64,000 nt of DNA, taken from positions 62,001 through 126,000 of the forward strand of contig PFUL01000007.1 in the NCBI GenBank assembly GCA_002790095.1, written 5' to 3'. Position numbers and translations under genes: made by a program. The stretch's first letter is position 1. The number at the start of each line of letters is the position of its first letter. Positions 1 through 64,000 of this stretch are shown piece by piece. This DNA is from Elusimicrobia bacterium CG_4_9_14_3_um_filter_62_55 (GTDB lineage Bacteria > Elusimicrobiota > Elusimicrobia > UBA1565). The notes under the pieces were generated by a model. It saw only the letters and a list, made by a program, of their open reading frames with translations, had not been told where the DNA came from and made no database searches.

Positions 1-2413
1 CGCCGAGCGCCGTTTCGAACGGCTCGCGAGCGCCCGCAACCAATTTGCTGTGAAACGCGGCCGAGACCGGGAGCCGCTTGACCCGCACGCCTTTCTCGCG
101 CAAGAACGCCTCGGCGCGCTCGATCTCTCCGGTGGCCCCGGAAAGCACGCCCTGCGCCGGCGCGTTCTTATTGGCGAGAACCAGGTCGAACCCGCCCTCC
201 TTTATATAGGAAGAAACCTCGTCCAAAGGCGCCTGAACCGCGAGCATCGAGCCTTTGTCGCCCAAGCCGTCGGCCATCAACTTCCCGCGCAGCGCGGAAA
301 GGCGGAAGAATTCCTCCGGGCTGAGGCGTCCTGCCGCGCAAAGCGCGGTGAGTTCGCCGTAGCTGTGCCCGGCCGCAAGAGCGGGCTTCACGCCGTAACG
401 CTTGAGCACGCGCGCGGCACCAAGACTGACCGCGCCGATCGCCGGCTGGGCGCGGCGCGTGTCGCGCAGCGCGCGCTCGTCGGCTTCCGCCGCCTCTGCG
501 GTGAAGGTCGGATGCGGGTAGACGCGGTCGCTTAGGCGGCCTTCCCCTTCCGGATCGGTCCAAACGGCGTCGGCCTCGGCGAGCGTATCGATCATTTCGG
601 GATAACGACAGGCAAGATCGCGCAGCATGCCGACGGACTGCGACCCCTGTCCCGGGAACAGGAACGCCAGCTTGCCGGGCGCGCCCGACCCGTAGTAAGC
701 CCCATCCGGACTGCTCGCGCGCTTCGCGGCGACGAGCTTCCCGGCGCTCTCGAGAACGCGCGCCGCGTCGCCTCCTTTCTCGATGACGACCACGACGCGC
801 TGGGCCGCCTTCGCGTCGAACGCAGCGCGGGAAACGGCGGCCGCGGCGCGCAGGGAACTCCACGCGGCGTCTTTCGGGAACACCGCGATCGTGCGAAGCA
901 GCGCCTCGGTCGAGCCGGCCGAGAACGCGGCGATCGTCGTCTCCGCGTTCTCGTCGGGCGTCGCCTTCGCGGCGCCATGCTCTTCGAGCACGCAGTGAAA
1001 GTTGCTCCCGCCGAAGCCGAGCGCGCTGACCGCCGCTCGGCGCGGATGCGCCTCGCGCGGCAGCCACGGCCGCGGAGCGGTGTTCACGTAGAACGGACTC
1101 GCCCCCGGCTGCAGCTGCGCGTTCGGGCGGCGCACCTTCAGCGTCGGAGGCAAGGTCTTTCGCTCGAGCGAGAGCGCGGCCTTAATCACCCCGGCGACGC
1201 CGGCGGCGGCCTTCGCGTGGCCGATCATCGACTTCAGCGAACCGAGGGCGCACCAGGTCCCTTCCTGGGAGGCCTCGCGGTAGACCTCGCCGAGAGCGGA
1301 GGCTTCGATCGCGTCGCCGACCTTCGTCCCGGTGCCGTGCGCCTCGACCAACTCGACGGTCGTCGGAGAGACGCCGGAGCGGGCGTACGCGTCGCGCAGC
1401 GCGCGAACCTGGCCCTCGGCGCTGGGTTCGTAAATCGCCGTTCCGCGGCCGTCGCAGGAGGAGCCGATGCCGCGAATCACCGCGCGGATCCGATCCCCGT
1501 CGCGCTCGGCGTCGGCGAGACGCTTAAGGACGAGCATGCCGACTCCTTCGCCGAGGGTCGTGCCGTCGCCGTCGGCGTCGAACGGCTTCGCGTCGCCGCT
1601 CGGAGAGAGCGCCGGGGTCTTGCTGAAGCACATGTACATGAAGATGTCGTTGAAGGTATCGACGCCCCCGGCGACAACCAGCTCGCTCTTGCCGGTCGCA
1701 AGCTCCATCGACGCGAGATGCAATGCGCCCAGCGAACTCGCGCAGGCCGCGTCGACGACGCAATTGGTTCCGCCGAGATCCAGCTTATTGGCGATGCGTC
1801 CGGCGACGACGTTTCCCAGCAGTCCGGGGAAGGAGTTCTCCTGCCATCCGACATAGCCTTCGGAGATCCGCTCGACCGCGTCGTCGGCGATGGACGGATC
1901 GACGCCGGCGGCAAGCATGGCTTTTTTCCAAAGCGGGTGGCCGAGCCGCGCCCCGAGCGGAATCACGAGTTCGAGAGCTCCGGTCACGCCGAGAATCACG
2001 CCGGTTCTCTTCGGATCGAACGCCCGGCCCTCACCCAATTCCTTAGGCCACGCGGTGTCGCCGGGAGCGCGGTAGCCGGCGTCGCGCAGCGCGTCGCGGG
2101 CGACCATCATGCCGAGCAATTGGGAGGTATCGGTCGCCTCGATATCCTTCGGCGCGAAGCCGAATTCGAGCGGGTCAAAGTCTACCGGGGAAAGGAACGC
2201 CCCCCGCTTCGCGTAGGTGAAATCGGGCCGCTTCGGATCGGCGTCGAAAAAATCAGCGGGATCCCAATGCGTCGATGGAATCGGGCCGACGGCGTCGACA
2301 CCGTCCCGGCAGTTCGACCAAAAATCCGCGCGGCCTCCGGCTTTCGGAAACAGGCAGGCGATTCCCACGATGGCGATCGCGTCAGGGGCCTTGGTCGTCG
2401 TCTTCTTTTTCAT
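1..2413 (-). CDS. pfaA: PfaA-like polyunsaturated fatty acid / polyketide synthase (5' part, cut by window edge)
   Basis: This is the N-terminal ~804 codons of a large multidomain synthase that continues beyond the left edge. A beta-ketoacyl synthase domain comes first, with the nucleophile Cys at about residue 224 in DAACASS and the histidine motifs EAHGTGT and GHAKAAAG. An acyltransferase domain follows, with LFPGQGSQSVGM and the active-site Ser at about residue 684 in GHSYGE. KS followed by AT is the order known from PfaA of secondary-lipid synthases, which build long-chain polyunsaturated acids from malonyl units on tandem ACPs; the ACP and KR parts would lie outside the window. The start is ATG at 2413, overlapping the pfaD stop as ATGA, so the two are translationally coupled. 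Whether the product is a PUFA, an alkene or a heterocyst-type glycolipid chain cannot be told here. Confidence 0.85.
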   Translation of the reverse strand, partial: MKKKTTTKAPDAIAIVGIACLFPKAGGRADFWSNCRDGVDAVGPIPSTHWDPADFFDADPKRPDFTYAKRGAFLSPVDFDPLEFGFAPKDIEATDTSQLLGMMVARDALRDAGYRAPGDTAWPKELGEGRAFDPKRTGVILGVTGALELVIPLGARLGHPLWKKAMLAAGVDPSIADDAVERISEGYVGWQENSFPGLLGNVVAGRIANKLDLGGTNCVVDAACASSLGALHLASMELATGKSELVVAGGVDTFNDIFMYMCFSKTPALSPSGDAKPFDADGDGTTLGEGVGMLVLKRLADAERDGDRIRAVIRGIGSSCDGRGTAIYEPSAEGQVRALRDAYARSGVSPTTVELVEAHGTGTKVGDAIEASALGEVYREASQEGTWCALGSLKSMIGHAKAAAGVAGVIKAALSLERKTLPPTLKVRRPNAQLQPGASPFYVNTAPRPWLPREAHPRRAAVSALGFGGSNFHCVLEEHGAAKATPDENAETTIAAFSAGSTEALLRTIAVFPKDAAWSSLRAAAAVSRAAFDAKAAQRVVVVIEKGGDAARVLESAGKLVAAKRASSPDGAYYGSGAPGKLAFLFPGQGSQSVGMLRDLACRYPEMIDTLAEADAVWTDPEGEGRLSDRVYPHPTFTAEAAEADERALRDTRRAQPAIGAVSLGAARVLKRYGVKPALAAGHSYGELTALCAAGRLSPEEFFRLSALRGKLMADGLGDKGSMLAVQAPLDEVSSYIKEGGFDLVLANKNAPAQGVLSGATGEIERAEAFLREKGVRVKRLPVSAAFHSKLVAGAREPFETALG

Positions 2414-4035
2414 CCGAGTCTCTCCCATAATTCATCCCCTTTGACGGGGCGCACGCGGGCGCCGGAGGGCAGAGGAACGCCCTGCGCGCGCAGCGCGTTC
2501 AGGCGCGTCTCCACCGCGGCGCCGAAAAGCAGGTTGGAGGCGACCCTGGAGACGGTGCGGGCGCGCCAATCCTCGAGCGGTGATCCCGCGACCCATTCGT
2601 TGAAGGCTCCCATCGACGGGCCGCACCAGACCTGATAGTCGATTTTGCGCTCGGGGAGCCCCGCATTCGCCCAACGCGATGCTTGCCCGAGGTAGGCGCG
2701 GAACACCAGCGCCATCTTGTGCTTCGGGTCCCGCTCGGCGCGCTCGATCTGAGACGGATCGCGCGTTTGAAAGAACGCGCGCGTGGACGCCCAGGCGTTT
2801 TCAAGCGTATCCCGGAACAGATCCTTCTCGAGGCGCGCGCGCTCCGGCGCCGGGATCGCGTCGAGCGAATCACAGGTGCGGTAGAGTTCGTAGAGCTTGG
2901 CCCCGCGCATGGCGAACATCGTGCCGCGCTTGAGCACCTGGACCTTCACTCCCATTTCGAACATGTCGGCGGCGGGCGCCATCGTCACGTCGGCCTGGCG
3001 GGCTCCGGCCAGCAATTCCCGAACGGCGTCGGAGGTCCCGGCTTCGCGGGTTCCCTGATGGACCGAACCGATCAGCACATACGCCGCGCCCATCGCGAAC
3101 GCGGCGGCCGCGGAGGCGGGCGTCGAGATTCCACCGGCGGCGCCGACGCGCAGCGCGGCGCCGTAGCCGTATTTCTCCTGAAGGCGGTCGCGAAGGGAAA
3201 GCAGCGTCGGCCAAAGCGTCAGCGGGGAGCGGTTGTCGGTGTGCCCGCCCGAATCGGCTTCCGCCGTGACGTCCTGGGCCACGGGGATTTCCGCGGCGAG
3301 CGCGGCCTCCTCCGCCGTCAGTCGTCCGGCGGCGACCAACTCGCGGAGGATGCGCTCCGGCGCGGGAGAGAAAAACTGCTCGGCGACCTCGACGCGGGAT
3401 ACCTTCGCGACGACGCGATTCGGCGCGACGACGCGCCCGTGCGCGCCGCGGCGGATTCCGGACAGACGATAGCGCACGATGGCGGGCGTGAGGCCGAGGT
3501 ACGCGGAGGCCTCGACCATGCGCACGCTCCTGCGCAGCAGAAGCTCGGCCAACGCCTCCTCGAGCTCGGGTTCGTTGGGGCTGTGAATCAAATTCACACC
3601 GTAGGGAAGCTCGCCGAGTTCGACGTCGAGTTTTTCGATCGCCCGCTCGACGCGCTCGGGCGCAAGACCGGCCGCTCCGAAAAATCCGAGCGCCCCGCGG
3701 CGCGCGAGCTCAACCGCGATCTCAACCGACCCGATTCCGTTGGCCATCGCTCCGGAAACATAGGGGAACCGAATTCCGTGATCGCGGCAAAACGACGAGT
3801 CCCCTAAACGGGAGGCGGGAAGCGGCGGTGACACCGCGACGAGGGTCCCCGCCCCGCCGAGCCGGGCCTCCCCGTTGGTGACGGCGAACAGCGCGCCGTC
3901 TTTTTCGATGACCGAAACAATTTTGCCCAAATTCCCCAGCGCATCGACAACACGATCCAGCGGATAAACTTCGGATTCGGGATCGGAGGACCAAGAGCCG
4001 ATCGTCGGATAACGCAAAGCGGGGAGAACGGTCAT
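2410..4035 (-). CDS. pfaD: PfaD-family enoyl reductase of PUFA/polyketide synthase
   Basis: The 541-residue protein has the PfaD architecture: an FMN-dependent TIM-barrel enoyl reductase related to 2-nitropropane dioxygenase. Motifs typical of the family are visible, for example GIRFPYVSGAMANGIGS near the N-terminus, EADSGGHTDNR, RVGAAGGISTP and AAYVLIGSVHQGT. The C-terminal tail YQVWCGPSMGAFNEWV is also characteristic. In known systems PfaD reduces enoyl intermediates on the ACPs of PfaA/PfaC. It is first in a minus-strand operon with pfaA, overlapping it by 4 nt. I chose ATG 4035 over the upstream in-frame start at 4086 because the extra 17 residues do not resemble the family. It is divergent from a TetR regulator that probably controls it. 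Confidence 0.92.
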   Translation of the reverse strand: MTVLPALRYPTIGSWSSDPESEVYPLDRVVDALGNLGKIVSVIEKDGALFAVTNGEARLGGAGTLVAVSPPLPASRLGDSSFCRDHGIRFPYVSGAMANGIGSVEIAVELARRGALGFFGAAGLAPERVERAIEKLDVELGELPYGVNLIHSPNEPELEEALAELLLRRSVRMVEASAYLGLTPAIVRYRLSGIRRGAHGRVVAPNRVVAKVSRVEVAEQFFSPAPERILRELVAAGRLTAEEAALAAEIPVAQDVTAEADSGGHTDNRSPLTLWPTLLSLRDRLQEKYGYGAALRVGAAGGISTPASAAAAFAMGAAYVLIGSVHQGTREAGTSDAVRELLAGARQADVTMAPAADMFEMGVKVQVLKRGTMFAMRGAKLYELYRTCDSLDAIPAPERARLEKDLFRDTLENAWASTRAFFQTRDPSQIERAERDPKHKMALVFRAYLGQASRWANAGLPERKIDYQVWCGPSMGAFNEWVAGSPLEDWRARTVSRVASNLLFGAAVETRLNALRAQGVPLPSGARVRPVKGDELWERLG

Positions 4036-4137
4036 TATCAGGAAAGCCCTTGAAATGGAAATCGATTCTATCAAACAACGGCACACGGAACAAGAAAAAG
4101 CTTGTCATCTGTAATAAGTATGTACTAACTTACAAGT
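4036..4137. promoter_or_regulatory. Divergent pfaD/tetR intergenic region with inverted repeat
   Basis: This 102-bp AT-rich gap separates the divergent pfaD and tetR starts. It holds a TAAGT-N8-ACTTA inverted repeat at 4115-4132, immediately before the tetR start at 4138, and a TTGTCA hexamer at 4102-4107. A TetR-family repressor commonly binds a short palindrome between itself and the divergent target, so this is the likely operator. No strong Shine-Dalgarno sequence precedes tetR. Confidence 0.45.
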
Positions 4138-4827
4138 ATGTCCAGCGGCAAAAGGCTCAGCTCCGACGAGCGCAGGGCGGCGATCGTAGAAGCCGTGATC
4201 CCCGTCTTCGCCAAAAACGGTTTTCACGGGACCACGACCAAGAACCTAGCCGAAGCCGCCGGCGTCTCGGAAGCCCTTCTATACCGGCACTTTCCCAGCA
4301 AGGACTCGCTTTATGAGGAGATCCAGTTGAAGAGCTGCGCCCTTCCCGAACTCGACCCGCTATTCGATCAGTTCAGGAGCATCCCGGCGTCGACCGAGAA
4401 GCTGGTGCTGATGATCCATTTACTCATGCACAGGATCGTCATCGAGCAGGACTTGGCGCTGCCGCGTTTAATGGCAAGCAGCCTGCTCGATGACGGCAAG
4501 TTCGCGGGCCTGTTCCTCGACAATTTCAAGGAACAGTTCCTCGATCTATTTCTGCAATCGCTGGACGCCGCGAAGCGCTCGGGCGACATCGCCCCCATCC
4601 CGATCGACGACGGGCTTCGCTTGTGGCTCTGCCAGCATCTCGCGGCCTCGCTGCTGTTTGTCCGCCTGCCGGGAAAAAGCGCCGTCGATTACGGATTGTC
4701 GCGAGAGAGACTCGTGATGCAGGCCGTGCGCTTTTGCCTGCGCGGCATGGGCTTTAGCGACGCGGCGATCGATCGCCACTACGATCCCGATATGATCGGC
4801 GAAATCGTCGACGACGAACCCCTCTAA
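4138..4827 (+). CDS. TetR/AcrR-family transcriptional regulator
   Basis: This is a 229-residue TetR regulator. The N-terminal helix-turn-helix is clear at about residues 12-60, including GFHGTTTKNLAEAAGVSEALLYRHF, the TetR signature. The C-terminal half is a helical ligand-binding domain of no recognisable subclass. It is divergent from pfaD with about 100 bp between the starts, so it probably represses the lipid synthase operon and responds to an acyl-CoA-like or hydrophobic ligand; that role is inferred from position only. It converges with the VWA gene downstream, with 4 bp between the stop codons. Confidence 0.88.
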   Translation: MSSGKRLSSDERRAAIVEAVIPVFAKNGFHGTTTKNLAEAAGVSEALLYRHFPSKDSLYEEIQLKSCALPELDPLFDQFRSIPASTEKLVLMIHLLMHRIVIEQDLALPRLMASSLLDDGKFAGLFLDNFKEQFLDLFLQSLDAAKRSGDIAPIPIDDGLRLWLCQHLAASLLFVRLPGKSAVDYGLSRERLVMQAVRFCLRGMGFSDAAIDRHYDPDMIGEIVDDEPL

Positions 4828-4831
4828 GCGC

Positions 4832-6364
4832 TCAACGCCGGCGCTGCGCCTGGACCGCGTCGAGAACCGCGGCCCCCAAGGAGGGCGCGGGGGCGGCGGC
4901 CGTCTTCTCCGCCAGATACTCCCGACGCTTCTCGTCGAGTTCCCGAATCCGGGACTGCAGACGTTCTCGTTCCGCCGCCTTTTTCTTAAGAGCCCGCTCG
5001 CGCTCTCCCTTATCCATCGCCTTCAATTCCGCGGGGAGCGCCTCCTCCGCCAACGCCTCTCCCTTCTGCGCGGCGGAAACGGCGTCCCATTGCGCGCTCT
5101 GCGAGTACTGCGGCTTCGCCATAAAAAGCGCGCGCTCGACCGCCGCGCCCCCGGAAGCCCCTCTCACGGCTGCGGCGGCCCGGGCCTGACGGGCCTTGGC
5201 CCGCTCTCCGTGCGCGCCCAACGGCACATAGGTGTCCGACAACTCGCGCCCCAGCCGCTCGAGCTCATCGTCTTGCGGAGCGCGCATCGCGAGCACCGGC
5301 CGGTCCTGATCGATGGCAAAGTACTCCCCGCCGGCCGACACCGCGCCGTCCTGCCAGGAGGCCGCGATGCCCCGCTGATGCGAGCCGCAGAAGACGGTGT
5401 TGACGAAAATCCCTTTTGCTTTCGCCGACCGCAGCGCCGCGCGGTAGTCGACCGGCCCCTGAGCGAACGATTCGTTTCCCGCGATAAAGATCGCCTTGTA
5501 CGCTCCCGGCTCGCCGGACCACGACAACTCGCGCGCGGCTCGCTCGATCACCTGTCCGGCGTGCTCGCTGCCGCCCTCGGTACTCAGCGCGAACAGCGCA
5601 TCGGAAACAGCGTCAAGGTCCTTGGTGAACCCCACCACCCTCCGGATATAGCCCGTCCGCCCGTCCAACCGGCTGTTTCCGTACTCGTATAAGGCCACCT
5701 CGACCGAGGCGGATTCCCCCTTCTCTTCGCCGACAGCCAATTCGTTCACGATTTTCCACAATTGATTTCTCGCCTGATCGATAAGCCCGTTCATCGAACT
5801 GCTGGTATCCAAGAGCAGCGCGATCTGAGACGCGTTCTTGCCGGACGGGGACGGACGCACGACGACCGGATCCGCGGGGGAGCCGGTCCAGCTCCGGTCG
5901 ATGCGCCGGATGTCGGCGGAGAGGATTCGAGCCGTCTCCGTTCGTACGAGTCGGGCGTTCACCTCGGCCCGGTTTTTCGCCAGGTCCTGAAGGGTTCCCG
6001 TGACGACCGCCCCCGCTCCGAGCACCTTGCCCAAACGCTGCGCCGTTTCGGCGTCGACGACCCCGGAAGCGCCCAACTTCATTTCGCCGAGCACTTTTTC
6101 AAGCAGGCGTCTCTCGATGACTTCAACCTTCCCGGTTTCGGCCAAATAGGTCGTCAACCGTTCTTGGATGATCGTGGATCCGGGACCGACGCGACCGTCA
6201 TGGTACGGAAAAGAGAGAACCGCCACTTTGCGGTTCCCTTCCTTGCTTAAGCCTTTGACGAGCTTCTTGGCCATTGATTTCAACGCGTCGGCTCTCGCCG
6301 GAGCCGGAGCGAACGCGAGCAGCGCGGCGGCGGCGAAGAATACGATCGTTTTTTCCCACTTCAT
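4832..6364 (-). CDS. Secreted CsgG/FlgO-like N-domain plus von Willebrand A protein with coiled-coil tail
   Basis: This is a 510-residue exported protein with a signal peptide (hydrophobic stretch to about residue 24). Residues ~25-165 look like the nucleotide-binding-like fold of CsgG/FlgO proteins: KVAVLSFPYHDG, a predicted helix with ERLTTYLAE, then VEVIERRLLEKVLGE and GAVVTGTLQDL. Residues ~180-370 are a VWA domain with an intact MIDAS start, DTSSSMNG (Asp about residue 186). A basic/acidic helical tail rich in Lys, Arg and Glu (~450-500) is probably coiled coil. Start ATG 6364 follows GGAGGG. It is divergent from the Sel1 gene. A related CsgG-like protein lies nearby at 7360-8658. Function is unknown; an envelope adhesion or assembly role is a guess. 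Confidence 0.8.
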   Translation of the reverse strand: MKWEKTIVFFAAAALLAFAPAPARADALKSMAKKLVKGLSKEGNRKVAVLSFPYHDGRVGPGSTIIQERLTTYLAETGKVEVIERRLLEKVLGEMKLGASGVVDAETAQRLGKVLGAGAVVTGTLQDLAKNRAEVNARLVRTETARILSADIRRIDRSWTGSPADPVVVRPSPSGKNASQIALLLDTSSSMNGLIDQARNQLWKIVNELAVGEEKGESASVEVALYEYGNSRLDGRTGYIRRVVGFTKDLDAVSDALFALSTEGGSEHAGQVIERAARELSWSGEPGAYKAIFIAGNESFAQGPVDYRAALRSAKAKGIFVNTVFCGSHQRGIAASWQDGAVSAGGEYFAIDQDRPVLAMRAPQDDELERLGRELSDTYVPLGAHGERAKARQARAAAAVRGASGGAAVERALFMAKPQYSQSAQWDAVSAAQKGEALAEEALPAELKAMDKGERERALKKKAAERERLQSRIRELDEKRREYLAEKTAAAPAPSLGAAVLDAVQAQRRR

Positions 6365-6424
6365 GGCATCCCTCCGGATCCAGCCCCGGTAGGACACCGC
6401 TCGGGCTTGCGGGTTCCCGCTCTA

Positions 6425-6453
6425 TTGACCCCCGGTCCCGCGGGGCCTATCAT
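6425..6453 (+). promoter_or_regulatory. Sigma70-type promoter of the Sel1 gene
   Basis: TTGACC at 6425-6430 and TATCAT at 6448-6453 are spaced by exactly 17 bp. The ATG at 6460 starts six bases after the -10 box, so transcription would begin at or next to the start codon. An AGAGGG directly abuts the ATG and is too close to act as a normal Shine-Dalgarno sequence. Confidence 0.6.
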
Positions 6454-6459
6454 AGAGGG

Positions 6460-7239
6460 ATGCGTTCGAGCCTCCTTTCTTTTTCCCTCGCTTTTTTCGC
6501 GATAAGCGCGCAAGCAGCGATCTCCACGGCGCGTCTGGCCTATAAAAACGGGGATTATGAAGAAGCCGCTTCCCTCGCCTTGGCGGCACTCTCGGAACAA
6601 GACCCCGCGGCGATGGATCTGCTCGGCGATCTCTTCCGGGAAGGTCTGGGCGTTCGCCGCGACATGGAGACCGCGTTCGGCTGGTACGAAAAAGCGGCCC
6701 AGCTCGATTACCTTCCCGCGCTCTACCGCGCCGGAGTTTACGCGCACGAAGGCAGGGGGACTCCCGCCGATCCGCAGCGGGCTCTGCGCTGGATCCTGCG
6801 GGCGTCTGAAATCAAGAATCCGGGAGCACAGTTCGACGCGGGCACGGTAGATTGGATCGGCTACCGCGCCTCCGAACGGGAAGATCCGCACGCCCTGTTC
6901 GTGCTCGCCAAGATTCTTCAAAACGGATGGGGCGTGGTTCGAGACGCCCGCGGGGCGGCCGAACTTTACGCCGCTGCGGCGATGGAGGATCACCCCCTTG
7001 CCCGCATCAATCTCGGCTCGATGCGCCTTCGCGGCGACGGCGTCGGAGAGGATGAACGCTCCGCGCTCGGTCTATTCGAGAAAGCCGCCGAGCAGGGATT
7101 CGCGATCGCGCAATACAACGCGGGGCTGCTGCTGTCCCGCGAGCGCGGTCCGTTCATGGACAAACCGCGCGGCAAAGAACTATTGGAGCGGGCCGCGGCG
7201 CAGGGATTTACGCCGGCGCTCCGGGAGCTTTCGCGGTGA
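6460..7239 (+). CDS. Secreted Sel1-like repeat (TPR-type) protein
   Basis: The 259-residue protein has a short signal peptide (LLSFSLAFFAISAQA) followed by Sel1/TPR solenoid repeats across almost the whole mature chain. Typical repeat cores are GDLFREGLGVRRDMETAFGW, YAHEGRGTPADPQRALRW, KILQNGWGVVRDARGAAEL and MRLRGDGVGEDERSALGLF, each with the small residue-G-x-G-V turn. Sel1 repeats are protein-protein interaction scaffolds; the partner is unknown, but divergent and downstream neighbours are CsgG-like envelope proteins. The start at 6460 is set by the signal peptide and the promoter immediately upstream. Confidence 0.88.
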   Translation: MRSSLLSFSLAFFAISAQAAISTARLAYKNGDYEEAASLALAALSEQDPAAMDLLGDLFREGLGVRRDMETAFGWYEKAAQLDYLPALYRAGVYAHEGRGTPADPQRALRWILRASEIKNPGAQFDAGTVDWIGYRASEREDPHALFVLAKILQNGWGVVRDARGAAELYAAAAMEDHPLARINLGSMRLRGDGVGEDERSALGLFEKAAEQGFAIAQYNAGLLLSRERGPFMDKPRGKELLERAAAQGFTPALRELSR

Positions 7240-7359
7240 GGCGGTTTCTCGCCGACGCGCTGCTCACGAGGGGATTTAAGCCGACGCGCGCCGCGACAAC
7301 CGCGGCCAAACCCCGCGCCTTGCCGGCGCCGGGGACGCCGTACTCTTGGAGTCACGATA

Positions 7360-8658
7360 ATGCGACATGCCCTGATCCTTTCCTGCTCCTTTCTCCTCGC
7401 CCTCCCCGCAAAAGCCGCGAGCCGCGTTGAGAAAACCGCCGCCTTGCTCGCCGAACCCCTGTTCGCGTCCCCAGCGCAGCGCGGCGCGAACGTCGCGATC
7501 ATACCCTTCGAGTCGGCGGACGGGAAGACTTCGGAGCTGGGACGCGCGTTTTCCGACTCGCTTTCCGCCCTCGCGATCACAAAGGAACGCTTTACCGTGC
7601 TTGACCGACAGTACGTGGGACAGATGCTTAAGGAAATCCGGCTCGGAATGACGGGATTGGGAGACCCGAACACCGCTGCCCGCATCGGGAATTTCTCCGG
7701 GGCCCGCTATCAACTGGTCGGACGAATCGAACTCATCGCGAAGCGGAGAATCCGGGTTTCGGCTCGGCTTCTCGAAACCGAAACCTCGAAACTCGTCGCG
7801 TCGACGGCCGTGGAAACCCGTCTGACTTCGCAAATGCGCGCGCTGCTCGAAAAGACCGTCGCCGTCGACGCAGTGTCCGCGTCGCTGTTCAACGAAGAGG
7901 CCCGCGATTCCGACGCGGTCTTCCTCGACCGGGCCGGCGTGCGCGGGTGCCGGTGGATCGAGGCAAGGGCCTCGGTGCCCTCCCTTGAGTCGGTCGACGC
8001 CTCGCGCGCCGCGGCGCTTTCTGTTGCGCGCTCTAAAGCCGTGGCCCGTATGCAGGGAACTGAAATCAAAGGCCATCCCGACTTTTCCGATGACGCGGTC
8101 TCCGAGCAACTCGAAAAGGTGCTGCGCGCGACCCGTTCGAGCCGCGTTGAAGCCGAGAAGGTCGTCGATGCGCACAAGACCTCGGGGCGCTACGAACTTA
8201 CGCTGGAAACCTGCCTGAAGCCCGCCCGAAAAGGGAGCGGACTCTCCGTGGAAATGATGCTCAACCAGAACCGTTTCACGCCCGGGCAGGATGCGCGGGC
8301 CATCGTCACGGCGTCCCGGGACGCGAGGCTCTACCTATTCAGCGTCGATTTTGACGGACGCGCAATCCTGGTCTTCCCCTCGGAAGGCGCCGCCGACAAC
8401 CGCGTGCGCGCCGGCGTCCCGTTCGCGTACCCGGACGAAGCCCTTCGCGCCGGCGGAATCCGCCTCGTCGCGGAACTTCCCAAAGGGCACGCGCGTTCCG
8501 TCGAAACCCTGCGCGCGCTCGCGGTTGAACGCGACGTTTCCTCTCTGTTCGCGGGGCTTGAGCGCTACGCCGATTTCGTCAAGGCCGTCGAGGAGAGCGG
8601 TGCCGCGTGGGACGAAGACGCGCGTGTGTTCACGATCCGCTCCGCCGACGCTAAATAA
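7360..8658 (+). CDS. Secreted CsgG/FlgO-like protein with DUF4384-type C-terminus
   Basis: This is a 432-residue exported protein with signal peptide ALILSCSFLLALPAKA. Residues ~40-150 form a CsgG/FlgO-like domain: GANVAIIPFESADGK, a helix, FTVLDRQYVGQMLKEI and GARYQLVGRIELIAK. Residues ~285-400 resemble DUF4384: NRFTPGQDARAIVTASRDARLYLFSVDFDGRAILVFPSE in consecutive segments. Proteins with this pairing are usually envelope-associated and often sit near caspase-like or lipoprotein genes, but none is seen here. It shares the N-domain plan with the VWA protein at 4832-6364. The stop overlaps the convergent small secreted gene by 8 bp. Function unknown. Confidence 0.8.
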   Translation: MRHALILSCSFLLALPAKAASRVEKTAALLAEPLFASPAQRGANVAIIPFESADGKTSELGRAFSDSLSALAITKERFTVLDRQYVGQMLKEIRLGMTGLGDPNTAARIGNFSGARYQLVGRIELIAKRRIRVSARLLETETSKLVASTAVETRLTSQMRALLEKTVAVDAVSASLFNEEARDSDAVFLDRAGVRGCRWIEARASVPSLESVDASRAAALSVARSKAVARMQGTEIKGHPDFSDDAVSEQLEKVLRATRSSRVEAEKVVDAHKTSGRYELTLETCLKPARKGSGLSVEMMLNQNRFTPGQDARAIVTASRDARLYLFSVDFDGRAILVFPSEGAADNRVRAGVPFAYPDEALRAGGIRLVAELPKGHARSVETLRALAVERDVSSLFAGLERYADFVKAVEESGAAWDEDARVFTIRSADAK

Positions 8659-9142
8659 CGACGTCTTGCTCGTCACCGGCGTCGTACTGTTCAGGCTCGG
8701 AGTAGTCTTCGATCGCGAGCAGCGGCCTGCCCCGGTCGCATCCGATAAACACGAAGTAGGCGATGAACTTATCGCCGGGCCGGAGATCCATTTCCAGATA
8801 GGGGATCAGACCGTCGGGGGCGACCGCCCAGTACACCGTGCGGCCGTCCGAAAGCGAACGCATTTCACCGTAGCGCGCCGACGCCTCCGGATCGCCGACA
8901 TGCGCCGCCCACCGAGTGATCAGCGCCGCGTTCCGGGCCGACACCTTCCTGCTCGCGCCCTGCCAGCGCATTTGCGAGGAAAACAACACGTCCTTGATCC
9001 CGTCGGCGGAGCACGCCTCCGTTTCCAGCGCGGCGCCCACGGTGTAGCGCGGGTAGTCGTCCGGATTGAAGTCTATCGTTTTTGAATCCGATGCGCCGAC
9101 GGCCGCGGCCAGCAGCAGCGCCCAAGCGCTAGGGAAGAACAT
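8651..9142 (-). CDS. Small secreted protein of unknown function
   Basis: A 163-residue protein with a signal peptide (FFPSAWALLLAAAVGAS). I do not recognise the family. The mature part has mixed alpha/beta character with segments such as GRTVYWAVAPDGLIPYLEMD and KFIAYFVFIGCDRGRPLLAI. I chose ATG 9142 because it starts the signal peptide and overlaps the end of the upstream HEAT gene by 14 bp, which suggests coupling; a longer frame upstream is only the shadow of that gene. The 3' end overlaps the convergent CsgG-like gene by 8 bp. Confidence 0.65.
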   Translation of the reverse strand: MFFPSAWALLLAAAVGASDSKTIDFNPDDYPRYTVGAALETEACSADGIKDVLFSSQMRWQGASRKVSARNAALITRWAAHVGDPEASARYGEMRSLSDGRTVYWAVAPDGLIPYLEMDLRPGDKFIAYFVFIGCDRGRPLLAIEDYSEPEQYDAGDEQDVVI

Positions 9143-10208
9143 AATCCCCCAGGAGGGCACGCGTTTCCCGGATAGTGGCGCGCAGCGCCGGATCGGGATC
9201 GTCTTTGCGCCGCCGAAGTTCGAAAGCGGCTCGGTCGCCGCCGACGGCCCCCAGCGCGGCGACGGCCGCCGCACGCACACCCTCGTCCGGGGACCCTAGC
9301 AGTCCGGCCAGCGGGAGCACCGCGCGAGGCGAACCCGAGCGCCCGAGCGCGCGCACCGCGGCGAAAAAGTGTTCCCCAGGTCCGGCGTCCAGAATCGCGG
9401 CGAGATAGGCGATTCCTTGTGTTTTTTCGAGCGCGGCGAGCGCTCCCGCTGCGGCGATTCCATCGGCGTAGGGGCCGACGACCTCCTCCAGAAATCCGTC
9501 GAGCGTTAAGACCCCGATCCTTCGCCCCATGCGAGCGAGCGCGTACGCCGCCGCGATCCGTACACTTGAAGACCCCGTAGTCAATCGCTCGCGCAGCAGA
9601 CGCTCCGCCTCTTTCCCGCCGATACGGCCGAGCGCGTCGGCGGCTGCCCCGGCACGAAGATCGTCGCTCCCTCCCAACAACGCCGCGAACACGGGGATGG
9701 ACCCCGCGTCCCGCATCCGGCCGGCCGCTTCGATGGAGGCGAGTGCGACCTCGGAAGCTGCATCATGAATCCCGCGCCTAACGGCGGCCAGCGCGGCCGC
9801 ATTTCCCTCTTCGGCGGTGCGTCCGATCGCGAGCGCCACCGCCCCGCGCAGACGTTGGAGTTCCCGATCGCCTTCCTCTTCGGAAACCGCAGCCCCGAGA
9901 AGGCGCTCCCACTCGACGACGAGAGGACCCGAGGCCTCACGGTATGCCAATTGCCCCAGCGCTTCCACGAGCGCGCGCCGCTGCGGGGCCGGTAAAGCCG
10001 AGTCCAACAGGCGCGGGGCCAATTGAATCGCAGCCTTGCGTCTCCGGGAGACCCCGATCGCCCGGATCATCAACGGCTTCTCGACCGTGGGAGCCTCTGG
10101 AAGATCCTTTAAAAGCCTGCGGTAATTGATCCGCGCCCCGGCCGCCGCCGGCAACAGCAAGACTCCGGTGAGCAGTCCCACGCACACCCGCGGCGTTCGC
10201 AGCCCCAT
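9129..10208 (-). CDS. Secreted HEAT-repeat protein
   Basis: The 359-residue protein begins with a signal peptide (VCVGLLTGVLLLPAAAGA) and is otherwise built of HEAT / PBS-lyase-like helical repeats. Examples are AGAAADALGRIGGKEAERLL, VRIAAAYALARMGR and VRAAAVAALGAVGGDRAAF. Such solenoids bind other proteins; no enzymatic motif is present. It is first in a two-gene unit with the small secreted gene at 8651-9142 and divergent from the histidine kinase at 10261. No good Shine-Dalgarno sequence precedes ATG 10208, so the start rests on the signal peptide. A second secreted HEAT protein lies at 24304-25281. Confidence 0.85.
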   Translation of the reverse strand: MGLRTPRVCVGLLTGVLLLPAAAGARINYRRLLKDLPEAPTVEKPLMIRAIGVSRRRKAAIQLAPRLLDSALPAPQRRALVEALGQLAYREASGPLVVEWERLLGAAVSEEEGDRELQRLRGAVALAIGRTAEEGNAAALAAVRRGIHDAASEVALASIEAAGRMRDAGSIPVFAALLGGSDDLRAGAAADALGRIGGKEAERLLRERLTTGSSSVRIAAAYALARMGRRIGVLTLDGFLEEVVGPYADGIAAAGALAALEKTQGIAYLAAILDAGPGEHFFAAVRALGRSGSPRAVLPLAGLLGSPDEGVRAAAVAALGAVGGDRAAFELRRRKDDPDPALRATIRETRALLGDYVLP

Positions 10209-10260
10209 GAGGATGTCGTAGCAGGAAGTTATGAAATTTTCAATAATATAAGGTAATCCG

Positions 10261-11826
10261 ATGACAACTGAACGCAAGCAGGCCGAACACTTCGAACTGC
10301 TGCTCGAGGTCGGACGATTGTTGTCGTCCAAGCTCGAGCTGTCCGAACTGCTTCACACCGTGATGCAGCTTGCCGCGCGGGTCGTCAACGCCGAAACGGC
10401 CTCCTTGCTGCTCGTCGACCCGGAAAGCAACGAACTCTATTTCGACGTCGCCCTCGGTCTGGACCCGGAACTCTCCAAGATCCGGCTGAAAATGGGCGAA
10501 GGCATCGCCGGGACGGTCGCCGCGGCGGGGAAGCCGGAGATCATCAACGACGTCAGGGCCGACCCCCGCTGGTCCTCGAAGGTCGATGCCGACTCCGGCT
10601 TCGTCACGCGCTCGATTTTGGCCGCCCCGATCGTGCTGCGCGGGAAATGCATCGGCGTGGTCGAGGCGATCAACCGCATCGGAGGGGATTTCACCGACGT
10701 CGACCTGCGCATTTTTGAAGCCTTCGCCTCCCAGGCCGCGGTGGCTATCGAAAACGCCCGCCTCTTCGCTTCTCTCGTGGAAGAAAAATCGAAACTTGAC
10801 AAACTCCTGAACGAAATGAACGAGGCGGCGGTTCTCACCGACGGGAAAGGCGGCATCCTCGTCGCGAACGCCGCCGCGCGCGGCTTCATGGGGGCGAATC
10901 CTGAAAACAGGATCGACGCCGCAGTCGCGGGAATGACGCTGACGCCCTCTCTGCAAGAAGTCCTGATCTCGACCGCGCCGCTGCTTACGTTTGAGGCGGT
11001 TCGGGAAGAGCCGAAGAAGCTCATTCTGGCGGGGAGCGCCTCTTCGATCATCGACGAGAAGGGAGGAGAGGTGACCGGGAGAGTCGTCGTTTTCCGTGAT
11101 GTCACCGAGGAACGCAGAGAAGAAGGCCTCAAGCGCAACTTCCTTTCTCTGATCTCTCACAAACTCAAAACCCCGCTCGCCTCGATCACCGGCTACAGCC
11201 AGCTCCTCATCGACGATCTCAGCAAGAAGGAAGAAGAAAAGGGCGGTTTCCACGTGAGCGCGCTCCGAACCGTCCTGCAGCAGGGACAAAAACTCACGGG
11301 GCTCGTGGAAAAACTCCTCAACTACACCGTACTCGAGGACCTGCAGGCGACCGAACTCTCGAAAATCGATTTTAAGGTGCAGGAGGTTCTCGATCAATCC
11401 GTTGAGGCGCTCAAAAACGTCTTGGCGGAAAAAAAGGCCGAGACCTCCGTCGCATGCTCCCCGGACATCCGCGCCGTGGGGGATCCCGGCCTGATCCGCG
11501 ACGTTTTCAAGAACTTGATCGAAAACGCCGTAAAATTCTGCGCGAACGAATCTCCTAAGGTCGAAATCGAAGCACTTGAAGAAGACGGAATCGTCGTCAT
11601 TCATTTCCGCGACAACGGCCCGGGCATCCCCCCCGAGGAAATAGATCGCGTGTTCCGGAAGTTCTACCAGATCGACGTTTCCTTCACAGGCCAGATCGAA
11701 GGCTGGGGGCTTGGACTGCCTTTCGCCGCCGTCGTTCTTGAAAAACTGGGCGGCGGACTCCGCTGCGAATCCCGCGTCGGCGAAGGATGCGACTTCATCG
11801 TCACGTTGCCTGCCTTTCTCCGATGA
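10261..11826 (+). CDS. Sensor histidine kinase with GAF and PAS-like domains
   Basis: This is a cytoplasmic 521-residue histidine kinase without membrane segments. Domains in order: GAF (about 15-165, with MGEGIAGTVAAAGKPEIINDV and GVVEAINR), a PAS-like sensor (about 180-285), HisKA with phospho-acceptor His300 in LISHKLKTPLASI, and HATPase_c (about 390-520) with N-box NLIENAVKF, G1 DNGPGIP and G2 GWGLGLPF. No cognate response regulator is adjacent; the nearest is the lone receiver at 23904. An AT-rich TAATAT (10244-10249) precedes the start. The stop overlaps the tldD start as ATGA, an unusual coupling of a kinase to a protease. The signal sensed is unknown. Confidence 0.92.
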   Translation: MTTERKQAEHFELLLEVGRLLSSKLELSELLHTVMQLAARVVNAETASLLLVDPESNELYFDVALGLDPELSKIRLKMGEGIAGTVAAAGKPEIINDVRADPRWSSKVDADSGFVTRSILAAPIVLRGKCIGVVEAINRIGGDFTDVDLRIFEAFASQAAVAIENARLFASLVEEKSKLDKLLNEMNEAAVLTDGKGGILVANAAARGFMGANPENRIDAAVAGMTLTPSLQEVLISTAPLLTFEAVREEPKKLILAGSASSIIDEKGGEVTGRVVVFRDVTEERREEGLKRNFLSLISHKLKTPLASITGYSQLLIDDLSKKEEEKGGFHVSALRTVLQQGQKLTGLVEKLLNYTVLEDLQATELSKIDFKVQEVLDQSVEALKNVLAEKKAETSVACSPDIRAVGDPGLIRDVFKNLIENAVKFCANESPKVEIEALEEDGIVVIHFRDNGPGIPPEEIDRVFRKFYQIDVSFTGQIEGWGLGLPFAAVVLEKLGGGLRCESRVGEGCDFIVTLPAFLR

Positions 11827-13217
11827 ACGTCGATGCGGCGAGCGTCCGCCATGAGGATTGGGCTCCGGCACTGACCGGCGGGGAATACGGGGAAGTTTTT
11901 CTCGAAAACTCCCGCGGGACGGCGGTGTCGTTCGAGGACTCCCGAGTCACCGAGATTTCCTCGGGAGAGGACCGGGGGACCGGCCTGCGCTACCTGGAAC
12001 GCGGCCCTGACGGCTCGATCCAAACGCTGCACGGGGCGATCAACGCGATCGATCCGAGCGAGGCGCGCCGACTCGCGGACTCCCTGTTGGCAGGGAGAGT
12101 CCGAAAATCCCCTCCTCCGTTCGCGCGTCCCGAGGTTTTCCGGAAAAACCTGCTCCTCGTTCCGGGGGATTTCCCGATGGAGGAAAAAGTCGCCCTTCTG
12201 GCGAAGCTCGACGGGATCATCCGATCTGAATTTCCCCACATCCGCCAAGTTCACCTCGCCTATTCCGAGCGCGAGCGCCGCTTCGCCATCCTGGATACCG
12301 ACGGCGCATTCAAGATAGGAGAACGCGTGACGATGGCGCTGGGGGTCAGCGTCACCGCGGAAAAAAAGGGCGTTCTGCAAAGCGGCTCCGAAGTCATCAG
12401 CGGACTCAAAGGACGCGAACTCCTCGTCGATTACGACGCCGTCCGCATCGCCCGCCGCGCGGCGCGTTCTGCGGTTGAGAAGTTGTCCGCGCCCGTGGCC
12501 ACGGCCGGTCAGATGCCGGTCGTCCTGGCCTCCTCCGCGGGGGGGACCTTCGTTCACGAAGCGATCGGACACTCCCTCGAGGCCGATCATGTGCAGGAGG
12601 GAACTTCCCCGCACTACGCCGGCGCGATCGGAAAGACGATCGCCAACGAATTTCTCACGATCGTCGACGACCCCTCGCTGCCGTTCGCCCGGGGCTCGTT
12701 TCCCTTCGACGATGAGGGGCTTCCCGCCCGCGCGACGCCGCTGGTTGAGAACGGAGTGCTCGTCGATTACCTTTACGACCGCACGACCGCACTCCGGGAC
12801 GGACGGGCGTCGAACGGACACGGACGGCGGGAATCTTTCCGGAACAAACCGATCCCGCGGATGTCTAATCTTTACATCGCTCCCGGCAAGGAGGACCCCG
12901 CCGCGATCCTGCGGGACCTCGACAAAGGGCTTTGGGTCACCAAGATGGGCGGCGGAGAAGTGAATACCGCGACGGGAGAATTCGTTTTCGGAGTCGACGA
13001 GGGATACTGGGTCGAAGGCGGGAAAATCCGGCACCGCGTTCGAGACGCGAACATGCTCGGGGTCGGTCCCGACGTTCTCCGTTCGATCGACCGCCTTGGG
13101 TGGGATATGGGATGGGGAGTCGGAACATGCGGAAAGCAGGGCCAAGGCGTTCCCGTTTCGGACGGACAGCCGACGCTCCGAATTCCCTCGCTTTTAATCG
13201 GAGGCCGTGAAGAATGA
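11823..13217 (+). CDS. tldD: TldD-family metalloprotease
   Basis: This 464-residue protein matches TldD of the TldD/PmbA metalloprotease family. The family zinc motif HExxxH is present as HEAIGHSLEAD (His245, Glu246, His250). Conserved family segments include LLVDYDAVRIARRAARSA, FPFDDEGLPA, GRRESFRNKPIPRMSNLYI and MGGGEVNTATGEFVFGV. The E. coli TldD-TldE heterodimer cleaves unfolded peptides and matures microcin B17. No PmbA/TldE partner is visible, so it may act alone or pair with a protein encoded elsewhere. Start ATG 11823 overlaps the histidine-kinase stop; the stop overlaps the next start. Confidence 0.92.
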   Translation: MNVDAASVRHEDWAPALTGGEYGEVFLENSRGTAVSFEDSRVTEISSGEDRGTGLRYLERGPDGSIQTLHGAINAIDPSEARRLADSLLAGRVRKSPPPFARPEVFRKNLLLVPGDFPMEEKVALLAKLDGIIRSEFPHIRQVHLAYSERERRFAILDTDGAFKIGERVTMALGVSVTAEKKGVLQSGSEVISGLKGRELLVDYDAVRIARRAARSAVEKLSAPVATAGQMPVVLASSAGGTFVHEAIGHSLEADHVQEGTSPHYAGAIGKTIANEFLTIVDDPSLPFARGSFPFDDEGLPARATPLVENGVLVDYLYDRTTALRDGRASNGHGRRESFRNKPIPRMSNLYIAPGKEDPAAILRDLDKGLWVTKMGGGEVNTATGEFVFGVDEGYWVEGGKIRHRVRDANMLGVGPDVLRSIDRLGWDMGWGVGTCGKQGQGVPVSDGQPTLRIPSLLIGGREE

Positions 13218-13684
13218 ACATCCGAAGCGTCGCCGCTCTCATACTCGCCCCGCTGCTGCTCGGCATGGCTCGAACCCCTCCGAAGGAGAACCCGCCGATG
13301 GAAGAACCCGCGAAACTGCTTGTCTCCAAGCGCCCCGACGGCCCATCCTCGTGGGACGGGGGCTACAGCCAATCCCCCGGGGAAACGGTCGTTGTCCGGG
13401 ACGCCGAAGCGTGGACCTCGCTTTGGAAGGACAAAATCGGCCAACCGGCGCCCCCGGTCGACTTCTCCGGCTATATCGCCGTCGCGGTTTTTCTCGGATC
13501 CCGCAGCACCGGCGGCTACGGGGTCGAATTCCTCCCTCCCGCGGCGGAGGGAAACGCCCTCGTTCTCGGATACCGGGAAAAGAAACCCGCCGCGGGCGGA
13601 TTCGTCATCCAAGCCTTCACGCAGCCGTACGCGATCCAACTCTACCGAAAGCCGACCGTCCCGGTCGAGGTCCGGGCGCGTTGA
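13214..13684 (+). CDS. Exported PrcB_C-domain-like protein
   Basis: A 156-residue protein with an N-terminal export signal (SVAALILAPLLLGMA). The C-terminal half fits the PrcB C-terminal domain: a Trp-containing segment EAWTSLWKDKIG, then VDFSGYIAVAVFLGSRSTGGYGVEF, the charged turn REKKPAAGGFV and QAFTQPYAIQLY. In Treponema, PrcB is a lipoprotein that stabilises the protease PrtP; here the gene is coupled by ATGA to tldD, which makes a protease-associated role plausible but unproven. The stop overlaps a TTG start of the next gene. Confidence 0.72.
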   Translation: MNIRSVAALILAPLLLGMARTPPKENPPMEEPAKLLVSKRPDGPSSWDGGYSQSPGETVVVRDAEAWTSLWKDKIGQPAPPVDFSGYIAVAVFLGSRSTGGYGVEFLPPAAEGNALVLGYREKKPAAGGFVIQAFTQPYAIQLYRKPTVPVEVRAR

Positions 13685-14376
13685 CGCCGGCCGTCGCGGG
13701 ACTCGCGCTGCTGCTCGCCGCCTCGGCGTCGGCGGCCCCCGACGATCCCACCGGATGGATCAAGGGTCCGGCCTCGCTGCTGCTGTACACGCAGGATGGC
13801 GTCATCCAGGAAATCGGCCTGGGAAAATGGAAGGAAGAGACCGCGCCCCGCCTGATCCGCGAACGCGAAACCCGCGGCGGCGTTTCTCGCTCGGGCCGTT
13901 TTGCGTGGTACTGCCAGAAGGCCGATCTCATCCGCCGCGGCCGCGACGATGAAGTGCTCTCCTCGTCGCGCACGTTCGCGTACTTGGGAACCGAGGGTCA
14001 GACGCTTTGGAAAAACGACATCGTCGACGTGCCCGGCGATCTCGACCCCGTCGCGCTATCCGACGACGGCGAAACGATTCTCGTCATCGAGCGGGGTTTC
14101 GACGGGTGGCGTGCCGCGGCCTACTCCTTCACGGGAAACCGCCTTCTTTCCACCGCTGAATTCGAGCGGATCGAGCGCTTCGCGCTGACCCGCAATGGGC
14201 GATACGCGATGGTCCTTGCCAGCGGAATCGACAAGCCACTGCTCTACACCTTCATCGAGATCCAATCCGACGCCCGCAAGGAAATCCCGGCCGCGGACGC
14301 GCTGCTCGGCGAGGCTTCTCTCTCGGAGGACGGCCGCGTGTTGTTCGGCAGCAAGACCGTGTTTCGGTTCCCATGA
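13681..14376 (+). CDS. Secreted protein of unknown function with a TTG start
   Basis: A 231-residue protein read from TTG 13681, which overlaps the previous stop as TTGA and lies downstream of GAGGT. The start codon is chosen because it opens a signal peptide (VAGLALLLAASASAAP). The mature chain consists of beta-strand-like repeats such as SRSGRFAWYCQ, ALSDDGETILVIERG, LTRNGRYAMVLASG and LSEDGRVLFGSKTV. These resemble blades of WD40/PQQ-like beta-propellers, but too few are present for a full propeller. No family is assigned. It is coupled to both neighbours by 4-nt overlaps. Confidence 0.7.
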   Translation: MTPAVAGLALLLAASASAAPDDPTGWIKGPASLLLYTQDGVIQEIGLGKWKEETAPRLIRERETRGGVSRSGRFAWYCQKADLIRRGRDDEVLSSSRTFAYLGTEGQTLWKNDIVDVPGDLDPVALSDDGETILVIERGFDGWRAAAYSFTGNRLLSTAEFERIERFALTRNGRYAMVLASGIDKPLLYTFIEIQSDARKEIPAADALLGEASLSEDGRVLFGSKTVFRFP

Positions 14377-15938
14377 TGCCCGCGTTCGCCTTGCTGCTCG
14401 CCCTCCCGGCGCTTTTTTTGAGCGCGGCGCCCAAACCCGGAGCGATCGAGGGTCGGGCCGCGGACGGAGCGCACGCCGACCTGGTCCGGCAAATGAAGGA
14501 TCGCCTGAGGAGCGATCCGGAAACGACCGAAATCGTGGCGCAGCGCATTCTTAAATCGAGCCTCGGCGCGCAATTATCCGAGTCGGCCGAGCCCGATAGG
14601 GCGCTGGAAGATCTCAAGTCTTGGGTCGCTCAAAATCCCGAGTCGGCCGCGCATCTGGCGATCGGCTTCGCCAAAGACGACGCCGCCGGGAATAAGGTCT
14701 TCGAGAACTCGCTCTACAAAGACATGCAGAATTTCCTGGAACTCAACCCCGACAACGCGCAAGGGATGTATGGACGGCTCAAGCGCGCGTCCTCGTTCTC
14801 CCGCTCTCTCGAACAGACTCGCAACCTCGACAACGAGGATCGTCAAGCCGTGATCAACGCGCTGTTTGAAGGGGTGGACTCTGAACGTAGCGGCAAACTT
14901 TCGCGCACCGACAACGCCGGCCGCTGGGACGCGCAGCGGGGAATCGGCCCCGGCGGCGCACCCGGTCCCGGGGGGACCGTCGACGCGAGCGTCTCGCTCT
15001 ACGACCGACTCGGGGCCGCTAACCTGACAGGCTACTCCCCCGAGGTCATGACGCTGCAAAGCGAACTCAACCGCCGCAAAGCGCCGGGCGCTCCGGGCTT
15101 GGTCGAAACGGGAAAACTCGATTATCCGACGCTGCGTCATCCCTACTACGGACTCCGCTACGACATCGACCGCCTGGATGCCGCGGCGCGAACGCACCGC
15201 GCGTGGTCGCTCGCGAAGGCTCTCGGCGAAGCGATTCCAGACGCGCGCCTGAAGGACGCGGCCGTGCAGCGCGCGCTGCAAGAACGGGCCGCGGGTCTCG
15301 CCGAGGAGCCGGCGTTCGCGCGTCGCCTCGCCGCGATCTCGAAGGCGGAAGCCGCGCTCGCCGCGTTCGACCGTGAGGCCGCATTCACCAAGCGCAAGTC
15401 GCAGATCACTCGCGCGCGCCTCGCGGCGTTAGCCTCGCTGCGCCAGAACGCGGCCCGCTGGATCGCGATCGCCGCCCTTGAAGAAATGCTTCAGCGCCTC
15501 GCCGCGCTGCGCGGATTTCTGACCCAGCCGCTGCGCGCCGCGGTGGCCCTCGTTCCGGTTTCAGAGAAAGAGCGCGCCGATTTTTTAAACGCCGGCGCCG
15601 CACTGGAGCGGGAGCTCGAGACCGCGCTAAAAAAGGGCGCACGCGCCTCGGCGCTGCTCGGCGGCGACACGAAGGGCTGGAGCGAAGCCCAACGCCTCTC
15701 CAACGAAGTCCGCGCCGCGTCGAAATCGCTGCCCGCCGAAATCCAGCGCTACCGGGACGCGCCGCTGATGGCGGCAGAGGGGACGGCGGAACCGTCCGGC
15801 TGGCGCGCGGCCCTCGATGATCTCGTCGTGCGGTGGCTGCCGAATCTAGCCTACAGCCGGGAACTTAAAGGAAAGCGCGCGCGCGCGAAAGAACGGCTCG
15901 ACGCGTTTCGGCGCATCGCCGGAAAGTCGAGCCGCTGA
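14373..15938 (+). CDS. Large secreted alpha-helical protein of unknown function
   Basis: A 521-residue protein with a signal peptide (FALLLALPALFLSAA) and a mostly helical, Ala/Arg/Glu-rich body. Residues ~190-205 form a Gly/Pro-rich linker (GIGPGGAPGPGGTVD) separating two helical halves. No catalytic motif is recognised. It ends the run histidine kinase-tldD-PrcB-like-TTG gene, all joined by overlaps, so it is probably co-transcribed. ATG 14373 overlaps the preceding stop; ATG 14376 is an equally possible start. Confidence 0.7.
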   Translation: MMPAFALLLALPALFLSAAPKPGAIEGRAADGAHADLVRQMKDRLRSDPETTEIVAQRILKSSLGAQLSESAEPDRALEDLKSWVAQNPESAAHLAIGFAKDDAAGNKVFENSLYKDMQNFLELNPDNAQGMYGRLKRASSFSRSLEQTRNLDNEDRQAVINALFEGVDSERSGKLSRTDNAGRWDAQRGIGPGGAPGPGGTVDASVSLYDRLGAANLTGYSPEVMTLQSELNRRKAPGAPGLVETGKLDYPTLRHPYYGLRYDIDRLDAAARTHRAWSLAKALGEAIPDARLKDAAVQRALQERAAGLAEEPAFARRLAAISKAEAALAAFDREAAFTKRKSQITRARLAALASLRQNAARWIAIAALEEMLQRLAALRGFLTQPLRAAVALVPVSEKERADFLNAGAALERELETALKKGARASALLGGDTKGWSEAQRLSNEVRAASKSLPAEIQRYRDAPLMAAEGTAEPSGWRAALDDLVVRWLPNLAYSRELKGKRARAKERLDAFRRIAGKSSR

Positions 15939-15948
15939 CCGCGGGCTC

Positions 15949-15975
15949 GAACAACTTGAACAACTTGAACAACTT
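15949..15975. repeat. Three tandem 9-bp repeats (GAACAACTT)
   Basis: Three perfect copies of GAACAACTT lie in the 48-bp gap between two convergent genes. The tract is low in GC compared with its surroundings. It may be slippage-prone; no regulatory role is evident. Confidence 0.8.
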
Positions 15976-15986
15976 GACGAACGGCC

Positions 15987-16456
15987 CTAATTGACGTCGA
16001 GCAGTTCTACGTCGAAGAGCAAGGTCGCGTTCGGCGGGATCACGCCGCCGGCGCCCGCGGCGCCGTAGCCGAGATTCGGGGGGATGATGAGCTTGCGCTT
16101 GCCGCCGACCTTCATCGACATCACACCCTCGTCCCAACCCTTGATGACCTGGCCGACCCCGATCTTGAACTCAAACGGCTGCCCGCGATCGACGGAACTG
16201 TCGAACTTGGAGCCGTCGGTCAGCGTGCCGGTGTAGTGAACCGACACGTTTTGTCCCGCAGCCGGGGACTCCCCGGATCCGACCTGGTAGTCGACGAATT
16301 TAAGCCCGGAGGGGGTCGTCGTTTCGTTTCCGTCGGTCATCGGCGCGGCCTCTATTTTCTGGAACGGGTTGGCCCCGGTGTTCGGAGCCGTCTCCTCTTT
16401 CTTGACGCAGGCGGCCGCCAGCACGGCGACCGCGAACACGGCGGGGATCAGGCGCC

Positions 16457-16460
<4 letters not shown>
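15987..16460 (-). CDS. FKBP-type peptidyl-prolyl isomerase lipoprotein
   Basis: The 157-residue protein starts with a lipoprotein signal peptide (lipobox LAAAC, Cys18) and has a complete FKBP domain at about residues 50-155. Key FKBP segments are [48 protein letters not shown] and [10 protein letters not shown]. Such proteins catalyse cis-trans isomerisation of prolyl bonds in periplasmic proteins. It overlaps the stop of the upstream aldolase gene as ATGA, so a housekeeping enzyme and an envelope chaperone appear to be co-expressed. Confidence 0.95.
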
Positions 16461-17578
<1,118 letters not shown>

Positions 17579-17687
17579 GGCGTCTTCCTTCGGGATTTGG
17601 GATGGGCGACGGAACAATTCTACCTAAATAGGGCGCGCGTTTTAGCGGGCTCCGGACCTCGTGTTGCAACGAAACCGCCGCCTCACG

Positions 17688-19757
17688 CTAGCTGCCCCAG
17701 CGGGACCTGTGCAGGTCGACGCGGCAGGAATCGGAAAACAGCGGAAGCATGCCCTTTATCTTCGGGATGACCGCCGCGGCGATCTCCGTGCCGGCGGCGA
17801 TAATCTCCTTGGCCCGGTGCATTTCCGTCCAGGAAAAGCGCGAGAGATCGGGGTGGATGTTGATGTGCGAGAGACCGGCGCGGGCCTTCGCGATCTCATA
17901 TTCCATCGTATAGATCGTCTGAAAAAGAACCTGCCCGACATTCGGCGCGCGCAGCGCCTGGGGCATCGTCAGGTCCTTAAGCTGGGCAAGGTCCATTCCC
18001 ATAATCGTCGCCCCCTCGGCGCGGCGGGCGCGCAGCGCGTTTTTCCGCTCGCCCGCCGGCATCGTGAGATTCACCGAAACCAGGATATCGGCGCCCATTT
18101 GACTGACCACCTTGACCGGAACCGGATCGACGAGACCTCCGTCGACCAAAAAGCGCCCCCGGTAGGGGTACGGGTTGAAGACCAGGGGAATGCCGCAGCT
18201 GGCGCGAATGGCGTCGGCCACCGGCCCGTCGTGCAGCACGACCTCTTCGCCGGTCTCGATGTCGGTGGCGACGCACCGGAACGGTCGGCGCAAATCGACG
18301 AATTCTCTTTCGCCGAAATAGGACCGGATAAAGCGCAGCAAAGTCGTCCCGGAGAAAAGTCCGGACCGCGGCAAAGTCATGTCCCAAAAGAGATTCTCGT
18401 AGACCCACGCCTTATCGACGGACACCGCGAGCGTCTCGATTTCTCCGGGGGAAACCCCGAGCGAGTAGAGGCCTCCGACCAAGGAGCCGATCGAGGTTCC
18501 GGCCACAATGTCGATGGGAACATGTTCTTTCTCGAATTCCTTAAAGATGCCGATCAGGGCGTAGCCCAGCGCGGCGCCCGTTCCCAGCGCGATGCCCACC
18601 CGCAGGTGCGAGACGCGCCGGGCGAGACTTTCCACCCCCTCCCGAGCCGCCGGAAAATCCGAGAGCGTCGCGAACGGAGAATCGCCGCGAGACACCCGCG
18701 ACGCGAGCTCCGCGGGCCAGTCGATGCGAGCCCACTCCAACCGCGACGCCAACGCGAGTTCCTTGGGCATCGTCTCGCCAAGCCAGACATCGACCAAGCG
18801 CTTCGCTTCGGGGACGTAGCCGAGCAGTTCCAACTCGGTCCGTTGAAACGCGTCGGTCGAACGCTCATCCCCGAGGAGCATCCATTGATCCGCTTCGTAC
18901 AGAATCGATTTCTCGACGTCCTGCAGCGGATGCTCAAGCGACAGCACCGCGAAATCGCAGTGATCGCGCAGCAGGTTCATCAAGAGAAAAATGCTGCGGA
19001 ACAACCGTCCCGTCAGCGCTTTCGGGTGCAAGGATAAAATGCCGATACCGGAGGGGTGCACCTGGACGAAATCCCCGAGCACCGCGGGATCGTGCAAGTC
19101 CCGGCCCCGTAAATCCTCCTCGGTGACCACGCGCGGCTCGAGGCCGAAGGCCCGGGCCAGACCCCCAAAATCCCGTCCGGTGGAGAGATCCACCAGCAAC
19201 ACCCGACCGCGAGTCTGCTCGACCAGGAAACCCGCGAACGCGGAACAGAAAAACCGTCTGGTTTCCGAAGAAACCGGGGCTAAAATAGCGATCAGCTTCG
19301 GCTGCAAGGGCAACCGAGGACCCGTGGAACGTGTTCCCTCCAGGAGACGATTCGAGAGCGTCCGGGACAACTGGAGCAGCATCGACGGGTTTTCCCGCAG
19401 CACGCTTGCGAAATCCTCTTTAGAAAGAACAAGAAATTCGCTAGTTGCTTCCAGAACGGCCGTAAACGCGCGAGGCTCCCCCGTCAGCAGCGCGAGTTCC
19501 CCGAGCGTGTCCCCCCGGCCGATATAGCCGGAAACGGAGGTGCGTCCCTGCCGTTCCGTGCGTAATTCCACATGTCCCGAGGTGATGACATAGAATGCGT
19601 CCGCCGCGTCGCCCTGATGGAACAAAGTCCCCCGACGGGGGAGGGAAAGCGGCTTCAATAACGCGGCCACTTGCTCGAGGTCCTCGTTGGCGAGGTCCTT
19701 AAAGAGCGTGATTCGCTTAAGAAAGGGCTTCCAGGATTGAATTTCTTCCGGTGTCAT
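17688..19757 (-). CDS. Cyclic-nucleotide-binding, patatin-like phospholipase with a degenerate ParA/MinD-like middle domain
   Basis: The 689-residue protein has three parts. Residues ~10-125 are a cNMP-binding fold (FHQGDAADAFYVITSGHVELR, GELALLTGEPRAFT). Residues ~150-400 resemble a SIMIBI-type NTPase with a lost Walker A motif: LIAILAPVSSETRRF replaces a P-loop, followed by RVLLVDLST and FAVLSLEHPL. Residues ~400-650 are patatin, with GIALGTGAALGYALIG at the oxyanion site, the nucleophile Ser in GTSIGS and the catalytic Asp in VDGGLVDPVPV. The layout recalls bacterial neuropathy-target-esterase homologues. It probably hydrolyses membrane phospholipid under control of the N-terminal sensor. 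It stands alone between fbaB and a NUDIX gene. Confidence 0.88.
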   Translation of the reverse strand: MTPEEIQSWKPFLKRITLFKDLANEDLEQVAALLKPLSLPRRGTLFHQGDAADAFYVITSGHVELRTERQGRTSVSGYIGRGDTLGELALLTGEPRAFTAVLEATSEFLVLSKEDFASVLRENPSMLLQLSRTLSNRLLEGTRSTGPRLPLQPKLIAILAPVSSETRRFFCSAFAGFLVEQTRGRVLLVDLSTGRDFGGLARAFGLEPRVVTEEDLRGRDLHDPAVLGDFVQVHPSGIGILSLHPKALTGRLFRSIFLLMNLLRDHCDFAVLSLEHPLQDVEKSILYEADQWMLLGDERSTDAFQRTELELLGYVPEAKRLVDVWLGETMPKELALASRLEWARIDWPAELASRVSRGDSPFATLSDFPAAREGVESLARRVSHLRVGIALGTGAALGYALIGIFKEFEKEHVPIDIVAGTSIGSLVGGLYSLGVSPGEIETLAVSVDKAWVYENLFWDMTLPRSGLFSGTTLLRFIRSYFGEREFVDLRRPFRCVATDIETGEEVVLHDGPVADAIRASCGIPLVFNPYPYRGRFLVDGGLVDPVPVKVVSQMGADILVSVNLTMPAGERKNALRARRAEGATIMGMDLAQLKDLTMPQALRAPNVGQVLFQTIYTMEYEIAKARAGLSHINIHPDLSRFSWTEMHRAKEIIAAGTEIAAAVIPKIKGMLPLFSDSCRVDLHRSRWGS

Positions 19758-19799
19758 CGGTGCCCGTTCCGACGGAAATTGATATACTTTTGAACGGCG

Positions 19800-20345
19800 T
19801 TAGCGTCTTTTGTCGGCGCAGGCAAGCAGCGCGATCACGGTTTTCGCGTCACGGATACGGCCCGAAAAAACCCAGTCAAGCGCTTGCCGAAACGGAACCG
19901 ACATCGCCGCGATGAATTCGTCTTCATCGGGGCTTTCGGTTCCAGGTTTGAGACCCTCGGCTTGGTAGATGTACATCGATTCGTTGGAGAAAGCGGGCGC
20001 GGGCCAAAAGGTCAGCAAGCGACGGACGACGCGAGCCGTATAGCCCGTCTCCTCGCGGAGTTCGCGGCGGGCGCATGGGAGAGGCTTCTCGCCGGGGTCG
20101 AGCTTTCCGGCCGGGATTTCGTAGGTGGTTTCGCCCACGGGATACCGGTATTGGCGTACGAGAACGATGGTTTTAGGATCGAGGAACGCAACGACGCAAA
20201 CGGCACCGGGGTGATCGACAAATTCACGGGTAGCCGTTTTCCCGTTCGGCAGAAGAACGGTGTCGACATTGAAATTGATCGCGCGACCCTTGTGGATAAC
20301 ACGCTTACGAATGGATTTTTCGAAAAAAGAGTCTTTGCGCGGCAC
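19800..20345 (-). CDS. NUDIX hydrolase, ADP-ribose pyrophosphatase type
   Basis: A 181-residue protein with a complete NUDIX box: after GETTYEIPAGKLDPGEKP comes the core REx2EExG as RRELREETGY. The upstream segment FNVDTVLLPNGKTATREFVDHPGAV and VVAFLDPKTIVLVRQYRYPVG are typical of the ADP-ribose pyrophosphatase branch. The likely activity is hydrolysis of ADP-ribose or another nucleoside diphosphate derivative. I start it at GTG 20345 because upstream frame would run into the divergent dnaE gene and because a good promoter ends six bases before this codon, implying a leaderless message. Confidence 0.9.
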   Translation of the reverse strand: MPRKDSFFEKSIRKRVIHKGRAINFNVDTVLLPNGKTATREFVDHPGAVCVVAFLDPKTIVLVRQYRYPVGETTYEIPAGKLDPGEKPLPCARRELREETGYTARVVRRLLTFWPAPAFSNESMYIYQAEGLKPGTESPDEDEFIAAMSVPFRQALDWVFSGRIRDAKTVIALLACADKRR

Positions 20346-20351
20346 GCCCGC

Positions 20352-20380
20352 ATTATAGCCGAATAGCCCCCCCCCTCTCA
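20352..20380 (-). promoter_or_regulatory. Sigma70-type promoter of the NUDIX gene
   Basis: On the minus strand TTGAGA (20375-20380) and a perfect TATAAT (20352-20357) are spaced by 17 bp. The GTG start at 20345 follows the -10 box after six bases, so the transcript probably starts at or next to the start codon. The promoter lies between the divergent NUDIX and dnaE genes. Confidence 0.7.
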
Positions 20381-20385
20381 ACGAC

Positions 20386-23300
20386 ATGGGTTCCAAACAG
20401 GATTTCGTCCACCTCCACAACCACAGCGAATACTCACTGCTGGACGGAACGACGCGCTGGTCGGACCACAGCGGGAAAGCGCCCTCGGAACTGCTGCAGC
20501 GCCTGGCCGCCGACGGCGCCCGCGCGATTGCCTGCACCGATCACGGAAATCTTTACGGCGCCATCGAATTCTACGACCGCTGCCGCAAGGTCGGCATCAA
20601 ACCCATCATCGGCTGCGAAATGTACCTGGCCAAGAACAGCCGCTTCGACCGGAAAGGCTCCCAGCGCGATAATTGCCACCTCACGGTGCTTGCCCGCAAT
20701 TTCGAAGGGTATCAAAACCTGATGGCGCTCTCGTCGAAGGGGTTCCTCGAAGGGTATTACTATGACCCGCGCATCGATAAGGAGATCCTGGCACAGCACT
20801 CGAAGGGCTTGATCGTCCTTTCCGGCTGCCTCAAGTCGGAGCTCAATCAGAAGATCACCGAAGGCGACCTCAAGGGCGCGACCGCGCTTGCGATGCAATA
20901 CCGCGACATCCTCGAACCCGGCCAATTCTTCCTGGAAATCATGGATCACGGCCTCGATAAGCAGCGCCAGGCGCTGAAGGCCCTGCTCGAAATCCATCAA
21001 AAAACGAAAATTCCCCTCGTTGCGACAAACGACTGTCATTATGTCGGCAAGGACGACTACATCGCGCACGACGCCCGCGTCTGCATCTCGACGGGGAAAA
21101 AAATCGCCGAGACTAACCGACTGCGCTTCGAAAGCCACGAGTTCTATTACAAGAGCGCGGCCGAGATGATGAAGATTTTCCATTTCGCCCCGGAGGCGGT
21201 GACTGCGACCGTAGACATCGCCGAACGCTGCAGCCTCGATATCCCTATGGGAACCTCGATCCTTCCGACCTTTCCGCTTCCGGAAGGCTATACCCAGGAC
21301 AGCTATCTCGAAAAGCTGTGCCGGAAAGGCCTCGCAGCGATAGGCAAGAACGAATCGACGGTTTACCTGGACCGCCTCCAGTACGAACTGGGCATCATCA
21401 AGCGGATGGGGTATTCCGGATACTTTCTCATCGTCTGGGACTTCATCCTCTGGGCGAAAAAGAACTCTATCCCCGTCGGTCCGGGCCGCGGGTCCGGAGC
21501 CGGCGCGCTGGTCTGCTTCACGCTCGGCATCACCGCGGTGGACCCGATCGTCCACGATCTGCTTTTTGAGCGATTTTTAAACCCGGACCGCGTGTCGATG
21601 CCCGACCTCGACATCGATTTCTCCGACGAAGGCCGCGGGCGCGTCATCGAATACGTCCGCGATAAGTACGGACACGATAACGTCGCGCAAATCATCACCT
21701 TCGGCTCGCTGAAGGCGCGTCTCGCCATCCGCGACGTCGGCCGCGTCATGGACGTTCCGCTTTCGGAGGTGGACAAACTCGCGAAGCTGATCCCGCTTGG
21801 GAACACGATTCACCAGGCGATGGAATCGGTTCCCGAATTGAGGCAGGCCTCCGCCGATCCTCAGACGAAAAAACTGCTCGACCTCGCGAAGAAACTCGAG
21901 GGACTCAAACGGCACACGGGCGTGCATGCGGCAGGAATCGTGATCACGAAGGAAGCCGTCGTGAAGTACGCGCCGCTGGCCAAGCAAACCAATTCCGATG
22001 TGATCACGACGCAGTACGACGGCGACTGGCTCCCGGAGTTGGGACTCCTGAAGATGGACTTTTTGGGGCTGCGAAACCTGACGATCATCGACGACGCCGT
22101 CAAGCTGATCCGCGCGCGCCACGAACCGGGCTTCGACCTAGCGGCTATCCCCGGGGACGATCCAAAATCCTTCGCGCTGCTGCAGTCCGGGAAAGCGCTC
22201 GGCGTCTTTCAGCTCGATTCCGAAGGAATGCGCGAACTGCTGCGGCGACTGAAGCCGACCTCGTTTGAAGACATCAGCGCGTGCATCGCGCTCTACCGTC
22301 CCGGCCCGATGTCGAGCGGCATGCTCGATCTGTTCGTAGAGCGCAAGCACGGCAAGAAGGTCCGCTACGATCACCCGCTGCTTGCGCCGATCATGAAGGA
22401 CACCTACGGCTGCATGGTCTACCAAGAGCAGGTGATGGAGATCTCTAAGAAACTCGCCGGGTTCACGCCCAGCGAGGCCGACGTCCTGCGCAAGGCGATG
22501 GGCAAGAAGGTGCCCGAGGTCATGGAGAAGCTGCGCTCGCAATTTGTCGAGGGCTGCCGCAAAAACTCCATCCCGGAAAAGCTCGCGACGAAGATCTACG
22601 ACCAAATCCTCAAGTTCGGAGGCTACGGCTTCAACAAATCCCACACCGTCGCCTACGGAACGTTGTCGTACCAGACCGCGTATCTAAAGGCGAACTACCC
22701 GGTCGAATACTACACGGCGCTTTTGACCTCCGAGATCGGCAAAAGCGCCATCGATGTAGAAGGCAAGGAAAACAAGCTCGTCACCTACCTCGAAGACGCG
22801 AAAGCCGCCGGCTACACGTTGATGGGACCCGACGTCAACAAATCCGCCGAAAAGTTTTCAATCGAAGACGCGAAGGACGGTCCCGTTATCCGCTTCGGCT
22901 TGACGGCGGTCAAAAGCGTCGGACACGGCGCGGCGGAATCGATCGTTCAAACGCGGGAGGCGGACGGAATTTTTAAATCTCTGGATGATTTCTGCCGCCG
23001 CGTCGACCTGAAGTCGGCGAATCGCAAATGCCTCGAATCGCTGATCATGGCCGGAGGGATGGATTCGCTGATGGCGGGGCTGAGCATCGAGGAAGCGCGC
23101 GCGCGGCTCACGGCCTCGCTCGACGCGACGGTGGGCCGGCAGTCGCGCATCAAAGAGGACTTAGCGCGCGGACAAGGACTTCTGTTCGGAAGCGATTTGC
23201 CCGTGGCCCGAGCGCCGGGAGGGGACGAATCTCTGGAAAAAATCGCTCCCTGGCACGAGCGCGATCTTCTCAAGAACGAACGCTCGGTGCTCGGATTTTA

Positions 23301-23928
23301 TCTGTCCGGTCACCCCCTTGTTCGCTACAAAGACATCATGAGCTGCGTCTCGACGCATCCGATCGAGGCGCTTGCCGCGCTGGGCGACGACGCCCCGAAG
23401 CAGATTCGGATCGCCGGGATGATCGCGTCCGTCAAGAAAATCATCACCCGCAAGGGCGACCCGATGGCCCGCGGCGTTCTCGAGGATCTCACCGGGGAGA
23501 TCACGATGCTCGTCTTCCCAAAAGCCTACGCGACGGGCCTGGGGAAGCAAATGACCTCCAACGCGATTGTCGCGGTGACGGGACGGATCTCGTTTCCGAC
23601 TAATTTCCGCGCGGAGGACGATGAGAGGGCGGCCCCGGAACTGATCGTCGAAGAGATCATGCCCATCGACATGGCGATCAACCGCTACGCGCGCGCTTTG
23701 ACCCTTAATTTTTCGACGGTCGGTCTCGAAGAAAACCTTCTGGTCGACCTCAAGCGCGTTCTGCGCAAACATCCGGGCCGCATCCCCGTTTACATTAAAC
23801 TCGACACGCCGACGCACGGCCAAACGCTCGTTGAGACGGAGGAGCGCGTCTTCCTCAAAGACGGGCTGTTCGACCAGCTTGGTAAAATCTTAGGAGAGAA
23901 AGCATGGAAGATCGAAAGCGTATCCTAG
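20386..23928 (+). CDS. dnaE: DNA polymerase III alpha subunit
   Basis: The 1180-residue protein is a standard-length DnaE replicative polymerase. The N-terminal PHP domain begins with FVHLHNHSEYSLLDG. The polymerase palm has GPGRGSGAGALVCF and the catalytic Asp pair in PDLDIDF. The fingers follow with DVGRVMDVPLSEVDKL, GVFQLDSEGMR and the segment GYGFNKSHTVAYG. The C-terminal third has a helix-hairpin-helix-like region and an OB fold (IRIAGMIASVKKI). The extra Arg/Lys-rich residues seen in PolC are absent. The start has no clear Shine-Dalgarno sequence. The 3' end overlaps a response-regulator gene by 25 bp. Confidence 0.97.
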   Translation: MGSKQDFVHLHNHSEYSLLDGTTRWSDHSGKAPSELLQRLAADGARAIACTDHGNLYGAIEFYDRCRKVGIKPIIGCEMYLAKNSRFDRKGSQRDNCHLTVLARNFEGYQNLMALSSKGFLEGYYYDPRIDKEILAQHSKGLIVLSGCLKSELNQKITEGDLKGATALAMQYRDILEPGQFFLEIMDHGLDKQRQALKALLEIHQKTKIPLVATNDCHYVGKDDYIAHDARVCISTGKKIAETNRLRFESHEFYYKSAAEMMKIFHFAPEAVTATVDIAERCSLDIPMGTSILPTFPLPEGYTQDSYLEKLCRKGLAAIGKNESTVYLDRLQYELGIIKRMGYSGYFLIVWDFILWAKKNSIPVGPGRGSGAGALVCFTLGITAVDPIVHDLLFERFLNPDRVSMPDLDIDFSDEGRGRVIEYVRDKYGHDNVAQIITFGSLKARLAIRDVGRVMDVPLSEVDKLAKLIPLGNTIHQAMESVPELRQASADPQTKKLLDLAKKLEGLKRHTGVHAAGIVITKEAVVKYAPLAKQTNSDVITTQYDGDWLPELGLLKMDFLGLRNLTIIDDAVKLIRARHEPGFDLAAIPGDDPKSFALLQSGKALGVFQLDSEGMRELLRRLKPTSFEDISACIALYRPGPMSSGMLDLFVERKHGKKVRYDHPLLAPIMKDTYGCMVYQEQVMEISKKLAGFTPSEADVLRKAMGKKVPEVMEKLRSQFVEGCRKNSIPEKLATKIYDQILKFGGYGFNKSHTVAYGTLSYQTAYLKANYPVEYYTALLTSEIGKSAIDVEGKENKLVTYLEDAKAAGYTLMGPDVNKSAEKFSIEDAKDGPVIRFGLTAVKSVGHGAAESIVQTREADGIFKSLDDFCRRVDLKSANRKCLESLIMAGGMDSLMAGLSIEEARARLTASLDATVGRQSRIKEDLARGQGLLFGSDLPVARAPGGDESLEKIAPWHERDLLKNERSVLGFYLSGHPLVRYKDIMSCVSTHPIEALAALGDDAPKQIRIAGMIASVKKIITRKGDPMARGVLEDLTGEITMLVFPKAYATGLGKQMTSNAIVAVTGRISFPTNFRAEDDERAAPELIVEEIMPIDMAINRYARALTLNFSTVGLEENLLVDLKRVLRKHPGRIPVYIKLDTPTHGQTLVETEERVFLKDGLFDQLGKILGEKAWKIESVS

Positions 23929-24281
23929 TCGCCGACGACGATCCGGACCTTCTCGAGCTCCTCAAAATGGATCTCGGGTTTCAAGGCTACGAGGTCCTCG
24001 CGGCGCAAAACGGGAAAGAAGCTTTGGAGCTGGCGACGAAGGAGAAGGTGGATCTCGTCCTACTGGACGTGATGATGCCCTACATCGACGGCTATCACGT
24101 CGCGTCGGAACTCTCGGCGAAAATGGGGAGCAAGGTTCCCAAGATCGTGATCATGACCAGCCGGGACACCGTCCGGGAAAAGGGCATCGCGATGATGAGC
24201 GGGGCCATTTCTGTTTTGCAGAAGCCCTTCGAAATGAAAGCGCTGCACGACAAGATTGAGGAAATTCTTGAAAAGCCTTAA
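23904..24281 (+). CDS. Single-domain response regulator (CheY-like receiver)
   Basis: The 125-residue protein is a receiver domain alone. The acidic pocket is Asp11-Asp13, the phospho-acceptor Asp55 lies in LLDVMMPYIDG, the switch Thr85 in VIMTS, and Lys107 in QKPF. No output domain is attached, so it must act through protein contacts. It begins inside the end of dnaE (25-bp overlap) after GGAGA and is followed by a HEAT gene. No kinase is adjacent; the orphan GAF/PAS kinase at 10261 is a conceivable partner, without evidence. Confidence 0.95.
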   Translation: MEDRKRILVADDDPDLLELLKMDLGFQGYEVLAAQNGKEALELATKEKVDLVLLDVMMPYIDGYHVASELSAKMGSKVPKIVIMTSRDTVREKGIAMMSGAISVLQKPFEMKALHDKIEEILEKP

Positions 24282-24303
24282 AAACAAAAAGTATCCTCGC
24301 GTT

Positions 24304-25281
24304 ATGCGCATGCCGATCGCCGTCCTGACGCTGACTTTAGCCGCGCTCTGTAAAACGGCCTTCATCCGTGCTGCCGCTCAGGAGACGCCCCCATCGGCGA
24401 CTCCCGTTCGAACCCCGCTCGAAACCGCCCTGGAAGATCTCGCAAGCTCCACCGCGTCGGTCCGGCGGCAGGGGATTTACGCGCTCGGGAACCTTCGCGA
24501 CCCCGGCGCCGTCGTGAAGCTGATCGAAACCCTGAAGGACCCGGACTCGTTCGTGCGCGCCTCAGCCGTGGATGTGCTGGGAAGCCTGCGCGCGACACAG
24601 GCCGCGGAGGCAATCGCGAAGCTTCTCCAGACGGATCCGGAGGCCCAGGTTCGTCAGCAAGCCGCCGTCTCCCTTTCCTTCGCCTGGTCCGACGCGGCCG
24701 CGAAGCCGTTGCTCGAGGCGCTGGACGACGAGAGCCCAGGCGTTCGCTACGCCGCGACGCGCACGCTCGGAGCGGCACGCGTCCAAGCAGCGGTCAAACG
24801 CCTCAACGCGCTCCTGAGCGAGGATCCCGACCCCGCCATGCGGCGCACCGCCTCGGGCGCGCTCCAACAATTCCGGGACCCGTCTTCGCTGGAACCGTTC
24901 ATCAATGCCCTGAAAGATTCGGACGCGCTTGTCCGGCGCGAAGCGGCCAAAGCCTTGGCCTATCACGCGAACGACGCCTCGATCGCCGCGCTCCGGGGGG
25001 CGCTCAAGGATTCCGACCCCTTCGTGCCTCTGCAGGCGATCGAGTCCCTCGCCCGGCTCGGGGCCGCGGGTCCGGAGGAGGAGGCCCTGCTGCTTGAGAA
25101 ACTCGAAAACAAGGATGTCCGCATCCGCAGCGTCTCGGCGAACGCCCTCGGGAGAATCGCCTCCAAGAATTCTTTGACCGCGGTGAAAAAGGCCGCTGAA
25201 ACGGAAAAGCACGAGGGCGTTCTACGTTCGCTTAAATTCGCGATCGACCGCATCGAAGCTATGGAGAAACGCAAGAAATGA
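24304..25281 (+). CDS. Secreted HEAT-repeat protein
   Basis: A 325-residue protein with a signal peptide (PIAVLTLTLAALCKTAFI) and about seven HEAT / PBS-lyase-like repeats. Examples are VRRQGIYALGNLRDPGAVV, VRASAVDVLGSLRATQAAE, VRYAATRTLGAARVQAAV and VRREAAKALAYHANDASIA. Spacing is close to 31-33 residues per repeat. I start it at ATG 24304 rather than 24256 because the longer form would overlap the receiver gene and hide the signal peptide. It overlaps the following barrel gene as ATGA, so both are probably made together and act in the envelope. Confidence 0.87.
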   Translation: MRMPIAVLTLTLAALCKTAFIRAAAQETPPSATPVRTPLETALEDLASSTASVRRQGIYALGNLRDPGAVVKLIETLKDPDSFVRASAVDVLGSLRATQAAEAIAKLLQTDPEAQVRQQAAVSLSFAWSDAAAKPLLEALDDESPGVRYAATRTLGAARVQAAVKRLNALLSEDPDPAMRRTASGALQQFRDPSSLEPFINALKDSDALVRREAAKALAYHANDASIAALRGALKDSDPFVPLQAIESLARLGAAGPEEEALLLEKLENKDVRIRSVSANALGRIASKNSLTAVKKAAETEKHEGVLRSLKFAIDRIEAMEKRKK

Positions 25282-26072
25282 AGATCGCATTCGCCTTGCT
25301 CGTCGCCCTGATCGCCGCGCCCCGCCCCGCCCTCGCGCAATTCAATCCGGACCGGGGGAGCCCCGTGGAAGGCGCTCCTTCTCCAGGTCTTGAGGATTCG
25401 AGCCCCGGCGGCCTGCTGCTGCCCGACACCGACTTGATCGACCTGCCCTCGGCGGCCGTTCTCGACCTAGGGGGCTTCGCCAACCGCTCGCGCTTTTTCT
25501 CCTCCGGGGGCTTCGTCGATTGGCTCGGCTTCGGCGTCTACCCTCGGGTGAATCTCGGAGTTTCCTTCAATGTCGAGCGCCTCGTCGGCAACGACTCTCC
25601 CGTCCAGTTGACGCGCCCGGAGCTCCAGCTCAAAATGCGCTTCTTCGACGGGGATCGGTACATCCCCGCCTTCGCGTTCGGATTCGACGGGCAGGGCTGG
25701 CTCTACAACCGGCCCGACAAGCGCTACAACCACAAACAGCGCGGCGTTTATTTCGTCGGCACCCAGGAAATAGGAATCCCCGGTCTGCAAGCGCACGCCG
25801 GCATGAACGTCTCCGATTTCGACTCCAACTCGCTCTTCGGGATGATCGGCGTGAGTCTCAACCTGCGCGACAAGCTCAAGCTCATGACCGAATGGGACGC
25901 GATCAACAACGTCAGCGACAGCCGCTTCAACGCCGGTCTTCGCTTTTACCTGACGCCGTACTTTAATTTCGACGTCGCGGTCCGCGCGATCGGACACGGC
26001 GGAACCTTTTCCAACGGGCAGCCGCGGGAGCCCGAACGAGTCGTTCAATTCAAGTACGTGGGGAATTTCTAG
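25278..26072 (+). CDS. Putative outer-membrane beta-barrel protein
   Basis: A 264-residue exported protein: signal peptide FALLVALIAAPRPALAQ, a Pro/Gly/Ser-rich linker, then alternating amphipathic strands such as GFVDWLGFGVYPRVNLGVSF, PELQLKMRFFDGD, LFGMIGVSLNLRDKLKLM and FNAGLRFYLTPYFNFDVAV. The chain ends with an aromatic residue (KYVGNF), the usual outer-membrane sorting signature. The pattern resembles YjbH/exopolysaccharide-type barrels. Function is unknown. It follows a HEAT gene with a 4-nt overlap and is separated from the phosphofructokinase gene by a 16-bp palindrome. Confidence 0.75.
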   Translation: MKIAFALLVALIAAPRPALAQFNPDRGSPVEGAPSPGLEDSSPGGLLLPDTDLIDLPSAAVLDLGGFANRSRFFSSGGFVDWLGFGVYPRVNLGVSFNVERLVGNDSPVQLTRPELQLKMRFFDGDRYIPAFAFGFDGQGWLYNRPDKRYNHKQRGVYFVGTQEIGIPGLQAHAGMNVSDFDSNSLFGMIGVSLNLRDKLKLMTEWDAINNVSDSRFNAGLRFYLTPYFNFDVAVRAIGHGGTFSNGQPREPERVVQFKYVGNF

Positions 26073-26075
26073 GAA

Positions 26076-26091
26076 GACGGCCCGGGCCGTC
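26076..26091. promoter_or_regulatory. Perfect 16-bp palindrome before the phosphofructokinase ribosome-binding site
   Basis: GACGGCCCGGGCCGTC is perfectly self-complementary and sits 3 bp after the barrel-gene stop and directly before the GGAGG of the next gene. It could be a weak terminator or attenuator stem, or a protein-binding site. No U-tract follows, so a classic terminator is unlikely. Confidence 0.5.
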
Positions 26092-26106
26092 CGGAGGCAT
26101 TGTTTT

Positions 26107-27168
26107 ATGGCGAAACGAATCGCGATCCTAACCGGGGGCGGTGACTGCCCCGGACTCAATCCCGCTATCCGCGGCGTCGTTCTGCGCGCGGCACGCGAGG
26201 GCATCGAGTGCCTCGGCCTGCGCGGCGGCTGGAAAGGCGCGATCGAGGCCGACGCCCGCCCGCTGACCCCCGCCTGCGTCGCCGAAATCGTCGGTAAGGG
26301 CGGCACGATCCTGGGCTCCTCCCGCACGAATCCCTTCAAGCGCGAAGGCGGCGTGGAAGCGGTTCTCAAAACTTTCAAGACGCTTAACCTCGACGCGCTT
26401 GTCGCCTGCGGCGGAGAGGACACGCTCGGGGTCGCCTCCAAACTTTACGAATTGCACGGCGCGAACGTGGTCGGCGTCCCGAAGACCATGGACAACGACC
26501 TCTCGGCGACGGACTACACTTTCGGCTTCGACACCGCGACGACGCACGCGGTCGAAGCTCTCGAGCGCCTGCGCGACACCGGACGCAGCCACGGCCGGGT
26601 CATGGTTCTTGAGGTGATGGGCCGCCACGCCGGCTGGGTGGCGCTCTTTGCGGGCATCGCGGGACCGGCCGACTACGTCTGCCTCCCCGAGCGGCCCGTC
26701 GACGTGAAGGATATGGTCGCCAAGGTAAAAGCGGCGCATGCCGCGCGCGGCACGGCGCTGGTGGTCGCCTCGGAAGCGATCGAACTGCCCGGCGAAGGCG
26801 GCGGCGCGAAGGAACTCGACGAGTTCGGACACGAACTGCTCAAGGATCGCGGAGTGGCCCAACGGCTCACCGCCGTTCTCGAAAAAGAGAGCGGCCTGGA
26901 AGTCCGCTCGGCCGTCATCGGGCACATCCAGCGGGGCGGTCCGCCCACGCTGTTCGACCGCATTCTCGGAACCCGCGTCGGAGTCAAAGCCGCGGAACTG
27001 GTCATCGCCGGAGACTTCGGCAAGATGGTCGCTCTGCGCGGGGACGCGGTAGTCCCTGTTTCGCTTAAGGAAGCCACGGCGAAACTGAAGACCGTCACCC
27101 CCGCGTGGCTCGACCTGCTCGACACCGTCACCGCTCTTCAAAAAACCCCCGAGGCGGCCACGGCCTGA
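26107..27168 (+). CDS. pfp: 6-phosphofructokinase, probably pyrophosphate-dependent
   Basis: This is a 353-residue PfkA-superfamily enzyme that phosphorylates fructose 6-phosphate. The N-terminal nucleotide/PPi loop is ILTGGGDCPGLN. The phosphoryl-donor site reads CGGEDTLG (Asp105) and the catalytic segment VPKTMDNDL (Lys126, then Asp pair). In this family Asp at the first and Lys at the second position mark pyrophosphate-dependent enzymes, whereas E. coli ATP-PFK has Gly at both. The substrate segments MGRHAGWVAL and IGHIQRGGPPT are intact. The start follows GGAGG. It heads a long same-strand run of genes. Confidence 0.9.
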   Translation: MAKRIAILTGGGDCPGLNPAIRGVVLRAAREGIECLGLRGGWKGAIEADARPLTPACVAEIVGKGGTILGSSRTNPFKREGGVEAVLKTFKTLNLDALVACGGEDTLGVASKLYELHGANVVGVPKTMDNDLSATDYTFGFDTATTHAVEALERLRDTGRSHGRVMVLEVMGRHAGWVALFAGIAGPADYVCLPERPVDVKDMVAKVKAAHAARGTALVVASEAIELPGEGGGAKELDEFGHELLKDRGVAQRLTAVLEKESGLEVRSAVIGHIQRGGPPTLFDRILGTRVGVKAAELVIAGDFGKMVALRGDAVVPVSLKEATAKLKTVTPAWLDLLDTVTALQKTPEAATA

Positions 27169-27171
27169 ACG

Positions 27172-27750
27172 ATGAGCGAGGATACCCAGAAGTTCCAACG
27201 ACGCACCGTTCTCGTCAAGCGGACGCTGCAGCTTAAGTACGCCGCCGTCGTTTTCGCGGCGGTGCTCTTCACCGGCATCATCGTCGGCGCGGACATCTAC
27301 TACACGATGGTGCGCTTCGTCCAAGAAGTCGACCCCGGCATGATGCCGATGCTGGCCCAGGTCATCCGCATGGGAGCCGTGAAGCTGATCATTTTCCTCG
27401 GCATTATGGGGCTTGTGACGCTCTTTGTGTCCCACCGCTGGGCCGGACCCATCTACCGTTTTGAGCGGTCCGCTCAGGTGGTTTCGACCGGCGATCTCAC
27501 CCACCGCGTTTCCTTACGCACCGGCGACGACCTAATGGAACTCCAGGACGAGATTAACGCGATGATCGCCAGCCTTCAGCGCATGGTGCAAAAGGACCGG
27601 TCTTTGGTGGACCATCTGACGGCCTCCATTGACCGCGCGATCCAAGACCTTCCCGAGAGCGCCTCGCGCGAAGACGTCGAGCGCCTGCGCAAGAATCTCG
27701 ATTCCGTGAGGACGGAAATTCGCCACCTCACGCGGGCTTTTACGATTTAG
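27172..27750 (+). CDS. Membrane protein with two TM helices and a HAMP domain
   Basis: A 192-residue protein. TM1 is at about 22-44 (AAVVFAAVLFTGIIVGADIY), a short outer loop follows, and TM2 is at about 69-88 (VKLIIFLGIMGLVTLFV). A HAMP domain follows (GPIYRFERSAQVVSTGDLTHRVSLRTGDDL) and then a helical coiled-coil tail. There is no kinase, cyclase or methyl-accepting output module, so the HAMP domain either pairs with another protein or is itself the signalling end. It starts 3 nt after the phosphofructokinase stop. Confidence 0.85.
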   Translation: MSEDTQKFQRRTVLVKRTLQLKYAAVVFAAVLFTGIIVGADIYYTMVRFVQEVDPGMMPMLAQVIRMGAVKLIIFLGIMGLVTLFVSHRWAGPIYRFERSAQVVSTGDLTHRVSLRTGDDLMELQDEINAMIASLQRMVQKDRSLVDHLTASIDRAIQDLPESASREDVERLRKNLDSVRTEIRHLTRAFTI

Positions 27751-27769
27751 GAGACCCTCGAGCCGTCCG

Positions 27770-29062
27770 ATGCGCCCCCTGAGCCTACTTCTTCGCCCGC
27801 TCCTCGCCGTCGCGCTTTTACTCCCGACCCCCGGGACCGTTCACGCTCAATCGGCTTCCGGAGTCGAGATTTACGACCTCGAAGAAGCCCTGCACAAGGC
27901 GGGACGCAACAACGCCGCGATGCAGAGCGCCGCGCAAGACGTGAAAATCGCGGAAGAGCGAGTCCGCGAGGCCCGAACCCTGTTCTTTCCCGATGTCGGC
28001 CTGCAGGGATCGGCCACCCGATTCAACGCCCGCGTTCCCTTTTCCCTGCGCCCCGAGTTCGGGTCGAATCTCCTCTTCCCGTCCAATAAGGAGAACTTCT
28101 TTTCAGGACAGGCCTACGCCTCTTTGCCTCTTTACGCGGGCCGCAAAAACATAAACACCTATCGACTCGCACAGACCGGACTTAAGCGCGCACGCGCGAC
28201 CTACGACTCCGCGAAGCTCGACGTCGCCTATCACACGCAGAAAGTCTTCTACCGTTACCTCTTCGCCCGCGAGATTTTCCAAACCTCTTCGGCGCTCGCC
28301 GAACAAGCGGCCCAATCCGGAACTCAAGGGCGGCACGGAGAGGACGCGCTAAAAACCGTCGCGCTTGCCGCCGACCTTCGGACTGAGACCGCCGACGCGC
28401 GACGGCTATTGGAGTTGGCGCGGCTCGACTTCCTCAGGGGACTCAACCGCGAACTGGATACCCCGATCACGGTGGTCGGCACACTGGAAACGAAACCCGT
28501 CTCCATTGATCTGGCCAAGGCCCTGGCGTGGTCCACCGAACTCCGTCCCGAACTGCAGGCCCAAACATACCGCTCCCAGATGGACGCGATCGAGGTGAAC
28601 CTGTCGCTCGGGCGGCGGATTCCGACCGTCGTTCTCGGCGTGGACTACGAGTTGGTCGGGGCGGAATTCCCCTTGCGTCAGAACAACTGGGACGCGACCG
28701 TCGCCGTGCGCTTGCCGTTCGCCCTCAATTTCTGGACCCAGCACCAGCAGCGCGTGGCCGAGCAGCGCCAAGGTGAAATCCACCGCGCCGAACTGCGCGA
28801 CCAGGTCCATCTGGAAGTACGAAAAGCGCATCAAGATCTCGAATTTTGGCAGGCCGAGTGGCCTCTGCGGGAAGAGGAATACGTAAAACTGCGCGGGCTT
28901 TACGAGTCCGCGTCGCTCGTGCCCGGATCCCCCGCCGCGCTGAGCGCGTCCGCGAGCGTTCTTCGCGCGCAGCGCCGCTTTCTTGAAGCGGTCACCGAAC
29001 ACCTTCTTTCTCGCGCGCGCTTGGAACGGGCGATCGGGCGCGCGCTGACGGATCCCTCGTGA
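27770..29062 (+). CDS. TolC-like outer-membrane efflux protein
   Basis: A 430-residue protein with signal peptide LLAVALLLPTPGTVHAQ and the outer membrane efflux protein fold: two long heptad-rich hairpin helices alternating with short barrel strands, for example the segments around residues 30-110 (YDLEEALHKAGRNNAAMQSA) and 280-420. Such channels carry substrates across the outer membrane with an inner-membrane pump and an adaptor; neither partner gene is present here. The stop overlaps the GTG start of the patatin gene, so it may serve secretion connected with the downstream lipid enzyme. Confidence 0.87.
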   Translation: MRPLSLLLRPLLAVALLLPTPGTVHAQSASGVEIYDLEEALHKAGRNNAAMQSAAQDVKIAEERVREARTLFFPDVGLQGSATRFNARVPFSLRPEFGSNLLFPSNKENFFSGQAYASLPLYAGRKNINTYRLAQTGLKRARATYDSAKLDVAYHTQKVFYRYLFAREIFQTSSALAEQAAQSGTQGRHGEDALKTVALAADLRTETADARRLLELARLDFLRGLNRELDTPITVVGTLETKPVSIDLAKALAWSTELRPELQAQTYRSQMDAIEVNLSLGRRIPTVVLGVDYELVGAEFPLRQNNWDATVAVRLPFALNFWTQHQQRVAEQRQGEIHRAELRDQVHLEVRKAHQDLEFWQAEWPLREEEYVKLRGLYESASLVPGSPAALSASASVLRAQRRFLEAVTEHLLSRARLERAIGRALTDPS

Positions 29063-30018
29063 TTTTCGCCGGAGCGCTCGCCGCGCTCCTGACGCTGGCG
29101 GCGCCGCCCGTCCGCGCGAGCCCATCGTCTTCCGACGCGCTGCTCCGCGAACATCTTTGGGAGCAAGTGCGCCTTCTCAAGCCCGGACGCCGTCCGCGCG
29201 TGGGGCTGGTCCTTTCCGCCGGCTCCGTCCGGGGACTGGCGCATGTCGGAGTGATCCACGTCCTGGAAAACGCCGGATTCCCGATCGACGTCGTGGCGGG
29301 GACTTCGATGGGCGCGGTCATTGGATCCCTTTACGCCGGGGGCCTTTCGCTGGAGCGTCTCTGGGAAATCGGCGCCGCTACGCGCCTTAATTCGGGAAAC
29401 AACCTCAACACCATCCGCCTGATCAGCCTCATCCTCAACGACCAACTGCTTTCCAGCGCCCCCCTTGAAAAGATGCTCCATGACGGCCTCGGGGAGCGGC
29501 GCTTCGACGAATTGGAGAAACCCTTCGCCTGCGTCGCGATGGATATCTCCACCGGAGAGAAGATCATCTTTCGCGACGGCCCTCTCGCCCCGGCTGTTCG
29601 CGCCTCGATGAACCTGCCGGGCATCTTTAAACCGGTTTTATACCGCCACCGCTATCTCGTCGACGGAGGCGTCGTCGACTACATCCCCGTCGACGCCGCG
29701 AAACTGCTCGGGGCGGAGTGGACCCTCGCGAGCGTGACCGAACACGACTATTCGAACGAAACTCCGACCAACGTTCTCGGCGCGTTGGAACAGGTTATCG
29801 ACATCCGTGGAGCGCTTCTCTCCCGCCGACAACGGCGGGAGGCGGACGTTCTGATCGAACCCGACGTCGGCAGCATCGTTTACTACGACGTCGCCAAGGC
29901 CGTTCAGGTCATGGAGCGCGGCATGATCGCCGCGAGTGCCGCAATCAACGGCGCGAAGGAAGGTTTGATTCTCAAATCGATTCCCGGCCTGTTTCCGGCG
30001 GAGGAGGCGCTTCCGTGA
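29059..30018 (+). CDS. Secreted patatin-like phospholipase
   Basis: A 319-residue patatin-family enzyme starting at GTG 29059 (GTGA overlap with the TolC-like gene). An N-terminal signal (IFAGALAALLTLAAPPVRA) sends it to the envelope. The patatin motifs are VGLVLSAGSVRGLAHVGVI (oxyanion region, with Ser-Ala-Gly replacing the usual Gly run), the nucleophile Ser in GTSMGAV and the catalytic Asp in VDGGVVDYIPV. The likely reaction is release of fatty acid from phospholipids. It is followed by a TPR lipoprotein with a further GTGA overlap. A second, regulated patatin is at 17688-19757. Confidence 0.9.
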   Translation: MIFAGALAALLTLAAPPVRASPSSSDALLREHLWEQVRLLKPGRRPRVGLVLSAGSVRGLAHVGVIHVLENAGFPIDVVAGTSMGAVIGSLYAGGLSLERLWEIGAATRLNSGNNLNTIRLISLILNDQLLSSAPLEKMLHDGLGERRFDELEKPFACVAMDISTGEKIIFRDGPLAPAVRASMNLPGIFKPVLYRHRYLVDGGVVDYIPVDAAKLLGAEWTLASVTEHDYSNETPTNVLGALEQVIDIRGALLSRRQRREADVLIEPDVGSIVYYDVAKAVQVMERGMIAASAAINGAKEGLILKSIPGLFPAEEALP

Positions 30019-30968
30019 GACGCCTGGTTTTCCTACTGCCGCTGCTTCTCGCAGGGTGCGCGGGCTTCGCGCGCCGGGCGGAACACGCCGCCAAGATCAC
30101 GGCGCTGCGCGAGCGGGTCGCTCAGGGACGCTACGCCGAGGTCGTCGCGGAACTTCCCGTGGCGTCGATCGCCGACCTTCCGAGAAAGAACCGAGCGGAG
30201 GCGTATCTCCTGCTGGGGCGGAGTTTGCGCCTCAGCGGCGAAGTCGCGGCCGCGCTGCAGGTGTTCCAACTCGCGGAAGGCCTCTATCCCAAGAACCTCA
30301 ACATCATCACGGAGCTTGCGACCGTTCTGCACGGAACAGGGCTCGACGATCGGGCGAGGCCCTACTACGAGCGGGTGCTGAAGATTCATCCCAACAACGC
30401 CGTCTCCAACAACGGCATTGCGGAAATTTACCGCACCCAGGGCAACCTAGCCGCCTCGCAACGGCACTTCGAACGCGCGCTGCAGGAGGAGGGCTGGGAC
30501 AAAAACCCATGGATTTGGCTCAACTACGGGGAAGTCCTCGCCGCGCGCCGCCGCTATGATGCAGGCGCCGCGGCTTTGCAGAAGTCCGTCTCTATTGCTG
30601 AATCGACGGATTCGCTTCTCGCCCTCGCGCGCGTGCAGCGCATCCGCGGACGCGTGGAAGACGCCCGCAAGAACCTGGCAACCGCGATCCTTCACAATCC
30701 GAGCCGGGAGGACGCCATCCTCCAACGCGCGCTTTGGGAACTCAAAGACGGGGAGTTGGACGCCGCCCGGGCGAGCGCGGAACTCGTGCTCAGCGGCGAT
30801 TCCCGGCATGCGCTGGCCCGATGGATTCGGGCCTCCGTTTACCTGCGCCGCAAAGAGCCGGAACTCGCGAGCGCCGATCTCGCCGTGGCCGCGGCCGCGG
30901 AACGATCGGACCCCTTCACCTCCAAGGTCGCGCGCGCCATGCTCGAGAGGCTGATGGGGAACCCGTGA
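30015..30968 (+). CDS. TPR-repeat lipoprotein
   Basis: A 317-residue protein from GTG 30015, preceded by GAGGAGG and overlapping the patatin stop. The N-terminus is a lipoprotein signal with lipobox LLAGC (Cys15). The body is a series of tetratricopeptide repeats, e.g. AEAYLLLGRSLRLSGEVAAA, SNNGIAEIYRTQGNLAASQ and WIWLNYGEVLAARRRYDAGA. It would be anchored in the membrane as a scaffold, possibly for the TolC/patatin products encoded just upstream. It ends with a GTGA overlap into dapF. Confidence 0.88.
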   Translation: MRRLVFLLPLLLAGCAGFARRAEHAAKITALRERVAQGRYAEVVAELPVASIADLPRKNRAEAYLLLGRSLRLSGEVAAALQVFQLAEGLYPKNLNIITELATVLHGTGLDDRARPYYERVLKIHPNNAVSNNGIAEIYRTQGNLAASQRHFERALQEEGWDKNPWIWLNYGEVLAARRRYDAGAAALQKSVSIAESTDSLLALARVQRIRGRVEDARKNLATAILHNPSREDAILQRALWELKDGELDAARASAELVLSGDSRHALARWIRASVYLRRKEPELASADLAVAAAAERSDPFTSKVARAMLERLMGNP

Positions 30969-31687
30969 CGCGATTCACGAAGCTCTCCGGCGCCGGAAAT
31001 GATTTTATCTTGGTGGCCGCGCCCGGCCGCGGACCCGCTCTCGCGCGGAAATGGTGCCCCCGCGGTTCGGCGATCGGCGCGGACGGGATTCTCGTCGTCT
31101 CAAAGAACCCCCGCCCCCGCGTTCGCTACTACAACGCCGACGGCTCCCCAGCGTTCTGCGGAAACGGGATGCGCTGCGCGGCCTGGTGGATGCACGACGC
31201 CGGCTGGACCGGAAGCTCCTTCACAATGGACACGCCCGGCGGCGTCCTTAAGGCCCGCATCCTCGGCGCCAATCGCGCCTCGGTTCAAATGCCCGACATC
31301 CGCCTCCTCGCGAAGAACCGCGTCGACACGGGAGTCCCTCACGCCGTCGTGCGCGTCGCCTCCGCTTCCCTCGATCGCCTGGATCCCATCTCGCTCGGCC
31401 GGCCCCTCAGGAAGAAATTTAACGCGAATGTCGATTTCGTCGCGATCGGAAAAGACGGAAGCGTCCGGCTTCGCACCTACGAACGCGGAGTGGAAAACGA
31501 AACCTTGGCTTGCGGAACCGGGGTCGTCGCGGCCGCCTGGTTCGCTTCCGGCTGGACGAAGCGCCCCGCTCCGATTTCCGTGCGCGCCCGCGGCGGACTG
31601 CTTCGCGTTCGCTTTCAACCGGACGGAACGGGCGTATTTTTGGAAGGCCCCGTTCATAAAATCTACGACGGAGAAACACGCTTATGA
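30965..31687 (+). CDS. dapF: Diaminopimelate epimerase
   Basis: A 240-residue DapF converting LL- to meso-diaminopimelate for lysine and peptidoglycan. Both catalytic cysteines are visible: one in NADGSPAFCGNGMRC and one in ACGTGV. Other family segments are KLSGAGNDFILV at the N-terminus, NVDFVAI and RTYERGVENETLACG. It is somewhat shorter than the usual 270-280 residues; the loss is in loops, not in catalytic parts. Start is GTG 30965, overlapping the TPR gene stop. It overlaps dapA by 4 nt, giving a two-gene lysine unit. Confidence 0.95.
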   Translation: MTRFTKLSGAGNDFILVAAPGRGPALARKWCPRGSAIGADGILVVSKNPRPRVRYYNADGSPAFCGNGMRCAAWWMHDAGWTGSSFTMDTPGGVLKARILGANRASVQMPDIRLLAKNRVDTGVPHAVVRVASASLDRLDPISLGRPLRKKFNANVDFVAIGKDGSVRLRTYERGVENETLACGTGVVAAAWFASGWTKRPAPISVRARGGLLRVRFQPDGTGVFLEGPVHKIYDGETRL

Positions 31688-32559
31688 GATTCGCAGGCAC
31701 CTTTACCGCCTTGATCACCCCGTTCAAAAACGGGGCGCTCGATGAAGCCGCCCTTCGAAGACTGATCCGCTTCCAGATCCGTTCCGGCGTCTCCGGGCTC
31801 GTTCCCTGCGGCTCGACCGGCGAAGCCGCCGGGCTCGACCCGGAGGAGTACCGGCGCGTGATCCAAATTACCGTCGAGGAAGCCGCCGGCAAGGTCCCCG
31901 TCGTGCCCGGAGTCGGCACGAACTCGACGGCAAAAACCGTCGTCCAAGCGAAGGCCGTGGAGAAGCTGGGCGTCGACGGATTGCTCGTCATCGTTCCCTA
32001 CTACACGAAGCCTACTCAGGACGGTCTCTACCGTCATTTCGCCGCCCTCGCCAAGGCCGTGAATCTTCCGATCGTCGTCTACAACATCCCCGGCCGCACT
32101 TCGATCAATCTCCTGCCGCCGACGCTGGCCCGGCTCGCGAAAGGATTTTCCAACATCGTCGCGACCAAGGAAGCCAGCGGTTCCTTGGATCAGGTCGCCG
32201 CGGTGCTGTCCGCCTGCCCGTATTCCTTCACCGTCCTGTCCGGCGACGACGCGCTGACGGTTCCGATGATGTCCTTGGGCGCGCGGGGCGTGATCAGCGT
32301 GACCTCGAACCTCTACCCGCGTCAAATGTCGAAAATGACCGCGGCCGCGCTGCAGGAAAACTACCGCGCGGCGCGCCATTGGCACGCGAAGCTTTTCCCG
32401 GTGATGAAGGCGCTGTTCGTCGAGACGAATCCGATTCCGATCAAGAGCGCGATGAAGGACGCGGGCTATGGAGACGGGAAGCCGCGCCTGCCGCTGACGC
32501 CGATCACCGCGGCGGCGAAAAAATCCCTGGACGCGGTCTTGAAGGCCGCGAAGCTCTGA
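31684..32559 (+). CDS. dapA: 4-hydroxy-tetrahydrodipicolinate synthase
   Basis: A 291-residue DapA that condenses pyruvate with aspartate semialdehyde. The Schiff-base lysine is in ATKEASGSLDQ, the conserved Tyr in YNIPGRTS, and the Thr-Thr-like/Gly segment is GLVPCGSTGEAAGL. The substrate loop VVPGVGTNST and C-terminal GVISVTSNLYP are also typical. It is translationally coupled to dapF upstream (ATGA) and to the YkvA-like gene downstream (TGATG). Confidence 0.95.
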   Translation: MRFAGTFTALITPFKNGALDEAALRRLIRFQIRSGVSGLVPCGSTGEAAGLDPEEYRRVIQITVEEAAGKVPVVPGVGTNSTAKTVVQAKAVEKLGVDGLLVIVPYYTKPTQDGLYRHFAALAKAVNLPIVVYNIPGRTSINLLPPTLARLAKGFSNIVATKEASGSLDQVAAVLSACPYSFTVLSGDDALTVPMMSLGARGVISVTSNLYPRQMSKMTAAALQENYRAARHWHAKLFPVMKALFVETNPIPIKSAMKDAGYGDGKPRLPLTPITAAAKKSLDAVLKAAKL

Positions 32560-32795
32560 TGCCCCGCACGGCGATTCTGTGGCTTCTCGCCGGACTGGTC
32601 TATCTGCTCTGGCCCTACGATCTCGTCCCGGATTTCCTCGTGCTCGTCGGCTGGATCGACGATCTGCTCATTGCGGGATTCACCGCGCTGATGGCGTGGA
32701 AGACGCTGAAAAAATCGCTGAAACCCCCGCGGCGCCCGCCTCCGGACATCGACCGGGACACGGTGATCGACGCGGAGATCGAGAAGGACGATTAA
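32559..32795 (+). CDS. YkvA-like DUF1232 small membrane protein
   Basis: A 78-residue protein matching DUF1232: a hydrophobic segment with LLWPYDLVPDFLVLVGWIDD, the typical P-x-D-x-x-P-D...DD signature, then a second hydrophobic stretch and a charged tail. Its function is not established. It shares one base with the dapA stop (TGATG) and lies 3 nt before the acyl-CoA dehydrogenase gene. Confidence 0.85.
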   Translation: MPRTAILWLLAGLVYLLWPYDLVPDFLVLVGWIDDLLIAGFTALMAWKTLKKSLKPPRRPPPDIDRDTVIDAEIEKDD

Positions 32796-32798
32796 GCC

Positions 32799-33947
32799 GT
32801 GGATTTCGAGCTCACGGAAACGGCGAAGGAAGTGCAGGACGCCGCCCGCGCTTTCGCGCAGCGCCTGAAACCGCAGGCCGCTGAGTGGGAGGAGGCGGAG
32901 GCCATCCCCGCCGATTTCCTGCGCGAAGGCGGGCGGCTCGGCTTTTTCGGCCTGATGGTCGCGCAGGAGTACGGCGGCATGGGCCTCGACGCGCTGACCT
33001 ACGCGATCGCGATGGAGGAACTCGCCCGGGCCAACGCCAGCTACCAGGGCTGCCTTAGCGTCCACAACTCGCTGGTCTGCGAGGCCGTGCAGCGCTTCGG
33101 AACGCCCGATCAAAAAAACCGATATCTCTTTAAGCTCGCCGCGGGCGAAGTGATCGGCGCCTACAGTTTGTCGGAGCCCGGCGCCGGCAGCGACGCCGGA
33201 TCCATCGCCGCGTCGGCCGTCCCGGACGGGGACGGGTTCGTCCTCAACGGCGAGAAATGCTGGGTGACCAACGGCGGAATCGCCGGACTCTTCGTCGTTT
33301 TCGTCTCCACCAGCCCGGCCAGCGCCAGCCGCGGCATCAGCTGCTTTCTCCTCGAGAAGGAAACGTCGGGATTCACCGTCGGCCGCAAGGAGAAGAAGAT
33401 GGGCCTGCGCGCCTCGGACACGCGCGCGCTCGAATTCAAGGGCTGCCGAGTCCCCCGCTCGTCCTTGCTCGGCTCGCTCAACGGGGGCTTTAAGATCGCG
33501 ATGAGCCTGCTCGACGGGGGACGCATCGGCATCGGCGCCCAGGCCGTGGGGATCGCGCAGGCCGCCCTCGACGGAGCGGTCTCCTACGCGAAAGTCAGAA
33601 AGCAATTCGGCCGGCGCATTTCCGAGTTTCAACTCACGCAGGCCAAGCTCGCGGACATGGCCATGGGCGTGGACGCGGCGCGCCTTTTGGTTCGGCGCGC
33701 GGCGGCTTTGCTCTCACGCGGCAAGCGCTGCACCAAGGAAGCGTCCATGGCGAAGCTGTTCGCCACCGTCACGGCCAACCGCGTCGCCTACGACGCGGTG
33801 CAGATCCACGGCGGCAACGGCTACATCCGCGAGTTTCCGGTGGAACGCTATTTCCGGGACGCCCGCGCCGGAGAGATTTACGAGGGCACGTCCGAAATCC
33901 AACGCTTGATCATAGCCCGCGAGGTTCTGCGCGAGAGAGCGTCGTGA
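32799..33947 (+). CDS. Acyl-CoA dehydrogenase
   Basis: A 382-residue flavoprotein with the full acyl-CoA dehydrogenase fold. Family signatures are present: ALTEPGAGSD-like SLSEPGAGSDAGS, the FAD-contact segment CWVTNGGIAGLF, GLRASDTRALEF, RIGIGAQAVGIAQAALDGA and QIHGGNGYIREFPVERYFRDA. The catalytic base Glu lies in EIYEGTSEIQ. It oxidises acyl-CoA thioesters, passing electrons to ETF. Start GTG 32799. The stop overlaps the CoA-transferase start (GTGA), so they probably act in the same catabolic step series. Confidence 0.95.
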   Translation: MDFELTETAKEVQDAARAFAQRLKPQAAEWEEAEAIPADFLREGGRLGFFGLMVAQEYGGMGLDALTYAIAMEELARANASYQGCLSVHNSLVCEAVQRFGTPDQKNRYLFKLAAGEVIGAYSLSEPGAGSDAGSIAASAVPDGDGFVLNGEKCWVTNGGIAGLFVVFVSTSPASASRGISCFLLEKETSGFTVGRKEKKMGLRASDTRALEFKGCRVPRSSLLGSLNGGFKIAMSLLDGGRIGIGAQAVGIAQAALDGAVSYAKVRKQFGRRISEFQLTQAKLADMAMGVDAARLLVRRAAALLSRGKRCTKEASMAKLFATVTANRVAYDAVQIHGGNGYIREFPVERYFRDARAGEIYEGTSEIQRLIIAREVLRERAS

Positions 33948-34990
33948 ACGCGCCTCTTCCGGGGCGTCCGCTCGGCGGCCTGCGCGGCCCCTGCGCCGGC
34001 TTCGAAAATCTTCGCGTCCTGGACTTCACCAAGCTTCTTCCCGGGCCCTACGCGGCGCAAATGCTCGCGGATTTGGGCTGCCGCGTGACGAAACTCGAGC
34101 TCCCCCATTTTCCCGACGAGGCGCGGGAGATGCCTCCCAAGATCGACGGAGTCGGCGCGGTGTTTCGCATGGTCAACTCGGGAAAAGAGCTTCTGTCCGT
34201 GGATTTCCGAAAGCCCGAAGGCTTGGCGCGGGTACGCGCTTTGGCCGCCGAAGCCGACATTCTCATCGAAGGCTTCCGTCCGGGGCTGATGGACCGCTGC
34301 GGACTCGGCGCCGACACGTTGATGGGCGCGAACGCGCGCCTGATCTACTGCTCGCTGACCGGCTATCCCGACAACGGCCCGTGGCGGCGCAAGGCCGGCC
34401 ACGACCTGAACTTCCTCGCCGTCAGCGGTTTTCTCGGCTTGGAGGCGGACCCGCACGTCCCGCCGACGCAAATCGCGGATATGGCCGGCAGCCTCTCCGC
34501 CGTCGCCGGCATTCTCGCGGTGGTGATCGAACGCGCGACGACGGGAAGAGGCCGGCGCGTCTCGGTCTCCATGGCGGAAACCGCCCACTCCTTGCTCCCG
34601 GTCCCGCTGGGCGAGGCCCTCGCCGAGGGAACGGACCCCCAGGGCCCGCGATGGTGGAACGGCGCGCATCCGTTCTACCGTCTCTACGAGACGGCCGACG
34701 GACGACGGCTCGCGGTGGCGGCGTTGGAAAAGCCCTTCGCGCTTTCCCTGCTCGACGCGCTCGGCCTGGAGTCCCTGCGCGAGCTCGCCGACGACCCGTT
34801 AGCCCACGCCGCGAAGCTGGAATCGGAAATCGCCCGAGTCCTGCGCGGGGCGAGCGCGGCGGAGTGGGAGGAGAGGCTCAAGGACAAGGACGTTTGCGTC
34901 ACGACGGTGCTGACGCTCGGCGAGGCGAGGGCCTTCATGGACCGGCTTCGCGAACCGGGCGGAGAACTCAAGGGCCGAAGAAAGGCTTAA
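33944..34990 (+). CDS. CaiB/BaiF-family CoA-transferase or racemase (alpha-methylacyl-CoA racemase-like)
   Basis: A 348-residue family III CoA-transferase. N-terminal RVLDFTKLLPGPYAAQMLADLG is the family start, followed by RKPEGLARVRAL, ADILIEGFRPGLMDRCGLG and LIYCSLTGYPDNGP. The catalytic Asp would be in GHDLNFLAVSG, a form typical of the alpha-methylacyl-CoA racemase branch. It is coupled to the acyl-CoA dehydrogenase, suggesting branched-chain acyl-CoA breakdown. It is the last backbone gene before the integron-like block; 110 bp of plain sequence follow. Confidence 0.9.
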   Translation: MNAPLPGRPLGGLRGPCAGFENLRVLDFTKLLPGPYAAQMLADLGCRVTKLELPHFPDEAREMPPKIDGVGAVFRMVNSGKELLSVDFRKPEGLARVRALAAEADILIEGFRPGLMDRCGLGADTLMGANARLIYCSLTGYPDNGPWRRKAGHDLNFLAVSGFLGLEADPHVPPTQIADMAGSLSAVAGILAVVIERATTGRGRRVSVSMAETAHSLLPVPLGEALAEGTDPQGPRWWNGAHPFYRLYETADGRRLAVAALEKPFALSLLDALGLESLRELADDPLAHAAKLESEIARVLRGASAAEWEERLKDKDVCVTTVLTLGEARAFMDRLREPGGELKGRRKA

Positions 34991-35100
34991 GCCGAAGTCG
35001 GACGGCTCAACGATTCGAGCCCCTTCCTCTCCAGAGATCGACCTGCCTCACTCGCGCCTCCTCTCATCGGTTGCCGCAGCGATTGCTAGACGACAATGGC

Positions 35101-35361
35101 TCATCGCGTGATCCGATGGCCGGGATCAAGCCGCTCTCGAATCCACATTTTGATGATTGCCTGTCTGGATACGTTGAGCTTGACGGCCTCTTGATCCAGC
35201 ATGTCGACCATCCAGGATGGGAAGTCGACATTTACTCGTTGAACCACGATCGCCTTCTTCAAGTCCAAGTACGGCGCGATATCCTCGCCACGCTCGAATT
35301 TCCGATCAAACTGGGCCGCAGTAATTCGCTCAGCTCTCTTGCTTTTTGACTTGGGTTTCAT
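35101..35361 (-). CDS. brnA: BrnA-type (CopG/RHH) antitoxin
   Basis: An 86-residue protein matching the BrnA/CopG antitoxin family: DRKFERGEDIAPYLDLKKAIVVQRVNVDFP in successive segments, then WMVDMLDQEAVKLNVSRQAIIKMWIRERL, a ribbon-helix-helix. It would bind and neutralise BrnT and, with it, repress the operon. It overlaps the end of brnT by 32 bp. It is the last recognisable cassette-type gene of the array; no attC can be seen between it and the CaiB/BaiF gene, so the outer boundary is eroded. Confidence 0.9.
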   Translation of the reverse strand: MKPKSKSKRAERITAAQFDRKFERGEDIAPYLDLKKAIVVQRVNVDFPSWMVDMLDQEAVKLNVSRQAIIKMWIRERLDPGHRITR

Positions 35362-35611
35362 AAAGTCGCTCCAATCGACGATCCGCCCTGTGGCAGCTTA
35401 TAAGCCTATTTCGTTCGCCCCTCGTTGTGAACACCACGGCGAAACACTTGTCTTCGAACTTGGCAAGCAGCAGGAATCGGATCTCCCTGTCGGTCTTGGC
35501 TGGTATGATCACATGGGTCACATCCCAAAACCGTTGCGCCCACTCAAGATCGACGCCGTGTCTCTCCCTGTTTTGGAGACTCTTATCGGGGTCAAACTCA
35601 AACTCCGGCAT
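35330..35611 (-). CDS. brnT: BrnT-type ribonuclease toxin
   Basis: A 93-residue protein of the BrnT family. The start FEFDPDKSLQNRERHGVDLEWAQRFW matches the family signature (F-x-D-P-x-K...N..KHGV....A...F.D). The rest, IRFLLLAKFEDKCFAVVFTTRGERNRLISCHRA, matches the beta-sheet and the catalytic Arg/His-like region. BrnT is a RelE-like RNase that arrests growth until bound by BrnA. An almost certain operator, GTATAACTGTTATAC, lies just upstream. Confidence 0.9.
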   Translation of the reverse strand: MPEFEFDPDKSLQNRERHGVDLEWAQRFWDVTHVIIPAKTDREIRFLLLAKFEDKCFAVVFTTRGERNRLISCHRADRRLERLYETQVKKQES

Positions 35612-35619
35612 CTACTGCA

Positions 35620-35634
35620 GTATAACTGTTATAC
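35620..35634. promoter_or_regulatory. Perfect palindrome upstream of brnTA
   Basis: GTATAACTGTTATAC has two 7-bp arms around a single central base and lies 8 bp before the brnT start. Toxin-antitoxin operons of this kind are autorepressed by antitoxin binding to such palindromes. The GTATAAC/GTTATAC arms also resemble integron core sites, but the sequence lacks the spacing of an attC. Confidence 0.65.
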
Positions 35635-35680
35635 CTTGAAATATCCAGGGCCGGAGAAAGCGGCCCCCGGGCCTCCTGAC

Positions 35681-35712
35681 GAGAAGAGGGTGTCAGGCCG
35701 TCACTTAGTCAC
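35681..35712 (+). repeat. Dispersed repeat copy 'a'
   Basis: The segment reads AGGGTGTCAGGCCGTCACTT (35687-35706) and continues with AGTCACTTTTGC. It is inverted relative to copy b at 36482-36510. It stands about 170 bp beyond the end of the methyltransferase gene, on the side where that cassette should end in an attC, and none is seen. One base (G for A) differs from copy c. Confidence 0.75.
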
Positions 35713-35806
35713 TTTTGCTTCGACGACCTCCCGAAGGTGACACAGCAACGCCTTGGCGCCGTTTGCGATCTTCGGCATTGCACCTGACCGGGCATCCGTC
35801 TTGATC

Positions 35807-35868
35807 GTCGCGCAGTGGGTACTAAAGTAGCCACCGGTCAACAACCGGAGGGCGTCGGCCCTTTCTTA
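35807..35868 (+). repeat. Hairpin repeat R1
   Basis: A ~62-bp sequence nearly identical to R2 at 41876-41936. It contains GCAGTGGGTACTAAAGTAGC followed by two small stems: CCGGT-CAACA-ACCGG and AGGGC-GTCG-GCCCT. The layout recalls REP/RAYT-type repeats. It lies just downstream of the methyltransferase gene. Confidence 0.75.
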
Positions 35869-35876
35869 TCGGAACG

Positions 35877-36476
35877 CTAACGCTTTGCAGTCCTTCCTTT
35901 TTTCGCGAGAAAAACAAAATAGGACTTCTCGCTCAAGACGGATGCCTTCTCGACGCGGAAGTCCAGCCCCTGAAGCAAAGAGCGCAGCCGCTGGGGGGAC
36001 TGCTGCCTCCGGAATCCAAGACAGAACAAGCGACCGCCCTTCCTCAGCAGACGATGACATGCCGACCAAAATGCCGGAGCCTCGTTGGATTCCATCGATG
36101 TTGAGCCCAAGACGGAAATCAAATCGAAGCCCCGCGCCGGAGCAGGGGCGGAAACGACATCCCGGCAGAGTACTTTCGCAGGATTCGGATGGAGTTCGCG
36201 CCTTTGGCGATATGCAAAAACGCCGGCGACCTTTCGGTCGCGATCGATACTCGTCAAAGTCCCCCGGCCTTCCAGCCAGTAACCAAGAAAGTCGTCCCAT
36301 TCTCCGACCCCAATCCCCACATTGCAGGCGCGCATCTCCTTTCTCGGCTTCAGCCACTTCATCAGCAGGCTGCGACTCGCGAGCTCGGCAGACAAGCTTT
36401 CCGGGGACAGGTTCCATCGCTGCGCCTCTGGGGAGCCTCGGTCCAAATAGAACTTCAAGAGCTGTCTGTCGTTCAT
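35877..36476 (-). CDS. SAM-dependent methyltransferase-like cassette gene
   Basis: A 199-residue class I methyltransferase. The SAM-binding motif I is CNVGIGVGEWDDFLGYWL, followed at the right distance by the acidic end of strand 2 (LTSIDRD) and, later, FDLISVLGS and the post-motif segment HRLLRKGGRLFCLGF. The early W-x-L-S-P-E-S-L-S-A-E-L segment recalls NodS-like enzymes. The substrate is unknown. The gene is bracketed by the inverted repeat copies a and b and probably represents an integron cassette that lost its attC. The alternative overlapping frame from 36489 is a shadow. Confidence 0.8.
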   Translation of the reverse strand: MNDRQLLKFYLDRGSPEAQRWNLSPESLSAELASRSLLMKWLKPRKEMRACNVGIGVGEWDDFLGYWLEGRGTLTSIDRDRKVAGVFAYRQRRELHPNPAKVLCRDVVSAPAPARGFDLISVLGSTSMESNEAPAFWSACHRLLRKGGRLFCLGFRRQQSPQRLRSLLQGLDFRVEKASVLSEKSYFVFLAKKGRTAKR

Positions 36477-36481
36477 TCAAA

Positions 36482-36540
36482 AGTGACAAAGTGACGGTCT
36501 GACACCCTATTTTGACACCCTATTTGACACCCTATTAGGC
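36482..36540 (-). repeat. Dispersed repeat copy 'b' with triple TGACACCCTATT tandem and attC half-site
   Basis: The plus strand reads AAAGTGACGGTCTGACACCC (36488-36507), the complement of copies a and c. The end unit TGACACCCTATT occurs three times in a row (36500-36536). Directly at its end is ATTAGGC (36534-36540), which matches an attC R'' core (GTTRRRY) at the 3' side of mazF. The rest of that attC is missing, so the repeat appears to have replaced or interrupted it. Confidence 0.7.
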
Positions 36541-36543
36541 ATC

Positions 36544-36888
36544 TCAACTCAGCAAGACTTCAAGCTTTCCCAGGACTTCGGAAGTCACGGAATCAGGCAG
36601 CTTGCAAAAAAATTGAGCGCCCCGAGACTGCCAGTCGAAACTCTTAACCTGATCCGAAAGAACGACGCCCTCAGCTTTGAACCCTTTGGGAATCAAGACC
36701 TCGAATGGATAGCCCTTGACCTGACTGGTAATCGGGCAAAAAATTGCCAATCCGACCTTTCGATTGTAGGCCTCGGGGGACAAGGTCAGAGCTGGCCGTT
36801 TACCGGCCTGCTCATGGCCGGCCTGGGGCGAGAAGGAAAGCCAAACCACGTCCCCGCGTTTTGGGCAGTAGGGTGGAGGCACTACCAA
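36544..36888 (-). CDS. mazF: MazF-type endoribonuclease toxin
   Basis: A 114-residue PemK/MazF toxin. Family segments are KRGDVVWLSFSPQAGHEQAGKRPALTLSPEAYN, LAIFCPITSQVKGYPFEVLIP and GVVLSDQVKSFDWQSRGAQFF in order. The conserved Arg in KRPAL and the Thr/Ser in PITSQ form the RNase site. It overlaps the end of mazE by 7 bp and is translated from the same message. It is one of three toxin-antitoxin modules in the array. Confidence 0.95.
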   Translation of the reverse strand: MVVPPPYCPKRGDVVWLSFSPQAGHEQAGKRPALTLSPEAYNRKVGLAIFCPITSQVKGYPFEVLIPKGFKAEGVVLSDQVKSFDWQSRGAQFFCKLPDSVTSEVLGKLEVLLS

Positions 36889-37124
36889 ACTTCCTTGCCT
36901 TGGCTGCCACCCAACAACTGTTCGTTGTGTCGATTCCGCGACGTAACGCCTTTGAGCAATCGGGACAGAGAAAGCTTGCTCTTACGCTTCGGCTTCACGA
37001 CCAACTCACCTTCGACCACCTGAAGATCGACGACCGAACCTTGATGCAGGTGAACGTCCTTTGCGACCGCGTGGGGAATGCGCAAAGCCAAGCTGTTGCC
37101 CCATTTTTGGACTGTGGCGTTCAT
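36882..37124 (-). CDS. mazE: MazE-type (AbrB/SpoVT) antitoxin
   Basis: An 80-residue antitoxin with the swapped-hairpin AbrB fold: ATVQKWGNSLALRIPHAVAKDVHLHQGSVVDLQVVEGELVVKPK across successive segments. The Lys-rich C-terminal tail is the toxin-binding part. I start it at ATG 37124, 4 nt after GGAGGT; the in-frame GTG at 37130 lies within that site. It is preceded by its own promoter inside the cassette, so it does not depend on an integron promoter. Confidence 0.93.
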   Translation of the reverse strand: MNATVQKWGNSLALRIPHAVAKDVHLHQGSVVDLQVVEGELVVKPKRKSKLSLSRLLKGVTSRNRHNEQLLGGSQGKEVW

Positions 37125-37151
37125 CAACACCTCCAGAACGTATCCACAATG

Positions 37152-37179
37152 AGTATACGGCTATTCCGGGGATTGTCAA
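37152..37179 (-). promoter_or_regulatory. Promoter of the mazEF cassette
   Basis: On the minus strand TTGACA (37174-37179) and TATACT (37152-37157) are spaced by 16 bp. A GTATAC palindrome overlaps the -10 box and a related GGATAC lies just downstream, a possible MazE site. The start codon is 27 nt further with a good Shine-Dalgarno sequence. Confidence 0.75.
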
Positions 37180-37183
37180 GTGC

Positions 37184-37261
37184 GCATAACGCCGGGATGC
37201 CCTGCTTGCGCAAACGGGTTCCGTGAAAAACGCGCGCGGCAGGTCCATCCACAAGTTAGGC
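37184..37261 (-). other. attC recombination site (cassette with the 122-aa membrane protein)
   Basis: The 78-bp site is bounded by GCATAAC (37184-37190) and GTTAGGC (37255-37261). The interior pairs imperfectly (GGATG and CCTGC on the left match the folded right arm with extra bases), as in integron attC hairpins. It lies directly at the 3' end of the gene at 37266-37634. Confidence 0.85.
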
Positions 37262-37265
37262 GGGC

Positions 37266-37634
37266 TCATTTAATCACACCTATGCACAACCCAACGCCAA
37301 ACACGAACAAGAATATTCCACCGCTCCTCGCACAAGCTCGCCAACCAGGCGTTTCATAACTCTGAGGGAGAAACATTCCCGAAAGGGCAGGACTATCCTT
37401 GCGACTGGATGCAAAAAATTTCTCATTCCACTTCGTTATCTCCGAAGGGAAAATCAGAGCGAACAAGCCGTTGGCAATCAACGCAATGCCGAGGACGCCC
37501 CTATACCACCCGTACGAAGAAAGGTCGCCCTTAGTTGCCATGTCGTGAAGAAGGAGCGCCGCGATGCAGAGGATAAGACCCGCATGAAGCGCCAGGCCAA
37601 GGTGCTTGGGAGGCATTTCTCCGTTCACATTCAT
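37266..37634 (-). CDS. Cassette gene: small membrane protein of unknown function
   Basis: A 122-residue protein with three or four hydrophobic segments: HLGLALHAGLILCIAALLL, YRGVLGIALIANGLFALIF and GGIFLFVFGVGLCIGVI. No family recognised. It lies between two attC sites, starting inside the R' side of one (37631-37711) and ending 4 bp before the other (37184-37261), so it is a single-gene cassette. ATG 37634 and the internal ATG at residue 7 are both possible starts. Confidence 0.7.
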   Translation of the reverse strand: MNVNGEMPPKHLGLALHAGLILCIAALLLHDMATKGDLSSYGWYRGVLGIALIANGLFALIFPSEITKWNEKFFASSRKDSPALSGMFLPQSYETPGWRACARSGGIFLFVFGVGLCIGVIK

Positions 37635-37711
37635 CGCTCCGCCTCAGCCGACCGTGGCCCGGACATGGCTATTCACACGGCCAGGGCTGCGGTTCGCGGG
37701 CCAAGTTAGGC
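37631..37711 (-). other. attC recombination site with degenerate R' core
   Basis: GTTAGGC at 37705-37711 is an intact core. The opposite core reads TCATCGCTCCGC where the attC at 40451 has GCATAACGCTCCGC, so it seems to have lost two A residues. The intact core contains the TAA stop of the gene at 37706-37933. Length is 81 bp, like the others. Confidence 0.7.
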
Positions 37712-37933
37712 TTCCTCTCGAAAATCCTGGTCGTCATCTGTGAACTGAATTATCGCCCCCATAGAACCTTCGACAAGATTATTCATCTCCGGCTGAAGAT
37801 GCCAATGACCCGATGGATCCTTCTTTCCAATTACGCGCCGGCAAATTTCGGCCAGGTGTTCTAAACCGCCCTCGTCTCCCAATATGAGGACCTCGCCGGC
37901 TTCAATCGTGAATTTCAATCTGGTCCGTTCCAT
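37706..37933 (-). CDS. Cassette gene: 75-residue acidic protein, possibly immunity-like
   Basis: A small acidic protein. The segment EVLILGDEGGLEHLAEICRRVIG followed by HWHLQPEMNNL recalls small immunity-type proteins (the Imm32 group), but the resemblance is weak and from memory only. Its TAA stop is part of the attC core, a common cassette economy. The start ATG 37933 follows GGAGGACCCG. No toxin partner is nearby. Confidence 0.6.
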   Translation of the reverse strand: MERTRLKFTIEAGEVLILGDEGGLEHLAEICRRVIGKKDPSGHWHLQPEMNNLVEGSMGAIIQFTDDDQDFREEA

Positions 37934-38005
37934 CGGGTCCTCCGACCGTCATAAGTTCGTCCGCCAAACGGCTTCCGAAATTTGTACGCCAAGAGAGGGG
38001 GCGAG

Positions 38006-38030
38006 AGGGTGTCAGACCGTCACTTCTGAA
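38006..38030 (+). repeat. Dispersed repeat copy 'c'
   Basis: AGGGTGTCAGACCGTCACTT followed by CTGAA, the same strand as copy a. It is 45 bp downstream of the stop of the 410-residue gene. GTTAGCT (38063-38069) next to that stop looks like a surviving attC half-site, so here too the repeat occupies the place of an attC. Confidence 0.7.
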
Positions 38031-38074
38031 CTCCCAACGACCGCAGTCGCCAGCAGCCGTCAGTTAGCTGGCTC

Positions 38075-39307
38075 CTATCGTTCGCCATTTGCGTATGCCT
38101 CCAAATGCTTGACCGCTTCGCTTGCAGCCTCAGTCAGAGCGCCGATTTGTTCCGTCTTGCTGGTAGCAACCATCAGAGTCAAATTCAAACCTATCAGATC
38201 CTTCCTGAATACAAGGTTCTGTGGCACGCGAACCGCTGACGACAAAGCCACGCCGCATAGGAGATCAAATCCAAGTCCTTGCTTTGGGTCCCAGCCCGCG
38301 CTGAGAGCAGGATTCACGTCAAACCGCCAAAGGAAATTTCCGCCGCGGATCGGTTGCTTCAAGTAACCGACGGCATCATCCATGGCGGGGTCTCTACGAC
38401 CGGAAGATTCAAGATTCGCTCGGAATTTTAACAGGGAAGCGCGGACTGCATTATCCAAAGGCTTCGAATAAATCGGATGCCTGTTCTTATTCGCGGTAAT
38501 CCATTTTTTCCAAGTGTCGCCTCGAGCAGGATGATTTTGCCGGGTTAGGACTTCAAGCGTTCGAGCACAAACATCCCCAAAGGTGCGCGTTGCCACGCAC
38601 TCCCCGAGCCCTGGGAGCAATGGCGTAAGCGAACTCTCGTCCACTAGGAGAGCAAACGGAGGCTGGCTCCCCGCGAGCCATGCCAGCCCGTCCGCAATCC
38701 GATCCGCAGAATCTGTCTTGCTCTCAATCTTAGATTTCAGCCAAGGCACGGCCGACGCGTCACCAAGGCCAAGCAAGCCAAGTCCATACTCTGTCTTTAG
38801 GAGCTCGCCCTCCCGAGGCGTGTTTTCGAACCGGCGCTTGACGAGTGGACCTGCCGTAGCGACTTGATTGGCGACAAGAGCATGAAGAATTGGTCCAATC
38901 GATTCGATATCGGAACGCGCCGCCAAGGTTTTTTCCAGGAGGGGACCGGCGCTTGGACTCTGAATGTTTGATAGAGCGCCAAGTAAATATCTGTTGCCTG
39001 GCTCTGCGTGTATTCGCTTTTCAAAAACCGGCAGAGTGGCTTCGCGCAGGGTCTGAGCTATCGTACCCATGACGCAGTACCCAGATGTTGCGGCAAGAAT
39101 CTCAAGTAGCTCCTTCGAATGGCCACTCCTTGCAAGGACCGCAGCCGCCTGATTGCTCGCATCACTCGACACATCATCGCATCTAGTCTCGCGTACAATT
39201 TGCAGCAGTATCTGAGAGTCCTGCGGACTTTGTGCAGCGAACAGCGGGGAAACCAAGAAGCTCGCCGAAAGAAGGAGTATCTGTCGTCGTCTCACGATAC
39301 CTGTCAT
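38075..39307 (-). CDS. Secreted helical-repeat (HEAT-like) protein in the cassette array
   Basis: A 410-residue protein with signal peptide ILLLSASFLVSPLFAA. The first ~250 residues form irregular helical repeats reminiscent of HEAT/ARM (e.g. SNQAAAVLARSGHSKELLEI, GNRYLLGALSNIQSPSAGPL, YGLGLLGLGDASAVPWLK). The C-terminal 150 residues are unassigned. No enzyme motif. At 1.2 kb it is large for a cassette gene. It follows two lipoprotein genes without an attC between them, so the three may be one composite cassette or attC sites have been lost. Confidence 0.65.
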   Translation of the reverse strand: MTGIVRRRQILLLSASFLVSPLFAAQSPQDSQILLQIVRETRCDDVSSDASNQAAAVLARSGHSKELLEILAATSGYCVMGTIAQTLREATLPVFEKRIHAEPGNRYLLGALSNIQSPSAGPLLEKTLAARSDIESIGPILHALVANQVATAGPLVKRRFENTPREGELLKTEYGLGLLGLGDASAVPWLKSKIESKTDSADRIADGLAWLAGSQPPFALLVDESSLTPLLPGLGECVATRTFGDVCARTLEVLTRQNHPARGDTWKKWITANKNRHPIYSKPLDNAVRASLLKFRANLESSGRRDPAMDDAVGYLKQPIRGGNFLWRFDVNPALSAGWDPKQGLGFDLLCGVALSSAVRVPQNLVFRKDLIGLNLTLMVATSKTEQIGALTEAASEAVKHLEAYANGER

Positions 39308-39370
39308 GTTGTCCGGCTTGCCCGTAGATGCTGTGCCGCTTTTAGACCCGGAAAGTTGACATGAGCTTCG

Positions 39371-39637
39371 TTAATCAATTCGTTTCCACACCTGACCATC
39401 GTGCTTGTACTTTCGATTCTCTTTAATCCCCTGCAAATCAATGAACTTCGACTTGTCGCGAACTTTCACCCCTGCTGTTTTCTCGTCCACGTTGAGCCAC
39501 AATATTTCAACGGAGTATTTTCCACCCTCCGAAAGCTGACTTTTCAGCTGTCGCTTTAGAGATAGCGACGCGCAGCCGAAAGAAAGCGCGGCAAATAACA
39601 CGAGAAAAATTGAATTCCTAAAGGCCATGCGTCTCAT
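39371..39637 (-). CDS. Cassette gene: small lipoprotein
   Basis: An 88-residue protein with a lipoprotein signal (lipobox LSFGC, Cys22) and a basic mature N-terminus (SLKRQLKSQLSEGGKY). The C-terminal part reads VEILWLNVDEKTAGVKVRDK and is unassigned. I start it at ATG 39637, which overlaps the preceding YceK-like stop as ATGA, so the pair is coupled. No attC follows before the 410-residue gene. Confidence 0.65.
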   Translation of the reverse strand: MRRMAFRNSIFLVLFAALSFGCASLSLKRQLKSQLSEGGKYSVEILWLNVDEKTAGVKVRDKSKFIDLQGIKENRKYKHDGQVWKRID

Positions 39638-39903
39638 TTTACCGAACAATAACGTCGCTCTGGGTCATGGTCCACGACGAAATCAACTGGGAGTAAGACT
39701 GTATCGGCGACCGCTGATAAAACGAGATCCGGGACAAAAGATGCCCTTAATACTATCGAGTCCTTGCCCCAAAACGACATCCCCCGATGGGCACAGCGCG
39801 CTCCACTGTACGGCTTGCCCCATCCTCCCTGGCTCTTTGTTGCAGCAGTATGACACCCGGCTTGCAACAAGCTTAGCAATGAAATTATTGCGGCACTTCG
39901 CAT
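39634..39903 (-). CDS. YceK/YidQ-like small lipoprotein
   Basis: An 89-residue protein with a lipoprotein signal (lipobox LQAGC, Cys17). The mature part PYSGARCAHRG...VLSAVADTVLLPVDF matches the YceK/YidQ pattern: a tyrosine-containing 'Y-x-G-x-R' start, a short loop and the 'D-T-L-x-L-P-x-D' end. Function of that family is unknown. I start it at ATG 39903 rather than GTG 39918, since the latter would begin in the attC core. It is the first gene after the attC at 39917-39992. Confidence 0.7.
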   Translation of the reverse strand: MRSAAIISLLSLLQAGCHTAATKSQGGWGKPYSGARCAHRGMSFWGKDSIVLRASFVPDLVLSAVADTVLLPVDFVVDHDPERRYCSVK

Positions 39904-39916
39904 GTTTAATACACCC

Positions 39917-39992
39917 ACCTAACGCAGGGCTGGCCCGCGTGCGCTATTAGTTGTCATGAAAATGCGCGTGGCAGGTCCAGCCATTGTTATGC
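39917..39992 (-). other. attC recombination site
   Basis: The 76-bp site runs from ACCTAAC (39917-39923) to GTTATGC (39986-39992). Inside, GGCTGG and CCCGCG on the left pair with the right arm when folded, with unpaired extra bases. The right core carries the TAA stop of the 155-residue lipoprotein. Confidence 0.85.
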
Positions 39993-40454
39993 ACTGCAGC
40001 CGCATGATCCTTCGACTTCAATGACTGAACGAACTCCACTCTCGGTAACCCGCATCGAACCCTTGGTGATGTAGCCGCCTGGATTTCGCGACGTTATGAA
40101 AAGTTGCGTTGAAACGACATAGCCGCTTTTGAAGAAAGCGCACTGCTCAAGGACCCCCGAGTCTCCGGGACTCATGAATGTGCAGCTTTTCTTCTGTGGC
40201 AACTCAACTACTGATCCATCCAAATTCATCCAGGCGATACGGAGGCCCGGCGCGGGAGCAAACGAGCTAATAAGCAATGTGCCCTCAGGACCGCCGCCGT
40301 CCCACCTGCTGAGCTTACAACTGCACCACGCCGCCGCCCTCGGAATGATATCCAGTCTGCCAATGATGACAGCTGGTTTTGCGTCCGCCGGGGGGCGGCA
40401 ACTTGCCGTAAGGATGAATAGCAGTCCGAGCTTAAAAAGAATTCGCATGTGCAT
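39987..40454 (-). CDS. Cassette gene: lipoprotein of unknown function
   Basis: A 155-residue protein with a lipoprotein signal (lipobox LTASC, Cys19). The mature part is rich in beta-strand-like segments (GTLLISSFAPAPGLRIAWMN, VVSTQLFITSRNPGGYIT) and has several cysteines, including a terminal GSCGCSA. No family recognised. Its first ATG is contributed by the attC core GTTATGC of the preceding site, with an alternative ATG six bases later, and its stop lies in the following attC core. Confidence 0.7.
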   Translation of the reverse strand: MHMRILFKLGLLFILTASCRPPADAKPAVIIGRLDIIPRAAAWCSCKLSRWDGGGPEGTLLISSFAPAPGLRIAWMNLDGSVVELPQKKSCTFMSPGDSGVLEQCAFFKSGYVVSTQLFITSRNPGGYITKGSMRVTESGVRSVIEVEGSCGCSA

Positions 40455-40529
40455 AACGCTCCGCTGTACCCCGCGCGCTACAGGAACTCCTCAAAGAAAG
40501 CGCGCGTCAACACAAGCGCATGGTTATGT
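40451..40529 (-). other. attC recombination site (higBA cassette)
   Basis: The 79-bp site runs from GCATAAC (40451-40457) to GTTATGT (40523-40529). The interior contains matching GCGCGC arms. It lies 27 bp downstream of the higA stop. Confidence 0.85.
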
Positions 40530-40556
40530 GCCGACGTTGGTGCTCCGAGAAGTTAT

Positions 40557-40850
40557 TCACCGGAGCTGGATCACAAGATTGCGGTGAAGCGCGGCGGCAA
40601 TTTTCGACAAAGTTGCGAGCGTCAGATTCTGATCGGCTCGCTCGATGCGCGAAATCACCGACTGCGTCGTGCCAATCGCTTTCGCGAGCTGATTTTGCGT
40701 CATGTTCGCACGATCCCGCGCCTTAGCGATATCGATGGCCATTCGCACCTCAATATCAGCCTTTGCATAGGCGGCCTTCCACGCGGCGCTCTTCTCCGCC
40801 TTAGCAAACACCTCATCCAGAGACACACTACCGCTGACGCGCTTCTTCAT
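40557..40850 (-). CDS. higA: HigA-type XRE-family antitoxin
   Basis: A 97-residue protein with a Cro/C1-type helix-turn-helix at about residues 40-90 (ARDRANMTQNQLAKAIGTTQSVISRIER). The N-terminal ~35 residues (SLDEVFAKAEKSAAWKAAYA) are typical of antitoxins paired with Gp49/HigB-like toxins. The start is ATG 40850, after GGGAGGA and overlapping the higB stop as ATGA; the longer frame from 40880 is less likely. It would bind the promoter palindrome at 41212-41235. Confidence 0.92.
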   Translation of the reverse strand: MKKRVSGSVSLDEVFAKAEKSAAWKAAYAKADIEVRMAIDIAKARDRANMTQNQLAKAIGTTQSVISRIERADQNLTLATLSKIAAALHRNLVIQLR

Positions 40851-41203
40851 AAATCCTCCCAACACTCTCGACTTATCCAATCGGCCATCGACTTGCGAGA
40901 TTTTTCAATTTCCGTCACCGGAACCGCCCGAGACTTTTTCAAAAAGGCATTGGTTATGACGATGATATCCTCCCAAAACGAATACAGAAAGCGGTGCTGG
41001 TGATGTTGGATTATGATCCGAAGCTCCCAAACCCCGTCTCGAAGATGCTTCCCATAATCCTGGGGGATATTCGGCCCCAATTCCGCCAACGCTACAAACC
41101 ATCGCTTGGCCTTGGCTTGGTGGCCTTCTTCCATTTCGCGCGCATAGTCGCAGGCCTGACAACGCCCCCGGCTTGTGCGGTAGAAGGCTATTTTGTAATT
41201 CAA
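40847..41203 (-). CDS. higB: HigB/Gp49-like RelE-superfamily toxin
   Basis: A 118-residue toxin of the phage-derived Gp49/HigB group. The start YKIAFYRTSRGRCQACDY, then LAELGPNIPQDYGKHLRDGVWELRI and HRFLYSFWEDIIVITNAFLKKSRAVP, match the fold and the K-K-x-x-x-x-P end. It is an mRNA interferase neutralised by HigA. Start is TTG 41203, nine bases after the -10 box, so the leader is absent or only a few bases. Gene order toxin-antitoxin is usual for HigBA. Confidence 0.92.
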   Translation of the reverse strand: MNYKIAFYRTSRGRCQACDYAREMEEGHQAKAKRWFVALAELGPNIPQDYGKHLRDGVWELRIIIQHHQHRFLYSFWEDIIVITNAFLKKSRAVPVTEIEKSRKSMADWISRECWEDL

Positions 41204-41211
41204 CCTGCTAT

Positions 41212-41240
41212 GAGTATAGCAGATACGCTATACTCGTCAA
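41212..41240 (-). promoter_or_regulatory. Promoter with perfect operator palindrome of higBA
   Basis: On the minus strand TTGACG (41235-41240) and TATACT (41213-41218) are 16 bp apart. GAGTATAGC-N6-GCTATACTC (41212-41235) is a perfect 9-bp inverted repeat covering the spacer and the -10 box. This is what an antitoxin-repressed promoter is expected to look like. Confidence 0.8.
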
Positions 41241-41275
41241 GCCCAGAAGCGGATTGTCGTGTCGTTCCTGAAGGC

Positions 41276-41351
41276 GCATAACGCATGGGTCAGCCGCCGC
41301 GGCTATAAGGCCTTTCCTTTAGGCCGCAGTCGGCTGTACCCAATGTTAGCG
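41276..41351 (-). other. attC recombination site (nuclease-like cassette)
   Basis: The 76-bp site runs from GCATAAC (41276-41282) to GTTAGCG (41345-41351). The interior GCCGCCGCGGCTAT and GGCCGCAGTCGGCTGT form the imperfect stem. The right core holds the TAA stop of the gene at 41346-41858. Confidence 0.85.
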
Positions 41352-41858
41352 GGAACTTGATGTCCAATTCCACCGGGAAGTCCCGAACGTCATTTGAACA
41401 TGCTTCACGTCAGGATCTTCGCCATACATCGTGGTGTATTTTTCACCCATCTTCCAATCATGAATCGCCCGACTCCTGCTCGACTTATATTTCTTATCGT
41501 AGTTTTCCAGACTCGTGAGGTATAGGTCGGCCGAATTCAGCGTTTCCACATAAACTGCTATCCAGGGCTCTTGGCAACCGAAGGCCTCGCACGCATCCAG
41601 GAGTTTTTGACGGTCATCCTTCCCTTTTCGGAATGAGAAAACATTCACACCGCTTTTGTCTCTGGCGGATGTCCGGGTCCTGGATTTGACGGTAAAACCG
41701 AGACGCCTTTTGCTCGTCTTATGATAAGCGATAACGTCGAGCCCGGTATGATCGACAAGGCAGGCCTCAAACCCTGACCGAGAAAGCCAGTTAAGGAGAA
41801 ACCCTTCGCCGAAATTGCCGATGATTTTTGAATACCGCGTGCCCTTTTCTATGTCCAT
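41346..41858 (-). CDS. Cassette gene: putative PD-(D/E)XK nuclease-like protein
   Basis: A 170-residue protein. The pattern GNFGEGFLLNWLSRSGF (helix with Glu), then GLDVIAYHK (Asp) and GFTVKSRT (x-V-K) fits the core of PD-(D/E)XK nucleases, as in restriction-like or Holliday-junction-like enzymes. The C-terminal half is unassigned. No methylase partner is adjacent, though a methyltransferase cassette is 5 kb away. Its stop is in the attC core. The upstream 200 bp contain repeat R2 and copy d instead of an attC. Confidence 0.6.
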   Translation of the reverse strand: MDIEKGTRYSKIIGNFGEGFLLNWLSRSGFEACLVDHTGLDVIAYHKTSKRRLGFTVKSRTRTSARDKSGVNVFSFRKGKDDRQKLLDACEAFGCQEPWIAVYVETLNSADLYLTSLENYDKKYKSSRSRAIHDWKMGEKYTTMYGEDPDVKHVQMTFGTSRWNWTSSSR

Positions 41859-41875
41859 TATGTTCTATGTCCCGC

Positions 41876-41936
41876 GTCGTGCAGTGGGTGCTAAAGTAGC
41901 CACGGTCGACAACCGGAGGGCGTCAGCCCTCACTTA
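41876..41936 (+). repeat. Hairpin repeat R2
   Basis: Near-copy of R1 (35807-35868), same strand: GCAGTGGGTGCTAAAGTAGC, then a stem around GGTCGACAACC and the stem AGGGC-GTCA-GCCCT. Differences from R1 are scattered single bases and one deletion, so the copies are old. It adjoins repeat copy d. Confidence 0.75.
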
Positions 41937-41949
41937 GCAGCATTTGCGT

Positions 41950-41985
41950 CAAAAGCGACAAAGTAACGGTCTGACACACTCTCGA
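41950..41985 (-). repeat. Dispersed repeat copy 'd'
   Basis: The plus strand reads AAAGCGACAAAGTAACGGTC then TGACACACTCTCG, the same strand as copy b with several mismatches. It lies 78 bp beyond the stop of the 114-residue membrane protein gene, where an attC is expected and none is found. Confidence 0.65.
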
Positions 41986-42062
41986 AGAGAAATTTGCACT
42001 ACCAATCAGTTGCAGTCTCCTCCTCGGGATTCATTGGCCTTTAAATTCGGAAAAAATCGCAC

Positions 42063-42407
42063 CTATGGAGTAAAGAGCCTATAACCGACATAGATCCAAC
42101 TGAGAGCGCCCTGAAGGACCGTCCAGAGGACCGAATGACTCCTGTCCCATGCCAGTATCGCGGCGATAACATAACCAGCGAACCAAATCTGGGTTTTAAC
42201 CTGACCCGCCGCCCCTTTCCAAGCAATCGTGCGGACAATTTCCAGCATGTAAGAAAATCGCGAGGCAGGGGTAGAGAGATGCGCCTCAACGATAAACTTT
42301 CTCATTTTAGTGTCATACGGCTCTTCAATAGCTGCGCTAATCTCAGAGACAACCTCATCCCAATCCTTTGGCGAGTCCATTTCTGCAGGTTGATTTTCCT
42401 TCCGCAT
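42063..42407 (-). CDS. Cassette gene: membrane protein of unknown function
   Basis: A 114-residue protein. The N-terminal half is soluble and acidic (SPKDWDEVVSEISAAIEEPY); the C-terminal half has two hydrophobic helices (QIWFAGYVIAAILAW and WTVLQGALSWIYVGYRLF). No family recognised. ATG 42407 follows GGAGGA and lies 27 bp from the attC core at 42434. The 3' attC is replaced by repeat copy d. Confidence 0.68.
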   Translation of the reverse strand: MRKENQPAEMDSPKDWDEVVSEISAAIEEPYDTKMRKFIVEAHLSTPASRFSYMLEIVRTIAWKGAAGQVKTQIWFAGYVIAAILAWDRSHSVLWTVLQGALSWIYVGYRLFTP

Positions 42408-42433
42408 CTAATCCTCCGAAGAAAATCTGGCGT

Positions 42434-42512
42434 GCCTAACGCCGGGCTGAGCCGCGGCGGCTATAAAGTTCTTCCTCTAACACGCCGCCGCCAGCTCTAG
42501 CCGATGTTAGGC
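42434..42512 (-). other. attC recombination site of the first cassette
   Basis: The 79-bp site has perfect cores, GCCTAAC (42434-42440) and GTTAGGC (42506-42512). The arms GGGCTGAGCCGCGGCGGC and the complement of GCCGCCGCCAGCTCTAGCC pair with extrahelical bases. It is the attC nearest to the integrase remnant. Confidence 0.9.
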
Positions 42513-42518
42513 ATGTCA

Positions 42519-42986
42519 TCATTTAGAAGCCTTCATTTTCTCCACAATCGCGCGCAGGATTTCCTCCCCGTCTAGTCGCTGATAGGGAGCCAGCTCTTGC
42601 AAGCTCTGGCTAATGGCAGGCTCCAAGCTGTCGAATAACGCCTTTATCTGGTCCAGTCGGTCCAATCGTTCTGCTTGGGCATTCTTTTCGTAGACCTTTC
42701 GAAGAACTGCGATTCGAGCTGCAACCTGATGGATTAGAACGACTCCTTCTTCGGCAAGCTTGAAGCCGCAGTATCCAGGTACGCGAGATTCGTTTACCCA
42801 AGCAGTCGCGGAGTTGATGAGATCCTTTCTTGTGGAGCCACTAATTGAGGACGGACGCTGAGTAAAAAAGTGCCCGATGATCCCCGCCTCTTCAGCAATC
42901 TCCTGCAACCTTCGCACGCACCGGTCGAGAGAAGTTTCGTAATAGTGCCAGTCGAACTGCCTGTCGTCGCCATTTTGATTTTTCAT
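42519..42986 (-). CDS. First cassette gene: soluble helical protein of unknown function
   Basis: A 155-residue, mostly helical cytoplasmic protein without recognised family. It starts YYETSLDRCVRRLQEIAEEA and ends in a charged helix (ILRAIVEKMKASK). It lies directly after the attI-like core, so it is the cassette in first position and would have been the last to be inserted while the integrase worked. GGAAATTATCC before ATG 42986 is only a weak ribosome-binding site. Confidence 0.68.
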   Translation of the reverse strand: MKNQNGDDRQFDWHYYETSLDRCVRRLQEIAEEAGIIGHFFTQRPSSISGSTRKDLINSATAWVNESRVPGYCGFKLAEEGVVLIHQVAARIAVLRKVYEKNAQAERLDRLDQIKALFDSLEPAISQSLQELAPYQRLDGEEILRAIVEKMKASK

Positions 42987-43007
42987 GGATAATTTCCGTG
43001 CCGCTAT

Positions 43008-43014
43008 GCCTAAC
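43008..43014 (-). other. attI-like core site between intI remnant and first cassette
   Basis: GTTAGGC on the minus strand, 120 bp from the 3' end of the integrase remnant. It is a lone core without a matching partner within attC distance, as expected for attI. It marks the point where cassettes were inserted. Its position at the 3' end of intI defines the reverse integron layout. Confidence 0.65.
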
Positions 43015-43085
43015 TAATAATTCGGCCGATCCGTATAGCTTGATAAAATCCGGCTCGACATATGAGGAAAGTATATATGCCAACT

Positions 43086-43113
43086 ATATTATTCGCTAGT
43101 GCGCCCCGAACAA
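43086..43113 (-). promoter_or_regulatory. Candidate cassette promoter (Pc)
   Basis: In the AT-rich 120 bp between the intI remnant and attI, TTGTTC (43108-43113) and TAATAT (43086-43091) are spaced by 16 bp and point toward the cassettes. It is not a strong consensus and rests on position. Confidence 0.4.
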
Positions 43114-43132
43114 AAAGTCGAGCTTCGGACAC

Positions 43133-43738
43133 CTAAAACTCCAGCCCCATCTCCTCCGCCGGGCTCTTCACCCCCCTCCCTCCCCTATTAAGCACATGCG
43201 TATGCACCATCGTCGTATTGACGCGCTTATGGCCGAATTCTTGGATCGTCCGAATGTCGTATCCATCTTCAAGCAAATGCGGCGCAAACGAATGCCGCAG
43301 CGCATGGCACCCCGCCGGCTTCACAATCCCCGCCTTCAGCCGAGCGCTTCGAAACGCCTTTTGCAGAACCGTCTCGTGCAGATGGTGCCGCCGCTCGATA
43401 CCCGTTTCACCCTCCCGGTAAAGCGTCCTCGCCGGAAACACCCACTGCCAACCCCATTCTTTCGACGCGTTCGGATATTTGCGGCCCAAGATTCGCCGGG
43501 CTTCGTCGCGCGAGAAGACGGTCGGCAGGCGTTTGGGACGCTTGGCGCGCAGGACCCCGGAAACTAGGCCGATTTTCTTACCGCGCACATGCTCGAAGAA
43601 AAACAGCCGTGCATGCAGCGCTTGCTTCTGCGTCGACGCGCTGACGCCGTTAGCCAGTTCGCTGAGGAATCGCGCGTTTCGGCGACGAGTTGCCCGGGCA
43701 GACCGGGCTCGATTTGGAATGGCATACACGCACGGCAT
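43133..43738 (-). pseudogene. intI: Remnant of integron integrase IntI (tyrosine recombinase)
   Basis: The frame resembles Int[46 protein letters not shown], then directly [60 protein letters not shown] and [12 protein letters not shown]. The KYPN...W-W-W-V-F-P-A segment is specific to IntI among tyrosine recombinases. Damage is clear: about 75 residues are missing between RRIL and RKYPN, removing the box-I Arg; the nucleophile Tyr of the usual MVYTH is His; LLGH is shortened to FGH; and the N-terminal ~60-80 residues are absent. ATG 43738 opens the frame but the first ~18 residues do not look like IntI. It cannot be active. Confidence 0.88.
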
Positions 43739-43755
43739 AACCCGCGCGTCGAGGG

Positions 43756-43956
43756 CTAAATCGAATCGACGAACAACGCCGCGGTCAGTCCCGCGCCGAC
43801 CAGCCACAGCGCGAGCGCGCCGTCCACGAGATACGGATACCCCATCAGCGCCGCGCCCAGCAGCATCGCCTTCGGCTTCTGCTGCTTCTTCCCATAACCG
43901 AACGCCGCCATCCCGACCAACCCGAACAGCAGCCACGCAAAAAGCTTCGAACCCAC
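43756..43956 (-). CDS. Small conserved membrane protein
   Basis: A 66-residue protein with two hydrophobic helices: [58 protein letters not shown] in parts. The G-Y-G-K-K-Q and L-M-G-Y-P-Y signatures recur in a family of small proteins of unknown role. It follows the sorbosone-dehydrogenase-like gene directly, without a gap between stop and start, so they are likely co-transcribed. It marks the right border of the integron block. Confidence 0.75.
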
Positions 43957-45036
43957 TCAATCCCCCCCGTACGCGATCCGATACACCGCACCTGCCTTGT
44001 CGTCGGAGACCAGCAAGGACCCATCCCGTATGACAAGGACATCGACCGGTCGCCCCAAAACCCGCCGCCCCGCAAGCCACCCCGAAGCGAACACCTCATG
44101 ATGCACCGCGCGAGCGCCGCGCATCTTCACGCGCACAATCCGGTAGCCCGTCTTGACCGAGCGGTTCCAGGATCCGTGCTGGGCGACGAAGGCGTCGCCC
44201 CGGTAGCCTTCGGGGAATATCGTCCCCGTATAAAACCGAATGCCCAAGGACGCGGTATGGGCCCCGAAATTCCGCTCGGGAGGACGAAATTGCGAACAAG
44301 AACGCCGCTTTCCGAATTCCGGATCGGGGATCGTCCCCCCGTGGCAGAACGGAAAACCGAAATGCAGACCGGCCGCGTCGGCCATGTTCAACTCATCCGG
44401 GGGCGAGTCGTCGCCCATCCAATCGCGCCCGTTGTCGGTAAACCACAACTCCCGCGTGCCGGGACGCCAATCGAAGCCGACGGTGTTGCGCACGCCGGAG
44501 GCGAACACCTCGCTTTTCCCGGTCTCCGGGTCCAAACGCAGAATCGACGCGTAGCGCGGATCGTCGTCGGAGAGGCAAACATTGCAGGGCGCGCCCACGG
44601 GGACGTAGAGCATTCCGTCGGGTCCGAAGGCGATGAACTTCCAGCCGTGATGGGGGTCGCGAGGAAGCGCGTCGGTGAGCACGGAGTAGCCGGACAGGTC
44701 TTTCTTAAAGCGCAGCACGCGGGAGATCTCCGCAACGAACAGGACGCCGCCGCGAACGGCGACGCCGTTGGGCGAATCGAGCCCCTCGGTCAGGAGGGCG
44801 ATCTCCTCGGCGCGTCCGTCCCCGTCGCGGTCGCGCAGCGCGTAGACCTTTCCCTCGCGCCGAGTCCCGACGAACACCGTGCCGTCTTCGGAAAGGGCCA
44901 GCGACCGCGCGCCGGGAACGCGCTCGGCGAACACTGAAATCGCAAAGCCCTCGGGGAGGCGAATCCCCTCAAGCGGACGGGCGTGCGCCGTCGGCAAGCA
45001 CGCCCAAAGCAGCGGGAGAAGCGCGAGCGGCGTCAC
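43957..45036 (-). CDS. Secreted glucose/sorbosone dehydrogenase-like beta-propeller protein
   Basis: A 359-residue protein starting at GTG 45036, with signal peptide [16 protein letters not shown]. The chain shows the six-bladed propeller of PQQ-dependent sugar dehydrogenases and L-sorbosone dehydrogenases: [59 protein letters not shown] and [13 protein letters not shown]. The [13 protein letters not shown] loop is typical for the sorbosone group. Substrate unknown. The GTG overlaps the uridine-kinase stop as GTGA. Confidence 0.85.
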
Positions 45037-45665
45037 CGCGGCGCGGCGCGGCGGTGCGCGACCCGCGCCTTCACCTCGTCCAAAAATTCCTTCCGAAACT
45101 TCTCGTCTTCCAATTGATGCCAGCGAAAGGTCGCCTTGGCGGCGGAGGGCTGGATGTACTTGTCGTGCATCGGCCGGACGAAGGACTCGTAAAGGCGAAG
45201 GGTTTCGTCCAGCGCGACCTTGCGTTCGCTCACGTCGCGGCGAACGCGGCGCAGCAGGCGTTCGTCGGCGGGGACTTCGATGAAGACGGACGCGTCAAGC
45301 CGCGAGCGGACGCTCTTGTTCTGGAGCACGAATAGGCCGTCGACGATCACGACGGGCTTGGGTTCGATGCGCTGGGCGCCGATACGGGCGTGGGTCTTAT
45401 ACTCATAAACCGGAGCTTCGATCGCTTTCCCGCGGCACAGGGCGTCCAACTGCCGGACCAAGAGCGGGAACTCGATGGCGGAGGGATGGTCGAAATTAAG
45501 CTTCTCCGCGCGCTTGGCGCTCAACTTCCCGTTGTCCTTGTAGTACCAATCCTGGCAGAAAACCACCGCGTCGCCTCCCAAACCCTCGACGAGGTAGCGG
45601 GAAAGAACGGACTTCCCGGACGCGGAGCCTCCGCAGACGCCGACGGTGACGACGGGATTCTTCAT
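45033..45665 (-). CDS. udk: Uridine kinase
   Basis: A 210-residue P-loop kinase. Walker A is GVCGGSASGKS; FCQDWYYKD and NFDHPSAIEFPLL are the nucleoside-binding segments of uridine/cytidine kinases; VVIVDGLFVLQN is the Walker B region; the LID-like part has RRVRRDVSERK. It phosphorylates uridine or cytidine in pyrimidine salvage. It is divergent from the YciO-like gene with 36 bp between starts. Confidence 0.9.
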   Translation of the reverse strand: MKNPVVTVGVCGGSASGKSVLSRYLVEGLGGDAVVFCQDWYYKDNGKLSAKRAEKLNFDHPSAIEFPLLVRQLDALCRGKAIEAPVYEYKTHARIGAQRIEPKPVVIVDGLFVLQNKSVRSRLDASVFIEVPADERLLRRVRRDVSERKVALDETLRLYESFVRPMHDKYIQPSAAKATFRWHQLEDEKFRKEFLDEVKARVAHRRAAPR

Positions 45666-45701
45666 CGGCTCTCATGGTATCAAATGCGCTAGACTCTCCC
45701 C

Positions 45702-46325
45702 GTGATCGAGTACGTCATCGCCCACAACCCCGACGATCGGATTCTCGCGAAAGCCTGCGCGGTGCTCTCCGGCGGGGGGTTGGTCTGCCTGCCGACCGAT
45801 TCGAACTGGGTCGTCGTCGCCGACCCCGCGTCAAAGGCGGGCGTCGAGAAGCTCTACCGCCTCAAGCGCGCCGAGCCCGAAAAGCATTTCAGCGTACTTT
45901 GCGACAGCATCACGAAAGCCGCGGAGATCGCCTGGATCGATACCTCGGCCTACCGGATCTTGCGCCAAAAGATTCCGGGACATTTCACCTTCATTTTCAA
46001 GGCGAAGAAGACCATTACGCGGTATCTGCGCGCCTCCAAACGCGATCGCGAGATCGGCATTCGCTTCCCGCCGAGCCCGTTGGCCCAGAAACTGATCGCC
46101 GCCTTCGCAAGCGTGCTTCTCTCGACGAACATCACGCACGAGCTGCTCGGTCTTGAAGACGATTCACTTGAGATCTACGGATTTTTGATCGAGGACAACG
46201 CCTCGCATCTGATCGAATTGGTGCTCGACCCCGGCGAGACCGAGTTCGCGGGTCCCAGCACGATCGTCAGCCTGATCGAAGGCGGCGAACCCGAACTGCT
46301 CCGGCTCGGCACCGGGGACTGGTAG
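45702..46325 (+). CDS. YciO/Sua5/YrdC-family protein
   Basis: A 207-residue protein of the YrdC domain family, YciO branch: GGGLVCLPTDSNWVVVADP at the N-terminus, KRAEPEKHFSVLCDSIT, PGHFTFIFKAKK and IGIRFPPSPLAQKLI, then SKxx-like LLSTNITHELL. TsaC/Sua5 enzymes make threonylcarbamoyl-AMP for tRNA; YciO-type members are less well characterised. The start is GTG 45702, six bases after a TAGACT -10-like box (45690-45695), suggesting a leaderless message. Confidence 0.85.
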   Translation: MIEYVIAHNPDDRILAKACAVLSGGGLVCLPTDSNWVVVADPASKAGVEKLYRLKRAEPEKHFSVLCDSITKAAEIAWIDTSAYRILRQKIPGHFTFIFKAKKTITRYLRASKRDREIGIRFPPSPLAQKLIAAFASVLLSTNITHELLGLEDDSLEIYGFLIEDNASHLIELVLDPGETEFAGPSTIVSLIEGGEPELLRLGTGDW

Positions 46326-46327
46326 CC

Positions 46328-47245
46328 TTGCCCGTCCCGCCCGGCGCGGAGATTCTGCTCGTCGGAACGGGATCTCTCGGCCGGGTGCTCGCGGCGCGAC
46401 TGGAAGCGGCGGGGTACAAACCCGTTTTTTACCGGCCGCCGGACCGGAAACCCGTGGGCGGCCACGGCTCGGTCGAAGACCGGCGGACCGGGACCGTGCT
46501 GTCTTTTCCCATCCGCGCCGTCGCGCTGCTGCCGTTTGATCTTTCCCGCTTTAAGGCCGCCGCCGTCTTGGTGCGCTACGAGGCGTTGGCCTCCGTGCTT
46601 GAAGAACTCGGGCGCCGCGACGGCGTGCCCCCGTTGGCGGTGTTCACCCCGGTTCTCTTCCCCGCCGAATTGGACGCCGTCGCGATGCGCGCGTCGGTGG
46701 CCGCGTGCTTTCCCGAAATAGCGGCGCTGCCTCCGGAGAACAACCGGGTCGTCTATTCCATTACGGCCGCCCAAGAACTCCTGTGCGCCGGCGAGAACCC
46801 TTTAGCCTCGGTGCTGTGGGCCGATCTTCTAAATTCCGCGGGAATTCGGGCGTTCCCGTCGGCGCGTCCGCTCGGAGAACTCTGCGCCAAATACGCGTTC
46901 GGGATTCCCCTGCTGATTGCGCTCGAACGCTCCGCTTACGACACGCGCCGGCTCGCGGGAGACCGCGCCCTTTTGCGCACGGCCTGGATCGCGGCCCGGG
47001 AAGGCTTGGCGGTCGGGCGCGCCAAAGGGGCGTTGCCCCGGTTCTGGATCAGGGCCCTCATCCGACTTCCCGCCGCCCCGCCGGCCTGGATCGCCTCTAT
47101 TTTATTGAGGGTTTTACCGTCTTTTTCACGCCGTATGCTCGAGGAGCATTTCAAGAAGGTAAGCGAGCAGACCCTGCTCGCCTGTCGCCGACTCGCGGCA
47201 AGCGCCCCCCCGAACTCGGCCTTGTCCCGCTTGCTGGAACCTTAG
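46328..47245 (+). CDS. Ketopantoate reductase-like (ApbA/PanE) protein
   Basis: A 305-residue protein with an N-terminal Rossmann fold (ILLVGTGSLGRVLAARLEAAG) and a helical C-terminal domain like ApbA/PanE. The segment around 195-215 (GELCAKYAFGIPLLIALE) is where the catalytic Lys and Asn of ketopantoate reductase normally lie; here only the Lys in CAKYAF is apparent, so activity is uncertain. The start is read from TTG 46328, 2 nt after the YciO stop. Authentic role unknown. Confidence 0.65.
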   Translation: MPVPPGAEILLVGTGSLGRVLAARLEAAGYKPVFYRPPDRKPVGGHGSVEDRRTGTVLSFPIRAVALLPFDLSRFKAAAVLVRYEALASVLEELGRRDGVPPLAVFTPVLFPAELDAVAMRASVAACFPEIAALPPENNRVVYSITAAQELLCAGENPLASVLWADLLNSAGIRAFPSARPLGELCAKYAFGIPLLIALERSAYDTRRLAGDRALLRTAWIAAREGLAVGRAKGALPRFWIRALIRLPAAPPAWIASILLRVLPSFSRRMLEEHFKKVSEQTLLACRRLAASAPPNSALSRLLEP

Positions 47246-47270
47246 GCTCCGGTCCGGTGTCGCATCGGCC

Positions 47271-47471
47271 ATGAACGCCATTCCCGTTGTGAGCCTGTTG
47301 TCCGCTTTCGCCGCCGGGCTCGTGTGCGTCCGCGCGAGCCGAGAACTCGTGGATCGATTCCTCAATCTCTATTCCTGGGACCGCGCGGCGGCCTACGGGA
47401 TCTGCGGGGGAATCGGGGTGTGGGCGGCGTTCGGCGCTTACTGCGCGCCGCTGCTGCTCGGGCTCGCTTGA
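47271..47471 (+). CDS. Small membrane protein of unknown function
   Basis: A 66-residue protein with two hydrophobic stretches (PVVSLLSAFAAGLVCV and GICGGIGVWAAFGAYCAPLLLGLA). No family recognised. It overlaps the convergent haem-binding gene by 34 bp at the 3' end, which lowers confidence a little. Confidence 0.5.
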   Translation: MNAIPVVSLLSAFAAGLVCVRASRELVDRFLNLYSWDRAAAYGICGGIGVWAAFGAYCAPLLLGLA

Positions 47472-48004
47472 CGCAAAGCCTTCAGCGCGTTGCTCGTGTT
47501 CTTCGCCCAGGCGAGAATCTTCCCGCGCTCGGAAGCAGTCAGCCCCGATTGCCAGTGCATGAGCTTGTACTCGATCGGGGGCATCTCCCCCTCCTCGACG
47601 ACTTCCTCAAGTTCGTGCAGGTCTTCCAGGAAGTCCTTCTTCCCCATAAAGGGGAACCCCGCGCTCATGTTGAATTCCTTTTTCGCCCGCCGGACATCCT
47701 TCGCGACCAACCCCTTCACCGGCGGGACCTTCGCGTACAGCGGCATCCTGGAGACGACGCCGTGGCAGTCGTAGCATTTCGCCTGAAGCGTCCGACGGAT
47801 GCTGCGGTCGTAGGACTCGGACGCGGCGAGAACGGCTGAGCACGGAACCCCCTGGAAGGAGGCTTTCAGGTTCTGCACGCAGGGGTGCTCGCGGACCGCG
47901 CCCTCCACGCTCTCCGCCGGGACGGTGACCAAGCGCAGGACGGCGACCAAGGCGACCAAAATGCAGAAACCGTTGACCAGGGCGCTTTTCGAACGCGGGT
48001 TCAT
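47438..48004 (-). CDS. Haem-binding domain (cytochrome c-like) membrane-anchored protein
   Basis: A 188-residue protein with an N-terminal anchor (LVNGFCILVALVAVLRLV) and a single c-type haem motif CYDCHG (CxxCH). The rest follows the Haem_bd family pattern: MPLYAKVPPVKGLVAKDV, the segment FMGKKDFLEDLHELEEVVEEGEMPPIEYKLMHW and LTASERGKILAWA. It would face the periplasm and take part in electron transfer; the partner is unknown. ATG 48004 overlaps the upstream gene stop as ATGA. Confidence 0.85.
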   Translation of the reverse strand: MNPRSKSALVNGFCILVALVAVLRLVTVPAESVEGAVREHPCVQNLKASFQGVPCSAVLAASESYDRSIRRTLQAKCYDCHGVVSRMPLYAKVPPVKGLVAKDVRRAKKEFNMSAGFPFMGKKDFLEDLHELEEVVEEGEMPPIEYKLMHWQSGLTASERGKILAWAKNTSNALKALRQASPSSSGAQ

Positions 48005-48318
48005 GAGGGCATCTCCACGCCCTGCTCGGCAAACAGGCGGAGGCGTTCGAGAGATTTCTCCACCGACTTATAGGACGCCGCACTCTCGTCGCTGGAGGCG
48101 ACCGCCTCGCGCGCGACCCGGGAGAAGCTCTGAAACTGACGCACCGCGTCCTTATAAGTGCGCGCCTCCAACGCCGCGCGGGCGCGACGCAGCAGGTTCA
48201 ACTCACTCTGCCCCGGTTTAGAGTCCTTGAGCTTCAGCATCCGGTAGTAGAACCCGTTGAGTTCGTCGTCGGCGGCGTCGTGCAAAACGCGCAGGCGGTC
48301 GCTTCGTCCGCTGGACAT
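48001..48318 (-). CDS. Small helical protein of unknown function
   Basis: A 105-residue soluble, highly charged helical protein (LRVLHDAADDELNGFYYRML, LNLLRRARAALEARTYKDAV). No family recognised. It overlaps the haem-binding gene by 4 nt and follows the EEP-family gene by 18 bp, so all may be one transcript. Confidence 0.6.
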   Translation of the reverse strand: MSSGRSDRLRVLHDAADDELNGFYYRMLKLKDSKPGQSELNLLRRARAALEARTYKDAVRQFQSFSRVAREAVASSDESAASYKSVEKSLERLRLFAEQGVEMPS

Positions 48319-48336
48319 GAGCAGAGCATAGCGCGC

Positions 48337-49359
48337 CTAACGACGTTTTACAAGTTCAAGAATCAGCGGGAAATGATCGGACACGCCGCTTCCGTCCTGC
48401 GGGTCGAATCGCATCGGCGCCCCACGGGCGTCCTTCTGTCCGGGCGCCTCGGAGAGGACCCGAACAGACCCGGGGTCGGCCCGCCAGGCGCCCCCGCCTC
48501 CCGCCGCCATCGTCCGCGGAAGCAAAATCGCGTCGAGAAAGGACCAACTCCTTTTCGCCGCGTAGTAGTTCGTCCCGGCGCACTCCGCGCAGCCGAGTTC
48601 ATGCGAAACGGCCCAACCGGCGGCTTGCGCCCGGGCGAACATCCCGAAGCGGGCGTCCTCTTCGGCGGAAACATTGAAATCGCCGCCGACGAGAAGCAGC
48701 GCCTCCGGGGATCGGCCGCGCCGCCAACTCTCCAGAAACGCGAACCCCTGTTCGCGCAGGACTCGCGGCCGCGCGGGGGACGGGAAATGCACCGAAGCCG
48801 TATCGAGCACCGCTCCGTCGGGCAGCGTCAACGGCTGCACGAGCACTCCCCTCGACAAGGCTCCCTCCGGGTCGCGGAGCAGGCGCGGCGGGCCCGCCGC
48901 GGGCAACCGGGAAAGGATCGCCTGATCGACGCCCCGGGAATCGTCGCCCTCCAACAGCGCGGCCGTCTCGTAGCCGGCCGGGCCCAAATAATCCCTGCCC
49001 AAACGCTCCAGGATTTCCTTATTCTCGACCTCCTGAAGAAGCAGAACATCGGGGCCGCGCCCGCCGCCGACCTGCAAAATCGCGGCGGCAATGCGGGAAA
49101 GCTTCGTCTCGAGCACGATTTGGGACCAATCCCAACGGAGGCACTGCTCGCGATAGAGCGCGTTCGCCGCCCGCGCACAGGCCGCCGCGTGCCGCGGACC
49201 GGCTTTTTCGGTGAGAGGCAGAAACGCCCAATCCTCTTTGCCGGGGTCGTGCTTCGCGTCGAACAAATTTTCGACGTTGAACGTCATCACGCTGACGCGC
49301 GGGGATTCGACCGCGGGGGAACAGCCGGCGAGAAAGAGCGCGGTCCAAAGCCGCTTCAC
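48337..49359 (-). CDS. Endonuclease/exonuclease/phosphatase-family lipoprotein
   Basis: A 340-residue protein from GTG 49359 (overlap with the FAD gene stop). The N-terminus is a lipoprotein signal (lipobox FLAGC, Cys13). The EEP fold is clear: VMTFNVENLFDAKHDP (Asn), DVLLLQEVENKE (catalytic Glu), LLVGGDFNVSAEED (Asp-x-Asn) and the terminal GVSDHFPLIL (Asp-His). Members cleave nucleic acids or phosphodiesters; as a lipoprotein it probably acts outside the cytoplasm. Its link to the glycan genes is only positional. Confidence 0.9.
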   Translation of the reverse strand: MKRLWTALFLAGCSPAVESPRVSVMTFNVENLFDAKHDPGKEDWAFLPLTEKAGPRHAAACARAANALYREQCLRWDWSQIVLETKLSRIAAAILQVGGGRGPDVLLLQEVENKEILERLGRDYLGPAGYETAALLEGDDSRGVDQAILSRLPAAGPPRLLRDPEGALSRGVLVQPLTLPDGAVLDTASVHFPSPARPRVLREQGFAFLESWRRGRSPEALLLVGGDFNVSAEEDARFGMFARAQAAGWAVSHELGCAECAGTNYYAAKRSWSFLDAILLPRTMAAGGGGAWRADPGSVRVLSEAPGQKDARGAPMRFDPQDGSGVSDHFPLILELVKRR

Positions 49360-50717
49360 TTGAGCGATTGAAGCGGAACGCGGCTTGTCTTCGTTTCGAC
49401 CGGCAGCCCGCAAAGACGGCGGGCGCAATCCCGCCCATCGAGAATCGTCTCCTCCATGAACGAGTACTTCCAACCGCCCCAGCGCCCGATCGAAGAAGCG
49501 CCCCGCGTCTTCAAATGGCGCATGATCGTCGCGACCGCGGGGGTCCTCGCCCGGTCATAGATCACGTACGCGCACGCGATCGGAATCCACAACCGACTCA
49601 CCACGCGGTCAAAGCGATGGAGCACCCCAGCGGCACGCAGGCCGTCGAGTGAAGCCCGCTCCAACGCGCCGCGGTCTATTCGCGTTCCGGGATCCCGTGA
49701 TATTTCGATGTACATCGACGATGTCCCGCGCGGCGCGACGTTTCCCGAAAAGTTGGTCGGGAATCCGACGCGGTAGAACGGAAACCTCTTTTCGGGGAAG
49801 TAGATCCAATGCGCGCGGCTGACGCGCGGACGGGCGACGCCGATGTTGAGATTGTGCACGCTGACCCAGCGCAGGCGGCGCCGCGCCGCGCGGGCTTCGG
49901 CAGGCAGCCCGGAAGCGAGGTCGAGAAACTCCGGAAGCGGCATCGTGTTGACGAGGCGCTCGTAGCGCACTTCGCCGATCCCCTCGATCACGGCGACGCG
50001 CTCGCGCAAATCGACCGACACGACGCGCCTTCCGAGCGCCACACCCCGGGCGTCGAGACGCGCGGCGAGCGCGTCGGGCAGCGCCTGAATCCCGCCGTGT
50101 TTCGGATAGCGGAAAAACGCGTTGTAGCCGAAGAACTTCTTTTGGTCGGTCAACGCCCCGTAGAGAACCTCTTCAGGCTTCGGCGTCGGCAGAAAGCGGC
50201 CCTGCCACTCGGTCGTCATCGCGCGAAGCGGCGTGCGCCATAGCTTGCGGTTATAGGGGCCCATGAAGTGCTTCTCGATCCCCGCCCCGAATGTTTTCTC
50301 GACCCACTCCCCGAAGGAAGGGTTCCTTGACAACGCCCGGCCGAGACGGCGCGCGCGGAAAAACCCCCCCAGACACTCGGCGATCACCTTTTGGGGCAGC
50401 CCGAATGTATTTGCCTGGAACGGATAGCGCGTCTCGACGCCGTGTGAATAAATCCACGTGGAGCGCTCATGCGAATCGAGATTGCCCTTAAGCAGTCCCG
50501 TGATCAATTTCTTCCCGTAGGCGTCGTGCAGATGAAGCAGATGCCCGGTATGGTCGAAGTGAAAGCCGTCGCGCTCCTCGGTGGCGGCGCGGCCGCCGAC
50601 TTTTTCGCGCTTCTCGACGAGCAGATACCGCCCCCGAGGACCGAGGCGGTCCAGATGATACGCGGTCGACAACCCCGCGAGACCGCCTCCCAAAATCAGC
50701 ACCTCGGTTCGGATCAT
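49356..50717 (-). CDS. FAD-dependent amine-oxidase/protoporphyrinogen-oxidase-like oxidoreductase
   Basis: A 453-residue flavoprotein. The N-terminal Rossmann motif is LILGGGLAGLSTAYHL, followed by LLVEKREKVGGRA. Further segments HTGHLLHLHD and EKHFMGPYNRKLWRTPLRAM resemble the UDP-galactopyranose mutase / amine-oxidase group found in surface polysaccharide loci. Thus it may isomerise or desaturate a sugar-nucleotide or lipid-linked sugar. ATG 50717 overlaps the stop of the WecA-like gene. The longer frame from 51422 is a shadow of that gene. Confidence 0.82.
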   Translation of the reverse strand: MIRTEVLILGGGLAGLSTAYHLDRLGPRGRYLLVEKREKVGGRAATEERDGFHFDHTGHLLHLHDAYGKKLITGLLKGNLDSHERSTWIYSHGVETRYPFQANTFGLPQKVIAECLGGFFRARRLGRALSRNPSFGEWVEKTFGAGIEKHFMGPYNRKLWRTPLRAMTTEWQGRFLPTPKPEEVLYGALTDQKKFFGYNAFFRYPKHGGIQALPDALAARLDARGVALGRRVVSVDLRERVAVIEGIGEVRYERLVNTMPLPEFLDLASGLPAEARAARRRLRWVSVHNLNIGVARPRVSRAHWIYFPEKRFPFYRVGFPTNFSGNVAPRGTSSMYIEISRDPGTRIDRGALERASLDGLRAAGVLHRFDRVVSRLWIPIACAYVIYDRARTPAVATIMRHLKTRGASSIGRWGGWKYSFMEETILDGRDCARRLCGLPVETKTSRVPLQSLK

Positions 50718-51760
50718 TCCATTTCCACTTTCGTAACGGCCCACGCGAGCACGAGGGTGAAAGACCCGACGACGAAGTAAATCCAGACGGCCCACGGAGT
50801 GCTCACCAAGGTCACCAGCAGCGCGCAAAGCGACAGGAACGCGGACGCCACCAAGCAAAGCGCGACGATTTGAGGCCGCGTATAGCCGATGCGTTCGAGG
50901 CGGAGCGCGAAATGATCCAGCGACCCCCGAAACGGAGAGAGCCCCTTTTTCATGCGGATGAACATCACATAGAACGTGTCGAACATCGGAATCGCCAGGA
51001 TAAACAGCGGCGCGAAGACGCCGAGCGGATTGATCTGCGTGTAGTCGACGCCGAGGGCGAGCGCCGAGAGGACGAACCCCAGCAAGAGCGACCCGGAGTC
51101 TCCCATGAAAATCTTCCGTTTTACGGAAAAATTCCACGGGAGAAATCCCGCGGCCGCGCCCACGAGGGCCGCGGCCGCGAAATTCACGTAGATCTGCTCG
51201 GAAGGCAGCGCGATCAGCAGAAACCCCAGCGCGGCGACGGCGCCCTGGGAGGCGGCGAGCCCGTCCATGATGTCGATGATATTGAACGCATTGCAGATGC
51301 CGACGACCCAAACAACCGTCAAGACGACCGCGAGGTAGTCCGGAGTGATGAATCGCAATTGAATCCCGAAGTAGACCAGCAAGGCGGCCGCTGTCGTCTG
51401 GACGGCCATTTTGGTTTTCCAATCCAAACCAAGGGGCTTGCGCAGATCATCGACGATACCGAGGAGGAATACGAGCCCCCCCCCCGCCAGCACGGCGCGC
51501 AGATTAAAGAGCGTCCCGGTCGGGAAGCTCGTCATAAATCGTGCGCTCACCAGCGCGCCCGCGAAGCCGACCCAAATACCTACGCCGCCGAGCGCCGGAG
51601 TCGCGACTAAATGCGTCTTCACCGCACTCTCGGGCGTATCCAGCCAGCGCATGCGGATCGCGACCGCCCGCGCGAGCGGGGTCGTCGCCAGCGAAAGCAG
51701 AAACGCCGTCCCGATCGTTTTAGCGTACAACGGGATGTTGCCCCAATCAAAATTCGTCAT
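50714..51760 (-). CDS. WecA/TagO-like polyprenyl-phosphate sugar-1-phosphate transferase
   Basis: A 348-residue integral membrane protein with about ten helices of the MraY/WecA family. Catalytic loops: LVFLLGIVDDLRKPLGLDWK (Asp-Asp), CNAFNIIDIMDGLAAS (Asn-Asp) and KIFMGDSGSLLLGFVLSALA. The last cytoplasmic loop has SLDHFALRL with a His, as in WecA. It transfers a sugar phosphate (often GlcNAc-1-P) to undecaprenyl phosphate, starting a surface glycan. It overlaps its upstream neighbour by 4 nt. Confidence 0.92.
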   Translation of the reverse strand: MTNFDWGNIPLYAKTIGTAFLLSLATTPLARAVAIRMRWLDTPESAVKTHLVATPALGGVGIWVGFAGALVSARFMTSFPTGTLFNLRAVLAGGGLVFLLGIVDDLRKPLGLDWKTKMAVQTTAAALLVYFGIQLRFITPDYLAVVLTVVWVVGICNAFNIIDIMDGLAASQGAVAALGFLLIALPSEQIYVNFAAAALVGAAAGFLPWNFSVKRKIFMGDSGSLLLGFVLSALALGVDYTQINPLGVFAPLFILAIPMFDTFYVMFIRMKKGLSPFRGSLDHFALRLERIGYTRPQIVALCLVASAFLSLCALLVTLVSTPWAVWIYFVVGSFTLVLAWAVTKVEME

Positions 51761-53859
51761 CGTATCGCATACACCGTACAGCGTCCAGGTGAATCAAAAA
51801 CCGCGCGCAAACGATCTTTCGAGAACGCCGTCCAGACCGCCGCGCCGTTTTCGCTGAAATGGAATACCCCGTATTGATCCCCGAGTCTTCGTCCCTCGCG
51901 GTGGGAGATCAATAGATGACGGTAGCCCTCTTCGCGCAGCGCGTCCGCATAGGCGGCGGCGTTTTCCGAACGGTTCGCGACCTTGACGAAGCGGTTCGGC
52001 GCCATCGGGGTCGTCACCGTATGCGGCTGACGGATGAAGAAACCGCGCTGCTCCCCGACGACAAGAATCTTATCGCCTTCGGGAAGGCGCTCCGACGCGA
52101 AGCGCGCGCAGGCGTAATAGTCGAATTTATCGAACAAGAATTTATCACGAGAGACGACGCCCGTCAGCACCTCGAAGCTCCCCACCGAAGCGTGAACGAA
52201 CAAAAACAGCGCCGCGTTCGTGAAAACGGCGACCGCAACCCCCGCGGCCAGCAAAAGGCGCCACCCCCCCCGCAGGCGCTGCCAAAGCGCATGAAGGCCG
52301 TTGGCCGCCAAAAGCGCCCACAGCGGGAGAATGACGACGAGAAACCGCAGCACGACGCCGGTGGAAAACCAAATCGCCCAATGCGCGGCGCAGTATCCCA
52401 AAATCCAGCGCAGCGATCGCTTGCGCCACGCGCCCCAAACCGCGACCGGCAGAGCCGCCAGCGACCAGCCCCACCCCAATCCGCCCAACACGTCGGCCCC
52501 CGCGCCGAAGCGCGTCGATCCGGTGGCGGCCAAATAAGGGAACTGGGTCAGATCCTTCAGGAAGCTCCCTTTCTGGTGTCCATATTCCACCAGGATTTCG
52601 AAATAACGCTGCGCCGCCGTGGCGGCCCAGTCCACGCCGTGCAGAGAGAAATACCGATAGAAAAAGGGGAACACCGGATCGCCGACGACGATCCAATTCT
52701 TGATCAGCCACGGAAGCCCCGCCGCCGTCGCGCACGCGGTAAACAGCAATCCGTCCTTGAACCGGCTCTTCGCCCCGGCGGTCCCGCCGCTGGCCGCCGC
52801 CTGCGCCCACCGCCCCAACAGCACGATGCCGAGCACGATGCTCGCGATCCCCGCATAGTATTTCGTTCCCAAGCCGAGACCGGCGAACACCCCCGACAAC
52901 GCAAGCCATCCGCGCGGCATGTCCGGCTCGTCGGCGTCCACACGCCAGCGCACGAAGCAAAAAACGGACGCGCTGACCCACAGCATGACCAGGCATTCGA
53001 CGTAGGCGACGGGCGTCAGCAGCATCACCGCGGTATGGGTCACTAGCAAAAAGCAGGCGAGGAGCACCGCCGTGACCGGGACCAGCCGTTTACCCATTTC
53101 CAGCGTCCACCACACGCTGAGAAAGGTTCCCAGCCAGGTCATCATCTGAGTCAAGAGGTCGGAGCCGAGGAGAAGCGAAAGGGCGTAGAGCATTTCTCCG
53201 TTTTGGGGGAAATGGGAGAACAACAGATCCGGACGCGCGGTGATTTGTCCGCTGCGGGCGTAATCCGCGGCGAGCGGCAAATGATAGACGAGGGCGTCGT
53301 ACTGATGCGGCGGCACGAAGCACAGCCACCACAACCCGGCGAGCACAGCGAGCACGCCTCCGGCCAGCACGGGCCGGTCTTTGAGCAGATCGCGATTCGC
53401 GCTCAGCGACGCGCCGAGATCCCGCATTTCGGTGAACCCGATCACCCAAAAAGCCCCCAACAGCAGCGAAACCGCCCAGGTCTTAAGCCATCCCGCGACC
53501 CCGAGCAGAAAGAGTCCCTGGCTGAGCAGGCCCAAGCCCAAGGTCGCGCCGACGATCGTTTTTTCCGGCTCGGTCAATCCCCGGACCCGAAAGCTGCGCA
53601 GCAAAATCCGTCCGCAGCCGGTAATCGTCAGCAGCAGGAAAATCAGCAGCGCCGCGGCCAGCGCGCCGGGCCATACCGCACCGGAAAGCGCCTGCAGCAG
53701 AACATGCACTGAAAACGCGGCGAAGGCTCCCGTGAATATACGGGGCCAGCGGTCGGAGTCCGGGGAAACGAAAGCGTGGGGGCTCAGGACGGGGTCCTCT
53801 CTCGCCGCGGGCGGAACATCGGGTGCAGGTAAAGTCCAAGCCGGGCCAAAAGGACCCAA
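51757..53859 (-). CDS. Large polytopic GT39-like glycosyltransferase
   Basis: A ~700-residue protein with more than ten membrane helices in the N-terminal 500 residues. The segment ALVYHLPLAADYARSGQI and a first-loop acidic residue fit the ArnT/PMT-type (GT39/GT-C) family, which uses polyprenyl-linked sugars. The C-terminal ~130 residues are a soluble domain (EGDKILVVGEQRGFFI). ATG 53859 overlaps the GT2 gene by 76 bp; a later start is possible but no good candidate is visible. Confidence 0.75.
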   Translation of the reverse strand: MGPFGPAWTLPAPDVPPAAREDPVLSPHAFVSPDSDRWPRIFTGAFAAFSVHVLLQALSGAVWPGALAAALLIFLLLTITGCGRILLRSFRVRGLTEPEKTIVGATLGLGLLSQGLFLLGVAGWLKTWAVSLLLGAFWVIGFTEMRDLGASLSANRDLLKDRPVLAGGVLAVLAGLWWLCFVPPHQYDALVYHLPLAADYARSGQITARPDLLFSHFPQNGEMLYALSLLLGSDLLTQMMTWLGTFLSVWWTLEMGKRLVPVTAVLLACFLLVTHTAVMLLTPVAYVECLVMLWVSASVFCFVRWRVDADEPDMPRGWLALSGVFAGLGLGTKYYAGIASIVLGIVLLGRWAQAAASGGTAGAKSRFKDGLLFTACATAAGLPWLIKNWIVVGDPVFPFFYRYFSLHGVDWAATAAQRYFEILVEYGHQKGSFLKDLTQFPYLAATGSTRFGAGADVLGGLGWGWSLAALPVAVWGAWRKRSLRWILGYCAAHWAIWFSTGVVLRFLVVILPLWALLAANGLHALWQRLRGGWRLLLAAGVAVAVFTNAALFLFVHASVGSFEVLTGVVSRDKFLFDKFDYYACARFASERLPEGDKILVVGEQRGFFIRQPHTVTTPMAPNRFVKVANRSENAAAYADALREEGYRHLLISHREGRRLGDQYGVFHFSENGAAVWTAFSKDRLRAVFDSPGRCTVYAIR

Positions 53860-54551
53860 AACATTACACCGAGGGTCTCGAACCCGTATACCAGGCTGCG
53901 CCTTAAGTTGATCGACGAGGCCTCCTCAAAATAGCGCGCCGAAACCGGAATGTCGCCCAACCGGAATCCCATGAGCGCGACCTGATGAAGGAACTGCTGA
54001 TCAAAAACAAAATCCTCTGAGTTCTCCTGCCAGGGCACCACCTCGAGCAGTTCCTTTGAATAGGCGCGCATGCCTGAATGCCACTCACCCAAATTCTGTC
54101 CGGACCAAACGTTTTCCACGATGCTCATCAGCCGATTTGCGAAGTACTTCCACTTCGGCATGCCGCCGCCCAGGGCCTCACGCCGCGTCCGGATCCGGTT
54201 TCCGCAAACCATGTCGCAAACATCATCGGCGATAATCCCCGCGAGGTAGGGGGTCAGCCGGGGGTCGTACTGATAATCGGGATGGATCATGATCACGATA
54301 TCCGCGCCGCGTGCGAGCGCTTCGGTGTAGCAACTCTTCTGATTCCCGCCGTAGCCCCGGTTCTTATCATGGACGATCGTCACCAAGCCCAGCTTGCGGG
54401 AAAGCGCGGCCGTTCCGTCGGTCGAGTTGTCGTCGACCAATATTATCTCGTCGACCACTTCCTTGGGGATCGCGTCGATCGTCTTTCCCAAAGTGGCCTG
54501 CGCGTTGTACGCGGGAAGCACCGCGATCACCTTCTTGCCTTTCACGGCCAT
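53784..54551 (-). CDS. GT2-family glycosyltransferase (dolichol-phosphate-sugar-synthase-like)
   Basis: A 255-residue GT-A enzyme. N-terminal KVIAVLPAYNAQATLGKTI, then EIILVDDNSTDGT, IVHDKNRGYGGNQKSCYTEA and the metal-binding region VIMIHPDYQYDP. The C-terminus has two hydrophobic segments (LGVMFWVLLARLGLYL). Such enzymes charge polyprenyl phosphate with sugar for GT-C transferases, which are its neighbours. ATG 54551 is preceded by AGGAGA and overlaps the previous stop (TGATG). Confidence 0.88.
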   Translation of the reverse strand: MAVKGKKVIAVLPAYNAQATLGKTIDAIPKEVVDEIILVDDNSTDGTAALSRKLGLVTIVHDKNRGYGGNQKSCYTEALARGADIVIMIHPDYQYDPRLTPYLAGIIADDVCDMVCGNRIRTRREALGGGMPKWKYFANRLMSIVENVWSGQNLGEWHSGMRAYSKELLEVVPWQENSEDFVFDQQFLHQVALMGFRLGDIPVSARYFEEASSINLRRSLVYGFETLGVMFWVLLARLGLYLHPMFRPRRERTPS

Positions 54552-56224
54552 CAAGAACTCTCCTTGATTTTAAAAATCTTGATTTCCGGACCGCGCCGTG
54601 CGCCGGGTTCGGGAGAGAAGCGCTCCAACAGGACGCCCTCTCTCTCGACCTCGCTGAGGAAGGCCGCCATCCGGAGAAACCCTTCCTTGCTGCTTCCGTA
54701 GCTCGTATACACAAAATAGTCCGCGCCCGCCGCGCGCGCCGCCGTCAATCCTCCGGAAACATCGATGACCGCGCGCCCCGCCGCGGAAAACGCCACATGC
54801 CGCGGTCCGGACTGCAGCACGTCGGCGTCCTGAGCGACTCGAAACACCTTATAGCCGCCGCCCGGATGAGAGTCCGCCATGATCCGATAGAGACGCGCAC
54901 GGGGATGGCCGCTCGCCTCGGTTTCGGCCAATAGCGAGCGAACCTGCTCCAAACTCTGCCGAAGGCGCGGAGCGGTATGAGGGTTGAAGGTCAAGATCCC
55001 CGCCCCCTCAGGAAGGGAGCGTTCGATCCATTCGGCCGCCGCCGTCCGCGTATCGGGCAATACCAATTCGGCGTCGAACGAGAGGGAACGGGCGGCTCCC
55101 GGCGCGACGAGGATCGCGAGAAGAACGCCGCGGACGATCTCCCCGGGCTTGAACCGCAGCAGCAGAGACTCGAACGCGAACGCGCCGCACAGCGCGAGGG
55201 CCGGAAACACGGGAATCAGAAAACGCGACCACCCTCCGTTGGGGGAAACAGCGAGAAATGCGGCCTGCGCCGCCACGGGGACGACGAACGCGATCGCCAG
55301 CGACTGCCGCCGCCTCATCAGCCACGCCGCCCCCCCGCAGGCGAGCCCCCCCCCGATAAAATACGGATCCGCGAATCTGCCGAGATTTTCCAACACGACG
55401 ACGCCCGCGGGGGTTCCGGCGGCCCACGCCATTCTCCCGGTATCGACGATGTCGCGCCAGGCTGAGCGCCAGTCGATAAGAACGAACGGCGACCCGATAA
55501 AAAAGGCCGCCCCGACGACGGCCCCGCAGAGCGCGAGGAACTTCCAGGAACCCTCCCGGGTCTCCAGGCGGCGCATCATCCAAGCCAACGGCCCCAAGAG
55601 AACCAACGGCGCGGCGACATACTGTGTCGACACGCAAAAACCCGTCGCGGCCGCGCATCCCAATAAATACTTCGCATCCCCCGTTTCCAGGTGGCGCATC
55701 GCCCACAACCAGGCCAACGCGGCGAACAGCAGCATCAGAGAATCAGGCTTCGCGGCGTGGGCGCTGACCGTCAGGGTCGGAGAAGCGCACAGCAGTGCCG
55801 CGGCCCAAACCCCGACTCGGGGGCGCTCCAACGAACAGGCGGCCCGGTAGACGGCGATCAGCGCCGCCATCTGAGCGGCCGTCGAAAGCAAGCGCGCAAT
55901 GAGGTAAAACCCGCCAGGATCCCACGCGAACAGCGCGGCGAAGTCGCCAACGGAGCGGAGCATGCCGAAACCCGACCAAACAAGGAAGTAAACCCCGTAC
56001 GCGCCCGCCATCACGTACATCCAAAGCGTCGGGTATTTGAAAAGACCGGGATGGAGGCTCCCACGTCCGAAGGACACGGCGATGTTCACGTGATGCGGTT
56101 CGTCGCCGTTGAAGGTTTGCGGCAATCCGTACGCGATTCCCCACAAACGCAGCGCCAGCGCCGCCAGAGCCAGCGAAACAGCGACCGTCCAGAACACGCG
56201 CCTGGACATCGGCGGAGCGATCAT
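54551..56224 (-). CDS. Polytopic GT39-like glycosyltransferase
   Basis: A 557-residue protein. After a first helix (FWTVAVSLALAALALRLWGI) comes GLPQTFNGDEPHHVNIAVSF, the acidic first loop typical of PMT/ArnT-like GT-C enzymes. About ten helices follow to residue ~380, and a soluble C-terminal domain ends the chain. It presumably uses a polyprenyl-phosphate sugar donor. ATG 56224 overlaps the upstream stop as ATGA; the longer frame to 56566 is a shadow. Confidence 0.85.
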   Translation of the reverse strand: MIAPPMSRRVFWTVAVSLALAALALRLWGIAYGLPQTFNGDEPHHVNIAVSFGRGSLHPGLFKYPTLWMYVMAGAYGVYFLVWSGFGMLRSVGDFAALFAWDPGGFYLIARLLSTAAQMAALIAVYRAACSLERPRVGVWAAALLCASPTLTVSAHAAKPDSLMLLFAALAWLWAMRHLETGDAKYLLGCAAATGFCVSTQYVAAPLVLLGPLAWMMRRLETREGSWKFLALCGAVVGAAFFIGSPFVLIDWRSAWRDIVDTGRMAWAAGTPAGVVVLENLGRFADPYFIGGGLACGGAAWLMRRRQSLAIAFVVPVAAQAAFLAVSPNGGWSRFLIPVFPALALCGAFAFESLLLRFKPGEIVRGVLLAILVAPGAARSLSFDAELVLPDTRTAAAEWIERSLPEGAGILTFNPHTAPRLRQSLEQVRSLLAETEASGHPRARLYRIMADSHPGGGYKVFRVAQDADVLQSGPRHVAFSAAGRAVIDVSGGLTAARAAGADYFVYTSYGSSKEGFLRMAAFLSEVEREGVLLERFSPEPGARRGPEIKIFKIKESS

Positions 56225-57492
56225 GCGATTTCCCCGAGCGGGATCCGCGCACTGACGAACGCAGCCGAAAAGAGAATCAGGACGGACATGACCGGAAGAC
56301 GGTAGCGCATCTGGCTGACGACGATCGTGTGGACGCCGAAGGTCGCCAGCACCATCCAGTAGAGCGGAAAGAGAACGGAGATTCGGCCACGCAAAGACCA
56401 CGCCCCGCAGAATCCGAGGACGATCAGAGCCGGTTCGAACGCGAGGCTGACCGCCGCGAGCAGGCGCCGATTCACGCCGACGCCGGGAGAATTTACGTCG
56501 TTGTCGCGGTACTGTTTGTCCTGACGCGGATACAAACGCCAAAAGTTGACCGCCTTGCGCGCCCACTGCCGCAATGTCGTCAACGGATTGGCGCGCATGT
56601 ACGCCAACGCCTCGCGCCGGTACAGCGCGTCGCGCTCGACCTCGCCGAGTATCCGCGCCCGGCGGTAGAGATCGGTCCGCTCGAAGGCGCGTCGAGCGAT
56701 CAGCGTGTCCTGCTCGTTGAGATCGAAATTCACCGTCCCGTCAAGCAATGTGATCCCGCCGTGCGTGTCGAGCGTATAGGCGCCGACAATCGCACGGTTC
56801 CGGGCCGCCCAGCCGAAAAGAGGCAGCGCCCAGCAAACGGCGGCAAGCGCCGCCGCCTTCACCGAAAAGCGTCCTGCGGCCGCCAGCCCCAAACCCGAGA
56901 CGCCGAGGGCAAGCGCGATGGGGACCGCTTCGATTCGCGTGAGTCCGGCCAGCGCCCACATCACCGCGGCCGAGACGGCGACGCCCGCGCGTTCGCCCTG
57001 CTCGCGAAGCGCCTGAATGCTCAGGCCCAAGGCCGCGACCGTCGTGAACACGTAGAGGGTTTCGCTCATGAGCATCCCGGAGTAGTACACGAAGAACGGG
57101 TAAAACGACGCGAGCACTGCGGCGAACAGGCCTGCGCGTTTTGATTCGGCGGCGGTTTCAGTCGCCCGGCCGAGAGCCCACACGGCAGCGGCCCCGACGG
57201 CGGCCTGCGCCAGCCGGGCGGCGAAGCGGCTTTCCCCGGAAACGAGATAAACCGCTCCCAGCAGAAAAGTCGGAACGGGCGCGACCACGCCGACGGCATC
57301 GTTAGCGCCGAAGGAAAAATTCCTCGCCCAAAACGCCGCCTGCTGGTCGAAGCCCATTTCGTCGGCCTGGTACAGTCGGCCTCCGAGCTTGAGCGCGAAC
57401 GCGGCGCGCAGCGCGAACGCGAACGCGACCCAAAACCACTCGCTCGAGGCGAGCGCCTTTAATCGACGAATCTGTATTTTAAAATCGCCCAT
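56221..57492 (-). CDS. Polytopic GT39-like glycosyltransferase
   Basis: A 423-residue membrane protein with about nine helices. The first loop GRLYQADEMGFDQQAAFWARN holds the acidic catalytic-type residues of GT39 enzymes. Later helices include AGLFAAVLASFYPFFVYYSG and LMSETLYVFTTVAALGLSI. It starts inside the end of the GT2 gene (34-bp overlap). It belongs to the same coupled run. Confidence 0.83.
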   Translation of the reverse strand: MGDFKIQIRRLKALASSEWFWVAFAFALRAAFALKLGGRLYQADEMGFDQQAAFWARNFSFGANDAVGVVAPVPTFLLGAVYLVSGESRFAARLAQAAVGAAAVWALGRATETAAESKRAGLFAAVLASFYPFFVYYSGMLMSETLYVFTTVAALGLSIQALREQGERAGVAVSAAVMWALAGLTRIEAVPIALALGVSGLGLAAAGRFSVKAAALAAVCWALPLFGWAARNRAIVGAYTLDTHGGITLLDGTVNFDLNEQDTLIARRAFERTDLYRRARILGEVERDALYRREALAYMRANPLTTLRQWARKAVNFWRLYPRQDKQYRDNDVNSPGVGVNRRLLAAVSLAFEPALIVLGFCGAWSLRGRISVLFPLYWMVLATFGVHTIVVSQMRYRLPVMSVLILFSAAFVSARIPLGEIA

Positions 57493-58187
57493 AATACCCG
57501 GATGCCGTCGCGCCAGAAGACGATTTTCTTGCCTTCCGCCCGGCTTCTGGCCTTGTAGGAAATGGGCACTTCATGAAAGCGCCGCCCCCGCTTGGCCGCC
57601 CAACCTTGCATCTCCCAATCGAAATCGAACCCGTCCGACTTCAGCGTAAAGCCGTCGAAGACCTCCTTACGGTAGACCTTGAACATCGTCGCCCCGTCGG
57701 TTATACGCGTTCCGTATAGAAAATTAAAGAGCCCCGTAAAGAGGACTCCTCCGAGATTCACCCAGAATCCGTAGAGCCGCTCGAGCCCCCGGAACTGCCG
57801 GTACTGCCAATGCGTCTGCGGATCCCGGGCGCGCGATCCGAAAACGATCTCCGCGTCGCCTTGAAGGATCGGACCGAGAACCTTCGGATAATCGGAAACT
57901 TTATACTCGAGATCGCCGTCCTGAATCAGCAGCACGTCCCCCGCCATCTCCCGCAGGCCGGTGCGCACGGCCGCGCCCTTGCCCCGGGGGCGTTCCTCGT
58001 AAAAAACGCGCACTCCCGGCCGGCCGGCATATTCCCCGACGATTGCTTTGGTGCCGTCGGTGGAATTGCCCTCAATGATCAACACCTCTTTCTCGAGACC
58101 TTCCATCGAAAATGCGAGAACGGCATCGAGAATCTCCCGAACCGTCGCGGCTTCGTTGTAGACCGGAAAGAGGATGGACAGCTTCAC
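57459..58187 (-). CDS. GT2-family glycosyltransferase
   Basis: A 242-residue GT-A enzyme: LSILFPVYNEAATVREILDA, EVLIIEGNSTDGT, ERPRGKGAAVRTGLREM and LIQDGDLEY (metal-binding D-x-D-like). The later RITDGATMFKVYRKEVF and DFDWEMQGWAAKRG match polyprenyl-phosphate mannosyl/glucosyl transferases. No C-terminal membrane helix. Start is GTG 58187, overlapping the gmhA stop (GTGA). Confidence 0.9.
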   Translation of the reverse strand: MKLSILFPVYNEAATVREILDAVLAFSMEGLEKEVLIIEGNSTDGTKAIVGEYAGRPGVRVFYEERPRGKGAAVRTGLREMAGDVLLIQDGDLEYKVSDYPKVLGPILQGDAEIVFGSRARDPQTHWQYRQFRGLERLYGFWVNLGGVLFTGLFNFLYGTRITDGATMFKVYRKEVFDGFTLKSDGFDFDWEMQGWAAKRGRRFHEVPISYKARSRAEGKKIVFWRDGIRVLWAILKYRFVD

Positions 58188-58807
58188 GCGCGCTGATTCA
58201 TGTAGAACGCGAGGATGGACCCCACCGCCATGTGCAGGTCTTCGACGACTCCATATTGATCCGAGGCGACGTGCAGCGCGACGTCGGCCGCCTTCTTCAA
58301 TTTCCCGCCCGAAAATCCGACCATCGCGACGACTTTCGCCCGCCGCTTTTTGGCGAAGCGGGCTGCCTCGAGGAGATTCGGCGAGTTCCCGGATCCCGAG
58401 ATCATAAACAGCACATCCCCCGGCGAAAGCAGGTTTTCGAGCTGACGCACGAACAGTTTGTCGTATCCGAGATCGTTGCCGATCGCGGTCAGAAACGCGG
58501 CGTTATCGGTCAACGCGACGGCGCGCATCGGCTTCTTCCCGGGACACCACGCCGTCTTGCAGAAATCGACGGCCAGATGGGAGGCGGTCGCGGCCGATCC
58601 CCCGTTTCCCATCAGAAAAACCGTTTTTCCGTTCTTCTCGGCGGTTTCCAAAACCTTCGCGATCGCTGCGACCGCCTTGAAATCAATCGATTCCCAAGCG
58701 TCGAGCTCGGCCTGCCGGTACCATCGCGCGAACGCCTCGACGCCGAGTCCGCCGGGACCCGAGCAGAATCCCTGTCCCGGACGAATGTCTTTAAGCTTCT
58801 TCTTCAT
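58184..58807 (-). CDS. gmhA: Sedoheptulose-7-phosphate isomerase
   Basis: A 207-residue SIS-domain enzyme: FLMGNGGSAATASHLAVDF, ALTDNAAFLTAIGNDLGYDKLFVRQLE and LFMISGSGNSPNLLEA are hallmark GmhA segments. It converts sedoheptulose 7-phosphate to D-glycero-D-manno-heptose 7-phosphate. The next enzymes of the route (HddA, GmhB, HddC) are encoded immediately upstream, so the pathway product should be a nucleotide-activated heptose. Confidence 0.93.
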   Translation of the reverse strand: MKKKLKDIRPGQGFCSGPGGLGVEAFARWYRQAELDAWESIDFKAVAAIAKVLETAEKNGKTVFLMGNGGSAATASHLAVDFCKTAWCPGKKPMRAVALTDNAAFLTAIGNDLGYDKLFVRQLENLLSPGDVLFMISGSGNSPNLLEAARFAKKRRAKVVAMVGFSGGKLKKAADVALHVASDQYGVVEDLHMAVGSILAFYMNQRA

Positions 58808-58809
58808 CG

Positions 58810-59778
58810 CTACCCCACATGAATAATCTTAGAACCTTCCGATTCGAACTTAAACGGAATCTCACGCCAATCCCGCATCGCCCGCCGCACCGGCGCCTGC
58901 GCGGCCTTCGGCGCGTACAGCATCAAAAATCCGCCGCCGCCCGCGCCGAGCACCTTGCCGCCCAGCGCCCCGGCCTTGCGGGCGCGGGCGTAGGCGCCGT
59001 CGATCTCAGCGCTGGAAACCCCGCGGCTTAAACCCCGCTTCACCCGCCACCCTTCGTGGAGAATGCGGCCGAAGTCGTCGATGGAGCCTTGCTGCAGTTC
59101 GCGCCGGGCCGCGTCGGCGAGCCCCTTAATCTCCCGCAAATCGTCGCGCTTGCCTTTCATCTGCGATTTCAACCGCCCGAGAATACGCCCGGCCTTTCTC
59201 GTTTTCCCCGTGTAAAACAGCATCAAGCGTCCGTTGAGGCGGCGCAGGCGCTCGGGAGGACAAATGATCGGCGTCACCTTCACGCCTTCATCGGGGAGGA
59301 ATTCGATGTACTGGAAGCCGCCATAGGCTGCGATATACTGGTCCTGCTTGCCGATCGGCTCGCGCACACGGTCGATCTCGATGCGGCACGCCTCGCGCGC
59401 CAGCGCCGCGGCGGTGACGTAGCGTCCGCGATACGCATACAGCGCATGGAGCAAGCCCACCGTAAACGAAGACGAAGAACCCAGGCCCGTTCCCCCGACC
59501 ACGTCGGCCATCGAGGTGATCTCGATGCCGCGGGGTATGCCGACGGAGCGCATCGCTTCGCGGATCAGCGGATGCTGAATCTTCGAAACGGCCGGGACCT
59601 CCTCGGTGCGCGAGTACTTGAGGATGATGCTGTCGTCGAAATATTTATTGACGGTCAGATACATGTACTTGTCGATCGCGGTCGAGACGACGGCGCCGGA
59701 TTCCCCGCGATAAAACGAAGGGAGGTCGGTTCCCCCGCCCGCAAAGCTGATTCTAAACGGAGTCCGGGAAATAATCAT
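58810..59778 (-). CDS. hddA: D-glycero-alpha-D-manno-heptose-7-phosphate kinase (GHMP family)
   Basis: A 322-residue GHMP kinase. ISRTPFRISFAGGGTDLPSF is the characteristic HddA start; the ATP loop is VVGGTGLGSSSSFTVGLL; GKQDQYIAAYGG and the C-terminal GGKVLGAGGGGFLMLY follow. It phosphorylates heptose 7-phosphate at C1 to give the alpha-1,7-bisphosphate used in the GDP-heptose branch. ATG 59778 overlaps the gmhB stop. Confidence 0.92.
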   Translation of the reverse strand: MIISRTPFRISFAGGGTDLPSFYRGESGAVVSTAIDKYMYLTVNKYFDDSIILKYSRTEEVPAVSKIQHPLIREAMRSVGIPRGIEITSMADVVGGTGLGSSSSFTVGLLHALYAYRGRYVTAAALAREACRIEIDRVREPIGKQDQYIAAYGGFQYIEFLPDEGVKVTPIICPPERLRRLNGRLMLFYTGKTRKAGRILGRLKSQMKGKRDDLREIKGLADAARRELQQGSIDDFGRILHEGWRVKRGLSRGVSSAEIDGAYARARKAGALGGKVLGAGGGGFLMLYAPKAAQAPVRRAMRDWREIPFKFESEGSKIIHVG

Positions 59779-60365
59779 GCGCGCCCCTCGCGTTGCAGAA
59801 TCCAATCGGCCGCTGCCTCGAGATTATCGAGCACGGCATCCGGTCTCGCATCCGGACAGGTCCCGTCGCCCCCGGCGACCCCCGTCTTAAGCAGCAGCGC
59901 CGCGCGGCATCCCGCCGCCCGGCCCGCCGCCACGTCGCGCGTGCTGTCGCCGACCATGTAGCAGGACCCGAGATCCAACCCGAAGCGCCGAGCTCCTTCG
60001 AGCAGCAGGCCCGGCTTCGGTTTGCGGCACTCGCACTCCCGGCGGTAGCGGGGATCGGCGGCTTCCGGGTGATGCGCCTCCGGGTGATGAGGGCAAAAGA
60101 GAACGGCGTCGAGCGTCGCGCCCTCTTCGCCCAGAAGCGACTCCAGCCGCGCGTGGACCCGGCCCAACCCCGCTTCATCGAGCAGCCCACGGGCGACCAC
60201 CGGCTGGTTGGTCGTCACGACCAGCACCGCGCCCGCCTCGCGCAAACGGCGGATCGCCGAAGCGGCGCCCGGAATCAGCCGCAGGCGCTTGGGATCGTCG
60301 ATGAGGCCCACCTCTTCGTTGACGGTGCCGTCCCGGTCGAGAAATACGCCCCAGCGTCCGCTCAC
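59775..60365 (-). CDS. gmhB: D-glycero-D-manno-heptose-1,7-bisphosphate 7-phosphatase
   Basis: A 196-residue HAD phosphatase of the HisB-N/GmhB type. The nucleophile is in GVFLDRDGTVNEEVG, motif II in VTTNQPVVARG, the zinc-loop cysteines/histidines in CPHHPEAHHPEA...CECRKPKPG, and the acidic end in MVGDSTRDV. The Zn loop has a duplicated PEAHHPEA segment. It removes the 7-phosphate from heptose bisphosphate. Start is GTG 60365, overlapping the hddC stop. Confidence 0.92.
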   Translation of the reverse strand: MSGRWGVFLDRDGTVNEEVGLIDDPKRLRLIPGAASAIRRLREAGAVLVVTTNQPVVARGLLDEAGLGRVHARLESLLGEEGATLDAVLFCPHHPEAHHPEAADPRYRRECECRKPKPGLLLEGARRFGLDLGSCYMVGDSTRDVAAGRAAGCRAALLLKTGVAGGDGTCPDARPDAVLDNLEAAADWILQREGRA

Positions 60366-61081
60366 GACGCCCCCGTCTCTTCGATAAAGCGCCGATAGCG
60401 TTCCGGAGTTCCGATATCGAGAACGCCTTCTTCCACACGAAAGGCGCGCATCGCTTCGCCGGCGGCGATCGCGGCCGGGAACAAGTCCCTCGCGAAATCC
60501 GAAGGCCGATCCAGCGGGACGCGCGCGAGCAAGGAGCCTCGGAGCGCCCAAACCGCGCAGCACCCCAGGCGAGCGCCGGAGACCGGCGGCGCCGAATCAA
60601 AACGGCCGACCCAGGAAACCGTCCCGTCTCCGGAAACATCGGCGAGATCGGAGTCTTCCGGATGGTCCGTGGGGCGCACGACCATCGTGGCCGCCGCCCC
60701 CCCGGCGCGGTGAGCCTCAAGCAGCGCCGGCGCGTCGACGGAGACGATCAGATCTCCATAGACGACAAGCCAATCATGATCGACCGCGCCCGGAAGATCG
60801 CGAACCGCGCCGGCCGTGCCGCGGGGCGCCGACTCCACCGAATAATGAAGCCGCACGCCATAGGCGGAACCGTCGCCGAAGACCTCGCGAATCCGCTCGG
60901 CGCCGTAGCCAAGGCACAAGAAAATAGTTTGGAAGCCGCTCTTTTTCAGCCACTCCAGCTGGTGGGCCATCAGAGGCCTGCCGGAAACGGGCAAAAGCGC
61001 CTTCGGCTCACGCGTGAACAAACGCATGCGCGTGCCCTGGCCGCCAGCTAAAATCGCCGCTTGTGCCTGCACTTTTTGCAA
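60362..61081 (-). CDS. hddC: Sugar-nucleotide (GDP-heptose) pyrophosphorylase
   Basis: A 239-residue nucleotidyltransferase: AAILAGGQGTRMRLFTREPKALLPVSGRPLM is the binding loop, with WLVVYGDLIVSVD (D-x-x-x-x-D metal site). In this neighbourhood it fits HddC, which makes GDP-D-glycero-alpha-D-manno-heptose, though other NDP-sugars are possible. The start is TTG 61081 or GTG 61072; I give TTG. TATACT (61097-61102) may be a -10 box, so this may be the promoter of the heptose genes. Confidence 0.85.
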   Translation of the reverse strand: MQKVQAQAAILAGGQGTRMRLFTREPKALLPVSGRPLMAHQLEWLKKSGFQTIFLCLGYGAERIREVFGDGSAYGVRLHYSVESAPRGTAGAVRDLPGAVDHDWLVVYGDLIVSVDAPALLEAHRAGGAAATMVVRPTDHPEDSDLADVSGDGTVSWVGRFDSAPPVSGARLGCCAVWALRGSLLARVPLDRPSDFARDLFPAAIAAGEAMRAFRVEEGVLDIGTPERYRRFIEETGAS

Positions 61082-61131
61082 TCCAAAGACTTCCGGAGTA
61101 TAGCAAACGGGGGTTCGGGAGGGGAGAAGCC

Positions 61132-62364
61132 TCAGCCGCCCGTTCGAAGAGTGCGCAGCCGCTCCCAACCGCGGGAGAGCGCCACCGATGCCAACAAAAT
61201 CACCCAGGGCATCGCCGTCATGCGATAACGAATCGAGGTTAAAATCAGCGCGTAGACCGCGTGCACCGAGGCGACCAGCGCGTACGCCCAGACGATCTGG
61301 GGAGGATCCCGACGTACCGACAGTAAACCCAAGAGCCCCATCGGCAGAATCCACCCGTCGCTGAGCAGGCTCACCCAGCGGATCAACCGCGGCGAAAACT
61401 CATTCGGCCGCGGACGGGGCAAAACGCGCCAAATATCAACGAAAAACCGCCAGGCGACGCGCCGGACGAAGGCCAACGGGTTTTCCCGAACCTCGCGAAA
61501 TCCGGCGCGCCAGTAGTAGCCCTCGCGTTCGGCCGGGGTTAAATCGCGCGCCGCCGCGTTGACAGGATCGAGCAGGTTGAGCCGGGTTTCCTCGGAGGTA
61601 CCCGCGACCTCGGGAGGAATCTTCATGTAGCTGTAAAACGAGGACGCGGCCCCGGCCGTCGACCCGAAGATAAAGCGTCCGAACGCCGCGTAGTTCCGGA
61701 TCGGCCACAGCGCGTACAGCGCGCAGAACGCGGCGAGATAGGCCGCGGTCCTCGCGGTCGCCCGCTTTGAATCCTTCCGGTCCGCCCACAGCAACCCCAC
61801 GGGCGCCGCGATCAAAGCGAACGGCAGCAAAGTCGTGTTCAACAATCCCGCGCATGCGCCGACGACTCCGGCCGCGGCGTGCGCGCGCGCGGTTTTGCGG
61901 CGCTGCGCTTCGAGAAGAACGGCGATCAGCGCCACGCCCGCCAACGCGAGCATGGACTCACGCTTGAGTTCCGCCGCGTAGAATACCGACGCCGGATAAA
62001 ACGCGAAAATAACCGCCGCGATCGCGGCGGGCGCATCGCCGAACAATCGCCGGCCGACCCCATAAAGAAGCCAGACGGTGAGCGCACAAAGCGCGGAATT
62101 GAACGCGAGAACGGCTCCGTAGCGGGCCCCGAAAATCTTGAACCAGCACCCCAAGGCGACGGGGTAAAGCGGTTCGCGCATCGCGGTGGTCTCTCCGAAC
62201 GCGTCCTTCAGGGTCCAGGAATCGGAAAACGCGGAGGCGATCGCGAAGTAGCTGTCCTGGTCGTCGAGCCGGCCGGCCGCGTCGAGATCCGGATGCAGCA
62301 GGCCGAAGCCGATCCGCCCGAGAAATGCGGCCCCGAGAAGAAGCGGCAGAAAATAACGCCTCAT
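61132..62364 (-). CDS. Polytopic GT39-like glycosyltransferase
   Basis: A 410-residue membrane protein with about ten helices. GRLDDQDSYFAIASAFSDSW is the acidic first loop of GT39-like enzymes and YPASVFYAAELKRESMLAL the typical second-loop segment. ATG 62364 overlaps the methyltransferase stop as ATGA. It is the fourth such enzyme in this cluster. Confidence 0.85.
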   Translation of the reverse strand: MRRYFLPLLLGAAFLGRIGFGLLHPDLDAAGRLDDQDSYFAIASAFSDSWTLKDAFGETTAMREPLYPVALGCWFKIFGARYGAVLAFNSALCALTVWLLYGVGRRLFGDAPAAIAAVIFAFYPASVFYAAELKRESMLALAGVALIAVLLEAQRRKTARAHAAAGVVGACAGLLNTTLLPFALIAAPVGLLWADRKDSKRATARTAAYLAAFCALYALWPIRNYAAFGRFIFGSTAGAASSFYSYMKIPPEVAGTSEETRLNLLDPVNAAARDLTPAEREGYYWRAGFREVRENPLAFVRRVAWRFFVDIWRVLPRPRPNEFSPRLIRWVSLLSDGWILPMGLLGLLSVRRDPPQIVWAYALVASVHAVYALILTSIRYRMTAMPWVILLASVALSRGWERLRTLRTGG

Positions 62365-63284
62365 CGCTTGACGGCGCACACTTCCATCGAATCCCGCGTG
62401 TCGAGATACAGCAGCTTGTCTTCGATATCCAGAGCGCGAACGGCCAAGGCGACGGCTCCGCTCACCGCGCGCGGATAGTGCTTGAGTCGGCTCAACCAGT
62501 ACCCGTAAGTGAAAATGCGGCCGAAGGAACGCGTCAGCTTGATTTCCAAACCCGCGCTCTCCAGAAGAAGGGCGATCGTTTCCGGAGAAAAATAATAGAT
62601 ATGCGCCGGCCGCAGGCCCCACCAATAGGAACCGAGAAGGCGCGCGGAGAGACTTGTGATCGAAGGGGTCATCAAATAAAGGACCCCCCCGGGCTTCAGC
62701 AGGCGCGCGGCACGTTCGATCGCGCGCTTCGGATCGGCCAGATGCTCGATCACGTCGACCATCGCGACCGCGTCGAACGATTCCGGCTCGTAGCGGGCGG
62801 TTTCGAGCGTCTCAGGATGCACGTCCAGCCGGAAGCGGTCGCGCGCGATCTTGGAGGCCCACGCCGAGGGCTCCAATCCTTCGACCTCAAAGTCGACCCG
62901 CGCGGCGTTCAGAAAATATCCTGTCGACGCCCCGACCTCCAGCAAACGGCCCGAACGCTTAAAGCGGCGAATCGTGCGCAGGCTCAAATGCGCGTTGATG
63001 GAACGGCTCGAACTTTCGTCCAAATAGGTTTCATCCACGCATTCCCCGTACCCCTTCAGCAGCAGCGCCTCGCGGGGACGGGGGTTGGTGAACACGAGTC
63101 CGCACCCTACACAGCGCACGATCCGGCCGAAACCCTGGAACTGGTCGGTGGTCGCGGCGAACGACTCTCCGTCGGCGAGGATTTCCTCGCGATAGGGACG
63201 ATGAAACAGGACGCGGACGTTCTCCGACCCGCACGCGTTGCAGGAAACGGTCTCCATCGCGGACGCGTCGGACGGACCGTTCAT
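62361..63284 (-). CDS. SAM-dependent methyltransferase with N-terminal zinc ribbon
   Basis: A 307-residue protein. The N-terminal part has two CxxC pairs (CNACGSE and CVGCGLVF) as in C-methyltransferases and related sugar methylases. The SAM fold follows: RLLEVGASTGYFLNAA (motif I), FEVEGLEPS, VAMVDVIEHLADPKRAI and LLKPGGVLYLMTPS. It probably methylates a sugar or glycan in this cluster. ATG 63284 overlaps the epimerase stop. Confidence 0.9.
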   Translation of the reverse strand: MNGPSDASAMETVSCNACGSENVRVLFHRPYREEILADGESFAATTDQFQGFGRIVRCVGCGLVFTNPRPREALLLKGYGECVDETYLDESSSRSINAHLSLRTIRRFKRSGRLLEVGASTGYFLNAARVDFEVEGLEPSAWASKIARDRFRLDVHPETLETARYEPESFDAVAMVDVIEHLADPKRAIERAARLLKPGGVLYLMTPSITSLSARLLGSYWWGLRPAHIYYFSPETIALLLESAGLEIKLTRSFGRIFTYGYWLSRLKHYPRAVSGAVALAVRALDIEDKLLYLDTRDSMEVCAVKR

Positions 63285-64000
63285 GCGCCGCGCTCCAAAA
63301 ACGTCCAGAGGCGTTCGAAACCCTCGCGAGCCGACACCTTCGGACGCCAGCCGAGTTCGCGCCGGGCGGAATCGATCGATGAGATGTAGACGCGCTGATC
63401 CCCGGGCCGCCATCCGCGGCGAAGCACGGGGACCTTGCGGCCGCGCCGTTCGCCGATCCAAGAGAGCAGTTCGAGCAAAGAGACCGTATTCGACGGCCCG
63501 CCCCCCATGTTGTAGATGCGGCCCGCCGATTTGGCCCGCTTGCGGTAGGCCAGTTCGTAGGCGTCGATAAGATCGGAAACAAACAAAACGTCGCGCACCT
63601 GCCTCCCGTCGCCGAACAGGGTGACGCCCCGCCCCGCCTGCGCCGCCATCATGAAATGCGCGACCCAACCCTGATCTTCGTTGCCCTGCTGATGGGGCCC
63701 GTAGATGCACGACTGGCGGAAAACGACCGTCGGCAGGCCGTAGATCCTGCGGTAATCGCGAAAATACTGATCCGCCGCGCCCTTCGAGCAGCCGTACGGG
63801 GAATGAAAATCGAGCGGTTCTGTTTCGGCGATCCCCCGCGGCCGGTCGGCGTAGGCGTACCGATCCCCGCGCCGCAGCGTCCGGATAGACTCCATGCCGC
63901 CGTAGACCTTATTCGTCGAAGCGTAGATCGCCAACGGGCGAAGCTTCGTTTTGCGAATCGCCTCCAGCAAATTGAGGCTCGCGAACGCGTTGACCTCGAA
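63281..64000 (-). CDS. NAD-dependent sugar epimerase (5' end outside window)
   Basis: The C-terminal ~239 residues of an extended SDR enzyme; the N-terminal Rossmann motif lies beyond the right edge. The catalytic region YASTNKVYGG and SPYGCSKGAADQYFRDY (Tyr-x-x-x-Lys) is characteristic of CDP-paratose 2-epimerase / tyvelose-type enzymes. VVFRQSCIYGPHQQGNEDQG and RVYISSIDSARRELGW complete the fold. It makes an NDP-sugar for the glycan. It overlaps the methyltransferase by 4 nt. Confidence 0.88.
   Translation of the reverse strand, partial: FEVNAFASLNLLEAIRKTKLRPLAIYASTNKVYGGMESIRTLRRGDRYAYADRPRGIAETEPLDFHSPYGCSKGAADQYFRDYRRIYGLPTVVFRQSCIYGPHQQGNEDQGWVAHFMMAAQAGRGVTLFGDGRQVRDVLFVSDLIDAYELAYRKRAKSAGRIYNMGGGPSNTVSLLELLSWIGERRGRKVPVLRRGWRPGDQRVYISSIDSARRELGWRPKVSAREGFERLWTFLERGA

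Follow-up and report, generated by a model that had tools for sequence, protein, structure and literature searches.

Three genes for exported proteins that lie side by side raise the question of whether their products work together. The genes are found in a window of 64,000 nucleotides (the whole stretch of DNA that was analysed), which lies within a contig of 127 kb, one of 202 in an assembly of 4.3 Mb. Gene A (4832-6364, minus strand; Pfam and ORF evidence) encodes a protein of 510 residues with a FlgO-like domain, a VWA domain, and a helical tail. The second gene (6460-7239, plus strand) encodes a 259-residue protein with five Sel1 repeats (Pfam Sel1, 105 bits), and gene C (7360-8658, plus strand; Pfam CsgG and DUF4384) encodes 432 residues in which a FlgO-like domain is joined to DUF4384. 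A preliminary description had proposed that A and C, with the Sel1 protein as a scaffold between them, form one envelope assembly. We favor another reading, which we consider probable while well short of assured: A and C are side by side mostly by accident, as two independent exported units that share a mobile FlgO-like domain, with A forming one unit and the Sel1 protein and C being what is left of an orthocaspase cassette.

By eye, all three proteins begin with an apparent signal peptide, suggesting that they are exported, and no lipobox Cys is seen in either A or C. Genes were called with a simple, purpose-made caller. The probable start of A is the ATG at 6364 rather than the GTG at 6397, with GGAGGGAT located just upstream of this ATG, and the Sel1 gene starts at 6460. 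Since A diverges from Sel1 and C, the three genes do not constitute one operon. PADLOC gave no match for A, the Sel1 protein, or C, while the caspases of relatives match its general caspase model.

The domain content of A was largely as previously described. Its FlgO-like domain (residues ~20-162) exceeds the Pfam cut-offs for FlgO (PF17680; 29.7 versus 22.6 bits, model positions 2-121 of 130) and CsgG (36 bits, restricted to model positions 40-104 of 210). The VWA domain (residues 177-351; 32.5 versus 23.8 bits) had been credited with an intact MIDAS. A canonical MIDAS consists of DxSxS, a Thr, and a last Asp. All 49 A orthologs examined indeed share the D-x-S-x-S motif and the Thr without variation, but where the usual last Asp would align, all 49 read A-G-N-E. 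From the alignment, the VWA domain of A has a non-canonical MIDAS from which the usual last Asp is absent. AlphaFold models the VWA domain and the tail (residues 365-510) with pLDDT values mostly of 80-93, and Foldseek searches with this model return VWA and integrin-type or I-domains. What had been called a coiled-coil tail stands as a helical one: it is modelled as helices, the longest spanning residues 452-490.

Full-length A is present in 67 of 340 phylum genomes by hand count. The 78 genomes listed for A were sorted by hand into these 67, 2 with A in two pieces of one frame, 3 with a cut or split gene, 2 with the VWA domain only (G057 and G331), and 4 with the N-domain only. In G331 and in G333, whose protein is fused, the A relative is equally placed between PdxJ-like and GlmS-like genes (named by eye). 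Outside the set, all 10 named loci, which belong to Bacteroidota-type bins, Eremiobacterota, and unplaced bacteria, carry the VWA half by itself. Because this half is standalone in other phyla, the FlgO-like domain of A appears to be an add-on, either gained here or lost elsewhere. In one family, a GH3-type gene follows A on the same strand in 31 of 32 loci, C or Sel1 is never there, and an ApbE-type gene lies on the other side of A in most. At locus L138, A is followed by mlaA-, mlaC-, and MMPL transporter-like genes, assigned by eye; the MMPL gene of G001, the sister species, was confirmed. To the left of A in the window (2-4035) are a PfaD-like gene and a ketoacyl synthase and acyltransferase gene that is cut by the window's edge. 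Ketoacyl-synthase/PfaD-type genes are also found beside A in G001, G010, and G022.

C is far less widespread, with strong full-length copies in 9 of 340 genomes and two shorter C-like genes in G003 and G212. Its FlgO-like domain (residues ~19-152) exceeds the Pfam cut-off for CsgG (26.5 bits, model positions 35-98 of 210); FlgO (PF17680) is not among the Pfam matches of C, even though its N-domain is homologous to that of A. A weak FlgT_N-like middle (residues ~195-290) precedes DUF4384 (PF14326; residues 313-378, 30.4 versus 27 bits). FlgT_N (PF16548) is matched at E<=0.01 in 4 of 32 C relatives and is absent from C itself. Thus, the earlier statements that these are two exported proteins with different C-terminal modules, VWA in A and DUF4384 in C, and that a Sel1 protein lies between them are borne out. 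The Sel1 protein has a relative, 59% identical, at the equivalent position in G001. Adjoining C, as in G001 and G005, is a gene for a small exported protein whose family is unassigned (8651-9142, minus strand; the start at 9142 is taken from the G001 copy). No Pfam match was obtained with its whole ORF or with the G001 copy, and the G001 and G005 copies are 46% identical. It is followed by a gene for an exported HEAT-repeat protein (9129-10208, minus strand; Pfam HEAT_2, 81.9 bits), relatives of which lie near C in G001, G005, and G007. Genes for a GAF histidine kinase and a TldD-like peptidase (10261-13217) are conserved close to C in G005 and G007.

The motifs that A and C have in common reflect true homology of their N-domains. 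Comparison of 17 A-type with 8 C-type N-domains by hhalign gives a probability of 99.4 and an E value of 8.7e-22 over 139 columns, and a profile of the 49 A orthologs matches the C N-domain with an E value of 4.9e-19. On this profile evidence, the two N-domains belong to one superfamily. The structure models add little here: AlphaFold leaves the A N-domain below a pLDDT of 50 over most of residues 39-174, and the model of C, made from a 2-row alignment, has a mean pLDDT of 37 and was not used. Consequently, the proposal of a common fold for the N-domains rests on profiles rather than models. Against solved structures, the A N-domain profile matches TolB alone (E 0.012), and the C N-domain profile has no match.

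In the N-domain tree, built with every third A row (16 of 49) and with pieces shorter than 100 residues omitted, A forms one group (99/89) and C another (88/77), and the two are not sisters. Of 18 proteins with another make-up, 17 fall on the side of A, and one (L083) is next to C; cytochrome-, Kelch-, and full-CsgG-type proteins are closer to A than C is. The tree rules out a local duplication of the N-domain as the origin of the A/C pair. (L075, a copy of the window, was omitted from the N-domain list, the MIDAS count, the trees, and the count of Peptidase_C14 genes given below, and is still among the listed C-half proteins used for reading loci.) PF17680 is matched in 43 of 57 relatives, and the window's own genome has 8 CsgG matches. 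The N-domain is also joined to cytochrome c and caspase parts and, by eye, to Kelch-, SPOR-, or barrel-like parts. Judged by these combinations, the FlgO-like domain is used promiscuously as a module within this order, and its sharing by A and C is therefore weak evidence for a complex. In three loci (L088, L094, and L097), it is fused to cytochrome c-type domains (by eye in L088 and L097). The loci read show that its commonest partner (L079, L081, L086, L087, L090, and others) is a tail of ~100 residues with A-R-[FY]-W-A and N-P-G-S-[ED]-I, whose family is unassigned, and at L076 (own genome, C161) there are three CsgG-domain matches in ~2.3 kb.

The proposal of one envelope assembly, in which A, the Sel1 protein, and C are joined via their FlgO-like domains with Sel1 as scaffold, had drawn on these related N-domains and can also appeal to gene order, since A, Sel1, and C are arranged alike in the window and in G001, with the divergent A/Sel1 pair 95 bp apart. 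Conservation in relatives, which the preliminary description had asked for, does not extend beyond the genus. The trio is adjacent in 2 of 51 A loci, namely, the window and G001; the other 49 have no Sel1 relative or full-length C nearby (these 51 exclude L064, L069, and L070, whose A relatives were missed by the gene caller). In addition, 4 of the 9 strong C carriers are without full-length A, most A carriers are without C, and, as noted, the two N-domains are not sisters. The preliminary description would have abandoned the assembly if the neighborhood was not conserved and the N-domains had different folds; the first is what was found outside the genus, whereas the second is contradicted by the profiles. 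Altogether, we regard a single assembly as improbable, while acknowledging that the adjacency of A and C in both species of the genus is a counterpoint to our own reading of two units.

The FlgO and CsgG scores, together with the weak FlgT_N matches among the C relatives, might also suggest that the proteins are FlgO-like components of the outer-membrane ring of a flagellum or belong to a CsgG-type secretion channel. Yet the flagellar P-ring protein FlgI and the curli protein CsgF were each found in 0 of 57 relatives, with the controls matched; the match covers just the central third of the CsgG model; the lipobox Cys is missing by eye; and a separate, full CsgG protein is encoded in the same genome (L078, 114 bits). 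This explanation is thus very improbable.

A feature that the preliminary description missed lies between Sel1 and C. In G001, the order is Sel1, a gene for an ankyrin-caspase (Ank-C14, 640 residues), and C, with overlaps of 4 nt between Sel1 and C14 and of 1 nt between C14 and C. In the window, Sel1 and C are separated by 120 bp, and an intact Peptidase_C14 gene is absent; what is present is a remnant of ~110 bp (7248-7357, plus strand), recognized by blastn and tblastn against the 640-residue protein. Positions 7248-7285 match codons near residues 74-86 of G001 Ank-C14, and 7283-7357 match residues 616-640, the last 25. The two pieces are in the right order and on the right strand, and they meet at 7283-7285. 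Identity by blastn amounts to 77% across an 83-bp stretch (E 1.4e-14) and 79% across a 38-bp one (E 2e-5); by tblastn in the whole window, it is 72% over 25 residues (E 7e-5). This score was reached by none of the 489 shuffles, out of 500, that gave any score, and by none of the scored stretches among 500 drawn at random from the window. The first ~70 residues and the whole middle of Ank-C14, including the catalytic motifs, are missing in the window, and the six C14 genes elsewhere in the genome match the G001 protein over the caspase domain at most. These alignments would mark the window either as a cassette that has lost its protease or as an assembly fault, and since the assemblies of the window and of G001 are fragmented, a fault at 7240-7357 is possible. 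The reading frames of C and Sel1 are still open even though the caspase is missing, a hint that they may work without it. If the reading of a lost protease is right, the locus is a natural knock-out, in which the partner genes are kept and the protease is gone.

A caspase-like protease as the recurrent partner of C was likewise overlooked before. A Peptidase_C14 gene is next to C in 5 of 9 strong C loci (G001, G005, G063, G064, and G216; in G064, it was assigned by a caspase profile), although G063 and G064 are near-copies, so that the five cases are four independent ones at most. These genomes have just 1-2 C14 genes each, and we estimate that a C14 neighbor would arise by chance about once in a thousand per locus, at one gene per kb. 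The caspase gene is upstream of C in G001 and G005 and downstream in G063, G064, and G216, and all five proteins contain the His-Cys motif. In the caspase tree (32 of 34 pieces kept, those shorter than 180 residues omitted), the C-adjacent caspases are not one clade: the best tree needs 4 changes, of which 2 are forced by well-supported branches, placing these proteins, as far as the tree goes, in at least two caspase lineages. More broadly, of 52 matches to the C half (DUF4384), 15 have a C14 gene at most 2.5 kb away, versus 0 of 66 matches to the A half. Within that distance, no C14 gene accompanies C in G007, G009, and G180 (where C is near a contig end) or the shorter C-like genes in G003 and G212, and the majority of standalone DUF4384 relatives have no caspase neighbor. 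The parts also occur in one chain, as FlgO-like, cytochrome c, and C14 domains in L094 and as Sel1 plus C14 in L187, from the window's own genome. At five loci of genus g5 (L176-L179 and L181), motA- and motB-like genes, named by eye, lie upstream of the caspase gene and DUF4384 gene; these genomes are among the 57 relatives from which FlgI is absent.

The recurrence of this pairing bears on the simplest alternative, that there is no functional link at all and that independent exported genes are adjacent by chance, with C and Sel1 heading for loss. The remnant between Sel1 and C and the weak conservation of the trio more widely speak for this explanation, but C and a caspase gene are adjacent in four lineages and in different orders, and G005 and G007 retain the HEAT, histidine kinase, and TldD neighbors of C. 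We consider it improbable, if slightly less so than the single assembly.

Standalone DUF4384 genes offer a further possibility. Many relatives (L149, L153, L155, L158, and others like them) have two genes of ketoacyl-synthase size (>1100 residues) with a DUF4384 lipoprotein gene between them, and at one such site (L160), a caspase gene is present as well. C might then be tied to lipid or polyketide-type biosynthesis, as in operons resembling those for PUFA synthases, with the caspase link being secondary; A, too, adjoins ketoacyl-synthase-type clusters in two families, including the genes at the left of the window. Against this, the stretches read around strong C genes in G005, G007, G009, G063, G064, and G216 contain no ketoacyl-synthase neighbors, and most A loci have no neighbors of this type. 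Such a tie seems unlikely, if somewhat less so than a purely chance arrangement.

Under the reading of two units, the first would be A, a phylum-conserved, soluble protein of the periplasm. It may serve as an adaptor, whose FlgO-like domain docks onto an envelope partner, whose VWA domain grips a second protein, and whose tail oligomerises. The second unit, the Sel1 protein and C, would be the rest of an exported Sel1/Ank-caspase/C cassette in which the protease gene has been deleted down to the remnant. C could be a partner, on the side of the envelope, to an exported caspase-like protease, acting as a sensor, docking platform, or substrate, and the Sel1 or Ank repeats could be used for recruitment. 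In the window, C and Sel1 may be decaying or may serve one of the six caspase-like genes elsewhere in the genome. All of these molecular roles and partnerships are what we infer from the loci, and the roles by themselves are doubtful. Still more speculative is a general scheme, in which the exported, often lipoprotein-type orthocaspases of this phylum would be run by a separate envelope partner with FlgO-like, FlgT_N-like, and DUF4384 parts; the partner would sense or bind the outer envelope and switch the protease on, and proteolysis would be periplasmic rather than cytoplasmic. If the two-unit reading is right, the exported caspase homologs of bacteria, a group with few assigned roles, gain a recurrent partner that can be tested. 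A, for its part, is a FlgO-VWA protein that the phylum has widely kept, with an invariant, non-standard metal site.

Several known systems resemble parts of this locus. The N-domains of A and C fall into the FlgO/CsgG/LpoB/TolB-N superfamily (PF17680, PF03783, PF13036, and PF04052), as they exceed the FlgO and/or CsgG cut-offs. Unlike the proteins of those systems, A and C carry a single such domain plus other modules, their CsgG match is partial, and no lipobox is seen; the whole-domain match expected of the CsgG secretion channel is absent in both (40-104 and 35-98 of 210 positions). Likeness to FlgT is limited to the middle part of some C relatives, where FlgT_N is weakly matched; the one score looked at in detail is under the Pfam cut-off (23.9 versus 28.8 bits), and the relatives lack FlgI. 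Exported VWA proteins of ~370-420 residues (L049-L058) are 42-47% identical to A over the VWA domain and tail in 9 of 10 cases (38% for L058), and they are standalone, without the FlgO-like domain of A.

Closest to the C-linked cassettes are the orthocaspases and prokaryotic metacaspases with Sel1, WD40, and DUF4384 accessory domains. Excerpts of published surveys list DUF4384 and Sel1 as accessory domains of orthocaspases (PMC8283722, PMC7475262, PMC3501461). Among cyanobacterial orthocaspases, 23 contain DUF4384 and 2 contain Sel1 (PMC8283722), and a survey of prokaryotic caspase homologs counts 40 (6.0%) with Sel1 (PMC3501461). The same excerpted survey reports N-terminal helices, possibly signal peptides, in 46 caspase homologs (PMC3501461), so exported caspase homologs would not be new as such. 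Literature searches combining CsgG with bacterial caspases found nothing on this pairing among the first 10 of 20 matches, those combining CsgG, von Willebrand, and domain architecture found none, and those for FlgO/DUF4384 and FlgO/FlgT listed no title or abstract that describes fusions of this type. Within the reach of these searches, both the split cassette with a FlgO-like plus DUF4384 partner and the phylum-wide FlgO-VWA protein are new. The set of modules is the same as in the known orthocaspases, while here it is distributed among several genes whose products have apparent signal peptides, the DUF4384 partner bears a FlgO-like domain, and, in the window, the protease is reduced to a remnant.
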